From Niveispirillum lacus (GTDB lineage: Bacteria; Pseudomonadota; Alphaproteobacteria; Azospirillales; Azospirillaceae): 64,000 bases of DNA. The stretch is taken from contig NZ_NOXU01000029.1 in assembly GCF_002251795.1 (NCBI RefSeq), positions 1 through 64,000 of the forward strand, in the 5' to 3' direction. Positions within the stretch are counted from its first letter, which is position 1, and every line of letters begins with the position of its first letter. The notes below the pieces were generated by a model that was given only the letters and a program-made list of their open reading frames with translations, did no database searches and was not told where the DNA came from. Made by a program: the position numbers and the translations under genes. Of the stretch, positions 1 through 64,000 are shown in pieces.

Positions 1-179
1 ACCACGATCTCCGTCGCCTTGCCCGCTTCCTTCAACCGAACCGCTTCCTCAACCGCGATCTCGTCAAACGGGTTCATCGACATCTTCACATTCGCAAGCT
101 CGACACCGCTCTCGTCGGGCTTCACGCGGATCTTGACGTTGTAGTCAACAACACGCTTTACGGCGACCAACAGTTTCAT
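1..179 (-). CDS. etfB: Electron transfer flavoprotein beta subunit, 5' part only
   Basis: Only the first 59 codons lie in the window; the gene runs off the left edge. The translation starts [20 protein letters not shown] and continues with the [16 protein letters not shown] segment typical of EtfB. EtfB with EtfA forms the FAD/AMP-binding heterodimer that passes electrons from acyl-CoA and other dehydrogenases to ETF:quinone oxidoreductase. The ATG at 177-179 gives the normal EtfB N-terminus. An etfA gene would be expected just beyond the edge but is not visible. Confidence 0.93.
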
Positions 180-412
180 CTGGCAGCGCTCTCAGATCTG
201 AAGCTAGGGTAGCGCAGAGTGTGCAGGACCAATGTGATCGTCCATACCCATTGCGATCAAATTATTTGAGCGGTTCTGTCAATTTAGGGTCCCGCCGGCC
301 GGTTCCATTTTCCGGCAGGATGGCTAAAGACCCGATCCATGGTGATCACCCCGATACCCGCGACCGGCATCAGCTTGGCGATAAAGGCTGCCGGTTGGAC
401 AGTGTGTTCGCG
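180..412. other. Intergenic region upstream of etfB
   Basis: This 233-base stretch lies between the etfB start (read leftwards) and the end of the broken kinase gene. It should hold the etfB promoter and the 3' end of the pseudogene transcript. A short open frame on the plus strand (221-472) crosses into the pseudogene, has no recognisable domain and is not called. No convincing promoter hexamers or terminator were found. Confidence 0.5.
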
Positions 413-1328
413 TCAATGACCATGGCGGCGGCGAATGCCCTCCCCCAAGGGGAAATGCATATCGCAGCGTAGACCGTCGGATTCAAAAAGCAGGCTGGTC
501 TGCCCCTGGATCTCATAGGCCAGCGAACGTTTGATCAGTGTGGTGCCAAAAACATTGACCGCCGGCATGCTGGTGCTTGGCCCACCCGTCTCTTTCCAGG
601 TCAGGTGGATGCACGGGGGCGGCCCCGTCCTCCAGGTTCCAGCGTACGGCCAGATGGCCCCCCCTGACAGAAGGCGCCATATTTGGCGGCGTTGGTGGCC
701 AATTCCTGGAAGACCATGGCCAGGGCAAGGGCTGCCTTGGGCCGCAGGTCAATAGCCGGCCCGTCATCCAGCGGCGTGATCGAAAACAGCACGGGCACCT
801 TCTGGCCATCGGACCGCGCCAAAGTTGCCGCTTGCTCGGTCACCGTCGGAACTGGGGCAACATTGCCCGCCCAGGGCATGCCCAGACGGCCAAACAGTGA
901 TGTGCCCTGAAGATCAGCCCCAAGCAGAGCCATGGCCGGTGGATAAAGATATGTGGCCATGCCGGCCCGATCCATACGGCCGGGTCAGTGGATTTTGCCA
1001 GGAAATCATCGGCGCCACTATCCAGCCCTTCGCGCTGGTGGGCCGGCGTTTCATCCACCGTAAGCATCAGGATCGGTATGAACAGAGTGGCCAGATGCAG
1101 CCGGATCAGCCGGCACAGGGCACCGCCCTGCATGCCGGGCAGGTGATGATCAACAATAAGCAGATGCGGCAGCCACCGATTGAGCACAGACAACGCCGCT
1201 TCGGCGCTCTCCACCTGCTCCACCTGATCGCCTTCATCTCCCAGCAACAGTCGGAGACGCCAAGCCTGGGTCGGGCTGTCTTCGACCAGCAGGATACGCC
1301 CGCCCTGCGCCTCAGACCTGGCGGACAC
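413..1328 (-). pseudogene. Frameshifted response regulator / HWE histidine kinase fusion
   Basis: The first ~110 codons form a good receiver domain (ILLVEDSPTQAWRL, LLIVDHHLPGMQGG, then GADDFLAKSTDP). After about 990 the frame is lost. In a second frame (about 975-690) the ATP-binding N-box of an HWE kinase appears: AMVFQELATNAAKYGAF. A third frame carries GGHLAVRWNLED. A fourth, from about 590 to the TGA at 413, carries LTWKETGGPSTSMP, FGTTLIKRSLAYEIQG and CDMHFPLGE, the normal C-terminus of HWE kinases. At least three frameshifts are needed, and the phosphoacceptor region (HRVKN-like) is not found between receiver and N-box, so part is deleted. It overlaps the upstream response regulator by 17 bases, as an intact operon would. 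Confidence 0.85.
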
Positions 1329-1737
1329 CGGACACCTTCAGTTCCCTGCTACCGTCCCCGGCCAGGAACACCGACCGGGCAAGGCCCGACAGGTCGCGTT
1401 CAACCACGGGCTTGCGCAGGAGCGGGTGGCCCTGCCATTCAACTGGCAGGCCATTGGCATCATAGCCACTGGTCAAGATGAAGGGCACTCCCCGCGAGGC
1501 CAATGTTGCGGCCACGGGAAAAACAAGCTGCCCGGAGAGGTTCACATCCAAAATGGCGCCATCCAGCGCCCTTTCTGCGGCCAGCCCCAAGGCCTGATGG
1601 ATGTCGCCCACGGGGCCGATCACGCCGAAGCCCAGATCCGTCATGATATGTGCAACATAAATTGCGATCAGGAACTCGTCCTCGACGACCAGAATCTGTT
1701 TTGGGCACCCCATCGGGCATGGACCTTGTAATCTCAT
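1312..1737 (-). CDS. Single-domain response regulator (CheY-like)
   Basis: The protein is one receiver domain: acidic pocket VVEDE at residues 17-21, phosphoacceptor Asp64 in GAILDVNLSG, the switch Thr/Ser in FILTSGYD and the conserved Lys in LLRKPV. There is no output domain. Such regulators often work with HWE kinases in alphaproteobacterial stress or phosphorelay pathways, and the neighbour downstream was one before it decayed. The start is uncertain: ATG at 1737 or the ATG at 1713 (MGCPKQILVV), which gives a more usual N-terminus. With its likely kinase partner broken, it may be an orphan. Confidence 0.85.
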   Translation of the reverse strand: MRLQGPCPMGCPKQILVVEDEFLIAIYVAHIMTDLGFGVIGPVGDIHQALGLAAERALDGAILDVNLSGQLVFPVAATLASRGVPFILTSGYDANGLPVEWQGHPLLRKPVVERDLSGLARSVFLAGDGSRELKVSGVRQV

Positions 1738-1795
1738 CGGTTGGATGAGCTTAACGCCGTTTGAAGGCGTTTGGCGCTAAGCGATGCGCCTTAAT

Positions 1796-2638
1796 TCAAA
1801 CGGCATAGGGGTGGGCATGAGACGGTATCTCCTCCCAATCCAGCGGTGCTTTACCACCGATCTCCGCCATGATCTTGAACGAGGCCCCCGCCACCATGCT
1901 GCCTAGCGCCGCCATGCGGACATCGGTGATGCGGGCCATCGGACCGCTCAGCGACACCGCACCCACAGCGTCGCCATGTTCGTTGAAGATCGGGGCCGCC
2001 ACACAGCGCAGGCCAACAGCATGTTCCTCGTCGTCGATGGCATAGCCGCGCCGGCGGCCGGCGGCCAGATCGGCCATCAATGCCCCACGGTCCGTGATGG
2101 TGCGGGCGGTCATCCTTATTTGGCCATGCCGGTCAATATGGCGGGTCAGTAGGGCCTGGCTCAGGGCGGACAGCAGCGCCTTGCCCACACCTGAACAATG
2201 CATCGGCACCCGCGCGCCCAGGCGGGCAAAGGTGCGCATCATCTCTCGGCACTCCACCTGCGAGAGGTAGACGGCGGCACCCTGGTCTTCAATGGCGAGG
2301 TTCACGGTCTCGCCGCTGGCCTCCATCAAGGCCCGCATATGCGGCCTGGCCAGCCGAACAAGATCACGGCTGCGCACGAAACCGTTGCCCATGATAAAGG
2401 CCTGCACGCCCACCGACCAAAGCTTGGTTTCGGCATCAAAGCGCACATATCGTTCGGACTCCAACGAAGTGAGCAGCCGGTGTGTGGTCGAAGCGGCAAG
2501 GCCAACCGCTGTACCGATCTCTGTCAGACTGCCCCCCCCATCGGCCTGCGCCAGATGGTTCAGAATGGCAATGGCACGACTGAGAACCTGAACATTACCG
2601 CTGCGTTCGGCAGCATCGGCTTTGGAGGATGGCGGCAT
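1796..2638 (-). CDS. IclR-family transcriptional regulator
   Basis: A 280-residue protein with an N-terminal winged helix-turn-helix (SRAIAILNHLAQ, SLTEIGTAVGLAASTTHRLL) and the C-terminal IclR effector domain (GVGKALLSAL, GYAIDDEEHAVGLRCVAAPI, AVGAVSLSGP). The frame is open upstream, but ATG 2638 (MPPSSKADAAERSG) leaves a normal-length protein and a free intergenic region. It is divergent from malate synthase G. IclR itself controls the glyoxylate shunt in enterobacteria, so control of the neighbouring glcB, in response to glyoxylate or a related acid, is a reasonable inference. Overlapping TGGAA/TTCCA dyads lie between the two genes. Confidence 0.92.
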   Translation of the reverse strand: MPPSSKADAAERSGNVQVLSRAIAILNHLAQADGGGSLTEIGTAVGLAASTTHRLLTSLESERYVRFDAETKLWSVGVQAFIMGNGFVRSRDLVRLARPHMRALMEASGETVNLAIEDQGAAVYLSQVECREMMRTFARLGARVPMHCSGVGKALLSALSQALLTRHIDRHGQIRMTARTITDRGALMADLAAGRRRGYAIDDEEHAVGLRCVAAPIFNEHGDAVGAVSLSGPMARITDVRMAALGSMVAGASFKIMAEIGGKAPLDWEEIPSHAHPYAV

Positions 2639-2674
2639 TTTACACCTCTGTCTTGCCGGTGACCCTAACACGCA

Positions 2675-2699
2675 TTTCCGTATCGTGGAAAGACTTCCA
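2675..2699. promoter_or_regulatory. Candidate IclR-type operator
   Basis: In the gap between the divergent iclR-family and glcB genes, TTTCC (2675-2679) and GGAAA (2687-2691) form one dyad, and TGGAA (2686-2690) and TTCCA (2695-2699) another. The enterobacterial IclR operator is TGGAAAT-N-ATTTCCA, so the half-sites match although the spacing differs by a base. Position and sequence together suggest an operator serving both promoters. This has not been tested. Confidence 0.5.
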
Positions 2700-2773
2700 T
2701 AATCTGTTGCGTGGCAGCAAGCCGACTGATACGGCTTGATCAACAATCGCAAAGCCCAGGGAGGGTCCGCTCC

Positions 2774-4945
2774 ATGTCTGCTACCGTCACTGTTCATGGC
2801 CTGAAGGTCGATGCCGACCTGCATCGTTTCATCGAGACGGAAGCTCTGCCCGGCACCGGTGTGGCGCCAGACAGTTTCTGGTCGGGTTTTGCCGCCCTGT
2901 TCCACGATCTGGCACCGGTCAACAAGCGACTGCTGGACCGACGCGAGGCGCTGCAGGCCAAGATTGATGGCTGGCACATCGCCCGGCGCGGGCAGGATAT
3001 CGATCCGGATATGTATGAAGCGTTCCTGCGCGATATCGGCTATCTGGTGCCGGAGGGTCCGGACTTTACCATCACGACGGCGAATACGGACCCGGAAGTC
3101 AGTCAGGTTGCTGGACCGCAGCTTGTCGTGCCGGTGATGAACACGCGTTTTGCGCTCAATGCCGCCAATGCCCGCTGGGGCAGCCTGTATGACGCTCTAT
3201 ACGGAACTGATGCGTTGGGCGAGGTTGGTACGCCGGGCGCCAAGGGGTACGACCCGGTGCGTGGTGCTGCCGTCATCGCCAAGGGGCGTGAGGTGCTGGA
3301 CCGGGCAGCGCCGCTGCTGGCCGGCAGTCACCGGCATGCAACCGCTTATCGTGTTATTGATGGCGCGCTGTCTGTGACGCTTGCCGATGGATCGGTAACA
3401 GGCTTGGCCACGCCGGAGCAGTTGAAGGGGTATAAGGGCGATGCCGCCGCGCCTGACAATATTCTGCTGGTTCATCACGGTCTGCATCTGGACATTGTCA
3501 TCGACAGTACCCACGCCATCGGTCAGGGCGATGCCGCCGGTATTGCGGATATCGTGATGGAGTCAGCTCTGACCGCCATCATGGATTGCGAAGACAGCAT
3601 CGCGGCGGTCGATGCTGCCGACAAGGTCACCGTTTATCGTAACTGGCTGGGCCTGATGAAGGGTGACCTGACGGCGACGTTTGAGAAGGGTGGTCGCACC
3701 CTGGACCGTGCGCTGAATCCCGACCGCACTTATGTCCACCCCAATGGCACCGACACGGTCACCCTGCATGGGCGGTCGCTTCTGTTCATCCGCAATGTTG
3801 GGCATCTGATGACCATTGATGCGGTGACATTCGAGGATGGGGCCTGGGTACCAGAGGGGATTCTCGACGGCATCGTCACGTCGCTGATTGCCCTGCATGA
3901 CCTGCGCCGTACCGACGGCCTGTCCAACAGCCGGGCCGGCTCGGTCTATATTGTGAAGCCAAAGATGCATGGGCCGGAAGAAGTAGCCTTTGCCAATCAT
4001 CTGTTCGACCGGATCGAGGATGTGCTGGGCCTGTCCCGCCATACCCTGAAGATCGGCATCATGGATGAAGAACGGCGGACCACGGTCAATCTGAAAGAAT
4101 GCATCCGGGCCGCCAAGGACCGGGTATGCTTCATCAATACCGGCTTCCTGGACCGAACCGGCGACGAGATGCACACCTCCATGCAGGCGGGACCGATGAT
4201 CCGTAAGGCCGACATGAAGGCTGCTGCCTGGATCAGCGCCTATGAGAATTGGAACGTCGATAACGGCCTTGCCACCGGCTTCCGTTCCCATGCACAGATC
4301 GGTAAGGGCATGTGGGCGATGCCTGACCGGATGGCGGAAATGTTGAAGGTCAAGGTCGGCCACCCGATGGCTGGGGCCAATACCGCTTGGGTCCCCTCAC
4401 CCACCGCTGCAACACTGCACGCGCTGCATTATCATTTGGTTGATGTGGCGGCCCGTCAGGCTGAACTGTCCACCCGCCCCCGCGCCTCGCTGCGCGATAT
4501 CCTGACCATCCCGCTGGCACGCGGCGTCAACTGGTCCGAGGCGGAGATCAATGAAGAACTGGAGAATAATGCCCAGGGTATTCTGGGCTACGTCGTGCGC
4601 TGGGTCGATCAGGGGATCGGCTGCTCCAAAGTGCCCGACATTCACAATGTCGGGCTGATGGAAGACCGCGCGACGCTGCGCATCTCCAGCCAGCATATCG
4701 CCAACTGGCTGCTGCATGGCGTCTGCACCGAAGCACAGGTGATGGCCGTGATGAAGCGGATGGCAGCAGTGGTCGACAAGCAGAACGAAAACGATCCGGC
4801 CTATCGCCCCATGGCCCCGGATTTCGATGCTTCCATCGCGTTTCAGGCCGCCTGTGATCTGGTTTTTAAGGGTGTCGAGCAGCCCAGCGGCTATACCGAA
4901 CCGCTGCTGCACAAGCACCGCCGGGCACTGAAGGCACGGGGGTAA
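2774..4945 (+). CDS. glcB: Malate synthase G
   Basis: A 723-residue protein, the exact usual length of malate synthase G, which condenses glyoxylate and acetyl-CoA to malate in the cytosol. Family segments in order: [12 protein letters not shown] and [14 protein letters not shown] (Mg and glyoxylate site), [47 protein letters not shown] and the C-terminal plug with [20 protein letters not shown]. The chosen ATG follows GGGAGG; the frame is open further upstream but that would run into the divergent promoter. It probably stands alone and is likely controlled by the IclR regulator beside it. No isocitrate lyase aceA lies nearby. Confidence 0.97.
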
Positions 4946-4958
4946 GCGACACAAATAG

Positions 4959-4987
4959 GCCATGTCCGTCCCGAAGACGGACATGGC
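4959..4987. terminator. Hairpin between convergent genes
   Basis: A perfect 12-bp stem (4959-4970 with 4976-4987, loop CCGAA) lies between the converging glcB and aldehyde dehydrogenase genes. There is no strong T tract; the minus side has only CTATTTGTG. It probably ends or stabilises both transcripts. Confidence 0.6.
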
Positions 4988-4998
4988 GCTCACCATCG

Positions 4999-6474
4999 TC
5001 AGAACTCCACAAGTGCCGTCTTAACCTTCAAATTAGCCAGATAGGCCTCCCGCCCGAGGTCCTTGCCGATACCGGATCGCTTAAACCCACCGGTCGGCAA
5101 CATAAAATCATTAGAGCGGCCATAACGGTTGACCCAGACGGTGCCCGCCTCCAGTCCGCGGACTGCACGAAGCGCACGGGCCACGTCGCCGGTATGCACC
5201 CCGGCGGCCAGCCCGAACTGGGTGTCATTGGCCAGGGTCAGCGCCTCCTCTTCGTCGTGAAAACTCTGCACGGTCAGGACGGGGCCGAAAATCTCTTCCC
5301 GTATCGCCTCTGTGGCGGTGTCCAAGCCCGCCAGAATGGTGGGCTGAAAATAAGACCCGTCCTGCGGCCCGGCAGCGCGGCCGCCACCAGTCACCAAGGT
5401 TGCCCCCGATGCGACCGTCCGTCTGACAATCCCGTCAATCCGGTCCAACTGCGGATGATTGATGATCGGCGACAAGGTCGAAGAAGGATCCCAGGTGGGA
5501 GCCGGGTTAAGGGCGCGGAACCGCGCCGTGATCAGCGCCATCACCTGTTCCGCCACAGTTTCCTGCACGATCAGACGCGACCCGGCCACACAGACCTGAC
5601 CAGCATTCAATGTGATCGCGCGGGCAACAATCGCTGCTGTCTTGTCCAAATCGGGACAATCGTCAAAAACCAGTTGCGGGCTCTTGCCACCCAATTCCAG
5701 CGTCACCGGTTTCGGCCCGGTCTCCGCACAGGCGGTCATGATTGCCGCGCCGGTGCGGGTGGAACCGGTGAAGGTGACCTTGGCCACCTGCGGGTGCCGG
5801 CACAGGCCGTCGCCCACCGACCGGCCGTCGCCCTGCACAATGTTGAAGATGCCCGCCGGAAGCCCTGCCTGGATCGCCAACTCAGCCAGCCTGACGATGG
5901 AAAATGGCGTCATTTCTGACGGTTTCAGCACCACAGCATTGCCGGCCGCGATGGCAGGCGCCAGTTTCCAGACAGCCATGACAATGGGCAGGTTCCATGG
6001 TGCCACCGCCGCGACCACACCATAAGGTTCCGTGATGGTCAGGCCCAGCTTGTCCGGCGTGGTCGCCGCCACCTCTCCCCCCACCTTGTCAGCGAATTCC
6101 GCATAAAAGCGGATACATTCGGCTGAATAGGGTATGTCCCAGGTTCTTGCCTCGGCGATTGTGCGGGTGGAGCCCACAGCCTCCAACACCGCCAGTTCGT
6201 CCAGATGTGCCTCCAGCAGGTCCGCCCAGCGGCGCATGACCCGCATACGCTGACGCGGCTCGGCCTGGGCCCAGCCGCTATGTCGATACGCATGGTAGGC
6301 ACCTACTACCGCCGCATCCACCTGCGCGGGGCCCGCGCTGTCGAGATGGGCATAGATCTGCCCGTCAGAGGGACGGCGAACCGGGATCTCCGGACCAATT
6401 CCAGCCACACGGGCGCCATTGATGAAATTGGAACCGCTGGGGAGGCACAGGCTGTTGGGATCAAAGTGGCTCAC
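4999..6474 (-). CDS. Aldehyde dehydrogenase, NAD(P)-dependent
   Basis: A 491-residue member of the ALDH superfamily. Visible are the cofactor segment APWNLPIVMAVWKLAPAIA, the KPSEMTPF loop, FTGSTRTG, the general base in TLELGGKSPQ, the catalytic cysteine in NAGQVCVAGSR, and the EEIFGPVL and PTGGFKRSGIGKD segments. The frame is open to 7014, but that would overlap the divergent acetyltransferase gene. The GTG at 6474 with GGAG about ten bases upstream gives the family length, so I use it. The substrate cannot be told; neighbours suggest catabolism of small aldehydes or acids. Confidence 0.88.
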   Translation of the reverse strand: MSHFDPNSLCLPSGSNFINGARVAGIGPEIPVRRPSDGQIYAHLDSAGPAQVDAAVVGAYHAYRHSGWAQAEPRQRMRVMRRWADLLEAHLDELAVLEAVGSTRTIAEARTWDIPYSAECIRFYAEFADKVGGEVAATTPDKLGLTITEPYGVVAAVAPWNLPIVMAVWKLAPAIAAGNAVVLKPSEMTPFSIVRLAELAIQAGLPAGIFNIVQGDGRSVGDGLCRHPQVAKVTFTGSTRTGAAIMTACAETGPKPVTLELGGKSPQLVFDDCPDLDKTAAIVARAITLNAGQVCVAGSRLIVQETVAEQVMALITARFRALNPAPTWDPSSTLSPIINHPQLDRIDGIVRRTVASGATLVTGGGRAAGPQDGSYFQPTILAGLDTATEAIREEIFGPVLTVQSFHDEEEALTLANDTQFGLAAGVHTGDVARALRAVRGLEAGTVWVNRYGRSNDFMLPTGGFKRSGIGKDLGREAYLANLKVKTALVEF

Positions 6475-6696
6475 GGCGCGGCAACTCCGGCTGGCATTCC
6501 ATATGCGACATGAATAATCCGGATGGCACAGCATTTGGTCGGGATCCCCCGGAACAGGCGCGCCACAATCTTCTGAAATCACCTGCATCCCGGCAGCGAA
6601 TGCCATGCACCACCGCTTAACATCACCACATGTTAGCTGGGTTTGCGGCCACAGCAGTTCATGCCGCCGCAGATCGGTATCCGAGGGGGTAATGTG

Positions 6697-7554
6697 ATGG
6701 AAAAACCGACCCGGCCCGCCGTCAATCTGCGGGCGATGACCGAGGCGGACCTGGAACAGGCCCATGCCCTGTCGCGCGAAATGAACTGGCCGCACAGGTT
6801 GGAAGACTGGCAATTCTTCCTGGAATTCGGACAGGGTCTGGTGGCCGAGCAGGGTGGTCTGGTTATCGGTACGGCCATGTGCTGGCTGTTCGGGGCGCAG
6901 GCGGGCACGCTGGGCATGGTGATCGTTTCGCCGTCGGCACAGGGGCTTGGCATCGGTCGCCGTCTCATGGCCGGCGTCATGGATATCCTGGGCGACCGCA
7001 CAATCATGCTGCACGCCACCCAGGAAGGCATACCCCTATACACAAGCCTGGGTTTCCGGCCGGTCGGCGATGTGCTGCAGCATCAAGGCACGGCCTTTTC
7101 CGTGCCTCTGCCCGACCTTTTGCCCAATGAACGGGTGCGCCCCATGGGTCAGCGGGATATGGAAATCATCCCCGAACTGGATGCCCGCGCCACCGGCATG
7201 GACCGCCGCCGACTGATCGACACGATGGATAAGAGTGCGCTGGGTGTAATGCTGACGCGCGATCACGACGTGGCAGGGTTTGCGCTGTTCCGGAAATTCG
7301 GGCGTGGGTACGTTGTCGGCCCGACGGTCGCGCCCGATCTGGGCGGCGCTAAGGCCTTGATCTCCCATTGGCTGGGCGCCAATGCCGGCATGTTCTGTCG
7401 GGTGGATATCACCGAGGATAGTGGCCTCTCCCCCTGGCTGGACGCATTGGGTCTGCAATGTGTGGGCCGGGTCACCCGTATGATCCGGGGAACGCCGCTG
7501 ACGCGCGATCCCGACCTGCTGACCTTCTCCCTGGTGACACAGGCCTTGGGCTGA
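6697..7554 (+). CDS. Double-GNAT N-acetyltransferase-like protein
   Basis: 285 residues. The first half is a GNAT fold with the acetyl-CoA loop segment SAQGLGIGRRLMAGVMD and the C-terminal LYTSLGFRPVG. The second half (from about residue 150) looks like the degenerate GNAT domain seen at the C-terminus of this family (MDRRRLIDTM, GPTVAPDLGGAKALISHWL). The start ATG follows GAGGGGGT. It heads a plus-strand run with a semialdehyde dehydrogenase and a decarboxylating dehydrogenase, 45 bases before the former. The acceptor substrate is unknown. Confidence 0.85.
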   Translation: MEKPTRPAVNLRAMTEADLEQAHALSREMNWPHRLEDWQFFLEFGQGLVAEQGGLVIGTAMCWLFGAQAGTLGMVIVSPSAQGLGIGRRLMAGVMDILGDRTIMLHATQEGIPLYTSLGFRPVGDVLQHQGTAFSVPLPDLLPNERVRPMGQRDMEIIPELDARATGMDRRRLIDTMDKSALGVMLTRDHDVAGFALFRKFGRGYVVGPTVAPDLGGAKALISHWLGANAGMFCRVDITEDSGLSPWLDALGLQCVGRVTRMIRGTPLTRDPDLLTFSLVTQALG

Positions 7555-7599
7555 CCAGCCCCCCCCTGCCCCGCCCCCCCCTTCGACAGGCACCCGATC

Positions 7600-9069
7600 A
7601 TGTCCCTTTGCCTTTCCGATCCCGGTCTATTCCGTCAGTCGACCTTTATTGGCGGCGAGTGGCGGCAGGCAGGGTCACTTTCCATGGTAGCCGTCGACAA
7701 TCCCGCCGATGGCAGCATCATTGGCAGCGTGCCGGATTGCGATGCGACCGACACGGCCGCCGCCATCGCCGCCGCCCATGCCGCGTGGCCCGCTTGGCGG
7801 GAGCTGACCGCTGGGACGCGGGCGGACCTTCTGGAACGCTGGCACGGCCTGATCCTGGCCCATATCGACGACCTGGCGCGGATTATGACCGCCGAGCAGG
7901 GCAAGCCTCTGGCCGAAGCCGCTGGCGAGATCCGCTACGCTGCCACGTTTGTAAAATGGTTCGCGGGCGAGGGGCGACGGGTTTATGGCGGCATGATTCC
8001 GGCCCCGGATGCCGATCGGCGAATCCTGACTTGGAAAGAACCGGTCGGGGTGTCGGCGATCATCACACCGTGGAACTTTCCCGCAGCGATGATCACCCGC
8101 AAATGTGCGCCAGCACTGGCCGCCGGCTGCCCCGTGGTGATCAAGCCGTCGGACATGACGCCGTTCACTGCGCTGGCCCTGGCCGTGCTCGCCGAACGAG
8201 CGGGCATTCCCGCCGGCGTCTTCAATGTCGTCACCGGCCTGCCTAGCGCGATTGGTGGTGCGCTGACCGGTTCGCCTCTGGTGCGGAAACTGTCTTTCAC
8301 CGGCTCCACCCGCGTGGGCGCGCTGCTAATGGGACAATGTGCCGACAGTATCAAGCGCCTGTCACTGGAACTGGGGGGGAATGCGCCTCTGATCGTCTTC
8401 GACGATGCCGATCTCGATCTTGCCGTTGCGGCCACCATGGCCAGCAAGTTCCGCAATGCCGGCCAGACCTGTGTCTGCGCTAACCGGATTTTGGTGCAGG
8501 AACGCGTCTATGACCAGTTCGCCGGCAAACTGGCCGCCGCCGTCAGCGCCTTGCGGGTTGGGCCCGGCAACCAGGCTGGAACCACCATCGGCCCCCTGAT
8601 CAATGATGCGGCGGTCGCCAAGGTTGCCGCCCACATGGAGGATGCCCTTGCGAAGGGAGCGCACCTCCTGACCAGAAGCGAGGCAGCCACCGGGCGTTTT
8701 GTCGCCCCCACCATCCTGACCGAGGCGGGGACTGACATGCGACTGGCCAATGAGGAGACGTTCGGACCCCTGGCCCCGCTGTTCCGGTTCACGGATGAAC
8801 GCCACGCCCTGGAAATTGCCAATGCCACGCCGTTCGGCCTGGCGGCCTATTTTTATACCGAGAACCTGCACCGGGCCTTCCGGGTGGCCGAAAGGCTGGA
8901 GGCCGGCATGGTGGCGCTGAATACCGGTTCCATCGCCATGGAGATGGCTCCGTTCGGTGGCATCAAACAGTCAGGCCTAGGCCGCGAAGGCGGGCCGACC
9001 GGTATTGAAGAATATCTGGAAACCAAAGCCTTCCATATTGGCGGGCTGAAACTGCACGAGGCTTTGTAA
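7600..9069 (+). CDS. Succinate-semialdehyde dehydrogenase-like ALDH
   Basis: 489 residues, most like the GabD branch of the aldehyde dehydrogenases. Seen are GGEWRQAG at the N-terminus, EQGKPLAEAAGEI, PWNFPAAMITRKCAPALAAG, KPSDMTPFTALAL, FTGSTRVG, the Glu in LELGGNAPLIVF, the catalytic Cys in RNAGQTCVCANR, and GGIKQSGLGREGG at the C-terminus. CxC around the catalytic cysteine is typical of GabD. The product would be a dicarboxylic acid such as succinate. The gene stops three bases before the next start, so the two are surely co-transcribed. Confidence 0.9.
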   Translation: MSLCLSDPGLFRQSTFIGGEWRQAGSLSMVAVDNPADGSIIGSVPDCDATDTAAAIAAAHAAWPAWRELTAGTRADLLERWHGLILAHIDDLARIMTAEQGKPLAEAAGEIRYAATFVKWFAGEGRRVYGGMIPAPDADRRILTWKEPVGVSAIITPWNFPAAMITRKCAPALAAGCPVVIKPSDMTPFTALALAVLAERAGIPAGVFNVVTGLPSAIGGALTGSPLVRKLSFTGSTRVGALLMGQCADSIKRLSLELGGNAPLIVFDDADLDLAVAATMASKFRNAGQTCVCANRILVQERVYDQFAGKLAAAVSALRVGPGNQAGTTIGPLINDAAVAKVAAHMEDALAKGAHLLTRSEAATGRFVAPTILTEAGTDMRLANEETFGPLAPLFRFTDERHALEIANATPFGLAAYFYTENLHRAFRVAERLEAGMVALNTGSIAMEMAPFGGIKQSGLGREGGPTGIEEYLETKAFHIGGLKLHEAL

Positions 9070-9072
9070 GCC

Positions 9073-10143
9073 ATGACGCGTTCTTACAAAATCGCCGTGA
9101 TCCCCGGTGATGGTATCGGCAATGAAGTCATGCCGGAAGGCATCCGCGCTCTGGAACAGGCCGCCAGCCTGTTCGGCTTTACGGTAGAACAGAAATGGCA
9201 CGATTTCGCGCATTGCGATTACTATCTGAAGCATGGCCGCATGATGCCGGAAGATTGGAAAGACCAGATCGGCCAGCCTGATGCCCTCTTCTTCGGCGCT
9301 GTCGGCTGGCCGGCGAAGGTACCGGACCATATCTCGCTGTGGCAATCGCTTCTGCTGTTCCGGCGTGAATATGACCAGTATGTCAATCTGCGGCCTGTCC
9401 GGCTGATGCCGGGTGTTCCCTGCCCCCTGGCAGGGCGCAAGCCGGGTGATATTGATTTCTGGATCGTGCGGGAAAATACAGAGGGCGAATATTCCTCCGT
9501 CGGCGGCACGATGTTCCCTGGCACCGACCGGGAGGTGGTGATCCAGGAAACGGTGATGACGCGGGTGGGTGTGGACCGTGTCCTGCGCTATGCTTTCGAA
9601 CTGGCGAATAGCCGGCCGCACCGGCATCTGACCTCGGCCACTAAATCCAACGGCATCGCCGTCACCATGCCTTATTGGGATGCCCGCGTCGAAGCGATGG
9701 CCAAACATTACCCTGATGTACGGTGGGACAAATATCACATCGACATTCTGACCGCACAATTTGTGCTCAACCCTGACCGGTTTGATGTGGTGGTGGGTTC
9801 CAACCTGTTTGGCGACATCCTGTCCGATCTTGGCCCCGCCTGCACCGGGACCATCGGCATCGCGCCGTCCGGTAACATCAATCCGGACCGCACCGGCCCA
9901 TCCCTGTTTGAGCCTGTCCATGGCTCGGCCCCGGATATCGCCGGACAAGGCATCGCCAATCCGGTGGGGCAAATCTGGTCAGCGGCCATGATGCTGCAAC
10001 ATCTGGGAGAGGTCGAGGCGGCGGCAGCCATCGTGACCGCCATCGAGCGGACATTGGCGGAACCGGCCCTGCGCACCCGCGACCTGAAGGGCAACGCTGA
10101 TACAGCAACCTGCGGCAAAGCCATTGCCGACGCGATGGGATGA
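9073..10143 (+). CDS. ttuC: Tartrate / D-malate dehydrogenase (beta-decarboxylating)
   Basis: 356 residues, isocitrate/isopropylmalate dehydrogenase superfamily. IAVIPGDGIGNEVMPEG is the N-terminal nucleotide segment; WIVRENTEGEYSSVGG, TSATKSNGI and GSNLFGDILSDLGP carry substrate- and metal-binding residues; FEPVHGSAPDIAGQGIANP is the adenine-binding end. Tartrate dehydrogenases (TtuC) and D-malate dehydrogenases (DmlA) share these features and cannot be separated by eye; they oxidise and decarboxylate 2-hydroxy C4 acids with NAD. It closes the GNAT-ALDH operon, suggesting catabolism of a C4 hydroxy acid or its semialdehyde. Confidence 0.9.
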   Translation: MTRSYKIAVIPGDGIGNEVMPEGIRALEQAASLFGFTVEQKWHDFAHCDYYLKHGRMMPEDWKDQIGQPDALFFGAVGWPAKVPDHISLWQSLLLFRREYDQYVNLRPVRLMPGVPCPLAGRKPGDIDFWIVRENTEGEYSSVGGTMFPGTDREVVIQETVMTRVGVDRVLRYAFELANSRPHRHLTSATKSNGIAVTMPYWDARVEAMAKHYPDVRWDKYHIDILTAQFVLNPDRFDVVVGSNLFGDILSDLGPACTGTIGIAPSGNINPDRTGPSLFEPVHGSAPDIAGQGIANPVGQIWSAAMMLQHLGEVEAAAAIVTAIERTLAEPALRTRDLKGNADTATCGKAIADAMG

Positions 10144-10156
10144 TGCGCACCTATTT

Positions 10157-10190
10157 AAAGAAAAGCGGCGGGCCCCGAGGGACCCGCCGC
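10157..10190 (-). terminator. Rho-independent terminator of the TonB receptor gene
   Basis: Read on the minus strand, GCGGCGGG (10190-10183) pairs with CCCGCCGC (10172-10165) and is followed by TTTTCTTT. It lies 30 bases past the receptor stop codon. There is no T tract in the plus direction, so it mainly serves the minus-strand gene. Confidence 0.85.
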
Positions 10191-10220
10191 CAAGTGATGA
10201 AGCAGAGATGAAGCCTCAGA

Positions 10221-13157
10221 TCAGAATTTGACCGAGGTCGAAATAAAGAACCGCTGACCCAACGCGTCATACGTGTTGGTGAAGCTGTTCTGCTGAGAGC
10301 CGATCATGGTGTCGGGCAGCATCGGCGGCTGCTTGTCGAACAGGTTGGTGACACCGGCCGACACGGCGACACCCTCGACAACCTCATACGAACCAGACAG
10401 ATCGAACAGGTTGTACGAACCGACCTTCGGATAGACGAGCGTCGTGGGGTTGGTGCCAAACAGGATGGCGTCGTTCTTCCACGACCCGATATAGTTCCAC
10501 TGTACCGATGCCGTCAGTGGACCGCTCTGATAGGTGAAGGTCGTCGTGGCCTTCCACTTGGGGATTGGCTCACCGCAGATATTCGGACCACCATAGCCGG
10601 CGCACTTATAGATGGTACCACCAACAGACGGCTGAACATTCAGCTTGTTGCGATAGGACACGTCGGTCTTGATGCGATACTGACCTTCACCAGCAATCGC
10701 GAGGCTTTCCGGCAGATCCTGGTGCCACACCAAACCGAGGTCGACGCCTGAGGTCTTGAGACCGGCATTGTTGACAGTCGGGACCTGGACAACAGCCAGA
10801 TAACCATCACCTGTGCGCGAGATGGCCTGGCAGGTAGCGCTTTGCAGGTTCTTGTTCACAAAACAGTCACGAACCACACCGGCGGCACCGCCGCCGAAGC
10901 CACCAATCTGGTCATCCAGCTTGATCTGCCACCAGTCCAAGGTAGCGGACAGTTCGGGCAGGAAGGACGGCGTGAACACGGCACCGACGGTCCAGGTCTC
11001 GGACTGCTCTTCCTTCAGGTCAAAACCCACGACCGCCGCACCCTGCGTCAGGCTCTGATACTGGGTCGGGCGCGCATTGTTGAAGGCGGTAGTGCCGACA
11101 CTGGCCGCCGGCACGCCCTGGCTGATACAGAAGGCGCGGTCAAAGTTGGTGGCCGTGGATAGCAGACAGGGATCAACAGTGGAGTTCAGGGTTGGGAAGC
11201 CAACGGCACCGCCCTGGAACAGTTCAAGCACGTTGGGCGCACGGGTGGCTGCCTGGAACTCCGCACGGAAGTTCACGTCCTCCACCGGCGACCAGCCCAT
11301 ACCAGCCTTCCAGCTTTCAACCGAGCCGACCGACGAATAGTCGGAGTAACGGAAAGCGGCAGTGGCCGACAGGTCCTCAAAGAACGGCTGGTCAGAAACC
11401 AACGGCACATAGGTTTCAGCAAAACCTTCCCACACGTCGAATGAGCCAGAGGTCGACAGGGCGGGGTTGAAGCCCAGAATATCGCCCGTGCGGATGCTGT
11501 CATCCACGCGATCGAAATACTTGTTCTTGCGCCATTCACCACCAAAGGCGACGCTTACAGCGCCAGCGGGCAGATCGAACAGGTCGCCATTGATGGAACC
11601 GTTCCATACCTGCTGCTCAAATTCCTGTACGCGGTTGGTGTCAGTCCGGACGTAGTTGGCAGCAGCTTCGCTGATGCGACCAGGGCCGAAGATATCAATG
11701 GGCACACAGCCGGCGGCACGGGCAGTAGCGTCAACGCAGATGGCATTGCCGGCGGCATCGCGCGTGGCATTGAGTGCCTGACGCAGGCGAGCCGATGACA
11801 CGTCGTTGCGGACAATCACGTCACGGGTAACGCGGCCGAAAGTGAAGTAGGTATCATACCTCCACCCATCAATGAGATCACCCTTGATGCCGGTCGTGCT
11901 GTTGAAAGCGTTCTGGTTGTTGTCCTGCTGCCGGGCGCCCAGCTCCATCATACGGCGGGAGAGAGCATTGGCTGTCGTGATGCTGGCATAGTCATTGGCT
12001 GTGAAGCCCGGCGGTGCCACGAAAGTGGGATCCGCTGAGGCCGGATACAGGGTACGCAGCTGGGCGACGGTCGCAGCCGTCAGCAGCGGGTTGGTCAGAT
12101 TGATGCGGATCGGCGGCACACCGGGACGGGGCTGCGGGATCACGGCCGGGGTTTCGGCCAACTGCAGCGGCACGCGGTTTGTCACATAGTTGAACTCTTC
12201 ATAAATCTCAAAATGTTCATTGAACTCGTGATTGCCGATCGCAAAGAGCGACAGACGCTCCTGCGGCACGCGCAGATAGTTCACAGGCGAGAAGTTGTAC
12301 AGGTCACCAGCCGAGGTCGTGGTACGGGTGCTGTTATAGGGGCGCGGCACGCCATTAGCATCCCACGTCAGAACCGTGGTGCCACGGGCCAGACGGGCAC
12401 CCGGCGAGGTCGAGGAACCGCTGAACAGAATGGTCGGGACGCCATTCACCACACCTTCGGTGATTGCCTGCTTGGAATAGTCGCGATCACCAGCCATAAC
12501 CTCGTCACGCTTATTGTACTCAGCGAACAGGGTCAGGTTGGACTTCCCATCCTCAGAACCGGTTCCGAGGGTCAGGTTCACGTTGCGCTCCTTGCCATCG
12601 CCTTCCTTGGTGATGCCATAGCGCGCACTGGCCTTGGCCCCACGGAAATCATCTTGCAGGACAAAGTTGACAACGCCGGCAATAGCATCGGAACCATACA
12701 CGGCCGACGCGCCACCCGTTAGAACCTGCACCTGCTTAATCAGTGAAGCCGGGACGTTGTTCAGATCAACCGTACCAGTACCGTTGGTCGGGATGTAGCG
12801 GCGGCCATTGACCAAAACCAGCGTGCGGGCAGCACCAATACCGCGCAGATCGACCGTGGCGGTGCCGTTGCCGCCATTATTGGAGAATGCACCCAGCGCC
12901 GGGATGATCTGCGGCAGTTCGTTTAGCACACTATCGACGGTGGCAGCCCCAGCCTGTTCAAAGGCGGCGGCATCCACGACCGTGACCGGGCTGGAGCTGG
13001 TCAGTTCCGGACGCGCAATGCGCGAACCGGTCACCACGATTTCCTCAAGCTGCAATTCCTGCGCAGTGGCCACACCGGTCGCCACCAGACCCATGGCAGC
13101 GCCCAACAATAGGCCCCGCTGGAAACGGCGTGACGAACGCTTCTGAACCATCTTCAT
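10221..13157 (-). CDS. TonB-dependent outer membrane receptor (978 residues)
   Basis: The N-terminus is a basic signal peptide (RRFQRGLLLGAAMGLVATG, cut after VATAQ), followed closely by a TonB box-like LEEIVVTGSRIARPE. The plug follows (TVDLRGIGAARTLVLVNGRR, GGASAVYGSDAIAGVVNFV), then a long barrel that ends in the aromatic-rich FFISTSVKF. Length and sequence style match the large receptors with many paralogues in alphaproteobacteria that take up oligosaccharides, peptides or aromatic compounds rather than siderophores. The substrate is unknown. It is a single gene with its own terminator, and an unusually AT-rich stretch lies upstream. Confidence 0.93.
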   Translation of the reverse strand: MKMVQKRSSRRFQRGLLLGAAMGLVATGVATAQELQLEEIVVTGSRIARPELTSSSPVTVVDAAAFEQAGAATVDSVLNELPQIIPALGAFSNNGGNGTATVDLRGIGAARTLVLVNGRRYIPTNGTGTVDLNNVPASLIKQVQVLTGGASAVYGSDAIAGVVNFVLQDDFRGAKASARYGITKEGDGKERNVNLTLGTGSEDGKSNLTLFAEYNKRDEVMAGDRDYSKQAITEGVVNGVPTILFSGSSTSPGARLARGTTVLTWDANGVPRPYNSTRTTTSAGDLYNFSPVNYLRVPQERLSLFAIGNHEFNEHFEIYEEFNYVTNRVPLQLAETPAVIPQPRPGVPPIRINLTNPLLTAATVAQLRTLYPASADPTFVAPPGFTANDYASITTANALSRRMMELGARQQDNNQNAFNSTTGIKGDLIDGWRYDTYFTFGRVTRDVIVRNDVSSARLRQALNATRDAAGNAICVDATARAAGCVPIDIFGPGRISEAAANYVRTDTNRVQEFEQQVWNGSINGDLFDLPAGAVSVAFGGEWRKNKYFDRVDDSIRTGDILGFNPALSTSGSFDVWEGFAETYVPLVSDQPFFEDLSATAAFRYSDYSSVGSVESWKAGMGWSPVEDVNFRAEFQAATRAPNVLELFQGGAVGFPTLNSTVDPCLLSTATNFDRAFCISQGVPAASVGTTAFNNARPTQYQSLTQGAAVVGFDLKEEQSETWTVGAVFTPSFLPELSATLDWWQIKLDDQIGGFGGGAAGVVRDCFVNKNLQSATCQAISRTGDGYLAVVQVPTVNNAGLKTSGVDLGLVWHQDLPESLAIAGEGQYRIKTDVSYRNKLNVQPSVGGTIYKCAGYGGPNICGEPIPKWKATTTFTYQSGPLTASVQWNYIGSWKNDAILFGTNPTTLVYPKVGSYNLFDLSGSYEVVEGVAVSAGVTNLFDKQPPMLPDTMIGSQQNSFTNTYDALGQRFFISTSVKF

Positions 13158-13680
13158 CGTTAACCCCTCTCCGGATTGCTGTTGCCCGCCGACTCTATGC
13201 CCTTCGGTCTAGGCTTAATGGTGTGAGAAACATGCCGTACCGGTGCGACAGTGCAACGGCCCTCCAACCCTGCAACAAACTTATCCCGAATCTGTGACAG
13301 ATCAGCAACAATCCTTCAAAGTTCACCCTGTATTCTTAAATAAAGTTGCAAAGACTCGAATATTAATACTAATAAAATCTTGAAATTAGTGAAATCAATA
13401 CTTAAATAAGCAAATTCTTACATGATTTAAACAAAATATTTACCAATCTGTTACAAAAATAAACTAAAAATTTTAGTTGAAAGAAAACTCATGAAATTCG
13501 AATAAGGACCTTCGAATCTATCAATCTAAAAAGTGATTATTTATCTCCTGTCGCGACCCAGCTGGGATGTCGCGTAGTGGGATACGTCTTCAGACAATAA
13601 TTCGGAGGATGGACCGACTTGCCATACCATGCCCATAGAGGCGCACGCCTCCGAATCGTGGGCTGACAGGCTGGGCGTAG
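13158..13680. other. Long intergenic region with an AT-rich island
   Basis: About 520 bases without a convincing gene separate the TonB receptor from the clpX terminator. From about 13320 to 13510 the composition is strikingly AT-rich, with runs such as AAATATT and TTTTAG, unlike anything else in the window. It lies 160-350 bases upstream of the receptor start and probably holds its promoter and sites for a nucleoid protein. From 13552 on, GC-rich dyads appear. I found no open frame with coding character. Confidence 0.7.
13601..13655. repeat. Inverted repeat TTCGGAGG / CCTCCGAA with inner hairpin
   Basis: TTCGGAGG (13601-13608) and CCTCCGAA (13648-13655) are perfect 8-bp complements around a 39-base loop. 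An alternative hairpin AGGCG/CGCCT (13639-13643 with 13646-13650) competes with the right arm. A further dyad CGCGAC/GTCGCG sits at 13552-13574. The layout would suit a small structured RNA or a leader, but I recognise no known family. Confidence 0.45.
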
Positions 13681-13714
13681 AAAAGAAAAAGGGCGGCTCC
13701 TCGCGGAACCGCCC
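13681..13714 (-). terminator. Rho-independent terminator of clpX
   Basis: On the minus strand GGGCGG (13714-13709) pairs with CCGCCC (13696-13691), extended by a further GGA/TCC after one mismatch, and is followed by TTTTTCTTTT. It lies just past the clpX stop codon. Confidence 0.88.
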
Positions 13715-13741
13715 CTCCAAAAACGGATGGCCTGACCCGGG

Positions 13742-15007
13742 TTAGGCGCCTGGCGCCACCTGGCTGATCCGGTCTGAGTAGATATAGAGCGGCTTGGCGC
13801 GGCCCTCTACCACTTCCTTGTTCACGACAATTTCCTCGACCCCGGTCAAGCCTGGCAGGTCGTACATGGGATCAAGCAGAATGCTCTCCATGATCGACCG
13901 CAGGCCACGGGCACCCGTCTTGCGTTCAATCGCCTTGCGGGAGATCGAGCGCAGGGCCTCCTCATGCACGGTGAGCTTTACATCTTCCATTTCGAACAGG
14001 CGCTGGTACTGCTTAACCAGCGCATTCTTCGGCTTGGACAGAATCTCGATCAGCGCCGCTTCGTCCAGATCATGCAACGTGGCGAGCACCGGCAGACGGC
14101 CAACGAACTCGGGGATCAGGCCGAACTTCAACAGGTCCTCGGGCTCCACTTCACGCAACACATCGCCCATGCGGCGTTCATCCGGGCCACGCACATCGGC
14201 GCCAAAGCCAATGGAGGTGCCCTTACCACGGGCCGCGATGATCTTTTCGAGCCCGGCGAAGGCGCCACCGCAGATGAACAGGATGTTGGTCGTGTCCACC
14301 TGCAGGAATTCCTGCTGCGGATGCTTGCGCCCGCCTTGCGGCGGGACGGACGCGACCGTGCCTTCCATGATTTTCAGCAAGGCCTGCTGCACGCCTTCAC
14401 CCGAAACATCCCGCGTGATGGACGGGTTATCGGACTTGCGGCTGATCTTATCGACCTCATCGATATAGACGATGCCGCGCTGGGCCCGCTCAACATTGTA
14501 ATCAGCAGCCTGAAGCAGTTTCAGGATGATGTTTTCAACGTCCTCGCCCACATAACCGGCTTCGGTCAGGGTCGTGGCGTCGGCCATGGTGAAGGGAACG
14601 TCGATGATACGGGCCAACGTCTGGGCCAGCAGTGTCTTGCCCGAACCCGTTGGGCCAACCAACAGGATATTGGACTTGGCCAGTTCCACGTCATTGTGCT
14701 TCGCACCGTGGGCCAAGCGCTTGTAATGGTTATGGACGGCTACGGACAGCACACGCTTGGCATGCTCCTGACCGATCACATAATCATCCAGCACCGTGCT
14801 GATATCGCGCGGGGACGGCACACCGTCGCGGGACTTCACCAGCGTGGTCTTGTTTTCCTCGCGGATGATGTCCATGCACAGCTCGACGCATTCATCGCAG
14901 ATGAACACGGTGGGGCCGGCAATGAGCTTGCGCACCTCGTGCTGGCTCTTTCCGCAAAAAGAGCAGTAGAGGGTATTTTTGCTGTCGCCGCCGGTCGACT
15001 TGGTCAT
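13742..15007 (-). CDS. clpX: ATP-dependent Clp protease ATP-binding subunit ClpX
   Basis: 421 residues, the AAA+ unfoldase that feeds ssrA-tagged and other substrates into ClpP. The N-terminal zinc-binding domain has Cys15, Cys18, Cys37 and Cys40 (CSFCGK, FICDEC). Walker A is GPTGSGKT at 118-125, followed by [13 protein letters not shown] (pore-1 loop), VYIDEVDKI (Walker B), the [10 protein letters not shown] loop (RKH motif) and the IGF loop at [11 protein letters not shown]. The start at [11 protein letters not shown] is the usual one; ten more codons are open upstream. In alphaproteobacteria ClpXP degrades cell-cycle regulators such as CtrA. It lies downstream of tig and clpP in the classical order. 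Confidence 0.98.
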
Positions 15008-15075
15008 TTGCGCTCCGTACATCACCGGATGGCGCATCGAAAGTGGCCCGGCTGGCCCCGACCGATACGCCCCAA

Positions 15076-15160
15076 CATCCCTAGAGGGATGCCTGCTTCA
15101 GGGGGCGCCCTTGCCGTCTCCGGTTCCCTGTCCATCCCGTGCATCACGGGGGACGGAACC
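15076..15160. repeat. Stem-loops in the clpP-clpX gap
   Basis: The 243-base clpP-clpX gap holds two dyads. CATCCC-TAGA-GGGATG lies at 15076-15091. A longer one at 15123-15160 pairs GGTTCC, GTCC and CCCGTG with CACGGG, GGAC and GGAACC around a CAT loop, with small bulges. No T tract follows in either direction. It could be an RNA processing or stability element between the two cistrons, or lie in a separate clpX promoter region. Confidence 0.6.
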
Positions 15161-15250
15161 CCAGGGCTGACAATGGACGCCCTCTCTCACCTATTCAACA
15201 ACACCCGAAGCGGCGGGATCAATATATACTTGTTCGCCACCGCTTCTGCC

Positions 15251-15901
15251 TTACGCCGCCTGGGTCAATCCACCGGGGCGGCCGGCAATCACCTCATCGA
15301 TGATCCCGAACGCCTTGGCCTCATCCGGGCTCATGAACTTGTCACGTTCCACAGCCTTTTCAATGACATCCAGGCTTTGGCCCGTGTGCTTCACGAAAAT
15401 CTCGTTGAGATTTTCGCGCAGGCGCAGAATTTCCTGGGCCTGGATCTCGATATCCGCCGCCTGACCCTGCGCACCGCCCGACGGCTGGTGGATCATGATT
15501 CGGCTGTTGGGCAGCGAGAACCGCTTGCCCTTGGCGCCACCGGCGAGCAACAAGGCCCCCATGGAAGAGGCCTGACCCATGCAGATGGTCGCAACGGGGC
15601 TGCGGATATACTGCATCGTGTCATAGATCGCCAACCCGGCCGTCACATAACCGCCCGGCGAGTTGATGTAGAAGGAGATTTCCTTGGTCGGATTCTCCGC
15701 TTCCAGGAACAGAAGCTGGGCACAGACCAGGCTGGCCACGGCATCATTGACGCCACCGACCAGGAAAATGATCCGTTCCTTCAGGAGGCGGGAGTAGATG
15801 TCGTATGCCCGTTCACCACGATTGGTCTGCTCAACCACCATGGGAACCAGCGCGTTCATCTGCGGTTCAATCATGATCCCTGCTTCGCTCCTAACCGGCA
15901 T
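15251..15901 (-). CDS. clpP: ATP-dependent Clp protease proteolytic subunit ClpP
   Basis: 216 residues, serine peptidase of the Clp complex. The catalytic triad is Ser113 ([11 protein letters not shown]), His138 ([10 protein letters not shown]) and Asp187 ([11 protein letters not shown]). The oxyanion-loop segment YINSPGGYV is also present. The start could be ATG 15901 (MPVRSEAG), preceded by AGGA at a good distance but embedded in a hairpin, or ATG 15874 ([11 protein letters not shown]), which gives a more typical 207-residue protein. It lies between tig and clpX and is a second, distinct gene from the clpP-like gene at 59128. Confidence 0.97.
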
Positions 15902-15929
15902 CCGCGGGGTCCTGGATTGGCCCCCGCGG
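15902..15929. repeat. Hairpin between tig and clpP, abutting the clpP start
   Basis: CCGCGGGG (15902-15909) and CCCCGCGG (15922-15929) form a perfect 8-bp stem with a 12-base loop. On the mRNA the 3' arm ends exactly where the ATG at 15901 begins, and the likely ribosome binding site AGGA sits in the loop. It may weaken read-through from tig or tune clpP translation. Confidence 0.6.
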
Positions 15930-15946
15930 TATTCGTTTCAACAGCC

Positions 15947-17287
15947 TCAGGCGGCTGCTGCTTCGTCCTCGTCCGGATCACGCATCAGCTCTTCAACCGA
16001 TACGGTCACTTCGTTCACCTTAACGGTTCCAAGGATGAAGTCGACAACCTTATCCTCGTAAATCGGTGCGCGGAGGCTTTCAACGGCCTGCGGGTTCTTC
16101 TGGAAGAACTCGAACACCTGCTGCTCCTGGCCCGGATAACGACGGACCTCGTCGAACATGGCCTTCTGCAGCTCCTCGCGCGTCACAGAGATATTGTTAC
16201 GGCGACCGATTTCGGAAAGGAGCAAGCCCAGACGCACGCGCCGGACAGCAATGTCGCGATATTCAGCCTTGAGGGCTTCCTCGTCCTTGCCTTCATCTTC
16301 GGCATCGGCACCACCGCGGGCCAGTTCTTCTTGCAGGCGCTTCCAGATCTGGTCGAACTCGATCTCAACCATGCCGGCCGGAACCTCGAAGCTGTGCAGC
16401 TCCGCCAGCTTGTCCAACAGTGAGCGCTTGGCGCGCAGACGCGAGGTCTGACCATATTCGCCTTCGGTCCGCTCCTTGATGGCAGCCTTCAGCGCTTCCA
16501 GATCATCGAATCCGAAGCTCTTGGCCAAGTCGTCATTCAGCTCGGCATCCTTGGCCGAACGGATTTCCTTAACCTTGACCTCAAACACCGCCGCCTTACC
16601 GGCCAGCTCGGCGGCGTGATAGGCTTCCGGGAAGCTGACATTGACCGTGACATCGCTGCCGGCCTTGGCGCCGACAAGCTGATCCTCGAATCCGGGGATG
16701 AAGGAACCGGAACCCAGCTCCAGCTCGTAATCGTCACCCTTCATGCCGGGACGCTTTTCACCATCGACGGAACCGTCAAAGTCGATCAGCAGGATGTCAC
16801 CGGTCACGGCAGGGCGATCTTCTTCCACCTTTTCGGTGGTGCGACGGCCCTTGGACAGACGGCCCAGGGCCTCGGTCACGGTATCATCCGCAACGGTGGC
16901 CACCGGCTTCTCAATCTCCACGGCGGACAGGTCGGCCGGCTCAATCTCCGGCAGCAGTTCAACCTGGACGGCAAATTCCAGATCCTGACCCGGATCGAAC
17001 TTCAGCACTTCGATCTTCGGCTGGAGAGCGGGACGCAGATTATTGTCGGAGACCGCCTGCTGCGCACCGTCATTGACAGCGGCTTCCAGCACCTCGCCCA
17101 TGACCGACTGGCCATAGCGCTGCTTCAGGATCGGCATCGGGACCTTGCCGGGACGGAAGCCCGGAATCTTGACGGTCTTGCCGACCTCGGTCAGCCGGGT
17201 CTGCACCCGCGATTCGATGTCCTGGGCCGTGATGACGACCTTGAAGTCGCGGCGGAGGCCTTCAGCGCTGGTCTCGATGATCTGCAT
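15947..17287 (-). CDS. tig: Trigger factor, ribosome-associated chaperone
   Basis: 446 residues. The ribosome-docking signature GFRPGKVP is at residues 43-50. The FKBP-type peptidyl-prolyl isomerase domain follows (about 150-240, LELGSGSFIPGFEDQLVGAK), then the long helical chaperone arms. The C-terminal tail is acidic and alanine-rich (DPDEDEAAAA). It binds nascent chains at the exit tunnel. It is the first gene of tig-clpP-clpX, linking folding and degradation. Confidence 0.97.
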   Translation of the reverse strand: MQIIETSAEGLRRDFKVVITAQDIESRVQTRLTEVGKTVKIPGFRPGKVPMPILKQRYGQSVMGEVLEAAVNDGAQQAVSDNNLRPALQPKIEVLKFDPGQDLEFAVQVELLPEIEPADLSAVEIEKPVATVADDTVTEALGRLSKGRRTTEKVEEDRPAVTGDILLIDFDGSVDGEKRPGMKGDDYELELGSGSFIPGFEDQLVGAKAGSDVTVNVSFPEAYHAAELAGKAAVFEVKVKEIRSAKDAELNDDLAKSFGFDDLEALKAAIKERTEGEYGQTSRLRAKRSLLDKLAELHSFEVPAGMVEIEFDQIWKRLQEELARGGADAEDEGKDEEALKAEYRDIAVRRVRLGLLLSEIGRRNNISVTREELQKAMFDEVRRYPGQEQQVFEFFQKNPQAVESLRAPIYEDKVVDFILGTVKVNEVTVSVEELMRDPDEDEAAAA

Positions 17288-17412
17288 GGGACGAAATGCC
17301 TGTCTTTTGTCTGTTCGCCCCAGCCCCCTCTGCCATTACAGGGACCGAAGCTCCCGCGGGTGGGCCGAAACTCGGCCGCCGCGGTGGGTTGCGGGTCAAA
17401 ACTCAAAACTCG

Positions 17413-17496
17413 TGGTGCGGGCGAAGGGACTTGAACCCCCACGTCTTTCGACACTGGAACCTAAATCCAGCGCGTCTACCATTCCGCCACGCCCGC
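17413..17496 (-). tRNA. tRNA-Leu (anticodon UAG)
   Basis: On the minus strand the gene begins GCGGGCGTGGCGGAATGG and ends CGCCCGCACCA, so CCA is encoded. The acceptor stem is GCGGGCG/CGCCCGC. The anticodon arm CTGGA-TTTAGGT-TCCAG gives TAG. A short variable arm and the TTCAAGT T-loop complete a class II tRNA. It lies 125 bases upstream of tig and 92 bases past the end of the E1-like gene. Confidence 0.96.
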
Positions 17497-17588
17497 CCGT
17501 CGGGAAAACCATGAGGCCGCCCGTGGGAGCGCACCGTATAGCAAGCTGATCGAGGCTCGCCAAGCGCGGAATCTTGGGGAATGCCTCT

Positions 17589-19955
17589 CTATTCCAGCAG
17601 CACCCGCGCGGCAGCATCAATGATGGCATCCGTATCGAGATGAAGTGTGCGGTACAGGTCCGGCAGATCAGCAGATTGGCCAAAGGTTTCAACGCCCAGG
17701 GCGGCCACGCGGTGCCCTTTGACGCCGCCCAGCCATGACAGGCCGGATGGATGCCCGTCCGTTACGGTCACCATTCGGGCCGTGGCGGGCAGCGCCGACA
17801 GAAGCTGTTCAACAGGCGCTACCGCCCGCTTGCCGTCCTGTCGCTCCCGCCGCGCCGCCATCCAGCCTTGATAAAGCCGATCAGCAGATGTGACCGCAAG
17901 CAACCCCGCCCCTGGTACATCCTCCAGCATCTGTGCATGGGCGGCCAGAGCCTCCGGCGCCAATGCCCCCATGTAAACGATGACCAGATCAGTGTCCGCA
18001 GACGGCGGGCACACCCAATAACCGCCGTCAATCACCGCTGACGTATTCAGGACCCGGCGAGGCGATGTCAGGGCGCGGGTCGACAGGCGCAAATACAGAC
18101 TGCCCCCATCGGGGCGCTGCATATGCTCGAATCCCCAGCGCATGATGGCAGCCAGTTCATCGACATAGGCCGGCTCAAAACTGGACAGTTTTGGCAACCC
18201 CATGCCAATCAGCGGGGTGGCGATCGATTGGTGCGCGCCTCCTTCGGGCGCGAGCGTCACGCCGCTGGGTGTTGCCACCAACATGAAGCGCGAATCCTGG
18301 TACAGCGCATAGTTAAAGGCGTCCAGACCCCGCATCACAAATGGATCATACAATGTGCCCACCGGCAGCAAGCGGGCCCCAAACAGATCATGGGACAGGC
18401 CAAGTGCCGCCAGCATCAGGAACAGGTTATGTTCGGCAATCCCCAGTTCGATATGCTGCCCCTGCGGATCACCCTGCCAGCGTTGGGCCGACACAACTTT
18501 CTGTTCCTTAAAGATGTCGTGGCGTTCATGCCGATCAAACAGGCCCCGGCGGTTGACCCAGGCCCCCAGATTGGTGGACACGGTGACATCCGGGCTGGTT
18601 GTCACGATCCGCGACGCCAGGTCGGTGTCACCCTTGGCCAGTTCGGCCAGGATCTTGCCAAACCCCTCCTGTGTGCTCATCCGTTCTGTGATCGCAACGT
18701 CCAGACGTTCCGGCACCGGCACGGTTGCAGCCGACAGCCGGCGGCGGGGGGTCGCGGTAAAGGGGACCTCTGTGGCCAGAAACCGCTTCAGATCCTCCAC
18801 ATCCACGTCCAGGCCGGCAAATGGCTCCCATTCCTCGCCATCGCGGATACCGCACTGCGCCTTGAACGCAGCGATCTGTTCCGGGTTCATCAGGCCGGCA
18901 TGGTTGTCCTTGTGGCCCTGGAAGGGTAGGCCCATGCCCTTCACCGTATAGGCGACAAAACAGGCGGGCCGTTCGGCATCCGGGCCGCTGGCCGCCCGAT
19001 GGAATGTATCCAGGATGGTGGGCAGGTCATGACCCGCCAGATTGGTCATCAGCCGGGCCAGCATCGCGTCATCATGACTGTCCAACAGGGCACGGATACC
19101 GCTGGTCGTGCCCAGATCACGGATCAGCACGTCGCGCCACGCGGCCCCACCCTTAAAACAAAGGGCGGCATAGAGTTGGTTGGGGCAGGTGTCGATCCAA
19201 CGGCGCAAGGCATCGCCACCTGGTTCCCGGAACGCCGCCTCCAGCAGGCGGCCATATTTCATGATGACCACATTCCAGTCGAGCGACCGGAACATGCCGG
19301 TGATCGGCTCCCACAATTTGTCGGAAACCACACTGTCCAGACTCTGCCGGTTATAATCGATGATCCACCAGGCATTACGCAGGTCGTGTTTCCAGCCCTC
19401 CAGCATGGCTTCGAACACATTGCCCTCGTCCATCTCGGCATCGCCGACCAGGGCAACCATCCGGCCCTGGGGCTGATCGGACAGGCCTTTCAGGCGGACA
19501 TAGTCCTGGACCATGCTGGCGAAGGCGGTGACGGCCACACCCAGGCCCACGGAGCCGGTGGAAAAATCCACATCCGGCGTGTCCTTGGTGCGGGATGGGT
19601 AGGACTGCGCGCCGCCCAGGGCCCGAAACCGTTCCAGCTTGTCGCGCGTCTGCCGACCCATCAGATACTGGATGGCGTGGAAAACGGGGCTGGCATGGGG
19701 CTTGACCGCCACACGGTCCTGCGGACGCAGCACATCGAAAAACAGCGCCGTCATCAGACTGACCATGGAGGCGCTTGACGCCTGATGCCCGCCGACCTTC
19801 AGCCCATCGCGGGAGGGGCGCAGATGGTTGGCATTATGGATCATCCAGGTGGAGAGCCAGAGGGCCTTTTTCTCCAAAGCCCGCAAATGGGCCAGCCGGC
19901 GGTCATCACAGACAGGGGGCAGAGCAGAGGGGCTGATATCAGGCATGATCGGCAT
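17589..19955 (-). CDS. Transketolase / homodimeric 2-oxoacid dehydrogenase E1-like enzyme
   Basis: About 788 residues, shorter than E. coli AceE (887). The ThDP-binding motif is present as GDAEMDEGNVFEAMLEG with IIDYNRQSLD, close to the AceE form; GGHQASSASM resembles the AceE N-terminal segment. The middle domain has ELGIAEHNLFLMLAALGLS, and the C-terminal domain is transketolase-like. Alphaproteobacteria normally make pyruvate dehydrogenase E1 as an alpha-beta pair, and no E2 or E3 gene is beside this one. Its substrate may be pyruvate or another 2-oxo acid. Starts at 19955 and 19946 are both plausible; neither has a strong ribosome site. Confidence 0.82.
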   Translation of the reverse strand: MPIMPDISPSALPPVCDDRRLAHLRALEKKALWLSTWMIHNANHLRPSRDGLKVGGHQASSASMVSLMTALFFDVLRPQDRVAVKPHASPVFHAIQYLMGRQTRDKLERFRALGGAQSYPSRTKDTPDVDFSTGSVGLGVAVTAFASMVQDYVRLKGLSDQPQGRMVALVGDAEMDEGNVFEAMLEGWKHDLRNAWWIIDYNRQSLDSVVSDKLWEPITGMFRSLDWNVVIMKYGRLLEAAFREPGGDALRRWIDTCPNQLYAALCFKGGAAWRDVLIRDLGTTSGIRALLDSHDDAMLARLMTNLAGHDLPTILDTFHRAASGPDAERPACFVAYTVKGMGLPFQGHKDNHAGLMNPEQIAAFKAQCGIRDGEEWEPFAGLDVDVEDLKRFLATEVPFTATPRRRLSAATVPVPERLDVAITERMSTQEGFGKILAELAKGDTDLASRIVTTSPDVTVSTNLGAWVNRRGLFDRHERHDIFKEQKVVSAQRWQGDPQGQHIELGIAEHNLFLMLAALGLSHDLFGARLLPVGTLYDPFVMRGLDAFNYALYQDSRFMLVATPSGVTLAPEGGAHQSIATPLIGMGLPKLSSFEPAYVDELAAIMRWGFEHMQRPDGGSLYLRLSTRALTSPRRVLNTSAVIDGGYWVCPPSADTDLVIVYMGALAPEALAAHAQMLEDVPGAGLLAVTSADRLYQGWMAARRERQDGKRAVAPVEQLLSALPATARMVTVTDGHPSGLSWLGGVKGHRVAALGVETFGQSADLPDLYRTLHLDTDAIIDAAARVLLE

Positions 19956-20013
19956 CCGGAGGGGCAAAAGCCATCCGCCGGCTTATATCAGCAAATCGTC
20001 TCAGATAAAACGA

Positions 20014-20283
20014 TCAGCCGGCGCGCGGGTTCCCGAACAACCGTGTGAAACTGTCAACCGTCAGGGTGCGTACCGCTCCTTTGTCACGGCGCAAACCATG
20101 GGGGTCCGGACCATCCACCACATCATTGCGCGCGACATACCGCACATGCGGCAACGGAAATCCGTCCTGTGTCACAGCCAGGACACGTGCCGTTTCCACA
20201 GTATTGAAAATCACACGTTGATAAACAGCACCCGGAACAGGTGCCGTGATCGGTTTGGAACGCTTGAACAACGACACGCCCAT
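20014..20283 (-). CDS. Small conserved-looking hypothetical protein
   Basis: 89 residues starting MGVSLFKRSKPITAPVPG. It has a basic N-terminus, then NTVETARVLAVTQDGFPLPHVRYVARND, which reads like a small beta-rich domain, and an RTLTVDSFTRLFG end. The family has no function known to me, but the reading has normal GC-rich codon use and a GGGGGCG ribosome site. There is no signal peptide or membrane segment. It follows a possible CXXC micro-ORF by 17 bases on the same strand. Confidence 0.6.
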   Translation of the reverse strand: MGVSLFKRSKPITAPVPGAVYQRVIFNTVETARVLAVTQDGFPLPHVRYVARNDVVDGPDPHGLRRDKGAVRTLTVDSFTRLFGNPRAG

Positions 20284-20613
20284 CGCAACGCCCCCGCATT
20301 TCAGCGCTTGTCGGCCGCCACCCGTTGATGGTCCGTTTCCCAAAAGTGGTACTGTCTTTCCGATAGGGAGAGGTTAATGCATTCATCACACTTACGCAAT
20401 GAGCCGGCGTGAAATTCTGCGATTATCTTCCCAGGATTTAGCCAGCATTTTAGGCAAATCGCCGGGCGCCCTGTCACCTCTGACGTGTAAATTAGGACAT
20501 CATTCAACCCTCAGAAACCGGTCATTGGAAAGCCGAGGATTTCCGCCGAGAAACAACCCGGTTACCGCTCTGAGGGACAGACGCCACAGTCACACTACAC
20601 AAACTATTGTTTA
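20284..20613. other. Intergenic stretch with a possible CXXC micro-ORF
   Basis: About 330 bases of lower GC separate the small hypothetical gene from nnr. One minus-strand frame (20301-20507, TTG start) encodes two CXXC pairs (ICLKCW and KCDECI, 22 residues between) and could be a tiny zinc-ribbon protein, but there is no good start or ribosome site. A plus-strand frame from 20399 runs into the 3' end of nnr and looks non-coding. No terminator is clear. Confidence 0.4.
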
Positions 20614-22080
20614 TTATAGATTATTCTGCTTCAGAACAGGAATGATGGCCTCTGGCAGATCGTCCGCAATCAGCCCGCGGCCGCAATACTGACCGGCGGC
20701 ACCATGGATCCAGGCGCCCGCGCTGGCCGCGTCAAACGGGTCCATACCCTGTGCCAGCAGGGCCAGGATCAGGCCCGACAGGACGTCACCGCTGCCGGCG
20801 GTTGCCAGATCGGGGGGGGCGTTCGTGTTGAGGCGCACCCTGCCATCGGGGTGAGCAATAACCGTATCGGGGCCCTTCAACAGAATTATCGCCCCCGACT
20901 CCGCGGCTGCCGACCGGGCCCTGTGCAGGCGGGAACCGGGCATCGCGCCGAACAATCGCGCAAACTCGCCCTCATGCGGCGTCAATACCCAGCGCTGGTC
21001 CAGACCCGCTTGACACAGGCTGTGCAGATCGTTGGCGAAGGCGGTAAAGACATCCGCATCCAACACACCGCTGCGTCGGGACGACAAAGCCGCCAGTGTC
21101 GCCTGACGCAGCATCTCATCCGCGCCCGAACCGGGCCCAAGCAGAATGGCATTGCGCCGTGGATCGTCGAGTAACCGGGCAAACGCCTGGGCATCCCTGA
21201 CAGGGTGTACGATCAGGCTGGACAGCGACACGCTAAAAGCAAGCTGCGCCGTTGGGGGGCAGGCCAGTGTAACCAGCCCTGCACCCAACCGAAGTGCCGC
21301 GCGCGCAGCAAGCCGGGCTGCCCCTGTCATGACAGGGCCGCCAAGAATCAGAGCATGCCCACGGTTGTATTTATGACCATCGCACCGGGGATGTGGAAAT
21401 GCCCCCCGCCAGAGGCCGGGTGTGTTCAGGCTGTGGGCGGGCGCAATGGCCGACAGGACCGATTCTGGAATGCCAATATCGGCGATGACCAGCCGGCCGC
21501 ACTGTCTGCGGGCCGGATACAGATAATGCGCGGGTTTCCCCCGAAAGAAGGTCACGGTCACGTCAGCAAGGGCGGCCGCCCCCAGGATGGAGCCGTCATC
21601 ACCGGCAACCCCACTGGGCACATCGACCGCGAGCAGCAGACAGTCTGCCGCTGCCATGGCCTGGACCAGCACCAGTGCCTCACCGTCCAACGCCCGGTTC
21701 AGTCCTGCCCCGAACAATGCATCAATGACCAGGTCGGCACCGTCCAACAAAGCCGGGGAAGCGGGAAACACTGGTCCGGTCCATTGTGACGCGGCCCAGG
21801 CTGCATCGCCCGTGAGAGCCAGACGTTCGCCCAGCAACCCGAGCCGCACCGGCCACCCAGCCGCCGCCAGATGGCGGGCAGCAACAAACCCATCCCCACC
21901 ATTATTGCCCGGTCCGCATAACACGGTGACCGGACAAGGGCGCCCCCGCGATAATTGCATCGCTTCCCGCGCCACCGCCATACCGGCCCGTTCCATCAAC
22001 AAGGTGCCTGGTACACCCTGGTCCATGGCAGCCCGATCGGCCGCATACATTTGACTTACGGTCAGGATCTCGCCGCCCAT
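20614..22080 (-). CDS. nnr: Bifunctional NAD(P)HX epimerase / ADP-dependent dehydratase
   Basis: 488 residues with the two repair activities for hydrated NAD(P)H fused. The N-terminal half is the epimerase (NnrE, YjeF_N) with CGPGNNGGDGFVAARHL and the Asp-containing DCLLLAVDVPSGVAGDDG. The C-terminal half is the ADP-dependent dehydratase (NnrD, YjeF_C), ribokinase-like, with GPGSGADE, LTPHEGEFARLFG and the anion-hole motif DLATAGSGDVLSGLI. The ATG (MGGEILTVSQMYAAD) is the usual start. It lies upstream of tRNA-His and glnB. Confidence 0.95.
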   Translation of the reverse strand: MGGEILTVSQMYAADRAAMDQGVPGTLLMERAGMAVAREAMQLSRGRPCPVTVLCGPGNNGGDGFVAARHLAAAGWPVRLGLLGERLALTGDAAWAASQWTGPVFPASPALLDGADLVIDALFGAGLNRALDGEALVLVQAMAAADCLLLAVDVPSGVAGDDGSILGAAALADVTVTFFRGKPAHYLYPARRQCGRLVIADIGIPESVLSAIAPAHSLNTPGLWRGAFPHPRCDGHKYNRGHALILGGPVMTGAARLAARAALRLGAGLVTLACPPTAQLAFSVSLSSLIVHPVRDAQAFARLLDDPRRNAILLGPGSGADEMLRQATLAALSSRRSGVLDADVFTAFANDLHSLCQAGLDQRWVLTPHEGEFARLFGAMPGSRLHRARSAAAESGAIILLKGPDTVIAHPDGRVRLNTNAPPDLATAGSGDVLSGLILALLAQGMDPFDAASAGAWIHGAAGQYCGRGLIADDLPEAIIPVLKQNNL

Positions 22081-22141
22081 CAGGCCCTCTCCCGCGCATT
22101 GGCGAGGTCATTGTGCGCCAGGGAAGCCAGAGGCTGGAATT

Positions 22142-22172
22142 GAAAAAGGCCGCCATAAGGCAGCCTTTTTTC
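22142..22172. terminator. Bidirectional terminator between nnr and tRNA-His
   Basis: AAAAAGGC-GCC pairs with GGC-GCCTTTTTT with one mismatch (22144-22170) around a short loop. T tracts are present on both strands. On the minus strand it ends the tRNA-His transcript. Confidence 0.85.
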
Positions 22173-22190
22173 AAACCCTTTTCGGGAAGA

Positions 22191-22267
22191 TGGGGCGATG
22201 GACGGGACTCGAACCCGCGACCACTCGGACCACAACCGAGAGCTCTACCAACTGAGCTACCACCGCC
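22191..22267 (-). tRNA. tRNA-His (anticodon GUG)
   Basis: On the minus strand the gene reads GGCGGTGGTAGCTCAG at the 5' end and CCATCGCCCCA at the 3' end, with CCA encoded. The eight-pair acceptor stem includes the extra G-1:C73 pair that marks tRNA-His. The anticodon arm CTCGG-TTGTGGT-CCGAG gives GTG. The T-loop is TTCGAGT. Confidence 0.97.
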
Positions 22268-22945
<678 letters not shown>

Positions 22946-23100
22946 CGCTTTTCCGGGCATTTCCGCAACATCCGGACCGCCCGCAAACAGCGCACAGAAT
23001 TTTCTTTCAAATGGTTCAGGGATGGGGTAACGCCACCTTCGGCGGCTCCAGCCCGGAACCGGTTACTTGCGACAAACCTCAAACCACGGAAGCAGAGGCT

Positions 23101-24510
23101 ATGTCTGATCTGGCCAAATTCTTCGAGCTGATCAAGGAAAACGACGTCAAGTACGTTGATTTCCGCTTCACCGATATCAAGGGGAAGGTTCACCACGTCT
23201 CCCAGCATATCTGCACGGTCGATGAGGACCTGCTGACCGACGGCGTGATGTTCGACGGCTCCTCGATCGCTGGCTGGAAGGCCATCAACGAGTCCGACAT
23301 GACCCTGTTGCCGGACCTGTCGACCGCCGTCATGGACCCGTTCTCGGCTCAGCCGCTGCTGACCGTGCTGTGCGACGTGCTGGAGCCCTCGACCCGTCAG
23401 CCGTACAGCCGTGACCCGCGCTCGATCGCCAAGGCTGCTGAAAAGTACATGGCCTCGGCCGGGATCGGCGACACCGCCTATTTTGGTCCGGAAGCTGAGT
23501 TCTTCGTCTTCGACGACGTGAAGTTCGAAGTCTCGATGAACAAGGTGATGTACGAATTCGACAGCGAAGAGGGTCCGTACAATTCCGGCCGTTCCTATGA
23601 AGGCGGCAACCTGGCCCACCGTCCGGCCGTGAAGGGCGGTTATTTCCCGGTGGCCCCGGTCGACAGCGCCCAGGACCTGCGCGCCGAGATGCTGACCGTT
23701 CTGGCCGAAATGGGCGTCGAGGTCGAAAAGCACCACCATGAAGTGGCCGCTTCGCAGCATGAGCTGGGCGTCAAGTTCGGCACGCTGGTCAAGATGGCCG
23801 ACGGCATGCAGCTCTTTAAGTATGTTGTCCACAATGTGGCCCATCAGTACGGCAAGACCGCGACCTTCATGCCGAAGCCGGTGTTCGGTGACAATGGCTC
23901 GGGCATGCACTGCCACCAGTCGATCTGGAAGGACGGCAAGCCGCTGTTCGCCGGCAACCAGTATGCCGACTTGTCGGAAACCGCCCTGTTCTATATCGGC
24001 GGCATCATCAAGCATGCCCGCGCTCTGAACGCCTTCACCAACCCGCTGACCAACAGCTACAAACGTCTGGTTCCGGGTTATGAAGCGCCGGTGCTGCTGG
24101 CCTATTCCAGCCGCAACCGTTCGGCTTCCTGCCGGATCCCGCACGTGTCGAGCCCGAAGGGCAAGCGCGTCGAGGTCCGCTTCCCCGATCCGGGTGCGAA
24201 CCCCTACCTGGCCTTCGCCGCCATGCTGATGGCTGGTCTGGATGGTATCCAGAACAAGATCCATCCGGGCGAAGCCATGGACAAGAATCTGTACGATCTG
24301 CCGCCGGACGAACTGAAGGAAATCCCGACGGTTTGCCGTTCGCTGCGCGAAGCCCTGGAAAGCCTGTCGGCCGACCGCGACTTCCTGAAGAAGGGCGACG
24401 TCTTCACCGACGACATGATCGACAGCTTCATCGAGCTGAAGATGGAAGAAGTGCTGGCGTTCGAAACCTCGCCGCACCCGATTGAGTACAAGATGTACTA
24501 CAGCGTCTGA
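23101..24510 (+). CDS. glnA: Glutamine synthetase type I
   Basis: 469 residues, the normal length. It makes glutamine from glutamate, ammonia and ATP as a dodecamer. Visible are [16 protein letters not shown], the metal-site segment [27 protein letters not shown], and [10 protein letters not shown] at the ATP site. The adenylylation Tyr398 sits in [11 protein letters not shown], so activity should be controlled by GlnE with GlnB. The ATG at 23101 is used; the frame is open upstream but holds nothing typical. Confidence 0.98.
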
Positions 24511-24555
24511 TGCGTGCGGCCCGGCAACGGGCCGACAGCCAGTGACGATCAGCAG

Positions 24556-24584
24556 ACCCCCGCCGGGCAATCGGCGGGGGTTTC
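24556..24584 (+). terminator. Terminator of glnA
   Basis: ACCCCCGCCG (24556-24565) pairs with CGGCGGGGGT (24572-24581) around GGCAAT and is followed by TTTCG. It lies 45 bases after glnA and before the ABC permease gene. Confidence 0.85.
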
Positions 24585-24618
24585 GCGTTTGGGATGCGTG
24601 CGCTACTCTGCGCCGGCA

Positions 24619-25467
24619 ATGACGATACAGCCTGCCCCCCTCTATCCTGACCCTACCCCTCCCGGATTTCTGGGTGGGTCGCCGCGCCGCATCATGGCCA
24701 TGGTAATGCGCAACTGGTTCCTGATCCGGAAAAGCTGGCCGCGTATCCTGGAGCTTTGCTATTGGCCGACGGTGCAGTTGCTGGTCTGGGGTTTTATGTC
24801 CCAGTTCCTGCGGGGACAGTCCTCGTTGCTGGCCAGCGCCGCCGGGGTGCTGATCTCGGCCGTGTTGCTGTGGGAAGTGCTGGTCCGCACCCAGATCGGG
24901 ATGAGCATTACCTTTCTGGAAGAGCTTTGGTCCCGTAACCTGGGCAACCTGTTTGTCAGCCCGCTGCGCCCCTGGGAGTGGGTGGTGTCACTGGTGGTGA
25001 TGGGCTTCATCCGGGTGATCCTGGGCCTGGGGCCACCGGTGGTGCTGGCCATTGCGTTCTTTGATGTCTCGCTGTTTGACCTGGGGCTGCCGCTGGCCGG
25101 GTTTTTCGCCAATCTGATGATGCTGGGTGTCGCGGTCGGATTGCTGACGGCTGGCATGATTCTGCGCCACGGGCTGGGGGCGGAGTCGTTGTGCTGGATG
25201 GCGGTGTTTGTGCTGGCCCCCTTTTCTGCGGTTTATTACCCGCTCTCGTCTCTGCCCTCGTGGTTGCAGTATCTCTGCGTCTCCCTGCCCTCCACCCATG
25301 TGTTCGAGGGGATGCGGGCGGTTCTGTTCAATGGCATCATGGATTGGTCACGGCTGGGCTGGGCCATTGCACTGAACCTTTTCTATCTGACGCTGGCTTC
25401 CTTATATTTCCTGGGGGCGTTCCGCGGTGCCAGGCGGCGGGGTGCGCTGTTGCAGGCTGGTGAGTGA
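24619..25467 (+). CDS. ABC-2 type transporter permease
   Basis: 282 residues with about six membrane segments, of the ABC-2 exporter permease family. The N-terminal cytoplasmic part has RNWFLIRKSWPRILE; the NLFVSPLRPWEW and LPSTHVFEGMRAV segments are typical. No ATPase gene is adjacent; the next genes are a small membrane-anchored protein and a reductase. The ATPase could be elsewhere. The ATG follows the glnA terminator directly, so transcription must begin in the short space between. Confidence 0.85.
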   Translation: MTIQPAPLYPDPTPPGFLGGSPRRIMAMVMRNWFLIRKSWPRILELCYWPTVQLLVWGFMSQFLRGQSSLLASAAGVLISAVLLWEVLVRTQIGMSITFLEELWSRNLGNLFVSPLRPWEWVVSLVVMGFIRVILGLGPPVVLAIAFFDVSLFDLGLPLAGFFANLMMLGVAVGLLTAGMILRHGLGAESLCWMAVFVLAPFSAVYYPLSSLPSWLQYLCVSLPSTHVFEGMRAVLFNGIMDWSRLGWAIALNLFYLTLASLYFLGAFRGARRRGALLQAGE

Positions 25468-25479
25468 GGGCGGCTTCTC

Positions 25480-25893
25480 GTGGCGGAACGGAAATATGCG
25501 GTTCAGCGGCCCAAAGGGGCCAAGTGGGAAACCTTGTCCCTAGTCGATGACCTGGGCCAGGGCAAACAGGAATTCCGCAATGCCGTGGGCCTGCATGGGG
25601 CCGGGCCGGTGCGCCTGATCCAAGTGGATTTTGTCAGTGACGAGGCCTTGGCGGATTTTGACTGGCGCCTGATCGAACTGCACGACCCGCGCAAAGGCGA
25701 CCGCCCCAAACCCACCGTCGTCGCCGGCAGCGAAAGGGCCAAACCCAAGGCTTCGGCGAAGGCCAAGGCGGCCACTGGCAAGGCCGGGCCCGCGCCGGAC
25801 GAAAAAGTGCCGGTACCGGTGAAGACTTATGTTATCGCCTTTCTGTTCGGCGCCGTTTCGCTGGGCCTCTGGGCCGTTTTCTACAGGACCTGA
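25480..25893 (+). CDS. Small hypothetical protein with C-terminal membrane anchor
   Basis: 137 residues with a GTG start (VAERKYAVQRPKGAKWE). The first ~75 residues form a small mixed domain. A low-complexity Lys/Ala/Pro linker follows (SERAKPKASAKAKAATGKAG), then a single membrane helix YVIAFLFGAVSLGLWAVFY at the very end. It is thus probably a tail-anchored inner-membrane protein facing the cytoplasm. It is 12 bases from the permease and 3 from the reductase, suggesting one transcript. Function unknown. Confidence 0.75.
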   Translation: MAERKYAVQRPKGAKWETLSLVDDLGQGKQEFRNAVGLHGAGPVRLIQVDFVSDEALADFDWRLIELHDPRKGDRPKPTVVAGSERAKPKASAKAKAATGKAGPAPDEKVPVPVKTYVIAFLFGAVSLGLWAVFYRT

Positions 25894-25896
25894 TCC

Positions 25897-26799
25897 ATGT
25901 CGCTTCCCCGTATCGCCATTATCGGTGCCGGTGCAATCGGCACCGTCATTGCCGCGCGCCTTGCCGCCACGGGCCGGCTGGATGTCAGTCTCTGCCGGCG
26001 TAGCGGCGGATTCGAGACGCTGCATGTCCAAGGACCCGATGGCAGCATAAGCGCGACACCGGTGCTGCTGACCGATCCAGCCAGGGCGGCGCCCGTGAAC
26101 TGGGTCATCACAACAACAAAAGCCTATGACAGCGCCGCTGCCGCCGCCACTTGGTTACCGCATCTGATGCGGGGCGATACAAGGTTGGCTGTGCTCCAAA
26201 ACGGTGTGGAACATGGGGCAGCCTTTGCGGGTCTTGTCGATCCGGCCCTGCTTCTGCCGGTGATGCTGGACATCCCAGCGGAACGGCTGGGTCCGGGACG
26301 GGTTCTGCAACGGGCATCAGGTCTCATGGTAGTGCCGGACCAGCCGGGCAGTGCAGATTTCATCGCCTTGTTCGCGGGAACGGGCATCGCGGTTACGGCG
26401 GATACGGATTTCACCACTGTCATTTGGCGCAAGCTGTGTCTGAACGCCGCCGGCGCCGTGTCCGCCTTGCTGCGGCAACCCGCCGGTATCATCCATCATG
26501 CCGGGGCCGAACCGGTCATGCGTGCCTTGGTGGCGGAATGTGTGGCCGTTGCGCAAGCTGAAGGCGCCAAACTGGACGGTGACACGGTGGAACAGGTCAT
26601 GGCCGCCTGCCGCGGCGCGGCCGTGGACGGGATCAATTCGTTGCTGGCCGACCGGTTAGCCGGACGGCCGCTGGAACTGGATGCCCGCAACGGAGTGATT
26701 GTCCGCCGGGGCGAGGTCCACGGTATCCCCACCCCAGTCAACCGGACTGTACGTGACCTGATTCAGGCCGCCGTTGCAGCCGAACAGGCTCAACGGTAA
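25897..26799 (+). CDS. Ketopantoate reductase-family oxidoreductase (PanE/ApbA)
   Basis: 300 residues. The N-terminal Rossmann motif is IAIIGAGAIGTVIAARL. The family motif TTTKAYDSAAAA contains the conserved Lys; LQNGVEH and WRKLCLNAAGAVSALL follow, the latter with the catalytic Lys region. It resembles PanE, which reduces 2-dehydropantoate with NADPH, but this family includes reductases of other substrates. It overlaps the convergent CoA-binding protein gene by 10 bases. Confidence 0.83.
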   Translation: MSLPRIAIIGAGAIGTVIAARLAATGRLDVSLCRRSGGFETLHVQGPDGSISATPVLLTDPARAAPVNWVITTTKAYDSAAAAATWLPHLMRGDTRLAVLQNGVEHGAAFAGLVDPALLLPVMLDIPAERLGPGRVLQRASGLMVVPDQPGSADFIALFAGTGIAVTADTDFTTVIWRKLCLNAAGAVSALLRQPAGIIHHAGAEPVMRALVAECVAVAQAEGAKLDGDTVEQVMAACRGAAVDGINSLLADRLAGRPLELDARNGVIVRRGEVHGIPTPVNRTVRDLIQAAVAAEQAQR

Positions 26800-27212
26800 A
26801 GCCGCGGCACCTCAATCATCGGGCACCGGTCCATAATGACCGTGCTGCCCAGGGCCTCGGCTGCGGCAGCCGCTGCTTCGTTACGGATGCCCAATTGCAT
26901 CCATATGTACGGAATGCCACGCCCCGCCGCCTCCACCGCGACCTTACCGGCCGCATCGGGACGGCGGAAAATGTCCACCATGTCGGGCCGTTCAGGCAGA
27001 TCGGCCAGACTGGCATAGGCAGCCTGCCCCAGAACCGTCTGTCCGGCCAAGGCCGGATTGACTGGGATGACCTGGTGTCCCCGGTCAGCCAGAAACTTCA
27101 TCACATAGAAGCTGGGTTTGGCGGGGTCAGCCGTGGCACCAACCACGGCAATCCTCCTGGCACTTTCCAGAACATGGCGGAGCAGGTCGTCGCTGTACTG
27201 GTCGTGGTTCAT
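26790..27212 (-). CDS. CoA-binding domain protein (YccU family)
   Basis: 140 residues of a single CoA-binding Rossmann-like domain: RRIAVVGATADPAKPSFYVMKFL, VIPVNPALAGQTVLG, VDIFRRPDAAGKVAVEA, IWMQLGIRNEAAAA and the C-terminal VIMDRCPMIEVPRL. This is the full length of the YccU/CoA_binding_2 family, whose role is unclear. It converges on the reductase gene and appears to be a single gene. Confidence 0.92.
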   Translation of the reverse strand: MNHDQYSDDLLRHVLESARRIAVVGATADPAKPSFYVMKFLADRGHQVIPVNPALAGQTVLGQAAYASLADLPERPDMVDIFRRPDAAGKVAVEAAGRGIPYIWMQLGIRNEAAAAAAEALGSTVIMDRCPMIEVPRLYR

Positions 27213-27509
27213 CCCGTCTCTCCTGGCTTTTTCGCATTATTACCGCAGCAGGGCGTGGCGTGGCGACCGGTTTGCCGCGCGGCCGGCCGATCACCGTGAA
27301 GGCCCTGACTTTCTGTACGATGCCGCCCCCCAGAACCGTTCACCAGGCGTCCGTCGTCACGACGACCAAACGGTCGCCGGGCCACGCACCCGGCGGACCT
27401 ATGCCCCTGCAACCGGCCTATGTTCCGCGGACATGCCGACCGACCACCCCCTGATCCCTGGAATTTACAGATAAAAAATTGCCAATAAAATCAATGGGTT
27501 TCCGCATAC

Positions 27510-27523
27510 GGTATTATAATACC
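27510..27523. promoter_or_regulatory. Perfect palindrome containing a -10 box, upstream of rplM
   Basis: GGTATTATAATACC is a perfect 14-base palindrome. It contains TATAAT (27515-27520), a consensus -10 element, and is followed by TTTTT. It may be the core of the rplM-rpsI promoter, or a repressor site over it; no good -35 hexamer stands 17 bases upstream. Confidence 0.45.
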
Positions 27524-27602
27524 TTTTTGCATATCCTTGTTGATGCTGCATTTTCTGCTTGCGGGCACGGGCGAATGGCCGTACACCACCATCCGCTTCG
27601 GT

Positions 27603-27620
27603 GCCAACCCGGTGGTTGGC
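27603..27620 (+). promoter_or_regulatory. Hairpin in the rplM leader
   Basis: GCCAACC (27603-27609) and GGTTGGC (27614-27620) form a perfect 7-bp stem with a CGGT loop, 30 bases before the rplM start. Ribosomal protein leaders often hold autoregulatory structures; whether this is one is not known. Confidence 0.4.
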
Positions 27621-27650
27621 GCCTTCATCCGTATAAGCCCGAGTGCTCTG

Positions 27651-28115
27651 ATGAAGACCTTTAACCTGAAGCCGTCCGAGATCGAGAAGAACTGGATTCT
27701 CATCGATGCGGAAGGCGTTGTCCTGGGTCGTCTCGCCAGCCAGATCGCCCTGATCCTGCGCGGCAAGACCAAGCCCACCTATACCCCGTTCCTGGATTGC
27801 GGTGACAATGTCATCGTTATCAATGCCGAGAAGGTCGTCCTGACCGGCAACAAGCGGAACGATGCCATGTTCTACTGGCACACCGGCTTTCCGGGCGGCA
27901 TCAAGGGCCGTTCGGCTGGCCAGATCCTGGATGGCCGTTTCCCGGAACGCGTCATCATCAAGGCCGTTGAACGCATGATCAAGCGCAGCCCGCTGGGCCG
28001 CCGTCAGATGGGCAACCTGCGCGTTTACGCCGGTGCCGAGCATCCGCATGCCGCGCAGTCGCCGGTCGTGCTGGACCTCGCCGCCAAGAACGCCAAGAAC
28101 AAGCGGAGCGCCTGA
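27651..28115 (+). CDS. rplM: 50S ribosomal protein L13
   Basis: 154 residues. [20 protein letters not shown] is the L13 N-terminal signature, followed by [18 protein letters not shown] and the family segment [17 protein letters not shown]13 is an early assembly protein of the large subunit. ATG 27651 gives the usual N-terminus [13 protein letters not shown]; the frame is open upstream through the leader. rpsI starts three bases after the stop, the conserved rplM-rpsI operon. Confidence 0.98.
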
Positions 28116-28118
28116 TAA

Positions 28119-28604
28119 ATGGCCACGATCAACAGCCTCGCTGACCTGAAGGCCGGCGCTGTCGCCGCCTCCGTCGCCGCTGCCCCGGCCGCTCCGGCCG
28201 AGCCGAAGCTGGACGCTTTCGGTCGCGCCTATGCTACCGGCAAGCGCAAGGACGCCGTCGCCCGCGTCTGGGTGAAGCCCGGGACCGGCAAGATCACTGT
28301 GAATGGCCGTGAGCTGGCGGTTTATTTCGCCCGCCCCGTGCTGCGCATGATGATCAATCAGCCGTTCCAGATCACCAACCGCATTGAGCAGTTCGACATC
28401 GTCGCCACCGTATCCGGTGGTGGTCTGTCGGGTCAGGCCGGCGCACTGCGTCATGGCATCTCCAAGGCCCTGACCTACTTCGAGCCGGGCCTGCGTCCGC
28501 CGCTGAAGGCCGCTGGCCTGCTGACCCGCGACAGCCGCGTGGTCGAGCGTAAGAAGTACGGTAAGGCCAAGGCCCGCCGCAGCTTCCAGTTCTCCAAGCG
28601 CTAA
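28119..28604 (+). CDS. rpsI: 30S ribosomal protein S9
   Basis: 161 residues. An alanine-rich N-terminal extension (about 30 residues) precedes the S9 core [20 protein letters not shown]. The segment [19 protein letters not shown] is typical, and the C-terminal tail ends [17 protein letters not shown], which reaches the ribosomal P site. It follows rplM directly and ends before a strong terminator. The extension is common in alphaproteobacterial S9. Confidence 0.98.
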
Positions 28605-28641
28605 TCGCGCCTGGAACCGGTTCGCCGGGTTTGGTACGGAG

Positions 28642-28678
28642 AAAGGGCGTTCCCGGAGATCGGGGGCGCCCTTTTTCT
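28642..28678 (+). terminator. Terminator of rplM-rpsI
   Basis: AAAGGGCG-TTCCCG pairs with CGGGGG-CGCCCTTT around GAGAT and is followed by TTCTT. It lies 40 bases after rpsI. Confidence 0.88.
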
Positions 28679-28757
28679 TGGCGGCATTTTGTCGATATCG
28701 ATGGGTGTATCGTGCGATCGTGCCGAACAATCCCCCCGCGACAGGTCCGGTAGCGAC

Positions 28758-30092
28758 ATGGCTGAAACACCTGACTGGCACGCCGAGTTGAGCCGGACCG
28801 AAACCGTCCTGTCACGCAATGCCCATGACAAGCAGGCGATGCTGGACAGGGCCATGGCCCTGTCAAAACTGAACGACTGGCGCTCTGCGATCAGCTTGTG
28901 GGAACAGGTTCAAGCGCTGGTTGGCGACATGCCGCCGCTGACGCGCAACATCGCCCGTGGGTACCTGCGGCTGCGGGATATCGGGACGGCCCAGTCCCTG
29001 GTCGACGGGCTGCTGGCCCGCAATACCGATGACGCGGAAAGCTGGGCCGTGCGCGGGGTGGTCTTGATGCAGGCTGGCCAATGGGAGGACGCCATTGACG
29101 CGATGCGCCGCTGCGCCGCACGTCGGGGGCTTGACCATGCCGAGAATACGCTGAACCTTTCCACCTCCCTGCTGACCGTGGGCCAGTGGGAGGAAGGGTT
29201 GGCGCTCTATGAACGACGTTGGCCACATGTCGATGCCGGCACAGCCGCGATCCATCGGCAGCTTTCTAGCCTTCCAGCGTGGCAGCCAGGAACGGAGACT
29301 GATATCGATCTGGTGGTCGGATCAGAACAAGGGATCGGCGACACCATCATGATGGCGCGGTTCCTGCCAATTCTGGCCAAACGGGTGCGTAAGGTCACCG
29401 CCATGGTTCAGGCTCCGCTGCTGGCATTGTTTGGGCGCAGCTTCGCCGCCACTGCGAACCTGGATTTTGTGCCCCGCGGCGATGTCCCCCTGACGGACAA
29501 TTGCCGGTTCGTCATGTCCATGTCGCTGCTGCATGCGCTGAACATCCGGCCGAACACAATTCCGTCCAGCCTTGGCTACCTGTCCGCCGCTTCATGGGCC
29601 GGGGGCAGCGGTCGTCGCCAAACGCGATCACGCCCGGCGGTAGGTGTCGCCTGGCAGGGGTCACCCGGCCATCCGGACGACGATATCCGGTCTTTGCCGG
29701 CCACACTGGTCTGTGATTTCCTCAAACGCTGCCCACAGATTGACTTCTACGCCCTTTCCCCCGCCTCCATGCTGCCGCTTCATGGCCACCCCGCCCCCGC
29801 CAATCTGTTTTTCCCAGTGGCCGAAGGCGAGGGTCTGGAGGTAACCGCAGCACTGATGGAAGAAATGGATCTGGTGATCAGCATCGACAGCGCGCCCTGC
29901 CATCTGGCCGGTGCCCTGGGTGTGCCTGTCTGGACGCTGCTGCGCCGGCACGCGGATTGGCGTTGGGGCACCGCGATGGCCGAGGAAACACCCTGGTATG
30001 GGTCGATGGCTCTGCTACGACAGCCGGAAATCGGGGACTGGCCCCGATTGCTGGACAAGGTCATCCACCGGCTTCAGGCGTCGTGGCCCTGA
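28758..30092 (+). CDS. TPR protein with glycosyltransferase-9-like domain
   Basis: 444 residues. The first ~170 residues are TPR-like helices (AMALSKLNDWRSAISLWEQV, AESWAVRGVVLMQAGQWEDAI, LSTSLLTVGQWEEGLALYE). The C-terminal half matches heptosyltransferase/GT9-like domains: DLVVGSEQGIGDTIMMARF, VGVAWQGSPGHPDDDIRS and, near the end, MDLVISIDSAPCHLAGALGVP. Such proteins are common in Azospirillum-like genomes and may modify surface or flagellar glycans. The start is ATG 28758 (MAETPDWHAEL); an upstream ATG in the same frame is possible. It is a single gene. Confidence 0.8.
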   Translation: MAETPDWHAELSRTETVLSRNAHDKQAMLDRAMALSKLNDWRSAISLWEQVQALVGDMPPLTRNIARGYLRLRDIGTAQSLVDGLLARNTDDAESWAVRGVVLMQAGQWEDAIDAMRRCAARRGLDHAENTLNLSTSLLTVGQWEEGLALYERRWPHVDAGTAAIHRQLSSLPAWQPGTETDIDLVVGSEQGIGDTIMMARFLPILAKRVRKVTAMVQAPLLALFGRSFAATANLDFVPRGDVPLTDNCRFVMSMSLLHALNIRPNTIPSSLGYLSAASWAGGSGRRQTRSRPAVGVAWQGSPGHPDDDIRSLPATLVCDFLKRCPQIDFYALSPASMLPLHGHPAPANLFFPVAEGEGLEVTAALMEEMDLVISIDSAPCHLAGALGVPVWTLLRRHADWRWGTAMAEETPWYGSMALLRQPEIGDWPRLLDKVIHRLQASWP

Positions 30093-30099
30093 GCCAGAC

Positions 30100-33000
30100 T
30101 CAACTGGCGGCAGCCTGCAACGGCGTTACGGAGGCCACATAATGCTCCGCCGCTGTCCAGCCCGCCGGGGACAGCGCGATAAGCTGCCGGGTCAGCGTCG
30201 TTGCCGTCGCCAGGTCACCATTAATCAGGCTGGTTTCAAGTTGTGCGGACAGGTGCTGGATCTGCCGCAGACCCAGATTGCCGGCAAGGGAGATCATGGA
30301 ATGCGCCTCGCGGCGTAACTGATCCCAGTTCTCCTCGTTGAGCAGGCCGCCCATACGCACCACCCTCTCGCGCCCGGCATTGAGGAAACGGTTCATCAGT
30401 TCAGCGAATTCATCGCCATCGGTAAAGGATAGCAGCCCGGCAATCACCGTGCCGTCCAGGATGGGCAGGTTCTTGGTTTCCATATCGGTTTCCACAGGTG
30501 AGGTGGGAGCGGCGTCGGTTGCATTCTTATCACGCTTGCCAGCCCAATGCGCGGCCGCCCGCAACAGCGCCTTGGGTTCATAAGGTTTGGACAGGTAGTC
30601 ATCCATACCCGCCTCCAGATAGCTTTCCCGCATTCCCACCATGGCATTGGCCGTCATGGCGATGATGGGCGTGCGATCACGACCGGTCTGACGTTCCTGG
30701 GTACGGATCAGGCGAGTGGCTTCAATCCCGTCCATGCCCGGCATCTGCACATCCATCAAGATCAGATCGAAAATCACCGCTTCTGCCGCGGCGATGGCTT
30801 CCATGCCATCATCAACAAGATGCACGGTATAGCCATCGCGCTCCAAGATCAGGCGGGCGACGTTCTGATTGACCTGATTGTCATCCACGACCAGCACACG
30901 ACGCCCCTGTCCCAATCCGGAGGCCAGCGTTTCGGCGGGAGGTTCGACCATCCCCTCCGTGGGCGCGAACAACCGGGCCAGCAGATCCCGCAGATCGGTC
31001 TGCCGCGCGGGTTTGGCCATGATGGCGTCAAACAGTTCCGCCGCCGGGTCACCGGCGTCCAGACCACCGGATGACGACACAAGGACAAGCTTGATGCCCG
31101 AGAAACTGGGATGCCCACGCAGCCATCCGGCCAGGGCATCACCCGTCATGCCTGGCATGGTGTGGTCGATCAACACAACAGACGGACAATTGCCTTCCCG
31201 CAGACAACGTTCCAGTTCCGCCAGGGCAGCGGCGGCACCATTCACCATCCCGACCCGCAGACCCAACCGTTCCAATTGCCGCGACAGGATACGACGGTTG
31301 GTTTCAACATCATCCACGACCAGGGCACAGAGGCCCTTGATCCGTTCTTGAATATCATGTCGATCGGGAAGCGGCGCCGACGCCGGCGGCAGGGTGATGG
31401 TGAAGCTGAACCGGCTGCCTTCGCCCAGATGGCTTTCCACCTGGATATCACCGCCCATCAGTTCGACCAGTTGCCGGCAGATGGTTAAACCCAAACCGGT
31501 ACCGCCGAACCGACGGGTGATGGAATTGTCCGCCTGGGTAAATTTCTGGAACAGCCGCCGCATCTGATCCGGGGTCATGCCGATGCCCGTGTCAGCCACA
31601 GCAAACACCAGTCGCGTCGCGGCCAGGGACTGTATCGCCCCGCCATCAACGGGCCGGACAGTGATGGATATTCGTCCCTGTTCGGTGAATTTTACCGCAT
31701 TGCCGGCCAGGTTCAGCAAGATCTGGCGCAGTCGCGACGGGTCACCGCGATAGGCACGGGCAACGGTGGGATGAATCTCCGCCGCAAGGGTCACCCCTTT
31801 CTGTCGGGCGCGCGGCGCCAGCAGCGCCACCACCCCGTCGATAATTTCTTCCAGACCGAAATCTATCTGATCCAGTTCCAGCTTGCCGGCTTCGAGTTTG
31901 GACACGTCCAGAATATCATTGATGACGGATAACAGCGCGTCAGCACTTTCACGGATGGTTTCCGCAAATCCCCGCTGCTCGGAAGACAAGGACGTATCCA
32001 ACAGAAGGCCGGTCATGCCAATGATGCCGTTCATCGGTGTCCGGACCTCATGGCTCATATTGGCCAGGAATTCCGATTTGGCCTGGTTTGCGCGTTCCGC
32101 CTCGCTGCGCGCGATGTCGGCGGCACTGGCTGCGGCTTCCGCCACCCGACGGGCACGATCCAGGTCGGCGGCGAGCGCCTGCAGACTTTCGGCCTGTTCA
32201 CCCAGCCGGTCACGCGCTGCCCGCAATTCCTGTTCCTGCGCCACACGATCACCCACATCGCGGGTCGCCGACACGATACGCTGTCCAGCCAGTTGATCGG
32301 CGGCCAGGGCAAAGGCGGTTTCCACCCAGATCCATCGCCCATCCCCATGCCGCAGCCGGTAAGTCACCGGCGCACAGGGCATGCCCGCCAGCAAAATCGG
32401 CAGTACCCGTTCAATGAGCTGGACATCTTCGGGATGGGCGCGGTCCTGCGGTGTGCCGCCCAGTAACTGTTCCGGGTCATAACCCAACATCCAGCTGCAG
32501 GTAGGCGAGACATATAGATAGGTTCCGTCCAGCGCATGCAGGGCCACGACATCACTGCCCTGTTCGGATAACAGCCGGTACTGGGCATCACGGGTGGCCA
32601 GTTCGGCGGCCTGGCGCTGCAGGTCGGTCGCCATATCATTGATGGCCCCCGCCAGCACGCCAATTTCGCCCGGCCCCGCCATGGCCCGCAAACCCAGTTC
32701 CCCCCGTCCCAGGCGGCGGACAGTGCCGATCAACTGTTGCAACGGGTCCAGCACGGTGCGGGCCAGACTGAAATAGACCAGCATCATGGCCAGCAGCGAC
32801 ACCACCACCAGAATGGCAAGGTTACGGTGGAACTCCGAGGTGGCGACCGCCAGGGCCTGCGCCCGGGGGTAGGAGACAATGATACGCAAATCACCATTGG
32901 ACAACGGGACAAAGCCCATCAGACGTTCCACCTGGTCAAGACCGGGACCAACCCAGGTGCCACTGCGTTGTTCCATCGCGGCCCTGATAAAAGGCACATG

Positions 33001-33669
33001 TGACATGTCACGGCCATCCAGGCCGGCCATCATGGGATACCGCGCGATGATCGTCCCATTGTTATGGATCGCCATAAGGGTCGCACCCGGTGCCGCTTCC
33101 AGAAGCCGCGCCGCCATGCCTTCCAGCCAGTCCAGGAGAATCCCCGCCAACGCCACACCCACAATCTGCCGATTCTCGGCATAGATCGGCTGCGCGTAGA
33201 CCATCACTGGCCGGCCCGTGACACGTGACCTCAGGTAACCACTGACCACCGGGCGCCCGGTGGTCAGGACCCGTTGAAAATACTCACGGTCGGCCAGATT
33301 GATCTCGTCATCATCCGGTGCGGTGGAACAGCGAACCGATCCATCGGTGCGGACGATGAAGATGTTGGAGACCCAGGGCTGGGTACCTTTTAATGTTTGC
33401 AACTCATGGGCACAGTCGGCATCCGCCGCACGCGCCACACGACCCGCAGCCACCGATACCAGCCGTTGCAGGCTGCCAACCAGATCGGCGTTCTGATCCG
33501 CCGCAAACCGGGCCATGTCGGTGGCGCGCGCCAGGGCTTGTGCCTCTGCCTCTGCCCGCCGTGACTGGTTTTCCATAACCAGCACCGCAGACATCGGCAG
33601 AATAACCGCCGCCAGCAGCAAAACTAACTTTCCCCTGAGTGACAGCAACGGCAACCGCATCACGCTCAC
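30100..33669 (-). CDS. Hybrid sensor histidine kinase with Cache, HAMP, PAS, two receivers and Hpt
   Basis: 1189 residues. Domains in order: membrane helix (about 10-30), periplasmic dCache domain (about 35-280; [32 protein letters not shown]), second membrane helix, HAMP, PAS ([19 protein letters not shown] with PAC), coiled coil, HisKA with phosphoacceptor His540 ([16 protein letters not shown]), HATPase ([31 protein letters not shown]), a first receiver ([23 protein letters not shown]), a second receiver ([25 protein letters not shown]) and a C-terminal Hpt with His1123 ([14 protein letters not shown]). It should sense a small periplasmic ligand. No response regulator is adjacent. Confidence 0.95.
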
Positions 33670-34051
33670 GATCCAGCAGAATGCGGCCCCTGGCCGCGCT
33701 GTGGGTTGAGAATACGCCGCACAGTGTCAGAGGGCAGAAGTGCATCGGGATAGTGTGGCTACGACCTTAATCCACAATGCCGGTTAGGCGTTATCCGCAT
33801 CTATCCAGGCCGGAATACGATAGTATTCGTTGCAGCACGCTGGATTTGTACTTTTGAGCCATTCCGAAATCGGAATGCTCGTGACGCCGCCGCGTTTCTA
33901 TCTGCCATATGGTCGTTGACCCGTGGTCAGGCGCCCGTGTCGACGGGGCACGGTCTGCGGAAAGGACGGTGATGAACACCCCCATATAGGTCGTCACCCC
34001 ACCAGACCGGGGCCTGACAAGCCTGTCTTTTGATCGTCTGGCAGAGAACAA
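33670..34051. other. Intergenic region with two dyads
   Basis: About 380 bases between the hybrid kinase start and the end of mntP, both on the minus strand. It holds two perfect dyads (separate entry) about 145-210 bases upstream of the kinase start. A minus-strand frame at 33791-34051 lacks any domain and is not called. Confidence 0.6.
33813..33877. repeat. Two perfect dyads upstream of the hybrid kinase
   Basis: GAATAC-GATA-GTATTC (33813-33828) and CATTCCGA-AA-TCGGAATG (33860-33877) are separate perfect inverted repeats. They may be regulator-binding sites for the kinase gene or RNA hairpins at the end of the mntP transcript. No T tract follows either. Confidence 0.5.
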
Positions 34052-34744
34052 TCAGGTGCCCAGATGCTGGATCAGGATCTTGGTACCCAGCAGCATCAAT
34101 CCAACCCCGCCGATCCCCACGGCCCAGCGACCCAACAACGGTCCGACAGCCCGCCCCAACAGCACCCCGATGGTGGACAGGCCGAAGGTCACCAGACCGA
34201 TCACCAGAGCAGATACCAGAATGGGTTCGTCAAAAAATGCCATGGGCACGCCGATGGCCAAGGCATCGACCGAGGTGGCGAAACCCGCCATGAACAGGGC
34301 AGACAGCATCAATGTCATGCCCGCTGGTCCCTGCTCCTCCCCGTCGCCACCCTGCCAGGCTTCCCATGCCATGCGGCCGCCGACCAACCCCAACAGAACA
34401 AAGGCGATCCAATGATCAACGGCTGCTACAATGTCGGCAAAGGCCAGCCCCAAGGCAAAACCGACCAGCGGCATCAAAAACTGAAAACCACCAAAAACCA
34501 CACCAACCGTCAGAGCCTGACCCATATTGGGCCGCCGCAGGGCTGCCCCCTTGCCCAGGGCAGCGGCAAAGGCATCCATGGCCAGGCTGAAGGCCAAAGC
34601 GACTGTGGTGGTGGCAATCAAAACAAGCACTCCGAGGGCCGAGAGCAACGATGAACGCAATCCACCCCCGGTCCCCGTCGGGATGGTTGCGCCATCGGTC
34701 TCGTCGAACGGGCCATTCGGCCTGTCGTCCGCGCCATGGAGCAT
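34052..34744 (-). CDS. mntP: Manganese efflux pump MntP
   Basis: A 230-residue membrane protein with six helices. The MntP signature SLAMDAFAAALGKGAAL is near residue 55, and the paired second-half signature is FATSVDALAIGVPMAF. MntP exports Mn2+ from the cytosol. The start at ATG 34744 gives an unusual ~45-residue N-terminal extension but is preceded at the right distance by GGGGTG, which ends the probable manganese riboswitch; an internal GTG would give a shorter, more typical protein. I favour 34744 because of the riboswitch. Confidence 0.9.
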   Translation of the reverse strand: MLHGADDRPNGPFDETDGATIPTGTGGGLRSSLLSALGVLVLIATTTVALAFSLAMDAFAAALGKGAALRRPNMGQALTVGVVFGGFQFLMPLVGFALGLAFADIVAAVDHWIAFVLLGLVGGRMAWEAWQGGDGEEQGPAGMTLMLSALFMAGFATSVDALAIGVPMAFFDEPILVSALVIGLVTFGLSTIGVLLGRAVGPLLGRWAVGIGGVGLMLLGTKILIQHLGT

Positions 34745-34835
34745 TCACCCCAAGTCTGTTGACGAGAACACCACCAGCAGAGGCGGCGGCGGACTACTCC
34801 CCAGTTGCCCAGGCGGTATAGGTCCCCGCGATGGG
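34745..34835 (-). ncRNA. yybP-ykoY (manganese) riboswitch candidate
   Basis: On the minus strand, directly before mntP, the two conserved loops of the yybP-ykoY family are present: CTGGGGAGTAG (GGGGAGTAG at 34802-34794) and CGTCAACAGACTTGGGG (34764-34748), separated by a GC-rich variable stem. The final GGGGTG is also the ribosome binding site of mntP, so metal binding could expose it. The family binds Mn2+ and is known to control mntP and alx. The outer helix boundaries are estimated. Confidence 0.8.
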
Positions 34836-34897
34836 CGTCGTCAAGCGGCCAGAACCACGCAGCCACCGCAGGGCGCCCTTTCCTGTTGGCGCTGGGG

Positions 34898-36136
34898 TCA
34901 GTCATCCCCCCCTGCCAGGGCCATTTTTGCCGGATCGGTGACCGGCGGTTCCTGCCCCTTATCATCGCGGGGCAGCAGCATGGCCGCGACCAGCACCAAG
35001 GCCGACAGCACCGCCAATGTGGCAAACACCATTTGTGGCCCGGCATCATGGCCATAGGACCACGCCACCAACTGCACCGCGAAGGGCGCCATGCCGAAAC
35101 TCAGCACGAATTTGGAACCATAAGCGATTCCCCGATATCGGGCAGGTGTAAAGCGGGCCAGAAGCAGATTTTCAGCCGGGATCTGCACATTCATCAAGGT
35201 CACCAGCGCAATGGCCAGCGCCAGGGACGACCAGCCCATGAACTGCATGGCAATCAGATAGAATGGCACCTGTAAGAAGGCACAGCCGATGTAAAGCCAC
35301 TTCACCGGAAACCGGTCGGCCAACACACCGCCGAGGAACTGCGGTATGGCACCGGCCAGAAAGACCAGGGTAACCAGACCGCCGACACCGACCACACTGC
35401 CGGACAAATCAGCCCCCACCGCCTGCTCGAACCATTTTGGGGCGACCGTCAGCAGGGACTGGAAAATCATGCCACCGCACATCATGGTGACCGACATAAT
35501 GATAAAGGCGCGCACAATGTCGCGCCGTGTCGGCGCCAGGCTTTTCACCATGTCCGCCTTACGGTCAATGATCTGACCCTGGGCGATATGCCAGGCCAGA
35601 GCCGCTGCAAACAGCAAGGAAACGAGACCCGGCACCAGGAACGCTGCATGCCAGCCCCAGAGCGCCGTCAACCCCCCGGCCACCACGCCGCCGCCTGCAA
35701 CGCCGACGCTGCCGAAAATACCCAGGATGCCCATGGACCGCCCGCGGTTTTCGGCATTCTTCATCGTCCAGGAAATGCCCACCGGGTGATAGATGGACCC
35801 GCCAAGGCCGATCACAGCCAACGCCAACATCATCTGTTCCGGACCCTTCGACAGCGCAGCCCCTAGAGCGCCAATGCCGGAGAAAAGGAACATCAGCACC
35901 ATCATGCGCGCATCCGACCAACGGTCCCCCAACCAGCCCGCAAGCGGGGCCCCAAGTCCCACCAGCAGGGAGCCGACCGTCCAAAGCTGGATCAGATCCT
36001 GATAATCTGCCTGCCACTCCCGGGCCAGTTCCAGCACGACGGTCAGGTAGAGCACCGTCATAATATGCATGGTGGCATGGCCGATATTGGAATAGGCCAG
36101 AGAAAGGCGGGCGGATCGACATGTATCGGTCATCAC
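34898..36136 (-). CDS. MFS transporter
   Basis: 412 residues with twelve predicted membrane helices. The loop 2-3 motif is GWLGDRWSDARMMVLM and helix 4 has AVIGLGGSIYHPVGISWTM, as in fosmidomycin-resistance-like and related MFS exporters. NAENRGRSMGILGIFGSVG follows. The C-terminal half has GGVLADRFPVKWLYIG. Substrate unknown. It lies upstream of mntP on the same strand, but the riboswitch region between them suggests a separate mntP promoter. Confidence 0.88.
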   Translation of the reverse strand: MMTDTCRSARLSLAYSNIGHATMHIMTVLYLTVVLELAREWQADYQDLIQLWTVGSLLVGLGAPLAGWLGDRWSDARMMVLMFLFSGIGALGAALSKGPEQMMLALAVIGLGGSIYHPVGISWTMKNAENRGRSMGILGIFGSVGVAGGGVVAGGLTALWGWHAAFLVPGLVSLLFAAALAWHIAQGQIIDRKADMVKSLAPTRRDIVRAFIIMSVTMMCGGMIFQSLLTVAPKWFEQAVGADLSGSVVGVGGLVTLVFLAGAIPQFLGGVLADRFPVKWLYIGCAFLQVPFYLIAMQFMGWSSLALAIALVTLMNVQIPAENLLLARFTPARYRGIAYGSKFVLSFGMAPFAVQLVAWSYGHDAGPQMVFATLAVLSALVLVAAMLLPRDDKGQEPPVTDPAKMALAGGDD

Positions 36137-36145
36137 TAGGTCTCT

Positions 36146-36487
36146 TCAGCGCGCAGAAATGGTCTGGCCGGCACTTTCCGCTGCCAACCAAGCCAAGTAG
36201 TCGGGCAATCCCGAAGTGACCGGCAGGGCCAGGATGCACGGCACCTCATAAGGATGCAGTGCGCGCACCCGTGCCGACAGGGCGGCGACCCCATCCGACC
36301 GGGTTTTCAAGATCAACACGGTTTCCGTCGCGCTCTCGACTTTGCCTTGCCAGCGATACACTGATTCCATGCCCGTAATGATATTGGCACAGGCCGCAAG
36401 CCCGGCCGTCACCACATCCGCCGCAATAGTGCGGGCCAGATCTGAATCAGGGGTGGTGACATAGACAAGGCTGATTTCGGCCGACAT
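36146..36487 (-). CDS. cutA: CutA-type divalent cation tolerance protein
   Basis: 113 residues from MSAEISLVYVTTPD, five codons inside a longer frame; GGAAG stands at a suitable distance. CutA features are AACANIITGMESVYRWQGKVE, ETVLILKTR and HPYEVPCILALPV. CutA1 forms very stable trimers. It was linked to copper tolerance in E. coli, though its function is disputed. It ends 9 bases before the MFS gene on the same strand, so they may be co-transcribed. Confidence 0.93.
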   Translation of the reverse strand: MSAEISLVYVTTPDSDLARTIAADVVTAGLAACANIITGMESVYRWQGKVESATETVLILKTRSDGVAALSARVRALHPYEVPCILALPVTSGLPDYLAWLAAESAGQTISAR

Positions 36488-36698
36488 CGCCAGGGCTTCC
36501 ATGATGGTGGAAGCCAGATGCTAGCCGAGCCCGGCACCCCCGTCCCCCGCTGCGGTACGGGCGCAGACCCGCGTTGCGGACAAGGCAGACAGAAAAACGC
36601 ATTTTCCCTGACACAAACGTTGCATCGCCCAAATGTCGTGTCTATAGTCCGCGCCCGAACGACGGACGGCCCAAACCGGCCGGCGTTCTTCGAGAGGT

Positions 36699-36775
36699 CG
36701 GAGCGTGGCGCAGCCTGGTAGCGCACTAGACTGGGGGTCTAGGGGTCGCAGGTTCGAATCCTGTCGCTCCGACCA
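36699..36775 (+). tRNA. tRNA-Pro (anticodon GGG)
   Basis: The gene reads CGGAGCGTGGCGCAGCC at the 5' end and CGCTCCGACCA at the 3' end, with CCA encoded. The anticodon arm CTAGA-CTGGGGG-TCTAG gives GGG. The T-loop is TTCGAAT. It is on the plus strand, between divergent minus-strand cutA and the exonuclease gene. Confidence 0.97.
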
Positions 36776-36807
36776 TCTCTCGATAACCCGATCAAAGGGT
36801 TACCCGA

Positions 36808-36836
36808 AAAGCCGCCATCGGAAATGATGGCGGCTT
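36808..36836. terminator. Terminator after tRNA-Pro, also facing the exonuclease gene
   Basis: AAAGCCGCCATC (36808-36819) pairs with GATGGCGGCTTT (36825-36836). TTT ends both strands. It closes the tRNA-Pro transcript and probably the minus-strand exonuclease transcript, whose stop codon is 16 bases away. Confidence 0.85.
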
Positions 36837-36852
36837 TCGTGTTTGCTGGGTC

Positions 36853-37716
36853 TTAACCGATGCCCAGCATGGCCATGAATTCCGCCTCATCGACCAGGGT
36901 CGGACGACCATAGCGTTGCTGACGTGCCTGCGCCGCCGTCAATTTGGTGCGGCCCGGCGACAGGCCAACCACCAGCCAGTCAGTGTCCTGCCGCACATAG
37001 GACTGGAACGTTCCGCCTGCTTGGCCGATGGCGCGGGCGGCCTGCGGACGGGAAAAGGCAACCAATGTTCCGGTGATGGCAAAGGCCTGACCTTCAACCC
37101 GCTTTGTGGGTGCGGGCACGGCGTTCTCGACGCGACCGGACTGGCCCACCGGCCGGGATTGCGGGATACCGGGACGGCGGGCGCCGACACCCAACCGTTC
37201 CGCCGCCTCCGTGACCGTCGCCACGCCCAGCATATCAGCAACATGGCGGCCGATGGCGGCACAGGCAGCGGCATCGCTGCCGGCTTCATGATGGTCCAAG
37301 GACAAGCCCAGATGGTGGGCCACAATGTTCAGCTTATGGCTGCGCAACTGCGGGAAGGCGGCACGCGCCAGATCTACGGTGCAGATGAATCGCAGTGGCG
37401 GCACCGGCAATCCCGCTGCCAGCAAACAGGCCGTCAGGACGCCTGCATCAAAGCTGGCATTATGCGCCAGCAAGGTTGCCCCCGTCAGCCGCATCGACAG
37501 GTCAGGCCATATGCCCGCAAAATCGGGGGCATCAGCCACATGCGCGGGCTGAATTCCATGGACGGCACTGCAGAAGGGCGAAAATCGGGCCGGCACCGGC
37601 CGGATCAACCGGCGAAAAATCGGGGCTGCCGGCTGAAACACCTCGGCGACACCTACGGCACAGGCACTGTCGCGCCGCTCATTGGCGGTTTCAAAATCAA
37701 TCGCCCGTTCAATCAC
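36853..37716 (-). CDS. DnaQ-like 3'-5' exonuclease with C-terminal BRCT domain
   Basis: 287 residues. The DEDDh exonuclease motifs are Exo I AIDFETAN (Asp7, Glu9), Exo II AHNASFDAGVL, and Exo III HHEAGSDA. Residues from about 210 form a BRCT domain (QAFAITGTLVAFSRPQAARAI, DTDWLVVG, GRPTLVDEAEFMAML), as in the DNA polymerase III epsilon-like exonuclease family. The usual N-terminal residues before Exo I are short, so the start may lie slightly upstream. It may proofread or trim DNA in repair; no partner is next to it. Confidence 0.9.
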   Translation of the reverse strand: MIERAIDFETANERRDSACAVGVAEVFQPAAPIFRRLIRPVPARFSPFCSAVHGIQPAHVADAPDFAGIWPDLSMRLTGATLLAHNASFDAGVLTACLLAAGLPVPPLRFICTVDLARAAFPQLRSHKLNIVAHHLGLSLDHHEAGSDAAACAAIGRHVADMLGVATVTEAAERLGVGARRPGIPQSRPVGQSGRVENAVPAPTKRVEGQAFAITGTLVAFSRPQAARAIGQAGGTFQSYVRQDTDWLVVGLSPGRTKLTAAQARQQRYGRPTLVDEAEFMAMLGIG

Positions 37717-37743
37717 GCCCCTGCCCTTCCATTCCTGGCCCTG

Positions 37744-40002
37744 TCAGTCCCGCCGCGCCTTGAATGCCGCCATTGCGGCTGAAATCTCGGCCGGTATGGC
37801 GGGGACTGTTGTCGACGCGGGTGCCGGCGACAGGCGCAGGTTCATCGGCATGTCATAGCCCCCATAAAGTGATGGATTAGCCCCTGAAAGGGATAAACGG
37901 CGCTCACCGTCCTTGAAATCCAGGGCCAGGGCGCGGAACCGGTAATCGCTCAAGGCCCGGGCAACCAGGGCCAGACTATCATTCCGCTCCGGTGCAAGCC
38001 AGGAAAGGGCCGCCCCCTCCCGCAGGGCCAGACGACCAGGCCCTACGGTCCGCAGGGCACCATCGCCGGCGCGGGCGCCCGTCGCCGATATTCGTATCGG
38101 TATCGATCCAATAACGGTGCCATCGCTGACAACCCCGTCCACACCGAGGGCCGTCAGGACATCCGGCAAGGGTGTCGCCGGCACGTCCAGACGCAGATCA
38201 ACATAGCTGTTGCCTATCCGAAATGATGTAGGCGTTAGCGACACGGATTGTCCGGCCCAGGTAAAGGGCGTTGGGACCAACCGCATGACCCCATCACCTC
38301 CCATGGATAACCCGACGGTACCACCGGTCAGGGCGATGCCTGGATCGAACAGGCCGATGGCCACCGTCTGGGACGGCATGGACAGGGGTGACAACCGGTC
38401 AAAGCGCAACACACCATTGACACCCGCTACGTTCAAGCCTTGCATCGACCAGCCCACATTCTCCAACATCAGGTCAGCGGCGCCATCGGCATGATTTTGG
38501 GTCCAGCCGGCGGTCAGGCGACCGGCAACGGTACCGGACAGGCCGGTAGGCAGCGGCGCTCCGGGAAACAGTCGCGCGGCATCGCCGGGCTGGAGATATA
38601 CAGGTGACAGGTTCGCCAGCAGCCGGCCGCCGCCGGCATCGACATCGACAAAGCCGCTGAGATTGACGCTGTTATCGACATTGGTGGCCTTCCATTCCAC
38701 ACGCAGGTCGCTGCCCGGATCACCGCGCAGCTTGGCCGTCAGCGCGGACGGCGCCAGCCAGGGCAGGCGCAGGCTGGCGGCACGCAGATCCAGGTCCAGG
38801 TCCAGGGGCAGGCTGACAACCCCTGTGAGTTGCAGCCCCCGTGCCTCCAGCCCCAGGGTGGGCAGCGACAGCCGGCCCGGCTGATCGGCCAGCGGGGAGA
38901 GCCACCAAGTACCATCAATACGCCGGGCAACGGCGCCCAGCGACAGGGCATTGTCGCGCGGGCCCTTGCCCAGGCCGATGCCGCTTGCATCCAATCGGAT
39001 CGCCAGATCGGGCCAGGTGCGGGGCCAATCCTCCAGCGTGAAACCATCTGCCAACAAGTTCAGGTCCACGCGGCCGCCGATCAGGCCGGGATCGGGTCGC
39101 CCCAGACGCGCCGCGAACTGGGCCGGTTCGGTGACATTCAGCCGGGCATTGAGACGTCTTTTGCCGTGAACATTGCTATCCAGCAAGGCCGTGAACCGTG
39201 CGACCCGATTCCAATCCAGCAGAACCACGCCCGTTCCGTTTTCCCATTTCACCATCAGATCGGGCAGACCGTCCGGCAGGCCCGTGGCTGCCACGTCCAG
39301 CGTACCGGTCCAATGACCATCGGCCAGGCGCCGGGCCTGTCCCTGGCCCCTGAGGCGGGGGCCACCCTGGGTCGGGTCAAGGGTGAAGCCGGCAGCGGTC
39401 AGGGCCCCTTGCCGCCAATCGGCTGTGAACTGGGCGGGAACACCCGTGCGGCCCAGCGCCAATATCCCCTTTGCCTCCCCATGCCAGCCATCGGGCACGG
39501 GCGTAAAGCTGGCATCTAGCGTCAAAGGCAGGGTGCCGACCCCACCTGGCAAAGCCAGGGACAAGCGCGCATCCTTGAAAAAGACGGGGCCAGCAAGCGG
39601 CAGGTCCGCCGGCAGGCCAGGGCTGGTCAGGGAAAGCGGGTGTTCCAGGCGCAGGCCCCGGACGGTCAGGCGGGACAGGCGTCCTTGCCAGAGACCCATG
39701 GGCGTGAAGTCGGCCTCAAAACCGTCGGCCCCGGCCTCTCCGCCAAGGGAGAACGCGCCGACGGCATGGGTCCATCCCAGATCATCAATGGCCAGCGCGG
39801 CCTGCGGATAGCCCAAGGCGCGCAATTGCTGCGTCCAACTGGCGGCCAGCAAGCCCGGCAGGGCCAGCCAGAGCGCCAGCATCAGCAGAGCCGTGACAGC
39901 ACCGGCGACCAGCAGCCTTTGTTTTTGTCCCCAAGCCCGCAATCCCGACCCCTTCCCGGCAAATTCCGCCGCCCGGTATGGCATCCCCGTCTTTCCATGC
40001 AA
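37744..40002 (-). CDS. YdbH-like AsmA-superfamily envelope protein
   Basis: About 752 residues. A single N-terminal membrane helix (LLVAGAVTALLMLALWLALPGLL) is followed by a long beta-rich periplasmic region with many repeated short strands. Near the C-terminus come LPDVLTALGVDGVVSDGTVIGSIPIRI and ALSDYRFRALALDFKDGERRLSLSG, which match the C-terminal YdbH domain. YdbH, with TamB and YhdP, moves phospholipids between the membranes. The small partners YnbE and YdbL usually found beside ydbH are absent. The exact start is uncertain. Divergent from the secreted cyclophilin. Confidence 0.8.
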   Translation of the reverse strand: MHGKTGMPYRAAEFAGKGSGLRAWGQKQRLLVAGAVTALLMLALWLALPGLLAASWTQQLRALGYPQAALAIDDLGWTHAVGAFSLGGEAGADGFEADFTPMGLWQGRLSRLTVRGLRLEHPLSLTSPGLPADLPLAGPVFFKDARLSLALPGGVGTLPLTLDASFTPVPDGWHGEAKGILALGRTGVPAQFTADWRQGALTAAGFTLDPTQGGPRLRGQGQARRLADGHWTGTLDVAATGLPDGLPDLMVKWENGTGVVLLDWNRVARFTALLDSNVHGKRRLNARLNVTEPAQFAARLGRPDPGLIGGRVDLNLLADGFTLEDWPRTWPDLAIRLDASGIGLGKGPRDNALSLGAVARRIDGTWWLSPLADQPGRLSLPTLGLEARGLQLTGVVSLPLDLDLDLRAASLRLPWLAPSALTAKLRGDPGSDLRVEWKATNVDNSVNLSGFVDVDAGGGRLLANLSPVYLQPGDAARLFPGAPLPTGLSGTVAGRLTAGWTQNHADGAADLMLENVGWSMQGLNVAGVNGVLRFDRLSPLSMPSQTVAIGLFDPGIALTGGTVGLSMGGDGVMRLVPTPFTWAGQSVSLTPTSFRIGNSYVDLRLDVPATPLPDVLTALGVDGVVSDGTVIGSIPIRISATGARAGDGALRTVGPGRLALREGAALSWLAPERNDSLALVARALSDYRFRALALDFKDGERRLSLSGANPSLYGGYDMPMNLRLSPAPASTTVPAIPAEISAAMAAFKARRD

Positions 40003-40041
40003 GGATGCGGCCGCTATCGTGGCACGCGCAACGAGGTAGAG

Positions 40042-40653
40042 ATGATACCGCCCATGCTTTCGCGCCTGCTGATTCTAATCTGTCTGTTCCTGGCCGCGCC
40101 CATGGCAGAGGCAACACGACCCGCAGCCAATCCTGACGATACACTGGTCATGGAATTAAAGACCGGCACCGTGCTGATCCAGATGCGGCCCGACCTGGCT
40201 CCTATCCATGTGGCCCGTATCAAACAACTGGTACGGCGTGGGTTTTATGATGGGGTGGCATTTCACCGCGTGATTGCGGGATTTATGGCCCAGACGGGCG
40301 ACCGCAGCGGCACGGGTCGCGGTGGCACGGGTCGCTGGCTGGAACTGGAAGCCAGTAAAGAGCCGCATGTGCGCGGCACCGTATCCATGGCACGCGGCAT
40401 GAACCGCAATAGCGGCGACAGCCAATTCTTCATCCTCACCCGTGCGCAGGACCCGTCGCTGGATGGGAACTACACATTATGGGGCCATGTTATCAAGGGC
40501 CTGGACCTGATCGACAAGGTGAAGGCCGGAGATAAAAACAAGGATGGCTATGTGAGGGAACCCGACCGGATCATTTCCATGCGTGTCCAGTCCGACCCGC
40601 CGCGCGCGCCAAAACCGGCCGCACAAGCCAAACCGCAGGCCCCGCCGAAATAG
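40042..40653 (+). CDS. Exported cyclophilin-type peptidyl-prolyl isomerase
   Basis: 203 residues. A signal peptide (MIPPMLSRLLILICLFLAAP, cut near AEA-TRP) leads into the cyclophilin fold: GFYDGVAFHRVIAGFMAQTGD holds the catalytic Arg of FHRVI, then RGTVSMARGMNRNSGDSQFFI. The C-terminal tail is rich in Pro, Ala and Lys. The ATG at 40042 follows GAGG. It is likely periplasmic. A cytosolic paralogue starts 107 bases downstream. Confidence 0.92.
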   Translation: MIPPMLSRLLILICLFLAAPMAEATRPAANPDDTLVMELKTGTVLIQMRPDLAPIHVARIKQLVRRGFYDGVAFHRVIAGFMAQTGDRSGTGRGGTGRWLELEASKEPHVRGTVSMARGMNRNSGDSQFFILTRAQDPSLDGNYTLWGHVIKGLDLIDKVKAGDKNKDGYVREPDRIISMRVQSDPPRAPKPAAQAKPQAPPK

Positions 40654-40760
40654 CGGGTGGGCCATCCCGCCGCCCCTGTTCCCATCTGTGCCGCATGCCG
40701 CTATGGTGCGGATCGACATGCAACCGCGAACCGGGGCAACCGGTGGCAAGGACGACTGAC

Positions 40761-41240
40761 ATGGACCTGGAAAATACCCTTTATCTCGATCTGGCCGGTG
40801 GCCGCGTCACCATCCAGTTGCGCCCCGATTTGGCGCCCAAGCATGTGGCCCGTATCAAGGAACTGGCCCGCGAAGGCTTTTATGACGGGCTGACCTTCCA
40901 TCGCGTGATCGAAGGCTTCATGGCCCAAGGCGGCTGCCCCGATGGTAATGGCATGGGCGGCTCCGGCCAGAACCTGCCGCAGGAATTCTCGCGTGAACCG
41001 CATGTGCGCGGCACCTGCTCCATGGCGCGGGCGGCAAACCCCAACAGCGCCGACAGTCAGTTTTTCATCTGCTTTGCCGATGCCCGTTTCCTGGATGGCC
41101 AGTACACGGTCTGGGGTAAGGTCACTGACGGCATGGAACATGTCGATGCCATCAAGCGCGGCCAGGGTCGCAACGGCGAGGTCAAGGACCCCGACCAGAT
41201 CATCAAGATGGCCGTTGCCGCCGACGTGGACGCCGCCTGA
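40761..41240 (+). CDS. Cytosolic cyclophilin-type peptidyl-prolyl isomerase
   Basis: 159 residues from MDLENTLYLDLAGGRV, preceded by AAGGA. There is no signal peptide. LTFHRVIEGFMAQGGCPDG holds the catalytic segment, then FSREPHVRGTCSMARAANPNSADSQFFI and YTVWGKVTDGMEHVDAI. Length and sequence resemble PpiB. It is a tandem paralogue of the exported enzyme before it and is followed by a terminator. Confidence 0.95.
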   Translation: MDLENTLYLDLAGGRVTIQLRPDLAPKHVARIKELAREGFYDGLTFHRVIEGFMAQGGCPDGNGMGGSGQNLPQEFSREPHVRGTCSMARAANPNSADSQFFICFADARFLDGQYTVWGKVTDGMEHVDAIKRGQGRNGEVKDPDQIIKMAVAADVDAA

Positions 41241-41269
41241 TCGTTGTATCAGGTCGGGTGATGTGAGGG

Positions 41270-41307
41270 ACGCCGCCGCTGGGAAACCACGGCGGCGTTT
41301 CGCTTTT
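41270..41307 (+). terminator. Terminator of the cyclophilin pair
   Basis: CGCCGCCG (41271-41278) pairs with CGGCGGCG (41290-41297) around an 11-base loop and is followed by TTTCGCTTTTT. Confidence 0.85.
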
Positions 41308-41431
41308 TGCCGACCGGCAGCGGCTCTGCGTAAGCGCTTGTCTTGCCAAGATAGAAATTGCGAAAGACTTCTGCTGGGATCAAATTATTGTTAACTATAT
41401 ATTCCCTTCGGCATTATCCCGGTTGCAACCC

Positions 41432-42187
41432 ATGAATAAGCCTGCCCCCGCTCTGGAAATCTGCGGCCTGCGCAAATCCTATGGTGAGAAGGAGGCGGTG
41501 AAAGGGATCGATCTGACGATCCAGCCTGGCGAATTCTATGGCCTGCTCGGCCCTAATGGCGCTGGTAAGACCACGACATTGAAGATGGTGGTTGGTCTGC
41601 TGAACCCCAGCGCCGGCAGCATCCATGTGTTCGGCACCGATACCGCCGCCGATCCGGTGGCCGCCAAACGGCAGATCGCTTGGTTGCCAGACGAACCGAT
41701 GCTGTATGACAAATTGACCCCGGTTGAGTATCTGGAATTTGTGGCGGGCCTGTGGGGCATTGATGCCAGAACCGCCACGGACCGGGCGGAAGAACTGCTC
41801 ACCCGGCTAGAACTTTTTGATCACCGCCATGAACGCTGCGAGGGGTTTTCGCGCGGCATGAAGCAGAAAGCGGCCCTGGCCGGCGCGCTGATTCATGATC
41901 CGCGCCTGCTGATCCTGGATGAGCCGCTGACCGGCCTGGACGCCGCCATTGCCCGGCAGGTGAAGGATCTCCTGGCAGAACGGGCGCGGGCGGGCTGCAC
42001 CATCATCCTGACCACGCATATCATGGAGGTCGCGGAACGGTTGGTGGACCGGATCGGCATCATCCAGCACGGGCTGCTGCTGGCCGAAGGCACCCTGGAC
42101 GAGCTCCGGCAGCGGCACGGGCGTGATGGTGCATCACTGGAGGACCTGTTCCTTGACCTCGTCTCCGGCAAGGCGGTGGCCGCATGA
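41432..42187 (+). CDS. ABC transporter ATP-binding protein
   Basis: 251 residues. Walker A GPNGAGKTTTLKM, the signature GFSRGMKQKAALAGALI, Walker B RLLILDEPLTGLD and the switch THIMEVAERL are intact. The C-terminal tail is typical of ABC-2 exporter ATPases. The next gene starts within its stop codon (ATGA), so the two are translationally coupled and form one exporter. ATG 41432 is used rather than a TTG three codons upstream. Confidence 0.94.
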   Translation: MNKPAPALEICGLRKSYGEKEAVKGIDLTIQPGEFYGLLGPNGAGKTTTLKMVVGLLNPSAGSIHVFGTDTAADPVAAKRQIAWLPDEPMLYDKLTPVEYLEFVAGLWGIDARTATDRAEELLTRLELFDHRHERCEGFSRGMKQKAALAGALIHDPRLLILDEPLTGLDAAIARQVKDLLAERARAGCTIILTTHIMEVAERLVDRIGIIQHGLLLAEGTLDELRQRHGRDGASLEDLFLDLVSGKAVAA

Positions 42188-43713
42188 TCACCCTGAAACC
42201 CGGCGGGCTTGCCTGGCTGCTGCGCCATGAACTGCGGATGACGCTGCGGACCAAAAAGACCGGGCCCTGGGCCTGGGCAATCCTGATTGTCGGCATCCTG
42301 TTCATGCACGGTATCGGGGCACTTTCCGTCTTTGGTTTCTCCAAGTTGCGGTTGGCGCCGGAAAATCTGCATCTGATCTTTGGGGGTATGGGCCTGCTCT
42401 CTGTGGCCATCATGCTGGCCGCGTCATTACAGATGACGGTGAACGCGATTTATACGCGCGGTGATCTGGACCTCCTGCTCTCGTCACCCATTCGGCCGGG
42501 GACCATCGTGCCGGTGCGGCTGCTGGCGGTCGGTCTGGCCGTTATGCTGAGCAGCTTGGCCATGGCGGCCTGCTTCATGAATCCAGGGGCGGTCATGGTG
42601 TCGGCCCGTTGGCTGGTCGGCTATGTCACTCTGCCGGCCCTGTGCCTGCTGGCCGTGACTGTCTCATTCCTGTTGGTGCTGGGGCTGGTGAAACTGGTGG
42701 GGGCAAGACGGGCACGAACGGCAGCGCAGGTACTGGGCGGGGTGATCGGCATCAGCGCCGCTTTGGCAGCGCAGATCCCCAACATGAACAACAGTGCCGA
42801 CAAAGCAACGCAGGCGCAGAATTTCCAGGCTATGGCCGCCCTTGGCGAACATCCTGCCATGGCACCGGTGCAGTGGCTGGGGGCAGCCCTCACAGGTGAA
42901 CCACTCCCGTTCCTGGTGCTTCTGCTGGTGTCATTGGGCGGCTTTACCGTGGTCACCATGGCGCTGGGTCCGGCCTTTGTACGCAGCGTTAATGCCGCTG
43001 CTGGTACCGATTCCTCTCCGCGCCGCCAACAGGCGGATCAGCGGCCGTTCGCCATGCGCCTCCGAGGCATCACCGGTACCGTGCTTTGGAAGGAATGGCG
43101 CCTGATCCTGCGCGACCCGAGCCTGTTGACCCAGGTCTTCTCCATCCTGCTGGTGGCAGCACCGGTTGTGCTGCCCAGTGTCGGCAAACATATCAGCACA
43201 GCCTCTGGCGAACAGATGGCTTTCGGCTGGATGGGTGTGGTGCCTGTTGCCGGACTTCTGGCTGGGGCCCTGGTCTGGCTGGCCTTCGCCGGAGAGGATG
43301 CGCCCGATCTGCTGGGCACAGCGCCCGTTCCCGCCCGCCGCATGCTGCGGGACCGGCTGTTGGCCGCTGCCCTGCCGGCCATCGTGCCAGCCAGCGCCCT
43401 ATGCTTCTACGTTTCACTGTCAACCCCATGGTCCGGCCTTCTGCTCTGGCTGATCATGCTGCTGTCGGTCACGACCTATCTGGCCATGGATATGCGGCAG
43501 AGCCCGGTGCTGGGCGGGCGCAAAGCCTTCCAGAAACGTTATCAGGGTAATCTCATCGCGCTGTTCGGCGAGATGCTGCTGGGCTTTGCGCTGTTCGGGC
43601 TGGGATGGTTTATCCTGAAGTTTCTGGCGCCGTTTTGGGCCGTGCCGCTGCTGTTGTTGCTGAATGCCGGTGCGCTGGTTGTGTTGCTGTGGCCGAAACG
43701 GAACAATGCCTGA
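42184..43713 (+). CDS. ABC-2 exporter permease
   Basis: 509 residues with many membrane helices, a 'large' ABC-2 permease. The N-terminal RHELRMTLRTKKTGPWAW is cytoplasmic. There are two sets of helices separated by a hydrophilic stretch around residues 275-310 (RRQQADQRPFAMRLRG). It starts in the ATGA overlap with the ATPase gene. The substrate is unknown. Confidence 0.88.
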   Translation: MITLKPGGLAWLLRHELRMTLRTKKTGPWAWAILIVGILFMHGIGALSVFGFSKLRLAPENLHLIFGGMGLLSVAIMLAASLQMTVNAIYTRGDLDLLLSSPIRPGTIVPVRLLAVGLAVMLSSLAMAACFMNPGAVMVSARWLVGYVTLPALCLLAVTVSFLLVLGLVKLVGARRARTAAQVLGGVIGISAALAAQIPNMNNSADKATQAQNFQAMAALGEHPAMAPVQWLGAALTGEPLPFLVLLLVSLGGFTVVTMALGPAFVRSVNAAAGTDSSPRRQQADQRPFAMRLRGITGTVLWKEWRLILRDPSLLTQVFSILLVAAPVVLPSVGKHISTASGEQMAFGWMGVVPVAGLLAGALVWLAFAGEDAPDLLGTAPVPARRMLRDRLLAAALPAIVPASALCFYVSLSTPWSGLLLWLIMLLSVTTYLAMDMRQSPVLGGRKAFQKRYQGNLIALFGEMLLGFALFGLGWFILKFLAPFWAVPLLLLLNAGALVVLLWPKRNNA

Positions 43714-43769
43714 GCGTCCATGTCCGAAAACCGCGAGCCGGCGGCAACGCCCCATGGCAGGATCAGGCC

Positions 43770-44831
43770 ATGGAAACGCTCGACCCCACCGCCTGTTATC
43801 GCGCCGTTGCGACAAGAGATGCCCGTTTTGACGGGCGTTTCTTTACAGCGGTGCTGACCACAGGGATCTATTGTCGTCCGATCTGTCCGGCGCGCACACC
43901 CAAGGCAGAAAACTGTCGATTTTACCACACAGCGGCGGCAGCACAGGAGGCGGGTTTCCGTCCTTGCCTGCGCTGCCGGCCAGAGGCGGCCCCCGACCTT
44001 GCCGTGTGGCGCGGCACCTCCAACACCGTTTCACGCGGGTTGGCGCTGATCGCCGACGGCGCGCTGGATGGCGATGATGCCAGCGTCGATACGCTGGCCG
44101 GGCGACTGGGTGTCGGGGAACGGCAGTTGCGCCGCCTGTTCAAACAACATCTGGGGGCCAGCCCTGTCACGGTAGCCCAGACACGCCGGGTGCTGTTCGC
44201 CAAACAATTGCTGCATGAAACCGCCCTGCCCATGGCAGAGGTGGCTCTGGCTTCTGGTTTTGGCAGCATCCGCCGGTTCAACGAGACCTTTCAGGCGTTA
44301 TATGGTCGTCCCCCGCGTGAACTACGCCGTCAATCCCTGGTCGCCGACCGGGCAGAGGGCAATGTCGCCCGCGATGGGGTCATCCTCTGTCTGCGCTACC
44401 GCCCACCGCTCGACTGGCCCGACCTTCTCTCCGCCATCGCCGCACAGGACGATCCGGCCGAACAGGTGACAGGCGAGGTCTGGCGACGCACCCTGCCCGA
44501 CGGGCAGATCACCGTAACGGCCTTGCCGGCGGGCAATGCACTGCGCGCTGTGATCCATACCGGCGACATCCGGGCGTTGTCAGCCCTTGCCGCGCGATTA
44601 AGGCGGCGATTTGATTTGTCGGCGGACATGGCCAGCATCAATGACCATCTGTCTCAGGACCCGACCCTGGCCCCGCTGGTGGCGGACCGGCCGGGACGGC
44701 GCTTACCGGCGCCCTGGGACGGACCGGCCCCGCTTTATGATGGTGAGCAACGGTGGCACCCCTGGGGCGCTTATGCCCGCCGCCACCTGAACCTTTCCGA
44801 CCTTCCGCTTTCCCTGGAACAGGCATCATGA
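43770..44831 (+). CDS. ada: Ada-type regulator fused to AlkA, with the glycosylase domain deleted
   Basis: 353 residues. Residues 1-75 are the Ada Zn domain with four cysteines (YCRPICPARTP, PCLRCRPEA). An AraC helix-turn-helix follows (LAGRLGVGERQLRRLFKQH, MAEVALASGFGSIRRFNETF). Next is the AlkA N-terminal domain to about residue 310 (ILCLRYRPPLDWPDLLSAIA, RRLPAPWDG). Normal homologues then have the HhH-GPD glycosylase fold. Here the sequence jumps in frame to QRWHPWGAYARRHL, which matches the very end of AlkA. The catalytic Asp and helix-hairpin-helix are therefore missing. The regulatory part looks intact. It overlaps the next gene by ATGA. Confidence 0.85.
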   Translation: METLDPTACYRAVATRDARFDGRFFTAVLTTGIYCRPICPARTPKAENCRFYHTAAAAQEAGFRPCLRCRPEAAPDLAVWRGTSNTVSRGLALIADGALDGDDASVDTLAGRLGVGERQLRRLFKQHLGASPVTVAQTRRVLFAKQLLHETALPMAEVALASGFGSIRRFNETFQALYGRPPRELRRQSLVADRAEGNVARDGVILCLRYRPPLDWPDLLSAIAAQDDPAEQVTGEVWRRTLPDGQITVTALPAGNALRAVIHTGDIRALSALAARLRRRFDLSADMASINDHLSQDPTLAPLVADRPGRRLPAPWDGPAPLYDGEQRWHPWGAYARRHLNLSDLPLSLEQAS

Positions 44832-45637
44832 CCGACGCAAAACTCGACCATTTCCACGCCCTTCACCGGGGGGATAATCCACTGATCCTGTGTAACGTCT
44901 GGGATGGCGGCAGCGCGCGCATGATGCGCAGCCTGGGGGCCAGGGCCATCGCAACCACCAGCGCCGGTCTGGCCTGGGCCCTGGGCATCGCGGATGGCAA
45001 CCGGTTGCCCCCCGACCTGCTGCTGCACACCGCAGGCATGATCGTGCGGGCGGTGCCCGACCTGCCGGTCAGCATCGATATGGAAGCCGGATATAGCGAC
45101 GACCCCACCAGTGTGGCTCATCTGGCCAAACAGATCATGGCCACCGGGGTGGTGGGGGTGAATATCGAGGATGGGGCGGGAATGCCCGATCTGCTGGCGG
45201 CCAAAATCAGGGCGATCCGTACGGCCGTGGGCCCCGGCCTGTTCATTAATGCCCGCACCGATGTCTATTTGCGTGGGTTGGCCCCAACGGGTGAGCGGGC
45301 GGCAGAGGTGGTACGGCGTGGCGCTATCTACACCCAGGCGGGCGCCTCTGGTCTCTTTCCCGCAGGCGCGACTGATCCGAATGAAATCAAATATATCGCA
45401 GATAATATTCATGTACCACTGAATGTTATGGCCCGCCCTGGGCTTCTCCCGGCGGCGGAACTAGCGACGCTGGGGGTGCGCCGGCTGTCGGCAGGATCGG
45501 CGCTGCCGGAACAACTCTGGGGTCGGGTTGCTGTCTTGGGTGCGGCGTTCCTGCGCGATGGTGTTTCCGATCCGGTTTGCGCCGATCCCATGCCCTATGG
45601 CCAGATCAACAGCCTGATGGCGGGCGCGTCGGCCTAA
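44828..45637 (+). CDS. Isocitrate lyase / PEP mutase-family protein
   Basis: 269 residues with the (beta/alpha)8 fold of this family: NVWDGGSARMMRSLGARAIAT at the N-terminus, SIDMEAGYSDDP (metal-binding acid), VGVNIEDGAG and FINARTDVYLR. The usual catalytic cysteine motif of isocitrate lyase (KKCGH) is absent, so it is more likely a C-C or P-C lyase of the oxaloacetase/PEP-mutase branch. It is translationally coupled to the ada-like gene upstream and followed by a DMT transporter. Confidence 0.87.
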   Translation: MTDAKLDHFHALHRGDNPLILCNVWDGGSARMMRSLGARAIATTSAGLAWALGIADGNRLPPDLLLHTAGMIVRAVPDLPVSIDMEAGYSDDPTSVAHLAKQIMATGVVGVNIEDGAGMPDLLAAKIRAIRTAVGPGLFINARTDVYLRGLAPTGERAAEVVRRGAIYTQAGASGLFPAGATDPNEIKYIADNIHVPLNVMARPGLLPAAELATLGVRRLSAGSALPEQLWGRVAVLGAAFLRDGVSDPVCADPMPYGQINSLMAGASA

Positions 45638-45658
45638 GCCTGGCCGCTGGAGACAATC

Positions 45659-46549
45659 ATGCCCGTTCGTACCATGGGTCCCGGCCGCAAGGGTCTGCTT
45701 CCCCTGCTGGCCGTTCTGGTCACTGTCATCAGTTGGGGATCAGCCTTTCCCTCCATCCGCGTGGCGCTGACGGCCATGGACCCGCTGCCCCTGGCGGCAG
45801 CACGTTTTGCCATGGCAAGGCTGCTGGCCCTGTTGTTTTTATTGCTGACCCGCCCTCTCCTGCCGCGTGGGCTGGATGCGGTGCGCTTTGCCGCCTGCGG
45901 GGGGATTGGGATCGCGCTCTATAACCTGCTGCTGAATACGGGACAGCAGACCGTGGCAGCGGGAGCGGCCAGCTTCATCGTCAACGTGGCGCCGGTGCTG
46001 ACCGTGATCCTTGCCACCCTGTTCCTGAAGGAGAAATTCCGACGCTGGGCTTGGATCGGCATGGGGATAAGCATGGCAGGCGTCGGGTTGATCGCGTCGG
46101 GACAACCAGGTGGCCTGCGCTTTGGCAGTGGGGCGACCCTGCTGATCGGTGCCGCGGTCGCCACTGCCACCTATTTTGTGGTGCAACGCCCATTGGTGGG
46201 CCGTTATGGCGCGCTGCCCTCCACCGCGCTGACGCTGCTGACCGGCGCCCTGTGGCTGACGCCCTGGCTGGGCCAGGGGGTACAGCAGGCGTTGGCCGCC
46301 CCATGGCCGGTACAAGCAGCGTTAGTCTTCCTGGCCTTGTTCCCGGCAGCCATCGGTTATGCTGCCTGGACCTACGCGCTGGGCCATTTCGGTGCTGCGC
46401 GCGGGGCCAATTTTCTCTACATGGTGCCGGTGGTCGCTTCCACCGTCGCCGTGCCCCTGACGGGCGAGTTGCCCTTATGGACGACATTGGCCGGCGGTGC
46501 CCTGGCGCTGGGGGGTGTCGCGCTGGTCAACACCAAGGGACGGGGCTGA
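45659..46549 (+). CDS. DMT superfamily (EamA) transporter
   Basis: 296 residues with ten membrane helices in two EamA repeats. The first has VISWGSAFPSIRVAL and AARFAMARLLALLFLL; the second includes GALWLTPWLG and NFLYMVPVVASTVAVPLTGE. It is the last gene of the plus-strand run that begins at the ABC ATPase. Such proteins export amino acids or other metabolites. Substrate unknown. Confidence 0.92.
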   Translation: MPVRTMGPGRKGLLPLLAVLVTVISWGSAFPSIRVALTAMDPLPLAAARFAMARLLALLFLLLTRPLLPRGLDAVRFAACGGIGIALYNLLLNTGQQTVAAGAASFIVNVAPVLTVILATLFLKEKFRRWAWIGMGISMAGVGLIASGQPGGLRFGSGATLLIGAAVATATYFVVQRPLVGRYGALPSTALTLLTGALWLTPWLGQGVQQALAAPWPVQAALVFLALFPAAIGYAAWTYALGHFGAARGANFLYMVPVVASTVAVPLTGELPLWTTLAGGALALGGVALVNTKGRG

Positions 46550-46552
46550 TGG

Positions 46553-48091
46553 TCACACCTGTCCGGCCACCAGGACCTTCACGGGATTATAGGTTGCACG
46601 ATCCCCGTTCGGCTGGCTGCGCAGGGCCAGCAGGGGGGCGTTTACCCGACCCAGCACCCGCGACCCGCCGTCGGACAGACGGACCACTTCCGCTTCTTCC
46701 GCCATGATCGCCGCCTGACAGCCGGCGGCACGGGCCAACCGTGCATGGGCCTCCAGATGCATCTCGGTCCCATGCACCGGCAGGGCAATGCGCGGGCGCA
46801 CCAGGGCATAAAGCTCCCGCAATTCGTTCGCGCCGGGATGGCCGGAAACATGCAGCGGCTCGCCACCCAGCAGCTCGGACCCCATCAGCACTTCCACGCC
46901 ACGGGCACGCAGCTTGGAAACCACTTTTTCCACTGCTTCCTCGTTTCCGGGGATGACACGGGCCGACAGAACCACCGTGTCGCCGGCGCCAAAGGGCGGG
47001 AAACGACGCTCGCCACGGGCCAGCTTGGCCAGGGCCGCCCTTTCTTCACCCTGCCCACCGGTACAGATCAGGGCGACCTTATCACGGTCCAACCCCTTCA
47101 GATGGGCGGGTTCGGTCAAAGGTTCCGGCACATGCTCCAGCAGACCGAGGTCGCGGGCCACTTCCTCGCAATTGCGCATGGAACGACCAGCCAGCGCCAC
47201 CTGACGGCCGGCATCGGCGGCAGCGGCAATAGCAGACGCCACACGCGCTACATTGGTGGCAAAACAGCATATCGCGATCTGCCCCTTGCGGGTGGCGAAC
47301 AACTGATCAAAGGCTCGGCGTACCTGCGCTTCCGATGTAGGTGGCATATCCTTATGGGCGTTGGTGCTGTCGCACAGCATGGCCAGCACCCCATCATCGC
47401 CCAGCTTGCGCAAAGCGGCGATATCGGTTGGCTGACCAATGCCCGGTTCCGGATCGAACTTCCAATCACCGGTATGCAGCACTGTTCCAGCCACCGTATC
47501 AATGGCCAGCGCCACCGGTTCGGGAATGGAATGGGTCATGCGGATGGAGCGGAAACCGAAGGGGCCGATATTGAAGGCACCACCAACTGGGTAGCTGTTC
47601 AACGTCACCTTTTCCAGGGCGCCAGCCTCATCGAGACGGCGGGCAATCAGCTTGGTGGCGAAAGGAGTGGCCCAGATCGGGCAGTCAATCGCTTGCGGCC
47701 ACAGCCGGTCGATGGCGCCGATATGGTCTTCATGGGCGTGGGTAACCACCAGGGCCAGCAACCGGTCACGGATGGGGGCCAAAAAGGCAGGGTCGGGGAT
47801 CACACAGTCAACGCCCTCGACACCCTGGTCGGGGAAGGCGATGCCGGCGTCAACCAGCACCCAGGACCCGTCATGCCCATAGAGTGTCCAGTTCATGCCA
47901 ATGCGGCCCAGGCCGCCCAGAGGCACTACCAGAACTTCGCCCTTGCCCGGAACGGGCCAGCGGCGGTCATAATCAGTGTAACGGTGGAAGGGGATGACGG
48001 TGGCATCCGCCCGGTCGGTATCCGCACCGGCCCCGATACGGGGGAGCGCGGGAACGCTTTCATGCAAAGCGTCGAAATCAGTCTCTGTCAT
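46553..48091 (-). CDS. rnj: RNase J-family metallo-beta-lactamase RNase, short form
   Basis: 512 residues, against about 550-560 for typical RNase J. A ~50-residue extension precedes LVVPLGGLGRIGMNWTLYGH. Metal and nucleic-acid sites are VTHAHEDHIGAIDRLWP, HTGDWKFDPEPG, the beta-CASP core (CDSTNAHKD, CTGGQGEERAA, LSARVIPGNEEA) and HVSGHPGANELRELYALVRP with PVHGTEMH. The C-terminus ends about 50 residues after that, so the usual C-terminal domain is absent or very short. In alphaproteobacteria the main rnj gene usually follows nuo-birA-coaX, so this may be a second copy. Confidence 0.85.
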   Translation of the reverse strand: MTETDFDALHESVPALPRIGAGADTDRADATVIPFHRYTDYDRRWPVPGKGEVLVVPLGGLGRIGMNWTLYGHDGSWVLVDAGIAFPDQGVEGVDCVIPDPAFLAPIRDRLLALVVTHAHEDHIGAIDRLWPQAIDCPIWATPFATKLIARRLDEAGALEKVTLNSYPVGGAFNIGPFGFRSIRMTHSIPEPVALAIDTVAGTVLHTGDWKFDPEPGIGQPTDIAALRKLGDDGVLAMLCDSTNAHKDMPPTSEAQVRRAFDQLFATRKGQIAICCFATNVARVASAIAAAADAGRQVALAGRSMRNCEEVARDLGLLEHVPEPLTEPAHLKGLDRDKVALICTGGQGEERAALAKLARGERRFPPFGAGDTVVLSARVIPGNEEAVEKVVSKLRARGVEVLMGSELLGGEPLHVSGHPGANELRELYALVRPRIALPVHGTEMHLEAHARLARAAGCQAAIMAEEAEVVRLSDGGSRVLGRVNAPLLALRSQPNGDRATYNPVKVLVAGQV

Positions 48092-48162
48092 GCCCCACCC
48101 TTATCCCGCGTCGCAGCAACTTTGTCAAAGCTGCTGCGCGCGGGTCAGGCATGGGATTTTGG

Positions 48163-49566
48163 TCAGGCCAGCCGCAGGCCCAGCCAGCGGCGGGCGACCG
48201 GCACCTGTCGCAGGATGACCAGGTCGATCAGGGCCACCAGGATGACCGAGGCCCCCAGCAAGGGCAGGAACAGGGCAAAACCCAGCAGGATCATCCCCAT
48301 CACCGCCGGACTGCCCTTCAGGCGCAGCGGCGGCGGCGCCCCCAGCGCGCCGGCCGGGCGACGTTTCCACCACATCACCGCCCCGCTGACCGACAAAAGG
48401 ACAAGACCCAGGGCAGCGACAACGCCCAGTGCCTGGTTGACCCAGCCGAACAACTGCCCCTCATGTGCCGCGATGCCGATGCCGACCACCCGGTCGATAA
48501 CATGCCGGTCACCGAAATCTTCCCGCCGGACCATGGTACCGGTGGACCCGTCCAGGTCGATGGCGACGCGGTTGGGCCGGTTGGCTGTCATCGACCGCAC
48601 AGCCCAGTTTCCGCCCACGCTGGCCGGCAGGTTGATCAGCACCGGCGCGGCCAGATTCAGTGGCGTGACCCTGGCCACCACCTCTGTCAAGCTGACAGCG
48701 CCAACCATCATATCATCCATGGACAGGCCGGCATGATGCATTCCATCGGCTTCTGCATGATCATGGGCGTCATGGCCCGCCCGCTCGGCGCGGCGGCTGG
48801 TGGTCCAGTCCTGCTGAACTGCCGCCGTGCCGGTGGCCTTGCGCACCGTTTTAAAGGCTTCTCCCCATACGGATGCCCAGGGCAGACCAGTCAGCAGCAG
48901 GAACAGGGCCAGGAACGACACCCACAGTCCCACCACGGCATGCAGGTCGCGCCAAAAGGTCCGCCCGCCCGCCGTCAACCGGGGATAAAGCACGCCCGCC
49001 CATCCCTGCTGACCGCGTGGCCACCAAAGGTACAGGCCGCTGACCACCATAACGATACCCCAGCAGGCGGCAAGCTCCACAAACAGCGACCCATTATCGC
49101 CCAGCAGCAATTCACCATGGAACTTCTTGATCTGCTGCATCAGGCGGTCTTCCTCCCGGATCTTGTGCAGCACCTCCAGCGACTGGGGATGCACATAGAC
49201 CCGCCACACCGCCCCCTGCCCATCCCGCACCAGGACGCGCACCGCATCATCTGCCTCCTCCGGCAGGATGTAGGTGCGCAAGGTGCCATCTGGCACGGCC
49301 GCGAGGGCGGCCAGTGCCTGCGCGTTGGCATCCGCCGCCGGCCCAGTCAGGACCAAATGGTCATAGGGCCGGTCGATGAACGCCTCCACCTGCGGCTTGA
49401 ACAGGTAAAGCGCACCGGAAATGGCCAGGGCAACGATAAAGGGCACGCAGAACAGGCCCGCATAAAAGTGCCAACGCCAAATGGTCCGGTAATCCAGCCA
49501 TCCTTTGGCCGAAAGAGCTTTGCCCGGCCCTGTATCGCCGGATGACTTGGTCGACAGGTCCGTCAT
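48163..49566 (-). CDS. PepSY-domain membrane protein, probable metal reductase partner of the TonB receptor
   Basis: 467 residues with four main membrane helices and PepSY-type periplasmic loops. The N-terminus has YRTIWRWHFYAGLFCVPFI, then FHGELLLGDNGS, YLWWPRG, FWRDLHAVVGLW and AAHEGQLFGWVNQALG: the conserved histidines of the PepSY-TM family, which may bind haem. A His/Asp/Met-rich loop (GHDAHDHAEADGMHHAG at 264-280, then MDDMM) suggests metal binding. The family often reduces iron or copper at the inner membrane. It is 5 bases downstream of the TonB receptor and third gene of the DUF2946 operon. Confidence 0.88.
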   Translation of the reverse strand: MTDLSTKSSGDTGPGKALSAKGWLDYRTIWRWHFYAGLFCVPFIVALAISGALYLFKPQVEAFIDRPYDHLVLTGPAADANAQALAALAAVPDGTLRTYILPEEADDAVRVLVRDGQGAVWRVYVHPQSLEVLHKIREEDRLMQQIKKFHGELLLGDNGSLFVELAACWGIVMVVSGLYLWWPRGQQGWAGVLYPRLTAGGRTFWRDLHAVVGLWVSFLALFLLLTGLPWASVWGEAFKTVRKATGTAAVQQDWTTSRRAERAGHDAHDHAEADGMHHAGLSMDDMMVGAVSLTEVVARVTPLNLAAPVLINLPASVGGNWAVRSMTANRPNRVAIDLDGSTGTMVRREDFGDRHVIDRVVGIGIAAHEGQLFGWVNQALGVVAALGLVLLSVSGAVMWWKRRPAGALGAPPPLRLKGSPAVMGMILLGFALFLPLLGASVILVALIDLVILRQVPVARRWLGLRLA

Positions 49567-49570
49567 GGCG

Positions 49571-51865
49571 TCAGCCCTTCCATTTCAGTTCAAGTGTGAA
49601 GGTGCGTTGCGGATAGGGGTGGAAGACCCAGGCCTTGTCATTGCCGATATTGTCGACACCGACACTGATCTGCGTCTGGCTTGTCACATCCCAGGAGAGT
49701 TTTGCATCAAAGATCATCAGCTCTGACATGTAGCCATAGGTATCGCCGCGTTGCGTACCTTCCAGATTGGTGTTCGGGCGCGACGCATAACGCCAGCCGG
49801 TAGAGATTTGCCAATCCGGTGCAAACCGGTAGCGGGCGTTGCCGTTCAGCCGCCATTTGGGGATACGTGGGAACTGCACCCCCTCAGAGGCCGGCACCGA
49901 CCGGTTGCGTACCGTCTGTGCGTCGATCCACGCGGCGTTAAAATCAAGGTCCAGCCCCTGGATGCCGCCAAGATTCGCCGCCTCAACGATCCCCTCCACG
50001 CCCCACTGACGCACGATGTCGATGTTTTTAAAAGAGGAGGTGACAATGCCGAACTGGTTGAAACCCTGCTGGTTGAAAATCGCATCCTCAACCCGCTGAT
50101 AGAAAATGCTGCCCGTGAAGCGGATATCATCAAAGGCCCGGCGCAGCATCAGGTTGGCATCGCGCGACTTTTCCGGTTTCAGATTGGGATCGAAGCTGTT
50201 GATGTCAAAATTGCCATTGCCGTCCAGACGCCCCTGAAACAGTTCCGCGACCGTGGGAAAGCGGGTGGCGGTCGCCAGGCTCACCTGCCCGACCCAATCA
50301 CCCGGCAGGTCAATGTGGAGACCAGCGGACGGATTGACTGCGGTATCACTGCGATCCGTGTAGGACTGATAGCGCGGTGTACCGGAAACGCGGCTGCCAA
50401 TGCGCCCGTCAAACGCCCGCCAGTGATCAACACGCAGACCACCGGTCAGTTTGACTGCCGGCGTTACCTGCCAGGCATTATCGACAAAGGCGCCCAGTTG
50501 CCGGGACCGGCCGCCGGTGCCTGTGGTGAAAATCGGTGTGGCCCCAGTACGCCAATTACTGACGCCATAGATGGTCTGATCGGTTTCATACAGGCTGCTG
50601 TTGAACCCGATAGCCAGTTCATGGTCGCCCAGCGTGCGCTCCACCTGCCCATCCCCAGTCCACCAGCCGGTATCCCCCTGGCGTGTGTCAGTGCCAAGGG
50701 TGCTGTTGATCCCGTTCAGATAGCCGGTCGATGTCCGGGCGCGCTGCTTGTCGATGATGAAGCGTGACAGGTTCAAGCTGGCCTGCCAGTCGCCCACTGG
50801 CCCCTCCAGTTTCAGCCCCCCCAGGATTTCCCGCCGTTCGGTTACCGACAGGTTGATAGCGGGCAAGGTGAATTGCCGCCCATCCACCGTGACCCGGCCG
50901 GTAAAGACCGGATTGCCAGCCGCATCCCGCAGGTAGGTGGTGGGACTGGTACCGTCATATTCGCTGGTCCAGAGCACGGCCAACAGAGCGGCATTCCAAC
51001 CATCGCCGAAATCATACCCGATGCGGCCACGCAACTGGTCCTGTGTGGTGTCCTCAACCGTGAAAGCACCAGAGACCGGCGTTTTGGTGATCAGGTCCGG
51101 GTCGGTGACAGCCCCGGTCACAAGGGTTGATGCCGCCGAACCCGTGGCAGGTGTCAGTTGATAGAATTGCTGCGGATGGCCCTGGTTCTCCAACCGACGG
51201 TAGGAAAGGCGGGCGCTCCACGGTCCATCGTCCTGTTTCCAACCGAAACCGGCCTCCCCGGTATAGCCATCGAAATTCCGGTCCGTGCCGTACTGTTTAT
51301 AGGGCTGCACGAAGTACTGTGCCGTGGCAAAAGCTTCCACACCGTCCTGCGGGGGCTTGGTGGTGATGGAGATGATGCCACCCATCGAATTGCCCGGATA
51401 GCGGGACGAATAGGGGCCATAAACGATATCGAACTGCGCCACTTCGCCAGGACCGACCACACCCCATTTGGGCGGAAAGCCGAAACTGTTGCCCAGCAAA
51501 TTGGAAACGGTGAACCCGTCGACCTGCACCAGCGAACGGGCTGATTGCGTCGAATGGGTGCCACGGAAACCGGGAACGGCATTGGCATCACCGATGAAGC
51601 GTTTGCGCACGAAGAAGTTCGGCGCATATTTCATCAGGTCTTCGACATTCACGGCATTGATGGCGGCAAAATGCTCGGCACCTAAGGAAACAGACAGGCC
51701 GCGCGGCACGATGGTGATGGGTACATCACGCTGGCCGATGACAATCACCTCCTGGATGGGGGTGGCTTCGGCGACCTGGGATTCCTGACCAAAGGCAGGC
51801 GTGGCAAAGGCGACAAGGGCAACCGAAGCCGCCAGGCTTCGGGCGCGAAAAGGCGTGCGGGGCAC
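49571..51865 (-). CDS. TonB-dependent receptor, probable copper receptor
   Basis: 764 residues from the GTG at 51865, which has GGAGGA nine bases upstream; no ATG fits a signal peptide. The signal peptide ends at TPAFGQ. IQEVIVIGQRD is the TonB box region. Plug motifs are NVEDLMKYAPNFFVRKR, SARSLVQVDGFTVSNLLG and YGPYSSRYPGNSMGGII, and the last strand ends RTFTLELKWKG. Operon context (DUF2946 before, PepSY after) parallels the copper-repressed bfrG operon of Bordetella pertussis, so copper or a copper complex is a likely substrate, but this rests on context. Confidence 0.92.
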   Translation of the reverse strand: MPRTPFRARSLAASVALVAFATPAFGQESQVAEATPIQEVIVIGQRDVPITIVPRGLSVSLGAEHFAAINAVNVEDLMKYAPNFFVRKRFIGDANAVPGFRGTHSTQSARSLVQVDGFTVSNLLGNSFGFPPKWGVVGPGEVAQFDIVYGPYSSRYPGNSMGGIISITTKPPQDGVEAFATAQYFVQPYKQYGTDRNFDGYTGEAGFGWKQDDGPWSARLSYRRLENQGHPQQFYQLTPATGSAASTLVTGAVTDPDLITKTPVSGAFTVEDTTQDQLRGRIGYDFGDGWNAALLAVLWTSEYDGTSPTTYLRDAAGNPVFTGRVTVDGRQFTLPAINLSVTERREILGGLKLEGPVGDWQASLNLSRFIIDKQRARTSTGYLNGINSTLGTDTRQGDTGWWTGDGQVERTLGDHELAIGFNSSLYETDQTIYGVSNWRTGATPIFTTGTGGRSRQLGAFVDNAWQVTPAVKLTGGLRVDHWRAFDGRIGSRVSGTPRYQSYTDRSDTAVNPSAGLHIDLPGDWVGQVSLATATRFPTVAELFQGRLDGNGNFDINSFDPNLKPEKSRDANLMLRRAFDDIRFTGSIFYQRVEDAIFNQQGFNQFGIVTSSFKNIDIVRQWGVEGIVEAANLGGIQGLDLDFNAAWIDAQTVRNRSVPASEGVQFPRIPKWRLNGNARYRFAPDWQISTGWRYASRPNTNLEGTQRGDTYGYMSELMIFDAKLSWDVTSQTQISVGVDNIGNDKAWVFHPYPQRTFTLELKWKG

Positions 51866-51931
51866 GGCAAATTCCTCCGGCGACCGGACCCACGCCTGTA
51901 AATGTCTCAGGCGGGTGGTGCCAACTATGGA

Positions 51932-51967
51932 TTTCCTGGGATGGTTAGGATCAGCAAGCCCAGGAAA
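51932..51967 (-). promoter_or_regulatory. Hairpin straddling the DUF2946 stop codon
   Basis: A perfect 9-bp inverted repeat, TTTCCTGGG (51932-51940) and CCCAGGAAA (51959-51967), with an 18-base loop. On the mRNA the 5' arm lies in the last codons of the DUF2946 gene, two bases after the Pro-Pro of the RAPP motif, and the stop codon (51953-51951) is in the loop. No U tract follows, so it is not a Rho-independent terminator. A ribosome halted at RAPP would cover the 5' arm. A role in copper control of the operon is inferred. Confidence 0.6.
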
Positions 51968-52361
51968 GCGGCGGCGCCCGCGCGCCCAGCGTCGGACCGC
52001 ACCACAGGCGGCGACGCCGTAAAGGTGTGAAGGAAGAACGGATAACCGCATCCAGCACCGCCGGCAGCAACAGCGCCAGCAGCAAAAGGACCGGGCCTAG
52101 AAGGGTCATACCCATAAAGGGACAAAGGCCCTGATGGGCGGTATCAGCGGGGGCCGCACCATCGCCATCCGCCCCATCCATCTGGATGCTGGCCGATCCG
52201 ACGCTGGTACAGATCACCAGCCAACCCTCGCCATTGTCCGGATTGAGGTTGGGCATGTAGCCGCCGGGGATCATGCCCCGCAGCAGCAAGGCAAGCAGCA
52301 GGGTCCACGGCGCCACTTGCCGTGCCATGACCTTGAAGACGGACAAAATCCCCCTGCTCAT
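51951..52361 (-). CDS. cruR: DUF2946 protein, CruR-type copper-responsive leader
   Basis: 136 residues. An N-terminal membrane segment (APWTLLLALLLRGMIPGGYM) carries the DUF2946 motif RGMIPGGYMPN. Then come VICTSVG (Cys51), HQGLCPFMGM (His76, Cys80, Met83, Met85), a second membrane helix, and the C-terminus GARAPPLSWAC. RAPP (128-131) is the translation-arrest motif of CruR, the DUF2946 leader protein of B. pertussis, where copper binding to CXXC relieves arrest and causes Rho termination before the TonB gene. Here CXXC is replaced by CPFM. The gene is followed 85 bases later by the TonB receptor. Confidence 0.88.
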   Translation of the reverse strand: MSRGILSVFKVMARQVAPWTLLLALLLRGMIPGGYMPNLNPDNGEGWLVICTSVGSASIQMDGADGDGAAPADTAHQGLCPFMGMTLLGPVLLLLALLLPAVLDAVIRSSFTPLRRRRLWCGPTLGARAPPLSWAC

Positions 52362-52556
52362 ACCGGTGTAATGAACCCAAGTACCAGGCGCGTCAATGGC
52401 CCCCTGGTGCGACGCAATGGCCACCCTCCCTTTCCTCTGCTGCATGTCGGGGAAAGCATCTCGGTGGCGAGGTCGGGCATTCATCACACCTGACCTTGGC
52501 ACAGCCTCTACCCGCACCGGTGGCAGGCTCTGTTAGCTTTCTGCTAAACTGCCGAC

Positions 52557-53450
52557 ATGCAGGACCCCCTACCGCCCGAACCATTTCCCTGGCCCTTTGA
52601 CGGTGACACCTACCGTATGACCATGGGCCTGCGCAGTCAGGACCCGGCCACGTGGCTTGCGCCCGATGCGGGCTGGACGGCGCAGCTAACCGAACGGTCG
52701 AACCGGCTGCGTAATCAGAAATGGGATGTGTTGGCCCTGATGCCAGAGGGGCTTGACGCAGCCGGCGAGTGTCTGACCCTGGTCAGCACCCATCTCACCA
52801 ACCATTTTCCGGGCTGGTTTCAGCGCCAAGCCGACGGGATCCACAGTTCGGTGACCGGTACAACGCTGCGAATGGCAGATTTTGATCACCCGCTGCACAT
52901 GGCAGCCCATCTGCAGCCCGACGATCTGTGCCTGATGACCCCATCGGCGGGGGGCTGGCGGTTGACGGGCGGGGCGGTTTGTTTCCCTTCCCACTGGTTC
53001 CTGCCGCATATGCTGGGCAAGCCGTTGCCCGGTATCCACCGGCGGGTTCCCAGCTATGCCACCACCCTGGCCACACCCGTGGACCGGTTCTTCGACATGC
53101 TGGCCGCCGGCCGCACGGTCTGGCGGGTCAACTGGACCCTGGCGGACGACCCGGCACTGTTTCAGCCCGGCACCGTGGCGCATAAACCGGTTGATGCCAG
53201 CATCAACGACAGCAATGGCGCAGACAGGTTGTATTTACGGGTGGAGCGGCAAACGCTGACCAAACTGCCGGTCAGCGGCGCCGTGATCTTCACCATCCGT
53301 ACGCATATGCGGCCGCTATCCGCTCTAAACGGGGCGCAACGGTATCAGTTCGCTTCCATCCTGCGGAGCCTTCCCGATGCTGTTGCGGCCTATAAGGGGC
53401 TGCAACGGACAGGGGCGATGGCCTTGGCCGCTCTGGATGACGTCAGATAA
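52557..53450 (+). CDS. DUF3445 protein, haem-dependent N-demethylase-like
   Basis: 297 residues of the DUF3445 family, which includes the alpha subunit of haem-dependent oxidative N-demethylase (HODM). Segments seen are [63 protein letters not shown] and [27 protein letters not shown] alpha binds haem in a PAS-like domain. The reductase and ferredoxin partners of the full enzyme are not adjacent. Divergent from the DUF2946 operon; overlaps the convergent thioesterase gene by 8 bases. Confidence 0.85.
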
Positions 53451-53874
53451 GCGTTTGCAGTACGGCGCGGAAGTCCGGTGGAAGGGGAGCAGGGCGGCGA
53501 GTCTCACGGTCCACATAGACATGGGTGAAATGGCCCGCAGCCGCAGCCAACTCGTCCCCAACCTTGAACACTCCCACCTCATAGCGCACGGAACTGTTGC
53601 CCAGATGCGCAACACGGATGCCGATTTCGAGACTGTCTGGAAAGGCAACCGGCGCGAAATACCGGCAACCCGTCTCCACAACCAGGCCGATGGTCGCACC
53701 TTTATGGATGTCCAACACACCCTGGTCGATCAGATAGCCATTCACCGCCGTATCGAAGTACGAATAGTAGGTGACGTTATTGACATGGCCATAGACGTCA
53801 TTGTCCATCCAGCGCGTGTCCAACCGGCGGAAATGACGGTAATGGGCGCGTGAGGGGGCCGTGGGACGGGTCAT
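53443..53874 (-). CDS. Hotdog-fold acyl-CoA thioesterase (4HBT/YbgC type)
   Basis: 143 residues, single hotdog domain. The active-site segment [22 protein letters not shown] carries the Asp and the helix start typical of 4-hydroxybenzoyl-CoA thioesterases, followed by [18 protein letters not shown] and [17 protein letters not shown]. It hydrolyses acyl-CoA esters. It lies just downstream of tesB on the same strand (33 bases), so they may form a pair. Confidence 0.93.
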
Positions 53875-53907
53875 GGCGGGGCGGTTCCTGTAATGTTGGG
53901 CGCCGGG

Positions 53908-54825
53908 TCAGCGCATACGGCGAATAACACCTTCTTGTGCCGTGCTGGCAATCAACCGTCCCTGCCTGTCGAAGATCCGGCCATGGTTCAGGCCGCGCCC
54001 ACCCCCGGACCAGGGGCTGTGCGTGGTGTAGAGCAGCCAATCATCGACCCGGAAATCCGGCTCATGCAGCCAGACAGCATGATCCAGACTGGCCCCCTTG
54101 GCGGTGCCGGCCAGCCAGTTGATGCCATGCGGCAGCAGCGATGATCCCAACAACACCATATCGGACATGTAGGCTAGCGCCACCCGGTGCAGGTCGGGAT
54201 GATCCGGCATGGTGGCTACGACGCGAAACCAGACATGCTGGACCGCGTCATGCGGCAGCCCATCGGTGGGGTCCACCCGGTTAACATGCCTTAGCTCAAC
54301 CGACCGCAAGCGTTTCAGAAAGGCCTGGGACGGGGCCGGCAGTCGATCAATGAACCCTTTCACCACCTCGGCCTCGGCAGGCAGATCGTCAGGCATGGGA
54401 ACCGCAGGCATCCGGTAATCGGCATGCGCCAGGCCCGGTTCAGGCCGCTGGAAGGATGCCGACAGGGTCAAGATCGGCTCACCACCCTGGATCGCTTCGA
54501 CGCGACGGGTGGCAAAGCTGCGCCCATCGAAATCGCGGTGGACACGCAGGTCGATCGGATAATCCTCATCGCCACCGCGCATGAAATAGGCGTGCAGCGA
54601 ATGGGCGACACGGCCATCGTCGACGGTGCGGATGGCAGCGGCCAGTGCCTGGGCCACGACCTGACCGCCAAACACACGGCCACGCCCGCCGATCTGCCGC
54701 GACCCCTGGTATAGGTCGGGCCCGGTCTGCGTAACTGTCAGCAGGCGGACAAGCCTTTCGACCCTCTCCGCCGCGCTGGGCACTTCACCTTCTTCCCCGA
54801 CGGCGACGGCGTTGGTCACTTCCAT
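53908..54825 (-). CDS. tesB: Acyl-CoA thioesterase II
   Basis: 305 residues from MEVTNAVAVGEEGEV, with two hotdog repeats. Family segments are RVFGGQVVAQALAAA (first repeat), HSLHAYFMRGGD, the second repeat with WLAGTAKGASLDHAVWLHEP, and WLLYTTHSPWSGGGRGLNHG with the C-terminal GRLIASTAQEGVIRRM. The frame is open far upstream, but this ATG gives the normal TesB length. It hydrolyses medium- and long-chain acyl-CoAs. Confidence 0.95.
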   Translation of the reverse strand: MEVTNAVAVGEEGEVPSAAERVERLVRLLTVTQTGPDLYQGSRQIGGRGRVFGGQVVAQALAAAIRTVDDGRVAHSLHAYFMRGGDEDYPIDLRVHRDFDGRSFATRRVEAIQGGEPILTLSASFQRPEPGLAHADYRMPAVPMPDDLPAEAEVVKGFIDRLPAPSQAFLKRLRSVELRHVNRVDPTDGLPHDAVQHVWFRVVATMPDHPDLHRVALAYMSDMVLLGSSLLPHGINWLAGTAKGASLDHAVWLHEPDFRVDDWLLYTTHSPWSGGGRGLNHGRIFDRQGRLIASTAQEGVIRRMR

Positions 54826-54960
54826 TGCGGACAATCCTTGTTCAAACAGGCGTATCACTATCCAAGCCCTGGCGGCTGGCTGGCAAGCATGGTGGCGGCA
54901 TGGGTGATTTGCTTGTAGAAGGATGCCGTCCCCGACTGCGCCGCTGCTGCTGGAACCCCC

Positions 54961-55872
54961 ATGGATCGCCTGACCGTCAATACCAGTCCCCGTCAACTGA
55001 TTGACGGTGCGCCCGCTCTTTCCGCCCTGGGGTGGGGCATGTGGCGGTATCACGGCGATGATCTGGGCGCTGCGACGGCCCGCTGCATGGCAGCCCTGGA
55101 GGCCGGGATCACCCTGTTCGACACAGCCGATATCTACGGTTTCGACCATGAACATGGGTTTGGTGCAGCGGAAACGCTGTTCGGCCGGGTTCTGGCCGCC
55201 AATCCTGGTTTGCGTGGCCAGATTGTGCTGGCCAGCAAGGGCGGTATTCAACCACCGATCCCCTATCATCAACGCGGCGAGCAGTTGATTGCGTGTTGCG
55301 AGGCCTCGCTGCGTCGGCTGAATGTCGACTGCATCGATCTTTATCAGGTCCACCGCCCGGATTTGCTGGCCCACCCGGCGGAGGTTGCGGCGGCCCTGGA
55401 CAAACTGCGCCAACAGGGGAAGATCAAGGCGGCCGGCGTCTCCAACTACACCCCGGCGCAGGTGGCGGCCCTGGCGGCACATCTGCCGTTCCGGCTGCTG
55501 TCAGTCCAACCGGAATTCTCCCCCCTGCATATCGCTCCCCTGTTTGACGGGGTGCTGGATCAGGCCTTGGAACGGAACTTGACGGTGCTGACATGGTCGC
55601 CGCTGGGGGGTGGCGGACTGGTGCGTGGTGCGGCAGATGCCCGCACCGCCCGTGTCGCCGCCGCCCTGGACATCATTGCCCATCGACAGGGCACCACCCG
55701 CGCCGCCGTTGCCTATGCCTGGGCCATGGTCCATCCTGCCCGCCCTATCCCGCTGGTCGGCAGCCAGACGCCTGACCGCATCCGGGAAGCTGCGGATGCC
55801 CTCAAGGTGGAAATGACGGGGGCCGACTGGTATGGCGTCCTGGTCGCGGCCCGTGGTACCCCAATGCCCTAG
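54961..55872 (+). CDS. Aldo/keto reductase
   Basis: 303 residues, TIM-barrel AKR. The catalytic tetrad is visible: Asp and Tyr in LFDTADIYG, Lys in VLASKGG, His in LYQVHRPDLL. The NADPH site is in SNYTPAQVAAL and LVGSQTPDRIREAADAL. The start follows GGAA at close spacing. It overlaps the convergent copA by 4 bases. Substrate unknown. Confidence 0.92.
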   Translation: MDRLTVNTSPRQLIDGAPALSALGWGMWRYHGDDLGAATARCMAALEAGITLFDTADIYGFDHEHGFGAAETLFGRVLAANPGLRGQIVLASKGGIQPPIPYHQRGEQLIACCEASLRRLNVDCIDLYQVHRPDLLAHPAEVAAALDKLRQQGKIKAAGVSNYTPAQVAALAAHLPFRLLSVQPEFSPLHIAPLFDGVLDQALERNLTVLTWSPLGGGGLVRGAADARTARVAAALDIIAHRQGTTRAAVAYAWAMVHPARPIPLVGSQTPDRIREAADALKVEMTGADWYGVLVAARGTPMP

Positions 55873-58244
55873 ACCCCTGGCCGCCAGCGCCGCAGCAGCA
55901 GGGCATTGGCAACGACACAGACACTGGATGCTGCCATGGCCGCCCCGGCCAGCATGGGGTTCAGCAGCCCGGCCATGGCCAGCGGTACACCAATAATGTT
56001 GTAGATGAAGGCCCAGAACAGGTTCTGGCGGATTTTGGCAACGGTTCGGCCTGAGATCGCGATGGCATCCGCCACAAGCGCCGGGTCGCCGCGCATCAGC
56101 GTAATGCCCGCCGCCCGCATCGCCACATCGGTACCGGTGCCCATGGCGAAGCCAATATCAGCAGCAGCGAGGGCCGGAGCATCATTGATACCATCACCCA
56201 CCATGGCCACCACCCGGCCGCCTTTGCGCAGATCGGCCAGCGCATCGCCCTTATCCTGGGGCAGCAGTTCGGCCAGCACCTCCTCTACCCCCAGGGATGC
56301 CGCGGTCGCCGCTGCCGCTCCGGCATTGTCCCCGGTCACCATCACCGTCCGGATGCCCAATGCCTTCAGCCGCACGATGGCTGCCGGCCCAGTCTGTTTG
56401 ATCCGGTCACCAAAGGCGATCAGTCCCAACAGCATCCCATCGGCCACCAGATAGGACAGGGTGCGGCCCTGCGCCGTCAGGCCGCGTGCCACGGGCGCCA
56501 GATCCCGGATATCGATGCCGCGTTCTGCCATCAGCCGGGCATTGCCCAGCAGCAAATGCTGCTCCGCCACCTGTCCTTCCACACCCAGGCCCGGCAACGC
56601 ACGGATCGCATGGGCCGCCGGCACAGCCGGCATGGCGTCACACACTGCCGCCGCCAGCGGATGTTGACTGCCCACCTGCAGCGCGGCGGCAAGGCGCAGA
56701 ACCTGGATGCGGTCGCCCCCCGCCACCGGCTGCACCGCCACCACCGCCGGTTTGCCTTCGGTCAGGGTCCCGGTCTTGTCAAAAGCCACCACACCGATAT
56801 CCCGCGCCCGCTCCAGCGCCTCCGCGTCGCGGATCAGAATACCGGCACGCGCCGCGACCCCGGTCCCCACCATGAGCGCGGTGGGTGTGGCCAAGCCCAG
56901 GGCACAAGGACATGCGATGACCAGCACCGCGACGGCGTTAATCAACGCCGTTTCCACCCCGGCCCCTGCCAGCAGCCAGCCGGCCAGGGTCAGCAGCGCC
57001 AGCGCCAGGATCACCGGCACAAAAATGGCGGACACTTTGTCGACCATGCGCTGCACTGGCGCCTTTCCCGCACTCGCCTGTTCGACAAGCCGGATGATCC
57101 GCGACAGCGTACTGTCGGCGCCCAACGCCCCCGCGGTCACGGCAATGAAGCCATCCAGGTTCAATGACCCGCCGGTGACAGCCGCCCCCGGCCCCTTGGC
57201 TACCGGCAGGCTTTCCCCGGTCAGCATGCTTTCATCCAGGTGGGTTGTGCCATCCAGGATCTCACCATCGACGGGCACCTGTTCACCCGGCCGCACCAGG
57301 ACCACATCGCCGCGCTGCAACTGGGCGATCGGCATGGTGACCTCCGCCCCGTCACGACGGACCCGCGCCAACAGGGGCCGCAGCGCCATCAGCGCTTCAA
57401 TGGCCGCACCGGTTTTGCGCTTGGCCCGTGCTTCTAACCATCGGCCCAGCAGCAGCATCGCGATGATCACCGATGCCGCCTCATAATAGAGGTGGGGCGC
57501 ATGCCCGGCATGGGCGTCGAGCCACATCCAGCCGGACAGGCCCCACGCCGCCAAGGTGCCCAGCACGACGAGCACATCCATGCTGGCCGTACGGTGTTTC
57601 AAGGCGTTCCACGCTCCGGCATAGAAGGGCCAGCCCAGCCCGAACTGTACCAGACTGCCCAAGATAAACTGCGCCCAGGCTGGAAGGGGCGGACCGCCCA
57701 GCATCGGCAGCACCAGCGGCATGGACAGGATCAGGGCAAGGGCCGCCCGTGTTCCTTCGCCCAGACCCGGTTCTGACCTGGCGGTAATGGCGGTCGGGAT
57801 ATCCGCAGAGGCTGTTGGCTCCGCCGCCGCCGCGACGCCATAGCCGGCATTATGCACAGCGGCGGTCAGGTCATCATCGCTGACCTCCGCCACATCAATC
57901 AGGGCGATACTGGTGGCCTGTGAGATTTTGACATCAATCACGCCGGGTACAGCCCGCAGCGCCTTTTCCGCCTTGCCGACACAGGCTGCACAACGCAGGC
58001 CGGTCAGCGTCAGGCGTTTGGCCTGCACCACTGGTTCAAACCCGGCATTGGTGATTGCAGTGACCACTGCCACCGGAAGTTTCGGGCCGGCAGCGTCGCC
58101 AGGCGTGACCAGAACGCGCTGCGACGACAAGTTGACACAGACCGACGCCACACCCGGCAGCGCGGCCACAGCCTTTTCAATCCGCCCCGCACAGGAGGCA
58201 CAACGCATGCCCTGCACGGGCAAAGACAGGCTTGCAGACGACAT
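55869..58244 (-). CDS. copA: Copper-translocating P1B-type ATPase
   Basis: 791 residues. Two N-terminal heavy-metal domains carry Cys15/Cys18 (GMRCASCAGR) and Cys85/Cys88 (GLRCAACVGK). The transmembrane metal motif is Cys445-Pro-Cys447 (ACPCALGLATP), with helix-7 YN and helix-8 MSS residues (FIYNIIGVPL, AAMAASSVCVV) typical of Cu+ ATPases. The actuator TGESLP, the phosphorylation DKTGTLTEG and the nucleotide-binding residues are present. It exports Cu+ from the cytosol. It has a CueR-type operator upstream. Confidence 0.97.
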   Translation of the reverse strand: MSSASLSLPVQGMRCASCAGRIEKAVAALPGVASVCVNLSSQRVLVTPGDAAGPKLPVAVVTAITNAGFEPVVQAKRLTLTGLRCAACVGKAEKALRAVPGVIDVKISQATSIALIDVAEVSDDDLTAAVHNAGYGVAAAAEPTASADIPTAITARSEPGLGEGTRAALALILSMPLVLPMLGGPPLPAWAQFILGSLVQFGLGWPFYAGAWNALKHRTASMDVLVVLGTLAAWGLSGWMWLDAHAGHAPHLYYEAASVIIAMLLLGRWLEARAKRKTGAAIEALMALRPLLARVRRDGAEVTMPIAQLQRGDVVLVRPGEQVPVDGEILDGTTHLDESMLTGESLPVAKGPGAAVTGGSLNLDGFIAVTAGALGADSTLSRIIRLVEQASAGKAPVQRMVDKVSAIFVPVILALALLTLAGWLLAGAGVETALINAVAVLVIACPCALGLATPTALMVGTGVAARAGILIRDAEALERARDIGVVAFDKTGTLTEGKPAVVAVQPVAGGDRIQVLRLAAALQVGSQHPLAAAVCDAMPAVPAAHAIRALPGLGVEGQVAEQHLLLGNARLMAERGIDIRDLAPVARGLTAQGRTLSYLVADGMLLGLIAFGDRIKQTGPAAIVRLKALGIRTVMVTGDNAGAAAATAASLGVEEVLAELLPQDKGDALADLRKGGRVVAMVGDGINDAPALAAADIGFAMGTGTDVAMRAAGITLMRGDPALVADAIAISGRTVAKIRQNLFWAFIYNIIGVPLAMAGLLNPMLAGAAMAASSVCVVANALLLRRWRPGV

Positions 58245-58271
58245 TTCAAACCCCTTCCGGCTGCTGGCCGG

Positions 58272-58355
58272 TTACTGGAGGGCACGGTCAGCAAACAGGA
58301 AAATTCGGGTTCCGGGCATTGACCCACCGCAAACCCACCTGTTGCTTTCGTTCAT
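58272..58355 (-). CDS. Possible short leader ORF before copA
   Basis: A 27-codon frame beginning ATG AAC GAA (MNESNRWVCGG) and ending TAA 27 bases before the copA ATG. The CueR-type promoter would start transcription almost at its ATG, so it would be nearly leaderless. There is only weak Shine-Dalgarno-like sequence. It may be translated or may be chance. Confidence 0.25.
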   Translation of the reverse strand: MNESNRWVCGGSMPGTRIFLFADRALQ

Positions 58356-58363
58356 GTCCACGC

Positions 58364-58394
58364 TGTGTGAACCTTCCCACAATGGGAAGGTCAA
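58364..58394 (-). promoter_or_regulatory. CueR-type copper-responsive promoter of copA
   Basis: ACCTTCCC-ACAAT-GGGAAGGT (58371-58391) is a perfect dyad of the kind bound by CueR in MerR-type copA promoters. On the minus strand it overlaps TTGACC (58394-58389) as -35, followed by the long (about 19-base) spacer typical of MerR-family promoters; the -10 is weak. It lies about 125 bases before the copA ATG. No cueR gene is in the window. Confidence 0.88.
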
Positions 58395-58431
58395 GGGGTA
58401 TTTGTCCTGATCGGCTTGGCGCCACCGCCAT

Positions 58432-59058
58432 TCAGGACGCCCGCAGTTCTTTTTTGAAGCGGTCCGCCAGGATTGGGTGGGCCAAGGCTGCGGCCACCAC
58501 CGCCGGATCGGGATGTTTGTTGAGTAAAAGGGCATTCAGCCGCGCCACGGTCCAGGCTGCATCACCCCGTTGAACAAGGTCCACCGCATCCCCCGCCGCC
58601 ACAATGCCTGCCCGCACCACCTGCATATACCAGCCAGGGGTGCCCGCCTTCATTGCCTGCGGGCCCAGCGCCTTGACCCCTGTCAAAACACCGGGCCAAC
58701 CGCATCGGGGTACCGGTTGATTGACCATGACCAAAGCGGTCCCGATGGCCAGAACATCACCGATACGGGCATCGGCATCCCCATACCCGGCAAACAGCAG
58801 GTTCTCGCCAAAAGCCGGCCGTGGCAGGGCCTGGCCGAAGCGAGATTCCAGCGCAGCATAGGATTCCACGGCAAATCCGTGCAACGCTGTGTCGCCGATG
58901 TCACGGCTGCGGTAAGCGCTTTCATCCCCGTCCAGGCCGGCAGGGCCCACACCAACCGGCCCGGTCACTGGATGCTTGCCGATGCCGGTCGTCTCCTCCC
59001 GCCCTCGGGCGTTGGTGCGGGTTTGGACACGTCCGACATTCACCTGCAGAAGCCGCAT
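58432..59058 (-). CDS. MOSC-domain protein (YiiM family)
   Basis: 208 residues from MRLLQVNVGRVQTR. KHPVTGPVGVGPAGLDGDESAY is the N-terminal MOSC segment. The conserved cysteine that ligands molybdenum is probably Cys119 in VNQPVPRCGWPG. GENLLFAG and a C-terminal helical domain follow. YiiM-like proteins detoxify N-hydroxylated bases with molybdenum cofactor. The segment usually HGGPDKA reads SRDIGDTALH here, so the active site may differ. Start chosen by comparison with the family; an upstream ATG is possible. Confidence 0.85.
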   Translation of the reverse strand: MRLLQVNVGRVQTRTNARGREETTGIGKHPVTGPVGVGPAGLDGDESAYRSRDIGDTALHGFAVESYAALESRFGQALPRPAFGENLLFAGYGDADARIGDVLAIGTALVMVNQPVPRCGWPGVLTGVKALGPQAMKAGTPGWYMQVVRAGIVAAGDAVDLVQRGDAAWTVARLNALLLNKHPDPAVVAAALAHPILADRFKKELRAS

Positions 59059-59127
59059 CGCCCACCCGATAGGCAAAGGGCCGGTCACAATGGACCGGCC
59101 CTTACTGAACATCACACCGTGCGCCTG

Positions 59128-59772
59128 TTACTGGAACGCGTCGGCCGTTTCGATGATGTGGCTGACGATGCCATATTCCTTGGCCTCTTCCGCCGACATC
59201 CAGAAATTACGGTCGGTATCCACAGCGACGCGGTCATAGGGCTGGCCGGTTTCGCGGGCGATCTCTTCATTGATGCGTTTACGCATCTTGATGATTTCCT
59301 TCGCCTCAATGGCGATGTCAGTGGCCGGGCCGCCCACACCGCCCGCCGGCTGATGGATCATGAAACGGGTGTTGGGCAGGCAGAACCGGTCTTCCTTGGC
59401 AGCGCCCAGGAAGATATGGGCGCCGGCAGAGGCAACCCAGCCGGTCCCCAGCACCAGCACGCGCGGCTTTACGAAACGGATCATGTCGTGGATCGTGTCG
59501 CCGGATTCGACATGCCCGCCCGGCGAGTTGATGATCAGCTTGATCGGCTCATCATTCTCGGCGGCCAGACCCAGCAACTGTGCCGTCACGGCCTGGGCGA
59601 CCTTCTGGTTGATCTCGCCGAACAGCAGGATGGTGCGGGCCTTGAACAGGTTCTGCGCGATGGAGGGCGGCGCCTTGGCCTTTTCCTCCTGGGCATCGGA
59701 CTCCGGCTTTTCGTCCTCAAGACGGATCGGATTGACGAGCAAGGCGGCACTCCTGAATTTGGTATTCTGCAT
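59128..59772 (-). CDS. Second ClpP-like protease subunit
   Basis: 214 residues. A charged 35-residue N-terminal extension precedes a ClpP fold. The triad is Ser115 (GTGWVASAGAHIFLG), His140 (RFMIHQPAGG) and Asp187 (DTDRNFWMS). The oxyanion loop segment NSPGGHVESGD is present. The serine neighbourhood (VASAGA instead of ASSMGA) sets it apart from the canonical ClpP encoded at 15251. No Clp ATPase is adjacent. Second ClpPs may form mixed or separate barrels. Confidence 0.92.
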   Translation of the reverse strand: MQNTKFRSAALLVNPIRLEDEKPESDAQEEKAKAPPSIAQNLFKARTILLFGEINQKVAQAVTAQLLGLAAENDEPIKLIINSPGGHVESGDTIHDMIRFVKPRVLVLGTGWVASAGAHIFLGAAKEDRFCLPNTRFMIHQPAGGVGGPATDIAIEAKEIIKMRKRINEEIARETGQPYDRVAVDTDRNFWMSAEEAKEYGIVSHIIETADAFQ

Positions 59773-59834
59773 TCACTGACCTAGCGGGAAATGGGCTGCG
59801 GTTCAACCCATCATTGGATGGAGTTTCATACTTA

Positions 59835-59865
59835 TGCCGACGGCCCAAAAATTTGACCGTCGGCA
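59835..59865. repeat. Hairpin upstream of the second clpP
   Basis: TGCCGACGG (59835-59843) and CCGTCGGCA (59857-59865) form a perfect 9-bp stem with a 13-base loop. It lies 63 bases before the clpP-like start on the minus strand and 80 bases after the aldehyde dehydrogenase stop. CGGCGG/CCGCCG follows at 59866-59880. It could be the dehydrogenase terminator or part of the clpP leader; no T tract is present. Confidence 0.5.
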
Positions 59866-59945
59866 CGGCGGCGACCGCCGACGCGCCGCCCATGCGGCGT
59901 AGCCAAGCCGCCGGAAGCAGCACCCGGCGATTGAGGGCACCGCTA

Positions 59946-61442
59946 TTATGAGAGGTCGATCCAGACGCTTTTCAAGTCCGTGTATTTTTCAAGCGCATGC
60001 AGGCTCTTGTCGCGGCCGAACCCAGACTGTTTGAAGCCGCCGAACGGCGTGGTGATATCACCGGCATCGAAGCAGTTGATCCAGACCGACCCGGCTTTAA
60101 TGGTCCGCGCCGCCTTCATCGCGGTGGAAATGTCGCGGGTCCAGATAGCCGAGGCCAGACCATAAATCGTGTCATTGGCGATCTTGAACGCCTCTTCCGT
60201 GGTCTTAAAGGTCAGGGTGGACAGGACGGGGCCAAAAATCTCCTCCCGTGCGATGGTCATGGAACTGTCGACACCATCGAACAGGGTCGGTTCGATGTAA
60301 TAGCCACCGGTATCCGTGCGCGCCGCCGATCCGCCAAGCCGCAACGACGCCCCTTCTTCCTTGCCCTTGTCGATATAGGACAGGACACGTTCATGCTGTT
60401 TGGCATCGACCATGGCGCCCATGGTCGATGCCGGATCCAGCGGATCGCCGGGCGCCCAGCCCTTTGCATGGTGCATGACCCGCTCCAGGAACTCATCCTT
60501 GATGCTTTCATGCACCAGCAGGCGGGAGCCGGCGTTACAGACCTCCCCCTGATTGAAGAAGATGCCGCCGGCGGCATTGGCAGCGGCCTTATCCAGGTCG
60601 GCGGCGTCGGGCATAATGATGTGCGGGGTCTTGCCCCCACATTCCAGCGACACGCGCTTCAGGTTGCTTTCCCCTGAATAGCGCATGAAATATTTGCCAA
60701 CCTCCGTGGAGCCGGTGAAGGCCAGCATGTCGACATCCATATGCCGACCAATGGCTTGGCCTGCCGTTTCCCCGAAACCAGGCACAACATTCAGCACGCC
60801 CGGCGGCACACCGGCTTCCACCGCCAGTTCACCCAGGCGGATTGCGGTCAGGGGCGATTGTTCTGCGGGTTTCAGCACCACGGAATTACCGGTGGCGAGC
60901 GCCGGCGCCACCTTCCACACCGCCATCATCAGCGGGAAGTTCCAGGGTACGACCACCCCGATGACACCCAGCGGTTCGCGCAGGATCAGCGACATGGCAT
61001 CGGGGCCACTGGGTCCGACCTGATCATACAGCTTGTCGATGGCCTCCGCGTAATATTGGACGCAGCGCACCGACAGGGGGATGTCGATGGAGCGGCTGTC
61101 ACGGATGGGCTTACCCATGTCCAGTGTTTCCAGCAGCGCCAATTCGTCGGCATGGTCCTCCATCAACCGCGCCAGCTTCAGCAGCACGGCCTTGCGCGCG
61201 CGGGGATGCTGATCACGCCACACACCGGATTCGAAGGTACGGCGCGCCGCAGCGACAGCCCTGTTCACATCCTCCGCGTCGCATTCAGCGACCTGGGTTA
61301 GCACCTTGCCGTCGCGCGGGCTGATATTGGCAAAGCTTTTGCCGCTGGCAGCCGGCACATAAGTACCGTCAATAAAGGCCTGGGTGCGGAATTGCAGCCG
61401 GGCGGCGCGGTCATGCCAGTTGGTGGCGGCGATGGCGTCCAT
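59946..61442 (-). CDS. PuuC-like aldehyde dehydrogenase
   Basis: 498 residues from MDAIAATNWHDRAARLQF. Segments are TQAFIDGTYVPAASGKSF, ETLDMGKPIRDS, VVPWNFPLMMAVWKVAPALA, KPAEQSPLTAIRL, FTGSTEVGKYFM, the Glu in RVSLECGGKTPHII and the catalytic Cys in FNQGEVCNAGSRLLV. The closest family is gamma-glutamyl-gamma-aminobutyraldehyde dehydrogenase (PuuC) of putrescine degradation, which also oxidises other omega-aldehydes. No other puu genes are in the window. Confidence 0.92.
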   Translation of the reverse strand: MDAIAATNWHDRAARLQFRTQAFIDGTYVPAASGKSFANISPRDGKVLTQVAECDAEDVNRAVAAARRTFESGVWRDQHPRARKAVLLKLARLMEDHADELALLETLDMGKPIRDSRSIDIPLSVRCVQYYAEAIDKLYDQVGPSGPDAMSLILREPLGVIGVVVPWNFPLMMAVWKVAPALATGNSVVLKPAEQSPLTAIRLGELAVEAGVPPGVLNVVPGFGETAGQAIGRHMDVDMLAFTGSTEVGKYFMRYSGESNLKRVSLECGGKTPHIIMPDAADLDKAAANAAGGIFFNQGEVCNAGSRLLVHESIKDEFLERVMHHAKGWAPGDPLDPASTMGAMVDAKQHERVLSYIDKGKEEGASLRLGGSAARTDTGGYYIEPTLFDGVDSSMTIAREEIFGPVLSTLTFKTTEEAFKIANDTIYGLASAIWTRDISTAMKAARTIKAGSVWINCFDAGDITTPFGGFKQSGFGRDKSLHALEKYTDLKSVWIDLS

Positions 61443-61539
61443 TCTCGGTCTCTCTCCCGTTATGGCGGGCGTGCCCCGCCTGTCGGGTGAGAGAGTGCCC
61501 GCCCCCACGCGCGGCGGCAACCCCCGACATGGCAAAGAC

Positions 61540-61968
61540 TTAAGGAACCCATCCCGGAAGGGCAGCCGCCTGACGTAGCCATTGCACCATGGTGGCCTCG
61601 TCCAGCCTATCATTTTCGTAGATGTCGATCCAACGTGCCTTCCCGCTGCGCGGGGTGCCACCCGGCGGCACAGGATCCAACGACAGACCATCAAAGAAAG
61701 TGACCTTCACGTACCGGGTGAGCACGTGGAAGGACAGGAACCAGCCTTTGCCTCCCATGCCATAGAACGGAGAGTTCCAGCGCACAGCCTTGCGCACGTC
61801 AGGCAGGGTAGCGACGATCAACGTGTCCAACTGGCGTCCCAGGCTGCTTTTCCAGCCCGGCATCGCGGCGATGTAGGCCTGAACGGGGGCATCGCAATCT
61901 GCCTTGGCGATCTGCGGATTGCCACCGGACAACAGCACGGTTCCCGTCTTCGGGTCCTTGGTCTGCAT
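61540..61968 (-). CDS. DUF1801 (YdhG-like) protein
   Basis: 142 residues. KAVRWNSPFYGMGGKGWFLSF and YVKVTFFDGLSLDPVPPGG are the DUF1801 core; it ends with an EATMVQWLRQAAALPGW helix. The family is small, cytosolic and uncharacterised. The ATG at 61968 begins MQTKDPKTGTVL. It lies downstream of nothing obvious and is probably a single gene. Confidence 0.85.
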   Translation of the reverse strand: MQTKDPKTGTVLLSGGNPQIAKADCDAPVQAYIAAMPGWKSSLGRQLDTLIVATLPDVRKAVRWNSPFYGMGGKGWFLSFHVLTRYVKVTFFDGLSLDPVPPGGTPRSGKARWIDIYENDRLDEATMVQWLRQAAALPGWVP

Positions 61969-62120
61969 GGCTCTGTCCTTGTTTCCAGATCGGCACCAAT
62001 GTAGCGGACAGACCCCCTCGCGGACAGGTCAATTGTCACGGGCACATCTTGGCAATTGCGTCAGCAATACTGACGTGTTCCGATGATGATCTCGATATCA
62101 TCCGGCTGAATGTCCAATCA

Positions 62121-62996
62121 ATGCGCCCCCTCCACATCGCCCTCGCCTTTCTGGTTGCCGTGATCTGGGGCGCCAATTTTGTCGTGATCAAGCTGGCGCT
62201 GACCGGCTTTCCGCCCATTCTGCTCACCGCGCTGCGCTTCACACTGGCCTGTCTGCCGGTCCTGTTCATTCCACGCCCGGCGGGGATCGGGTTCAAGCAA
62301 CTGGTGCTTGTCTCCACCTTCCTGTTCACCGGGCATTACATCTTTCTGTTCGTGGGCATGGATCAGGGGATGGCGCCGGGGCTGGCTTCCATCGTGCTGC
62401 AATGTCAGGCTTTTTTGACCATGCTGTTTGCCGCTGGCATGCTGGGGGAGCGGCCCAAAGCACAGCAATTGGTGGGCGCCGGCGTGGCGGCATTGGGGCT
62501 GGTGGTGACAGGCAGCACGGTTGGTCTGGACGTAACCTGGATCGGCTTCATCCTGACACTGCTGGCGGCGGCCAGTTGGGCCATGGGTAATGTGCTGATG
62601 CGCCGGCTTCCACCCACGCCGACCCTGCCATTGATGGTCTGGCTGTCCACGGTGCCGCCCCTGCCCGTTCTTGCCCTGTCGCTGCTGGTGGAGGGGCCGG
62701 ACAGGGTCTGGACGGCATTGACGGGCTTTGGCTGGACTGCCGGCCTGTCGCTGCTCTACATCGTCTGCCTGTCGACCCTGGTGGCGTTTGGCATCTGGGG
62801 CATGCTGCTGCGGGAGTATAAGGCCGGCGTGGTGGCGCCGTTTTCCCTGCTGGTGCCTGTGACCGGTACGCTTGCCGCCTACCTGGTTTTTGGTGAGACC
62901 TTCAGCCCTTTGCGCCTGCTGGGCATGGCACTGCTGTTCGCGGGCATCGTGATCACCATCCTGCCCCTGCGCAAGCGCCAGACGGTGACAGCCTGA
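62121..62996 (+). CDS. EamA-family transporter
   Basis: 291 residues, ten membrane helices. MRPLHIALAFLVAVIWGANF is the typical start; LTALRFTLACLPVLF is the first-repeat signature and the second includes NVLMRRLPPTPTLPL. It resembles EamA (YdeD), which exports cysteine and O-acetylserine. The start is ATG 62121; a TTG 24 codons upstream is less likely. It ends one base before the convergent cupredoxin stop. Confidence 0.92.
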   Translation: MRPLHIALAFLVAVIWGANFVVIKLALTGFPPILLTALRFTLACLPVLFIPRPAGIGFKQLVLVSTFLFTGHYIFLFVGMDQGMAPGLASIVLQCQAFLTMLFAAGMLGERPKAQQLVGAGVAALGLVVTGSTVGLDVTWIGFILTLLAAASWAMGNVLMRRLPPTPTLPLMVWLSTVPPLPVLALSLLVEGPDRVWTALTGFGWTAGLSLLYIVCLSTLVAFGIWGMLLREYKAGVVAPFSLLVPVTGTLAAYLVFGETFSPLRLLGMALLFAGIVITILPLRKRQTVTA

Positions 62997-63338
62997 TCAG
63001 GGGACCACCGTCACCTTGGCGCGCATCTTTGGATGGATTCGGCACTGGATGGTGAATTCGCCGGGCACGGCAAATGTAACCGGCGTCTCCGTGCCGGGGT
63101 CCTGCAATCCGATATCAAAGATATTTTCCTGGGCCGGCGAATAGACATTGTGACCGAACGGGTCATCGTTACGAAAGATCACCTGTTCTCCCACTTTGAT
63201 CGTCACGGCGCGGGGAACGAAGGAAATGTCACGCTGGGCGACAATCTTGGGCGATTGCGCCCCACCAGAGCCGGCCAACAGACCCAGCACCGCCATCGGC
63301 AAGGTTGCCCGCAACCATCGCCCCGGGTGTCGCGACAT
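62997..63338 (-). CDS. Periplasmic cupredoxin (blue copper protein)
   Basis: 113 residues. A signal peptide (RATLPMAVLGLLAGSGGAQ) is followed by a plastocyanin-like domain. The type 1 copper ligands are His63 (DPFGHNVYS), Cys99, His102 and Met105 (IQCRIHPKM). It should be a small electron carrier or copper chaperone in the periplasm. It lies 20 bases downstream of the DUF4394 gene, as in an operon. Confidence 0.93.
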   Translation of the reverse strand: MSRHPGRWLRATLPMAVLGLLAGSGGAQSPKIVAQRDISFVPRAVTIKVGEQVIFRNDDPFGHNVYSPAQENIFDIGLQDPGTETPVTFAVPGEFTIQCRIHPKMRAKVTVVP

Positions 63339-63358
63339 CCCTTCCCCCTTTTGGCTGT

Positions 63359-64000
63359 TCAGCGTTTATCCAGGATGGCGATATCGATAACGGCACTGCC
63401 ATCGCCAATGCGGCCGATCTTCTTCATCGTCCCCCGCTGTACATCCAGATTGTACAGGGTTCCGCCGGCAACGGCGCGGCCATGATATTCGTCCTGGGCG
63501 TCGGTAAAGATGTCGACCCCTTCCACAATGGTCCCCGCGGGCACACCCAGCGGCCCAATGGTCCGCAGCACACCGTCATTTGGCGGGTCCTGTGACAGCC
63601 AGGCCCCGGTGCCGCTATCGACATTGAATAATTGTGTCTGCGTCGCGCCGGCAAAGGAGTTGATATAGGCACCAGCATAGACGGCGGGCGTTTTACCGGC
63701 ATTCACCTTGTCGTTGGGATGATAGGCCAGCGGCTTGTCCACAGCGACCTGACCGGTATCAACATTGACGCGCAGATTCTGACCGTCCGAGCCCATGACG
63801 CGCAGCCGGTCGGCCTGCGGGTTAAAATCCACCACCACATGGTCAATGGCCGTCAGGGCAACCGACAATTTCGGACCGGCGGCGGCGGCGCCTGTTGCCA
63901 GATCAATGGTGTAAAGGCGGTTATCGGTCGCCAGACCATAGAGTTTCCCAGTGGCCGGGCGGACATCCAGGCCCAGCAACTTCCCCGTCACCCCGGTCAC
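63359..64000 (-). CDS. DUF4394 protein, 3' part only
   Basis: The last 213 codons of a gene that enters from the right edge. Repeats of the type LLGLDVRPATGKLYGLATDN, RLYTIDLATG and DFNPQADRLRVMGSDGQNLRVN define DUF4394, a beta-propeller-like extracellular domain. The N-terminus is beyond the window. It precedes the cupredoxin and probably shares its transcript. Function unknown. Confidence 0.88.
   Translation of the reverse strand: MTGVTGKLLGLDVRPATGKLYGLATDNRLYTIDLATGAAAAGPKLSVALTAIDHVVVDFNPQADRLRVMGSDGQNLRVNVDTGQVAVDKPLAYHPNDKVNAGKTPAVYAGAYINSFAGATQTQLFNVDSGTGAWLSQDPPNDGVLRTIGPLGVPAGTIVEGVDIFTDAQDEYHGRAVAGGTLYNLDVQRGTMKKIGRIGDGSAVIDIAILDKR

Follow-up and report, generated by a model that had tools for sequence, protein, structure and literature searches.

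In Bordetella pertussis, the DUF2946 protein CruR (BP2923) is encoded by an upstream open reading frame of the cruR-crtA(bfrG)-bp2921 operon, and the binding of copper to a CXXC motif of its nascent chain relieves the stalling of the ribosome at a RAPP motif, after which Rho terminates transcription (PMC9426467). The double substitution C90S and C93S strongly impairs this control, whereas C51S does not; the motif is separated from RAPP by 45 residues, and changes of the spacing by one to two residues are tolerated but an extension by five is not (PMC9426467). The stall at RAPP was observed in vitro, with the two prolines positioned in the P and A sites (PMC12992588). In the discussion of PMC9426467, CXXC is termed the invariant copper-sensing motif of the leader family. 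CutF of Rhodobacter capsulatus is a DUF2946-like nascent copper sensor with a CxxxC motif and a C-terminal proline motif, and cutO is activated when a stem-loop that covers its Shine-Dalgarno sequence is opened; the CutF-like proteins were divided into 29 clusters that differ in their Cys/His sites, and in some clusters these contain His only (PMC9973294). For the most part, signal sequences are found in leaders located before TonB receptors, and transmembrane segments in leaders of YcnI genes (PMC12992588). RAPP and RGPP peptides are also known before sec genes and before genes for DsbA and thioredoxin-like proteins (PMC12992588, section 13). CrtA and CrpH are described in PMC12914433 and PMC13038864, and the CrtA family of copper-responsive TonB transporters is mostly beta- and gammaproteobacterial (PMC12914433, section 4). 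DUF2946 genes occur in a Zur/zinc context in Caulobacter (PMC4176598), and therefore not every DUF2946 protein is a copper sensor.

The leader analyzed here is located in a 64,000-nucleotide stretch of the Niveispirillum lacus genome (the window), at positions 51951..52361 of the minus strand. It has a length of 136 residues, starts with the ATG at 52361 and ends with the stop codon at 51953-51951. The initial annotation had given the reading frame these coordinates, and we find it to be real: a Pfam profile search matched residues 19-131 to PF11162 (DUF2946) with 35.8 bits (cut-off 23.7), and the ATG is backed by four orthologs from the same genus (L036, L040, L042, L044), as the frame opens just two codons upstream. 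The RAPP motif, a predicted translation arrest site read directly from the codons at 51969..51980 (minus strand) and analogous to that of B. pertussis (PMC12992588), is intact at residues 128-131, close to the C terminus. The codons also place Cys80 (52122..52124, minus strand) and Met83 (52113..52115, minus strand) where they had been reported. Met36 (52254..52256, minus strand) is part of a G[FY]MP motif that follows the first hydrophobic segment, and Cys51 (52209..52211, minus strand) is part of an ICT motif.

The leader is followed by a gap of 85 bp (51866..51950, minus strand) and by the gene of a TonB-dependent receptor (49571..51865, minus strand), which has Pfam Plug and TonB_dep_Rec_b-barrel domains and starts with a GTG codon at 51865 preceded by GGAGGA. 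The gene of a PepSY_TM protein (48163..49566, minus strand; PF03929, 231.8 bits) begins 4 nt 3' of the receptor gene. Pfam matches to all three proteins bear out the previously proposed order of DUF2946, TonB receptor, and PepSY genes, which was found in nine genomes of the genus, N. lacus and eight others; in this comparison, the receptors are 73-90% and the PepSY proteins 70-87% identical to those of N. lacus. Judged from this gene order, the leader heads a predicted TonB receptor - PepSY_TM operon. A copper-type P-type ATPase is encoded outside the operon, 3.5 kb upstream of the leader (55869..58244, minus strand; TIGR01511, 568 bits, cut-off 397). No counterpart was found next to the operon in the sequence stretches retrieved from relatives, and the ATPase gene is thus weak context. 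The divergent neighbor at 52557-53450 of the plus strand encodes a protein similar to the alpha subunit of haem-dependent oxidative N-demethylase (PF11927, 222 bits).

To place the cysteine motif, we used 158 distinct DUF2946 sequences, among the matches listed, that were read by a local profile from a part of the Pfam-found loci of 82 genomes of the order and 385 of the class. Among these matches, the column of Cys80 contains Cys in 156 of 158 sequences, and the two prolines of the arrest motif are likewise present in 156 of 158; the leader is thus not a chance reading frame. The column of Met83 contains C in 115, A in 23, G in 8, T in 3, L in 3, M in 2, and H in 1 of the 158 listed matches, and a gap in 3. 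As read from this alignment, the second Cys is gone from the N. lacus leader and from roughly one in four sequences of the sample, and its place is rarely taken by Met. Position 83 is separated from Arg128 by 44 residues in N. lacus, and the corresponding spacing in CXXC members has a median of 46, with the middle half at 45-46. Both the alignment column and the spacing thus uphold the earlier proposal that CPFM is in register with CXXC, with Cys80 corresponding to the first Cys and Met83 to the lost second one. A register in which Cys80 would be the second Cys of CXXC (HCPLC aligned with HQGLC) was rejected on the basis of the alignments: CAFC members with a His four residues before the first Cys place Cys80 at the first Cys, and the resulting spacing to RAPP of 47 fits worse than 44. 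In a search of 11 genomes of the genus with the Pfam profile, 19 places scored above the cut-off, and none of the 19 contains the second Cys. As far as the evidence goes, the N. lacus leader would operate in the manner of CruR; because the defining CXXC motif was tested and is absent, we do not file it as CruR proper. The characterization of the leader in the initial annotation as a CruR-like RAPP peptide heading TonB and PepSY genes was accurate; it made no mention of Met36, Cys51, the second hydrophobic segment, or the absence of CXXC from the Pfam-detected members of the genus.

A FastTree phylogeny of 226 sequences, calculated with columns 36 and 83 removed, positions the N. lacus leader in a clade of 90 sequences (branch support 61), 89 of which have no second Cys. 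The next larger branch has a support of 94 and contains 96 sequences, 91 of them without the second Cys, and seven sequences lacking it are located outside the clade. The clade includes alpha- and betaproteobacteria. Cys80 is present in all 90 members and in 225 of the 226 sequences of the tree, and Cys51 in 89 of 90 members and also in 125 of 136 sequences outside. Met36 is present in 90 of 90 members of a set that was partly selected for its motif, since 37 loci came from a search with GYMP among the peptide patterns and others were found via profiles A1 and A4. The spacing between position 83 and the arrest Arg is 44-46 residues in 79 of 90 members. In the Pfam-seeded set, among the matches listed, Met36 is present in 31 of 43 single-Cys sequences vs 17 of 113 with CXXC. 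The 31 listed single-Cys sequences with Met36 read C-[PALV]-[FY]-x, and the 12 listed ones without it contain CPLG (3), CCLG (2), CCFG (2), CDLA, CPLH, or a gap (3). A repeated exchange of the second Cys for Met36 was considered and rejected, as the tree shows eight changes of the Cys state and, on supported branches, three independent pairs, which reach no significance. As far as the tree can tell, the link between Met36 and the loss of the second Cys is carried by essentially one clade, with no independent repeat.

Several individual leaders deserve separate description. That of Advenella mandrilli (L174:5501-5932) is the sole clade member with both GYMP and a full CAFC, and is a possible intermediate. 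One genome of the genus contains three different single-Cys DUF2946 leaders (L038, 1495-1920, 2228-2746, and 7999-8412) and another contains two (L043, 2167-2685 and 7935-8348), located within about 7 kb per genome and with a PepSY_TM gene nearby. Single-Cys GYMP leaders also occur in betaproteobacteria, the relatives of the CruR model: an Alcaligenaceae MAG (L172), Paenalcaligenes (L175), and Bordetella trematum (L177), where the gene after the leader has no Pfam match. In the mainly open-access literature searched, we found no description of a DUF2946 class with a single-Cys motif and Met36, Cys51, and Cys80, although such a cluster may already be drawn among the 29 cluster profiles of PMC9973294.

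The genes located directly after the leaders provide the link to copper. The next gene was selected mechanically: of the start-to-stop frames that began no more than about 460 nt from the leader, the longest was taken. Such a gene was absent for 3 of 82 single-Cys leaders; 62 of the 79 available genes were scanned, after 17 short, second, or other-motif frames had been dropped by hand. The 62 genes, from a set biased towards relatives of the N. lacus leader, include 45 TonB receptors (Plug), 3 DUF1775/YcnI, 2 SCO1, and 2 PCuAC genes. For the CXXC leaders, all from alpha- or betaproteobacteria and not from one family alone, 3 of 120 had no next gene, 21 genes were dropped by hand, and the 96 scanned of 117 available include 24 Plug, 22 PCuAC, 11 DUF1775, and 3 SCO1 genes. 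SCO1 directly follows the leaders of Achromobacter animicus and A. mucicolens (L190, L193), PCuAC those of the Alcaligenaceae MAG and Paenalcaligenes hominis (L172, L175), and YcnI those of Pollutimonas bauzanensis, a Herbaspirillum MAG, and L111 (L184, L195, L111); all seven leaders were confirmed to belong to the clade. The N. lacus genome itself encodes a second clade leader (G000:C10, L256:5542-6012) with the motifs GYMP, ICG, ACPFG, and RGPP, located directly before PCuAC and SCO1 genes; it was missed by Pfam and caught by profiles A1 and A4. Both leaders found in the N. lacus genome by Pfam and the two profiles, a search that more divergent ones could escape, thus have no CXXC. The position of clade leaders before SCO1, PCuAC, and YcnI genes, including one in the N. 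lacus genome, indicates that the role of the N. lacus leader is probably copper-responsive. We regard this leader as real and conserved, and as a member of a single-Cys branch of the CruR/CutF family.

We give about an even chance to the leader being a RAPP arrest peptide of the CruR kind that responds to copper in the absence of CXXC, with Met36, Cys51, and Cys80 as the probable sensor residues. At low copper, the ribosome would stall at RAPP (128-131), and the TonB receptor and PepSY_TM protein would be expressed. When copper is plentiful, the metal would bind to the nascent chain and relieve the stall, and expression would end; the most likely means is termination by Rho within the 85-bp gap. 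The sensor site would most likely be formed by Cys80 together with Cys51 and Met36, and would be neither CXXC nor CXXM. Because Cys80, Cys51, and Met36 are 50, 79, and 94 residues away from Pro130, these candidate ligands would be located outside the ribosome during the stall. Cys51 is dispensable in the CruR of B. pertussis (C51S, PMC9426467), which by analogy speaks against a role of this residue, though CruR has CXXC.

The composition of the gap is in keeping with such a shut-off, though it does not prove it. In 78-nt windows over 51878-51981, the plus-strand skew is 0.13 to 0.19, without a control, which means that C exceeds G in the transcript of the leader end and the gap, as for Rho termination in B. 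pertussis. A terminator scan found none. The transcript can form a 9-bp hairpin, the 5' arm of which (51959..51967, minus strand) is made of the codons just after RAPP, while its 3' arm (51932..51940, minus strand) belongs to the intergenic region, so that the stop codon of the leader is positioned in the loop. When Pro130 is in the P site of a stalled ribosome, a footprint of the usual size would extend over the 5' arm. Across six genomes of the genus, 92.6% of the cells pair, a value reached by 9 of 500 shuffles, and sliding the partners by 1-3 columns reduces the paired cells to 31-66%. Changes on both sides occur in 2 of 9 pairs over the six genomes, and 54 of 500 shuffles reach two. L041 and L045 have a 7-bp hairpin of different sequence in the same place. 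The whole stretch around the hairpin has no unusual folding in N. lacus (z -0.71 and -1.39). A hairpin after RAPP throughout the family was rejected, as there is a weak tendency only: the mean z of post-RAPP folding is -0.86 vs -0.34 for an in-gene control in the clade (75 sequences, p 0.053), and -0.44 vs -0.21 outside it (127 sequences, p 0.24). We claim the hairpin for the genus alone. We also rejected the unmasking of the Shine-Dalgarno sequence of the receptor by the stalled ribosome, since the predicted accessibility is 0.22 vs 0.21 in N. lacus; the shift with the stall is at most 0.10 in seven orthologs, and L037, which has no GGAGG, gave no usable value.

Upstream of the leader, a conserved block with a promoter-like TTGACG - 17 nt - CATTAC (52368..52419, minus strand) ends 6 nt before the ATG. 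The arrangement common to six genomes is CATT..GTCGCA.CA.....CCATTGAC, followed, at 17 bases from the TTGAC hexamer, by CATTA[AC] and, another six bases on, by the ATG, and the block has one site in the N. lacus genome when up to three mismatches are allowed. A sigma-70 scan that included the block called no promoter. No Shine-Dalgarno sequence was seen by eye before the ATG of the leader (52362-52419, minus strand). A transcript from the promoter-like site would begin at the ATG or immediately beside it, and the leader mRNA may therefore be leaderless.

The N. lacus leader contains two hydrophobic stretches. The first, read by eye, comprises about residues 17-33, and the second about residues 85-103 (52053..52109, minus strand), with a 19-residue hydropathy of 2.51; it is followed by five K/R and one D/E before Arg128. 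A 19-residue hydropathy of at least 2.0 between the Cys motif and RAPP is reached by 35 of 90 clade members vs 4 of 136 sequences outside, and the segment is absent from 55 of 90 members. All nine operon leaders of the genus have it (hydropathy 2.22-2.75), and other leaders of the genus do so in part. In 26 of these 35 members, the segment begins 4-5 residues past Cys80, and 24-29 residues remain between it and the arrest Arg; averaged over all 35, it is followed by 3.9 K+R and 0.5 D+E. According to the positive-inside rule, such a distribution of charges corresponds to a C-terminus that stays in the cytoplasm. The hydrophobic stretch after Cys80 in the nine operon leaders suggests a membrane hairpin. 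Because in these leaders, judged from sequence alone, Met36 lies at the end of the first segment and Cys80 at the start of the second, copper may hold both membrane segments together and thereby exert a pull on the stalled chain. In its most specific form, the leader would be a copper-gated membrane-hairpin arrest peptide with Cu(I) bound between Met36, Cys51, and Cys80 and with the RNA hairpin timing the stall: the metal would drive the insertion of the second segment, and a pull exerted about 25 residues from the stall would free the ribosome from RAPP. We regard this elaboration as doubtful.

The same segment could mean that the leader of the genus senses no metal and monitors membrane insertion or export, with the pull of the inserting second segment setting the release of the RAPP stall. 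The hydropathy peak in 35 members, its mostly uniform start (26 of 35) after Cys80, and the positive-inside pattern behind it would agree with such a monitor, as would the RAPP/RGPP peptides before sec genes (PMC12992588, section 13). The downstream genes, however, are those of metal uptake and copper chaperones, no sec or yidC family was encountered among the next genes scanned, and 55 of 90 clade members have no such segment, so that we consider an insertion monitor to be distinctly unlikely.

Copper as the ligand is questioned by the receptor. Its match to the copper-specific OprC-type family TIGR01778 (45.6 bits) does not reach the cut-off of 472, and the haem receptor PhuR is the only sequence in the PDB that it matches at E up to 0.001. 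Both results count against the copper-responsive reading. A leader of the same kind might thus respond to iron or haem, zinc, or another metal. The haem receptor families also match the receptor, far under their cut-offs, and, beyond the zinc/Zur context of DUF2946 in Caulobacter (PMC4176598), His-only CutF-like clusters are located before Ni/Co genes (PMC9973294, section 11). Against another ligand stand the clade leaders before PCuAC, SCO1, and YcnI, one of them in N. lacus; moreover, the best Fur-like 19-mer upstream of the leader agrees in 10 of 19 positions, and the plus strand of the window contains 349 places that score at least as high. We judge a different ligand to be quite improbable.

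The initial annotation had proposed a CXXM sensor, in which His76, Cys80, and Met83 (or Met85) would bind Cu(I) and relieve the stall. The register of CPFM with CXXC agrees with this proposal. Its expected conservation next to TonB and PepSY genes was checked and is contradicted by the nine genomes with the same operon, which have at position 83 Met in three (N. lacus, G074, G073), Leu in three (G068, G070, G072), and Ala in three (G069, G071, G075). Because M, L, and A vary in this manner, CXXM is not the conserved feature. Throughout the clade, position 83 is A in 55, G in 16, S in 6, M in only 4, T in 3, L in 3, N in 2, and C in 1 of the 90 members. A relaxed form, with a Met at +3 to +5 from Cys80, fares better than the strict CXXM, as it is weakly enriched in the genus: it occurs in 11 of 24 genus sequences, with membership assigned by script, in 7 of 66 other clade members, and in 5 of 136 sequences outside. 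Nevertheless, a Met at these positions is missing from the two CPFA operon leaders, G071 and G075, and His76 is not invariant; a sensor of this type is very unlikely. Equally implausible is a redox function, in which a Cys51-Cys80 disulfide formed outside the cytoplasm would be reported by the stall, with copper as oxidant only: in the clade, these two cysteines are the near-invariant ones, and RAPP/RGPP leaders do precede DsbA and thioredoxin-like genes (PMC12992588, section 13), but the 62 next genes scanned include no thioredoxin-like matches other than the two SCO1 genes, which also match AhpC-TSA, and sequences outside the clade contain Cys51 almost as often.

In the genus and in a wide clade, the arrest motif, its spacing, and the copper-gene neighbors are retained without the supposedly invariant CXXC (PMC9426467). 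If single-Cys leaders still respond to copper, the rule by which nascent-chain copper sensors are recognized and explained must change, and the natural orthologs in which Met, Leu, or Ala replaces the lost Cys allow a direct test of this question. If the membrane-hairpin reading is true, the metal sensor would be a nascent membrane protein of two helices that has no CXXC.

The N. lacus leader resembles CruR in its DUF2946 family, the C-terminal RAPP, the Cys at a distance of about 50 residues ahead of the prolines of the stall, and the position at the head of TonB receptor and PepSY_TM genes with an intergenic gap, and its spacing of 44 residues between position 83 and Arg128 is inside the tolerance of CruR (45, with 1-2 either way). 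It differs in having one Cys (CPFM) where CruR has CXXC, in the Met36 and Cys51 that are near-invariant in its clade, in the second hydrophobic segment with a positive flank, and in the gap of 85 bp, which in CruR is 162 bp. The transcription start of CruR is located 45 bp before the start codon, whereas the promoter-like site of N. lacus ends 6 nt before the ATG, possibly resulting in a leaderless mRNA. CutF is likewise a DUF2946-type leader with a C-terminal proline motif; the N. lacus leader, however, has no CxxxC, and the stall leaves the predicted accessibility of the Shine-Dalgarno sequence unchanged. The CXXC-type DUF2946 leaders from other genera of the family (CPLC, CAFC) share the protein family, RAPP, and a spacing of mostly 45-46, and differ in that both Cys are kept. 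SecM and the RAPP-type monitors of Sec and YidC are similarly small membrane or exported proteins with a RAPP-like stall near the C terminus (PMC12992588), and, by analogy, membrane insertion could exert a SecM-like pulling force in the N. lacus leader; its downstream genes are metal genes, unlike those of the monitors, and it has the conserved Met/Cys/Cys. Although located before a TonB receptor, the N. lacus leader looks, from its hydrophobic segments, like the transmembrane (YcnI-type) kind.

What the first reader, a model, noticed from the sequence alone, without database searches (positions are those of the whole stretch)
51951..52361. CruR-type copper leader with a RAPP arrest motif but CPFM instead of CXXC
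The gene order DUF2946 - TonB receptor - PepSY protein is that of the B. pertussis bp2923-bfrG-bp2921 operon, where the DUF2946 protein (CruR) is itself the copper sensor: copper binds CXXC on the nascent chain and relieves arrest at C-terminal RAPP. Here RAPP is intact at residues 128-131, but the sensor motif reads CPFM (Cys80, Met83) within HQGLCPFMGM. A His/Cys/Met site could still bind Cu(I), with different affinity or metal choice. A CXXM sensor would be a variant of this new regulator class.
Basis: partly seen in the sequence, partly recalled or inferred. Interest (0 to 1): 0.82.

Follow-up and report, generated by a model that had tools for sequence, protein, structure and literature searches.

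The report
Copper leader peptide lacking CXXC sensor
A short leader gene ahead of a metal-uptake operon belongs to a widespread branch of probable copper-sensing arrest peptides that keeps one methionine and two far-apart cysteines instead of the usual CXXC copper motif, so the part that senses copper probably works differently from the one studied example.

Summary
In detail: a 136-aa DUF2946 ORF (Pfam 35.8 bits) with C80PFM83 and R128APP131 heads a TonB receptor-PepSY_TM operon in a Niveispirillum-type genome. The "CXXM sensor" reading does not hold. Among 205 relatives (93 clusters at 60% identity) position 83 is Ala in 73 clusters, Met in 3, never Cys, and His76 is not conserved. What never changes across the clusters is G34, M36, C51, C80 and the two arrest prolines. 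The leader belongs to a separate subfamily ("GxM class") without CXXC. In 190 CXXC leaders (134 clusters) no Met column is conserved and the C51 equivalent is present in 78% of clusters. Of 40 scanned neighbours of GxM leaders, 13 are copper-linked (PCu(A)C, SCO, CopC/CopD, YcnI, MbnP/MauG); this genome's second GxM leader precedes PCu(A)C-SCO. C80 to the arrest proline is 50.4 ± 0.8 residues, M36 to C51 15 ± 1, while C51 to C80 varies from 21 to 79. Best reading: a CruR-like copper-responsive arrest leader with site M36/C51/C80. Copper response, metal ligation and stalling are inferred, not shown. Rho termination and SD masking were examined; neither was established.

The parts
51951..52361 (-). 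Leader ORF, 136 aa, DUF2946, GxM class (no CXXC)
   Evidence: profile A2 138.6 bits in the own genome
52254..52256 (-). Met36 codon of the GxM motif (R28-G-M-I-P32-G-G34-Y-M36-P), predicted metal ligand
   Evidence: Met in 205 of 205 sequences, 93 of 93 clusters; role inferred
52209..52211 (-). Cys51 codon (VICT), predicted metal ligand; probable equivalent of the semiconserved Cys of CXXC leaders
   Evidence: 205 of 205; 78% of 134 clusters in the CXXC class
52122..52124 (-). Cys80 codon, place of the first Cys of CXXC
   Evidence: 205 of 205; C80 to P130 50.4 +/- 0.8 residues, n=204
52113..52115 (-). Met83 codon, place of the second Cys of CXXC; variable in relatives
   Evidence: A73 S8 G6 M3 T2 and one other letter among 93 clusters, never C
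51969..51980 (-). RAPP arrest-type motif (R128-P131), five residues before the stop
   Evidence: R128 in 187 and P130-P131 in 204 of 205 relatives; TGPP, HAPP or IGPP in some others
51932..51967 (-). Hairpin over the leader's last codons and stop (TTTCCTGGG / CCCAGGAAA) that a ribosome stalled at RAPP would overlap
   Evidence: one compensated pair among close orthologues, mismatches in L003 and L005, another sequence with a hairpin at the same place in L007/L009; not significant class-wide
51866..51950 (-). Leader-receptor intergenic region, 85 nt (85-101 nt in 8 of 14 loci examined), no intrinsic terminator found
51874..51878 (-). Ribosome-binding sequence GGAGG of the receptor gene (GTG start at 51865)
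   Evidence: found in 8 of 14 loci; the script found none in the other 6
49571..51865 (-). TonB-dependent receptor, 764 aa
48163..49566 (-). PepSY_TM protein, 467 aa

Best explanation
The ORF is a regulatory leader of the CruR kind from a separate subfamily. Translation stalls at R128-A-P-P near its C-terminus, and the stalled ribosome keeps the downstream receptor and PepSY_TM genes expressed. When copper, probably Cu(I), is present, the nascent chain binds it through Met36, Cys51 and Cys80. This closes the variable loop between C51 and C80 just outside the ribosome tunnel and pulls the chain free. The ribosome then finishes and the downstream genes are shut off. Met83 is only a small or hydrophobic residue. 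Shown here: the subfamily, its invariant residues, the nearly fixed C80-to-arrest-proline distance and copper-gene neighbours. Inferred: metal binding, stalling, the direction of regulation and how the downstream genes are switched.
For: DUF2946 match and operon order. G34, M36, C51, C80, P130 and P131 are unchanged in 93 of 93 clusters of 205 relatives; C51 was never a selection criterion. Of 54 best loci brought by profile A2, 52 have G34, M36, C51 and C80 and none of those has Cys at 83, while the 2 that lack GxM both have CXXC. In 190 CXXC leaders the GxM pattern occurs once, no Met column exceeds 15%, and the C51 equivalent is in 78% of 134 clusters. C80 to P130 is 50.4 +/- 0.8 and M36 to C51 is 15.0 +/- 1.0, but C51 to C80 ranges from 21 to 79. 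13 of 40 scanned neighbours of GxM leaders are copper-linked: CopC, CopD-PCuAC, MbnP, MauG, YcnI, PCuAC, SCO1; the host's second GxM leader precedes PCuAC and SCO1. A profile of CXXC leaders (A5) finds no CXXC leader in the host genome at E 0.1. The leader tree needs 2 changes for the GxM class, while GxM-headed receptors need 9 on the receptor tree, so both leader classes head related receptors. Published: CXXC and RAPP of CruR are required, and C51S of CruR is tolerated (PMC9426467).
Against: No experiment on any GxM leader was found. CruR works with its residues 5-44 replaced (PMC9426467), so a site that uses M36 would be a departure. AlphaFold confidence is too low to place the three residues together (mean pLDDT 65.2, pTM 0.37), and the model matches no solved fold. 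The C>G stretch expected for Rho termination is not exceptional: 22% of random segments reach the window's value. 14 of the 40 scanned neighbours match no family. CruR's own arrest had not been demonstrated directly, according to PMC10987492. Homologues were gathered by profile searches that favour conserved motifs, and the weakest matches of profile A2 are CXXC leaders.
Confidence: 0.55

Rival explanations
1. One reading: Cys80 and Met83, perhaps with His76, form a CXXM copper site that replaces CXXC locally.
For: The motif is present, and Met is a possible Cu(I) ligand (general knowledge).
Against: Met83 is in 21 of 205 sequences and 3 of 93 clusters; close orthologues with the same operon have CPYL or CPFA. 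His76 is in 32 of 205.
Confidence: 0.05
2. The invariant residues serve export or redox state, not metal binding: the GxM stretch marks the end of a signal anchor, and C51-C80 form a disulfide, so the leader reports envelope redox or export state.
For: The motif directly follows the N-terminal helix (3-30) in the low-confidence model. Two invariant Cys at variable spacing could form a disulfide.
Against: Copper-linked neighbours in several lineages. The distance from the Cys to the arrest motif is within one or two residues of that of the CXXC class.
Confidence: 0.2
3. CutF-like output: copper-dependent slowing at the proline motif opens an RNA hairpin that hides the receptor's ribosome-binding site or start codon, so copper would act on translation initiation rather than on Rho termination.
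For: A hairpin covers the last leader codons and the SD is predicted mostly paired. Masking the stalled footprint raises predicted start-codon accessibility by more than 0.05 in 4 of 8 loci (L027, L164, L168, L167). The intergenic gap is short, 85 nt. No intrinsic terminator was found.
Against: Predicted SD accessibility rises in 2 of 8 loci, falls in 4 and stays in 2 (window 0.30 to 0.20, L027 0.18 to 0.26); start-codon accessibility falls in the window itself, 0.05 to 0.01. Class-wide hairpin excess is not significant, p 0.09. A copper-induced copper importer would be unexpected.
Confidence: 0.12
4. The leader has lost sensing and only sets a constant level of expression.
For: The second Cys of the known sensor is absent.
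Against: M36, C51 and C80 are kept in 93 of 93 divergent clusters, which decay would not give.
Confidence: 0.05

Closest known systems
CruR (bp2923) of Bordetella pertussis, DUF2946 copper-responsive upstream regulator
   Same: DUF2946 family, C-terminal RAPP, about 50 residues from Cys80 (place of the first Cys of CXXC) to the arrest proline, TonB receptor plus PepSY_TM downstream, N-terminal export-type segment.
   Different: No CXXC. M36 and C51 invariant in the subfamily, whereas CruR's C51 is dispensable and its residues 5-44 replaceable (PMC9426467). Intergenic gap 85 nt against 162 nt. Rho dependence untested.
CutF of Rhodobacter capsulatus and CutF-like proteins
   Same: Exported leader, cysteine site, C-terminal proline motif, copper-related downstream gene.
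   Different: CutF uses CxxxC and copper enhances a stalling-like process that raises CutO (PMC9973294, passages and section 11). The window has no CxxxC, and SD unmasking was not consistently supported.
RQH-type arrest peptides (SecM, ApdA/ApdP and relatives)
   Same: C-terminal R-A/G-P-P type motif; several motif forms seen in the class (RAPP, RGPP, TGPP, HAPP) were queries in PMC10987492 (passages).
   Different: Those studied sit mainly upstream of secA, secDF or yidC; the GxM class sits upstream of receptors and copper genes.
CrtA/CrpH copper acquisition proteins (BfrG, bp2921)
   Same: Same gene order and protein families (PMC12914433, first part and passages; PMC13038864, passages).
   Different: Relation of the window receptor to CrtA could not be tested: the deposited CrtA structures (9RVQ, 9RVX) were not among the hits.

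Membership tests
DUF2946 (PF11162) | Full-length match above the curated cut-off | tested here: met
   35.8 bits against 23.7, profile 2-117 of 117
CruR-type copper leader | CXXC copper motif about 45 residues before RAPP | tested here: not met
   CPFM; no Cys at position 83 in any of 205 relatives
CruR-type copper leader | C-terminal RAPP at conserved spacing | tested here: met
   RAPP 128-131, 44 residues after the motif; C80 to P130 50.4 +/- 0.8 in 204 relatives
CruR-type copper leader | First gene of a copper operon | tested here: met
   TonB receptor and PepSY_TM downstream; copper-linked genes in operons of the same class. Copper use of this very operon is not shown
CruR-type copper leader | Rho-dependent termination between leader and receptor | tested here: inconclusive
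   C>G stretch 0.17-0.26 in 8 loci, but 22% of random segments reach 0.17 and 1.9% reach 0.26; no intrinsic terminator
CruR-type copper leader | Copper relieves arrest and represses the operon | not testable with these tools
   needs a reporter
GxM class (defined here) | G34-x-M36, C51, C80, PP near the C-terminus | tested here: met
CutF-like leader | CxxxC motif | tested here: not met
   sequence
CutF-like leader | Hairpin that masks the SD and opens on stalling | tested here: inconclusive
   hairpin present; SD accessibility up in 2, down in 4, same in 2 of 8 loci
RQH-type arrest peptide | Ribosome stalls with the third motif residue in the P-site | not testable with these tools
   needs toeprinting
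CrtA receptor family | Membership of the CrtA sequence cluster | tested here: inconclusive
   only solved relative by sequence is PhuR, E 1e-10; with a profile PhuR, colicin I receptor, YncD and a PQQ transporter; CrtA itself was not available for comparison

The most novel reading that the evidence does not exclude
DUF2946 arrest leaders comprise a second sensor class in which a nascent chain binds copper through one Met and two distant Cys (M36, C51, C80) across a loop of variable length. Sensing needs the N-terminal part that CruR can do without, and only the distance from C80 to the ribosome's active site is fixed.
Probability: 0.5. Interest if true: 0.75.

Novelty: new variant of a known kind. 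Interest (0 to 1): 0.6.

Why it matters
CruR is described by its authors as the first characterised upstream ORF that answers to a transition metal, and its CXXC as invariant (PMC9426467). A large branch without CXXC, in front of the same sorts of genes, suggests that the sensing part can be rebuilt while the arrest part and its distance are kept. That makes a direct test possible: which residues sense the metal, and whether the nearly fixed 50-residue distance works as a ruler for pulling the chain off the ribosome. It also warns that searches for copper leaders by CXXC, or by the Pfam model alone, miss members such as the second leader of this genome.

Tried and rejected
CXXM as a conserved sensor was rejected. 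A conserved His ligand was rejected: no column has more than 30% His among the cluster representatives. Rho-type C>G stretch: present but not beyond chance for the window. Stop-codon hairpin as a class feature: mean z -0.89 against -0.50 in a control stretch of the same genes, 12 of 40 against 7 of 40 below -1.5, p 0.09; for CXXC leaders 46 of 190 against 26 of 190, p 0.03; kept only as a local feature of close orthologues. SD unmasking by the stalled ribosome: up in 2, down in 4, unchanged in 2 of 8 loci. Intrinsic terminator or sigma-70-type promoter: none found in 51700-52600. Known RNA family: none in 51500-52600. AlphaFold model: low confidence and no fold match. CrtA identity of the receptor: could not be settled. 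Leader protein against plasmids: no match.

Limits and rows dropped. The profile that gathered the 275 unique ORFs was seeded with ORFs that end in R[AG]PP and have a Cys at the sensor place, so that set leans towards both. Of the 275, 25 had no R/K/Q/H-[AGS]-PP end and 4 no Cys and were left out of class counts. Of 56 'single-Cys' ORFs, 40 were GxM and 16 were not: by my reading one is a misread CXXC (L141), three are CPLG, three CC, two CxxxC and seven CCxxxC. Of 268 hits only the 120 listed were read. Profile A2 matched 46 of 385 and 26 of 398 genomes, but its weak matches include CXXC leaders (for example L330, L331, and the place of L062 and L082), so these are upper bounds for the GxM class in those samples at that threshold; only the 54 loci returned were read. 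L310 (truncated), L330 and L331 (CXXC type) were left out of the 205, and one sequence out of the spacing counts. The leader tree was built with the trait's own columns left in and has few columns; the receptor tree holds some near copies. Receptor labels come from a model grown from the window's own receptor, so 30 of 49 (all single-Cys) against 42 of 118 (CXXC) with a receptor within 500 nt is biased towards its relatives. The 40 scanned neighbours were chosen, not drawn at random, hold a few repeats of one gene, and have no matching scan for CXXC leaders as a control.

Full report
OBSERVATION. Window 51951-52361 on the minus strand encodes 136 residues with C80PFM83 and R128APP131. Pfam assigns DUF2946 at 35.8 bits, above the 23.7 cut-off and over almost the full profile. 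Downstream on the same strand lie a TonB-dependent receptor (49571-51865) and a PepSY_TM protein (48163-49566). The leader stop and the receptor's GTG start are 85 nt apart, with GGAGG before the start; 8 of 14 loci examined in one script have such an arrangement with gaps of 85-101 nt, and the script found no such SD in the other 6. The genome is Niveispirillum-like (names). Of the 11 held genomes of the genus, 9 keep leader, a receptor of the same clade and PepSY_TM in this order; G002 lacks a labelled PepSY_TM gene and G001 has a receptor of another lineage.

WHAT POSITION 83 DOES. In the 36-row alignment of nearest relatives, Cys51 and Cys80 are invariant and position 83 is M, I, L, A or S. 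The receptor and PepSY_TM genes follow CPYL and CPFA leaders in the same genus just as they follow CPFM. So CPFM is a local form of a position that has no fixed letter.

A SUBFAMILY WITHOUT CXXC. I collected DUF2946 ORFs from loci of the genus, family, class and phylum samples. A profile seeded from ORFs with an R[AG]PP end and a Cys at the sensor place gave 275 unique ORFs: 190 with CXXC, 56 with a single Cys at that place, 25 without a recognisable RxPP-type end and 4 without the Cys. Forty of the 56 share a second motif near the N-terminus, G-x-M-P or G-x-M-L. A pattern for that motif hits 1 of the 190 CXXC leaders (L107, by chance as I read it). In an alignment of 31 diverse members the only invariant columns are G34, M36, C51, C80, R128, P130 and P131. 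A profile search of public proteins gave 268 hits, of which the 120 listed were read; with those and the 31 they make 154 unique sequences, all with G34, M36, C51 and C80. The same profile run over genomes matched 46 of 385 in the class sample and 26 of 398 in the phylum sample; the weak end of these lists includes CXXC leaders, so the true GxM numbers are lower. 54 loci were read: 52 have G34, M36, C51 and C80 and no Cys at 83, and the other two, L330 and L331, lack GxM and carry CXXC. Together, after leaving out L310, L330 and L331, there are 205 sequences in 93 clusters at 60% identity. G34, M36, C51, C80, P130 and P131 are unchanged in all 93 clusters; position 83 is A73, S8, G6, M3, T2 and one other letter, never C. 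In the CXXC set (190 sequences, 134 clusters) both CXXC cysteines are unchanged, a Cys in one upstream column is present in 78%, and no Met column exceeds 15%. C51 was never used to choose sequences. Cys80 and Met36 were used to choose the first 40; for the database and genome hits neither was required, though a profile favours what its rows share.

SPACING. Over 204 sequences, C80 to P130 is 50.4 residues (sd 0.8, range 47-52), M36 to C51 is 15.0 (sd 1.0, range 12-17), and C51 to C80 is 32.0 (sd 6.2, range 21-79). In the CXXC class the first Cys is 48-51 residues before the R in 178 of 190, most often 50; in the single-Cys ORFs it is most often 48, 33 of 56. For CruR, five added residues in this stretch cost most of the copper response, while one or two did not (PMC9426467, part 3 of the text).

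COPPER CONTEXT. I scanned 40 chosen neighbours of GxM leaders against Pfam. Thirteen gave copper-linked families: CopC, a CopD-PCuAC protein, MbnP and MauG (L174), MbnP and MauG (L245), MauG (L268), PCuAC (L129, L329, L334), YcnI-type DUF1775 with PCuAC (L140), YcnI (L294), and SCO1 right after a leader in Alcaligenes faecalis (L036). Four gave a receptor plug domain, 14 no family, and the rest other families such as DUF2244. The copper links of SCO, PCuAC, YcnI, CopC and MbnPH-like genes are those listed for CruR operons in PMC9426467. The host genome's second GxM leader (G000:C10:62041-62388, minus) is followed by PCuAC and then SCO1. The CXXC-leader profile finds no CXXC leader in the host genome at E 0.1; its one hit there is the window leader, at 46 bits against 139 with the GxM profile. 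Of four plasmid relatives of the receptor that I opened, Novosphingobium (51% identical) has a GxM leader, Komagataeibacter (28%) a CPLC leader found only weakly (E 0.003), and in Variovorax (34%) and Pseudoalteromonas (31%) no leader was found; the Pseudoalteromonas receptor-PepSY pair lies beside PCuAC and SCO genes.

EVOLUTION. On a quick tree of 250 leaders the GxM class needs two changes, and one origin is not excluded; few columns, with the trait's own columns left in, make this tree weak. On a tree of 90 receptors that have a leader, the 28 GxM-headed ones need nine changes and lie among CXXC-headed ones. The two leader classes have therefore been exchanged in front of related receptors, which suggests the same regulatory job.

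HOW IT LIKELY WORKS. In the CruR model (PMC9426467, parts 1-4 of 7 read), stalling at RAPP protects the transcript from Rho, and copper on CXXC releases the ribosome and shuts the operon off. PMC10987492 (passages) reports that RAPP-like peptides stall with the third residue in the P-site, and notes that arrest by CruR itself had not been demonstrated. By analogy I propose that M36, C51 and C80 take the place of CXXC, with the variable C51-C80 loop closed by the metal and C80 held at a nearly fixed distance from the active site. The N-terminal half of the site would make this class depend on a part that CruR does not need. The model from AlphaFold puts short strands at 35-37 and 48-52 and starts a long helix at 81, but confidence is low, and no solved fold matched.

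OUTPUT MECHANISM. A hairpin covers the last leader codons and the stop in close orthologues, with one compensated pair but also mismatches in L003 and L005, and a different sequence in L007 and L009 forms one at the same place. Across the class this excess is not significant. Masking the stalled footprint opens the receptor's SD in 2 of 8 loci and closes it in 4; start-codon accessibility rises by more than 0.05 in 4 of 8 but falls in the window. The C>G stretch starting near RAPP is 0.17-0.26 in eight loci, but 22% of random segments reach 0.17 (6% reach 0.24, 1.9% reach 0.26). No intrinsic terminator was found. Rho and SD masking both remain open.

WHAT IS KNOWN. Ten papers in the library name DUF2946; I opened five of them, PMC9426467 in parts 1-4 of 7 and PMC9973294, PMC4176598, PMC9431628 and PMC10502375 in passages (two whole sections of PMC9973294). 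CruR's paper calls CXXC invariant. PMC9973294 sorts CutF-like proteins into 29 clusters with distinct putative metal sites (section 10); its supplementary logos were not readable here and may contain this class. I saw no description of a Met-Cys-Cys pattern in what I read, and the listings (20 of 162 listed) showed no paper on one. Caulobacter DUF2946 genes next to czr and zntA efflux genes (PMC4176598, table passage) are a reminder that not all DUF2946 leaders need answer to copper.

VERDICT. A new variant of a known kind: the family, arrest motif and operon type are known, while the sensor part is of a class I could not find described. The specific CXXM claim is wrong; the general hunch that the sensor differs is right and applies to a whole subfamily.

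Noticed in passing
G000:C10:62041-62388 (-), L334/L337: A second GxM leader in the host genome, not reported by the Pfam DUF2946 search, followed by PCu(A)C and SCO1 genes.
   Followed up: yes
L170, L174, L032 (Niveispirillum relatives): Clusters of three leaders on one strand with receptor genes and, in L174, CopC, CopD-PCuAC, DUF2244, MbnP and MauG genes; up to 8 matches of the GxM profile in one genome of the genus, not each checked.
   Followed up: partly
L090-L093, L097, L201, L209, L212, L233: DUF2946 ORFs, several just upstream of a CXXC leader, that end in PRASP-type sequence instead of RAPP; a further group (L112, L186, L189, L216) ends in AAPP. RASP was among the arrest-motif queries in PMC10987492.
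   Followed up: no
L132, L236, L237, L242, L249, L252, L270; L064, L079, L120; L139, L143: Other non-CXXC sensor forms among DUF2946 leaders: CCxxxC, CC and CxxxC.
   Followed up: no
L195, L197, L182, L221: Four DUF2946 ORFs with no Cys at the sensor place and an NPRASP end.
   Followed up: no
window 55869-58244 (-): P-type ATPase with two HMA domains, a likely copper exporter, about 3.5 kb from the leader.
   Followed up: no
window 52557-53450 (+): HODM_asu-like protein (haem-dependent oxidative N-demethylase family), divergent from the leader.
   Followed up: no
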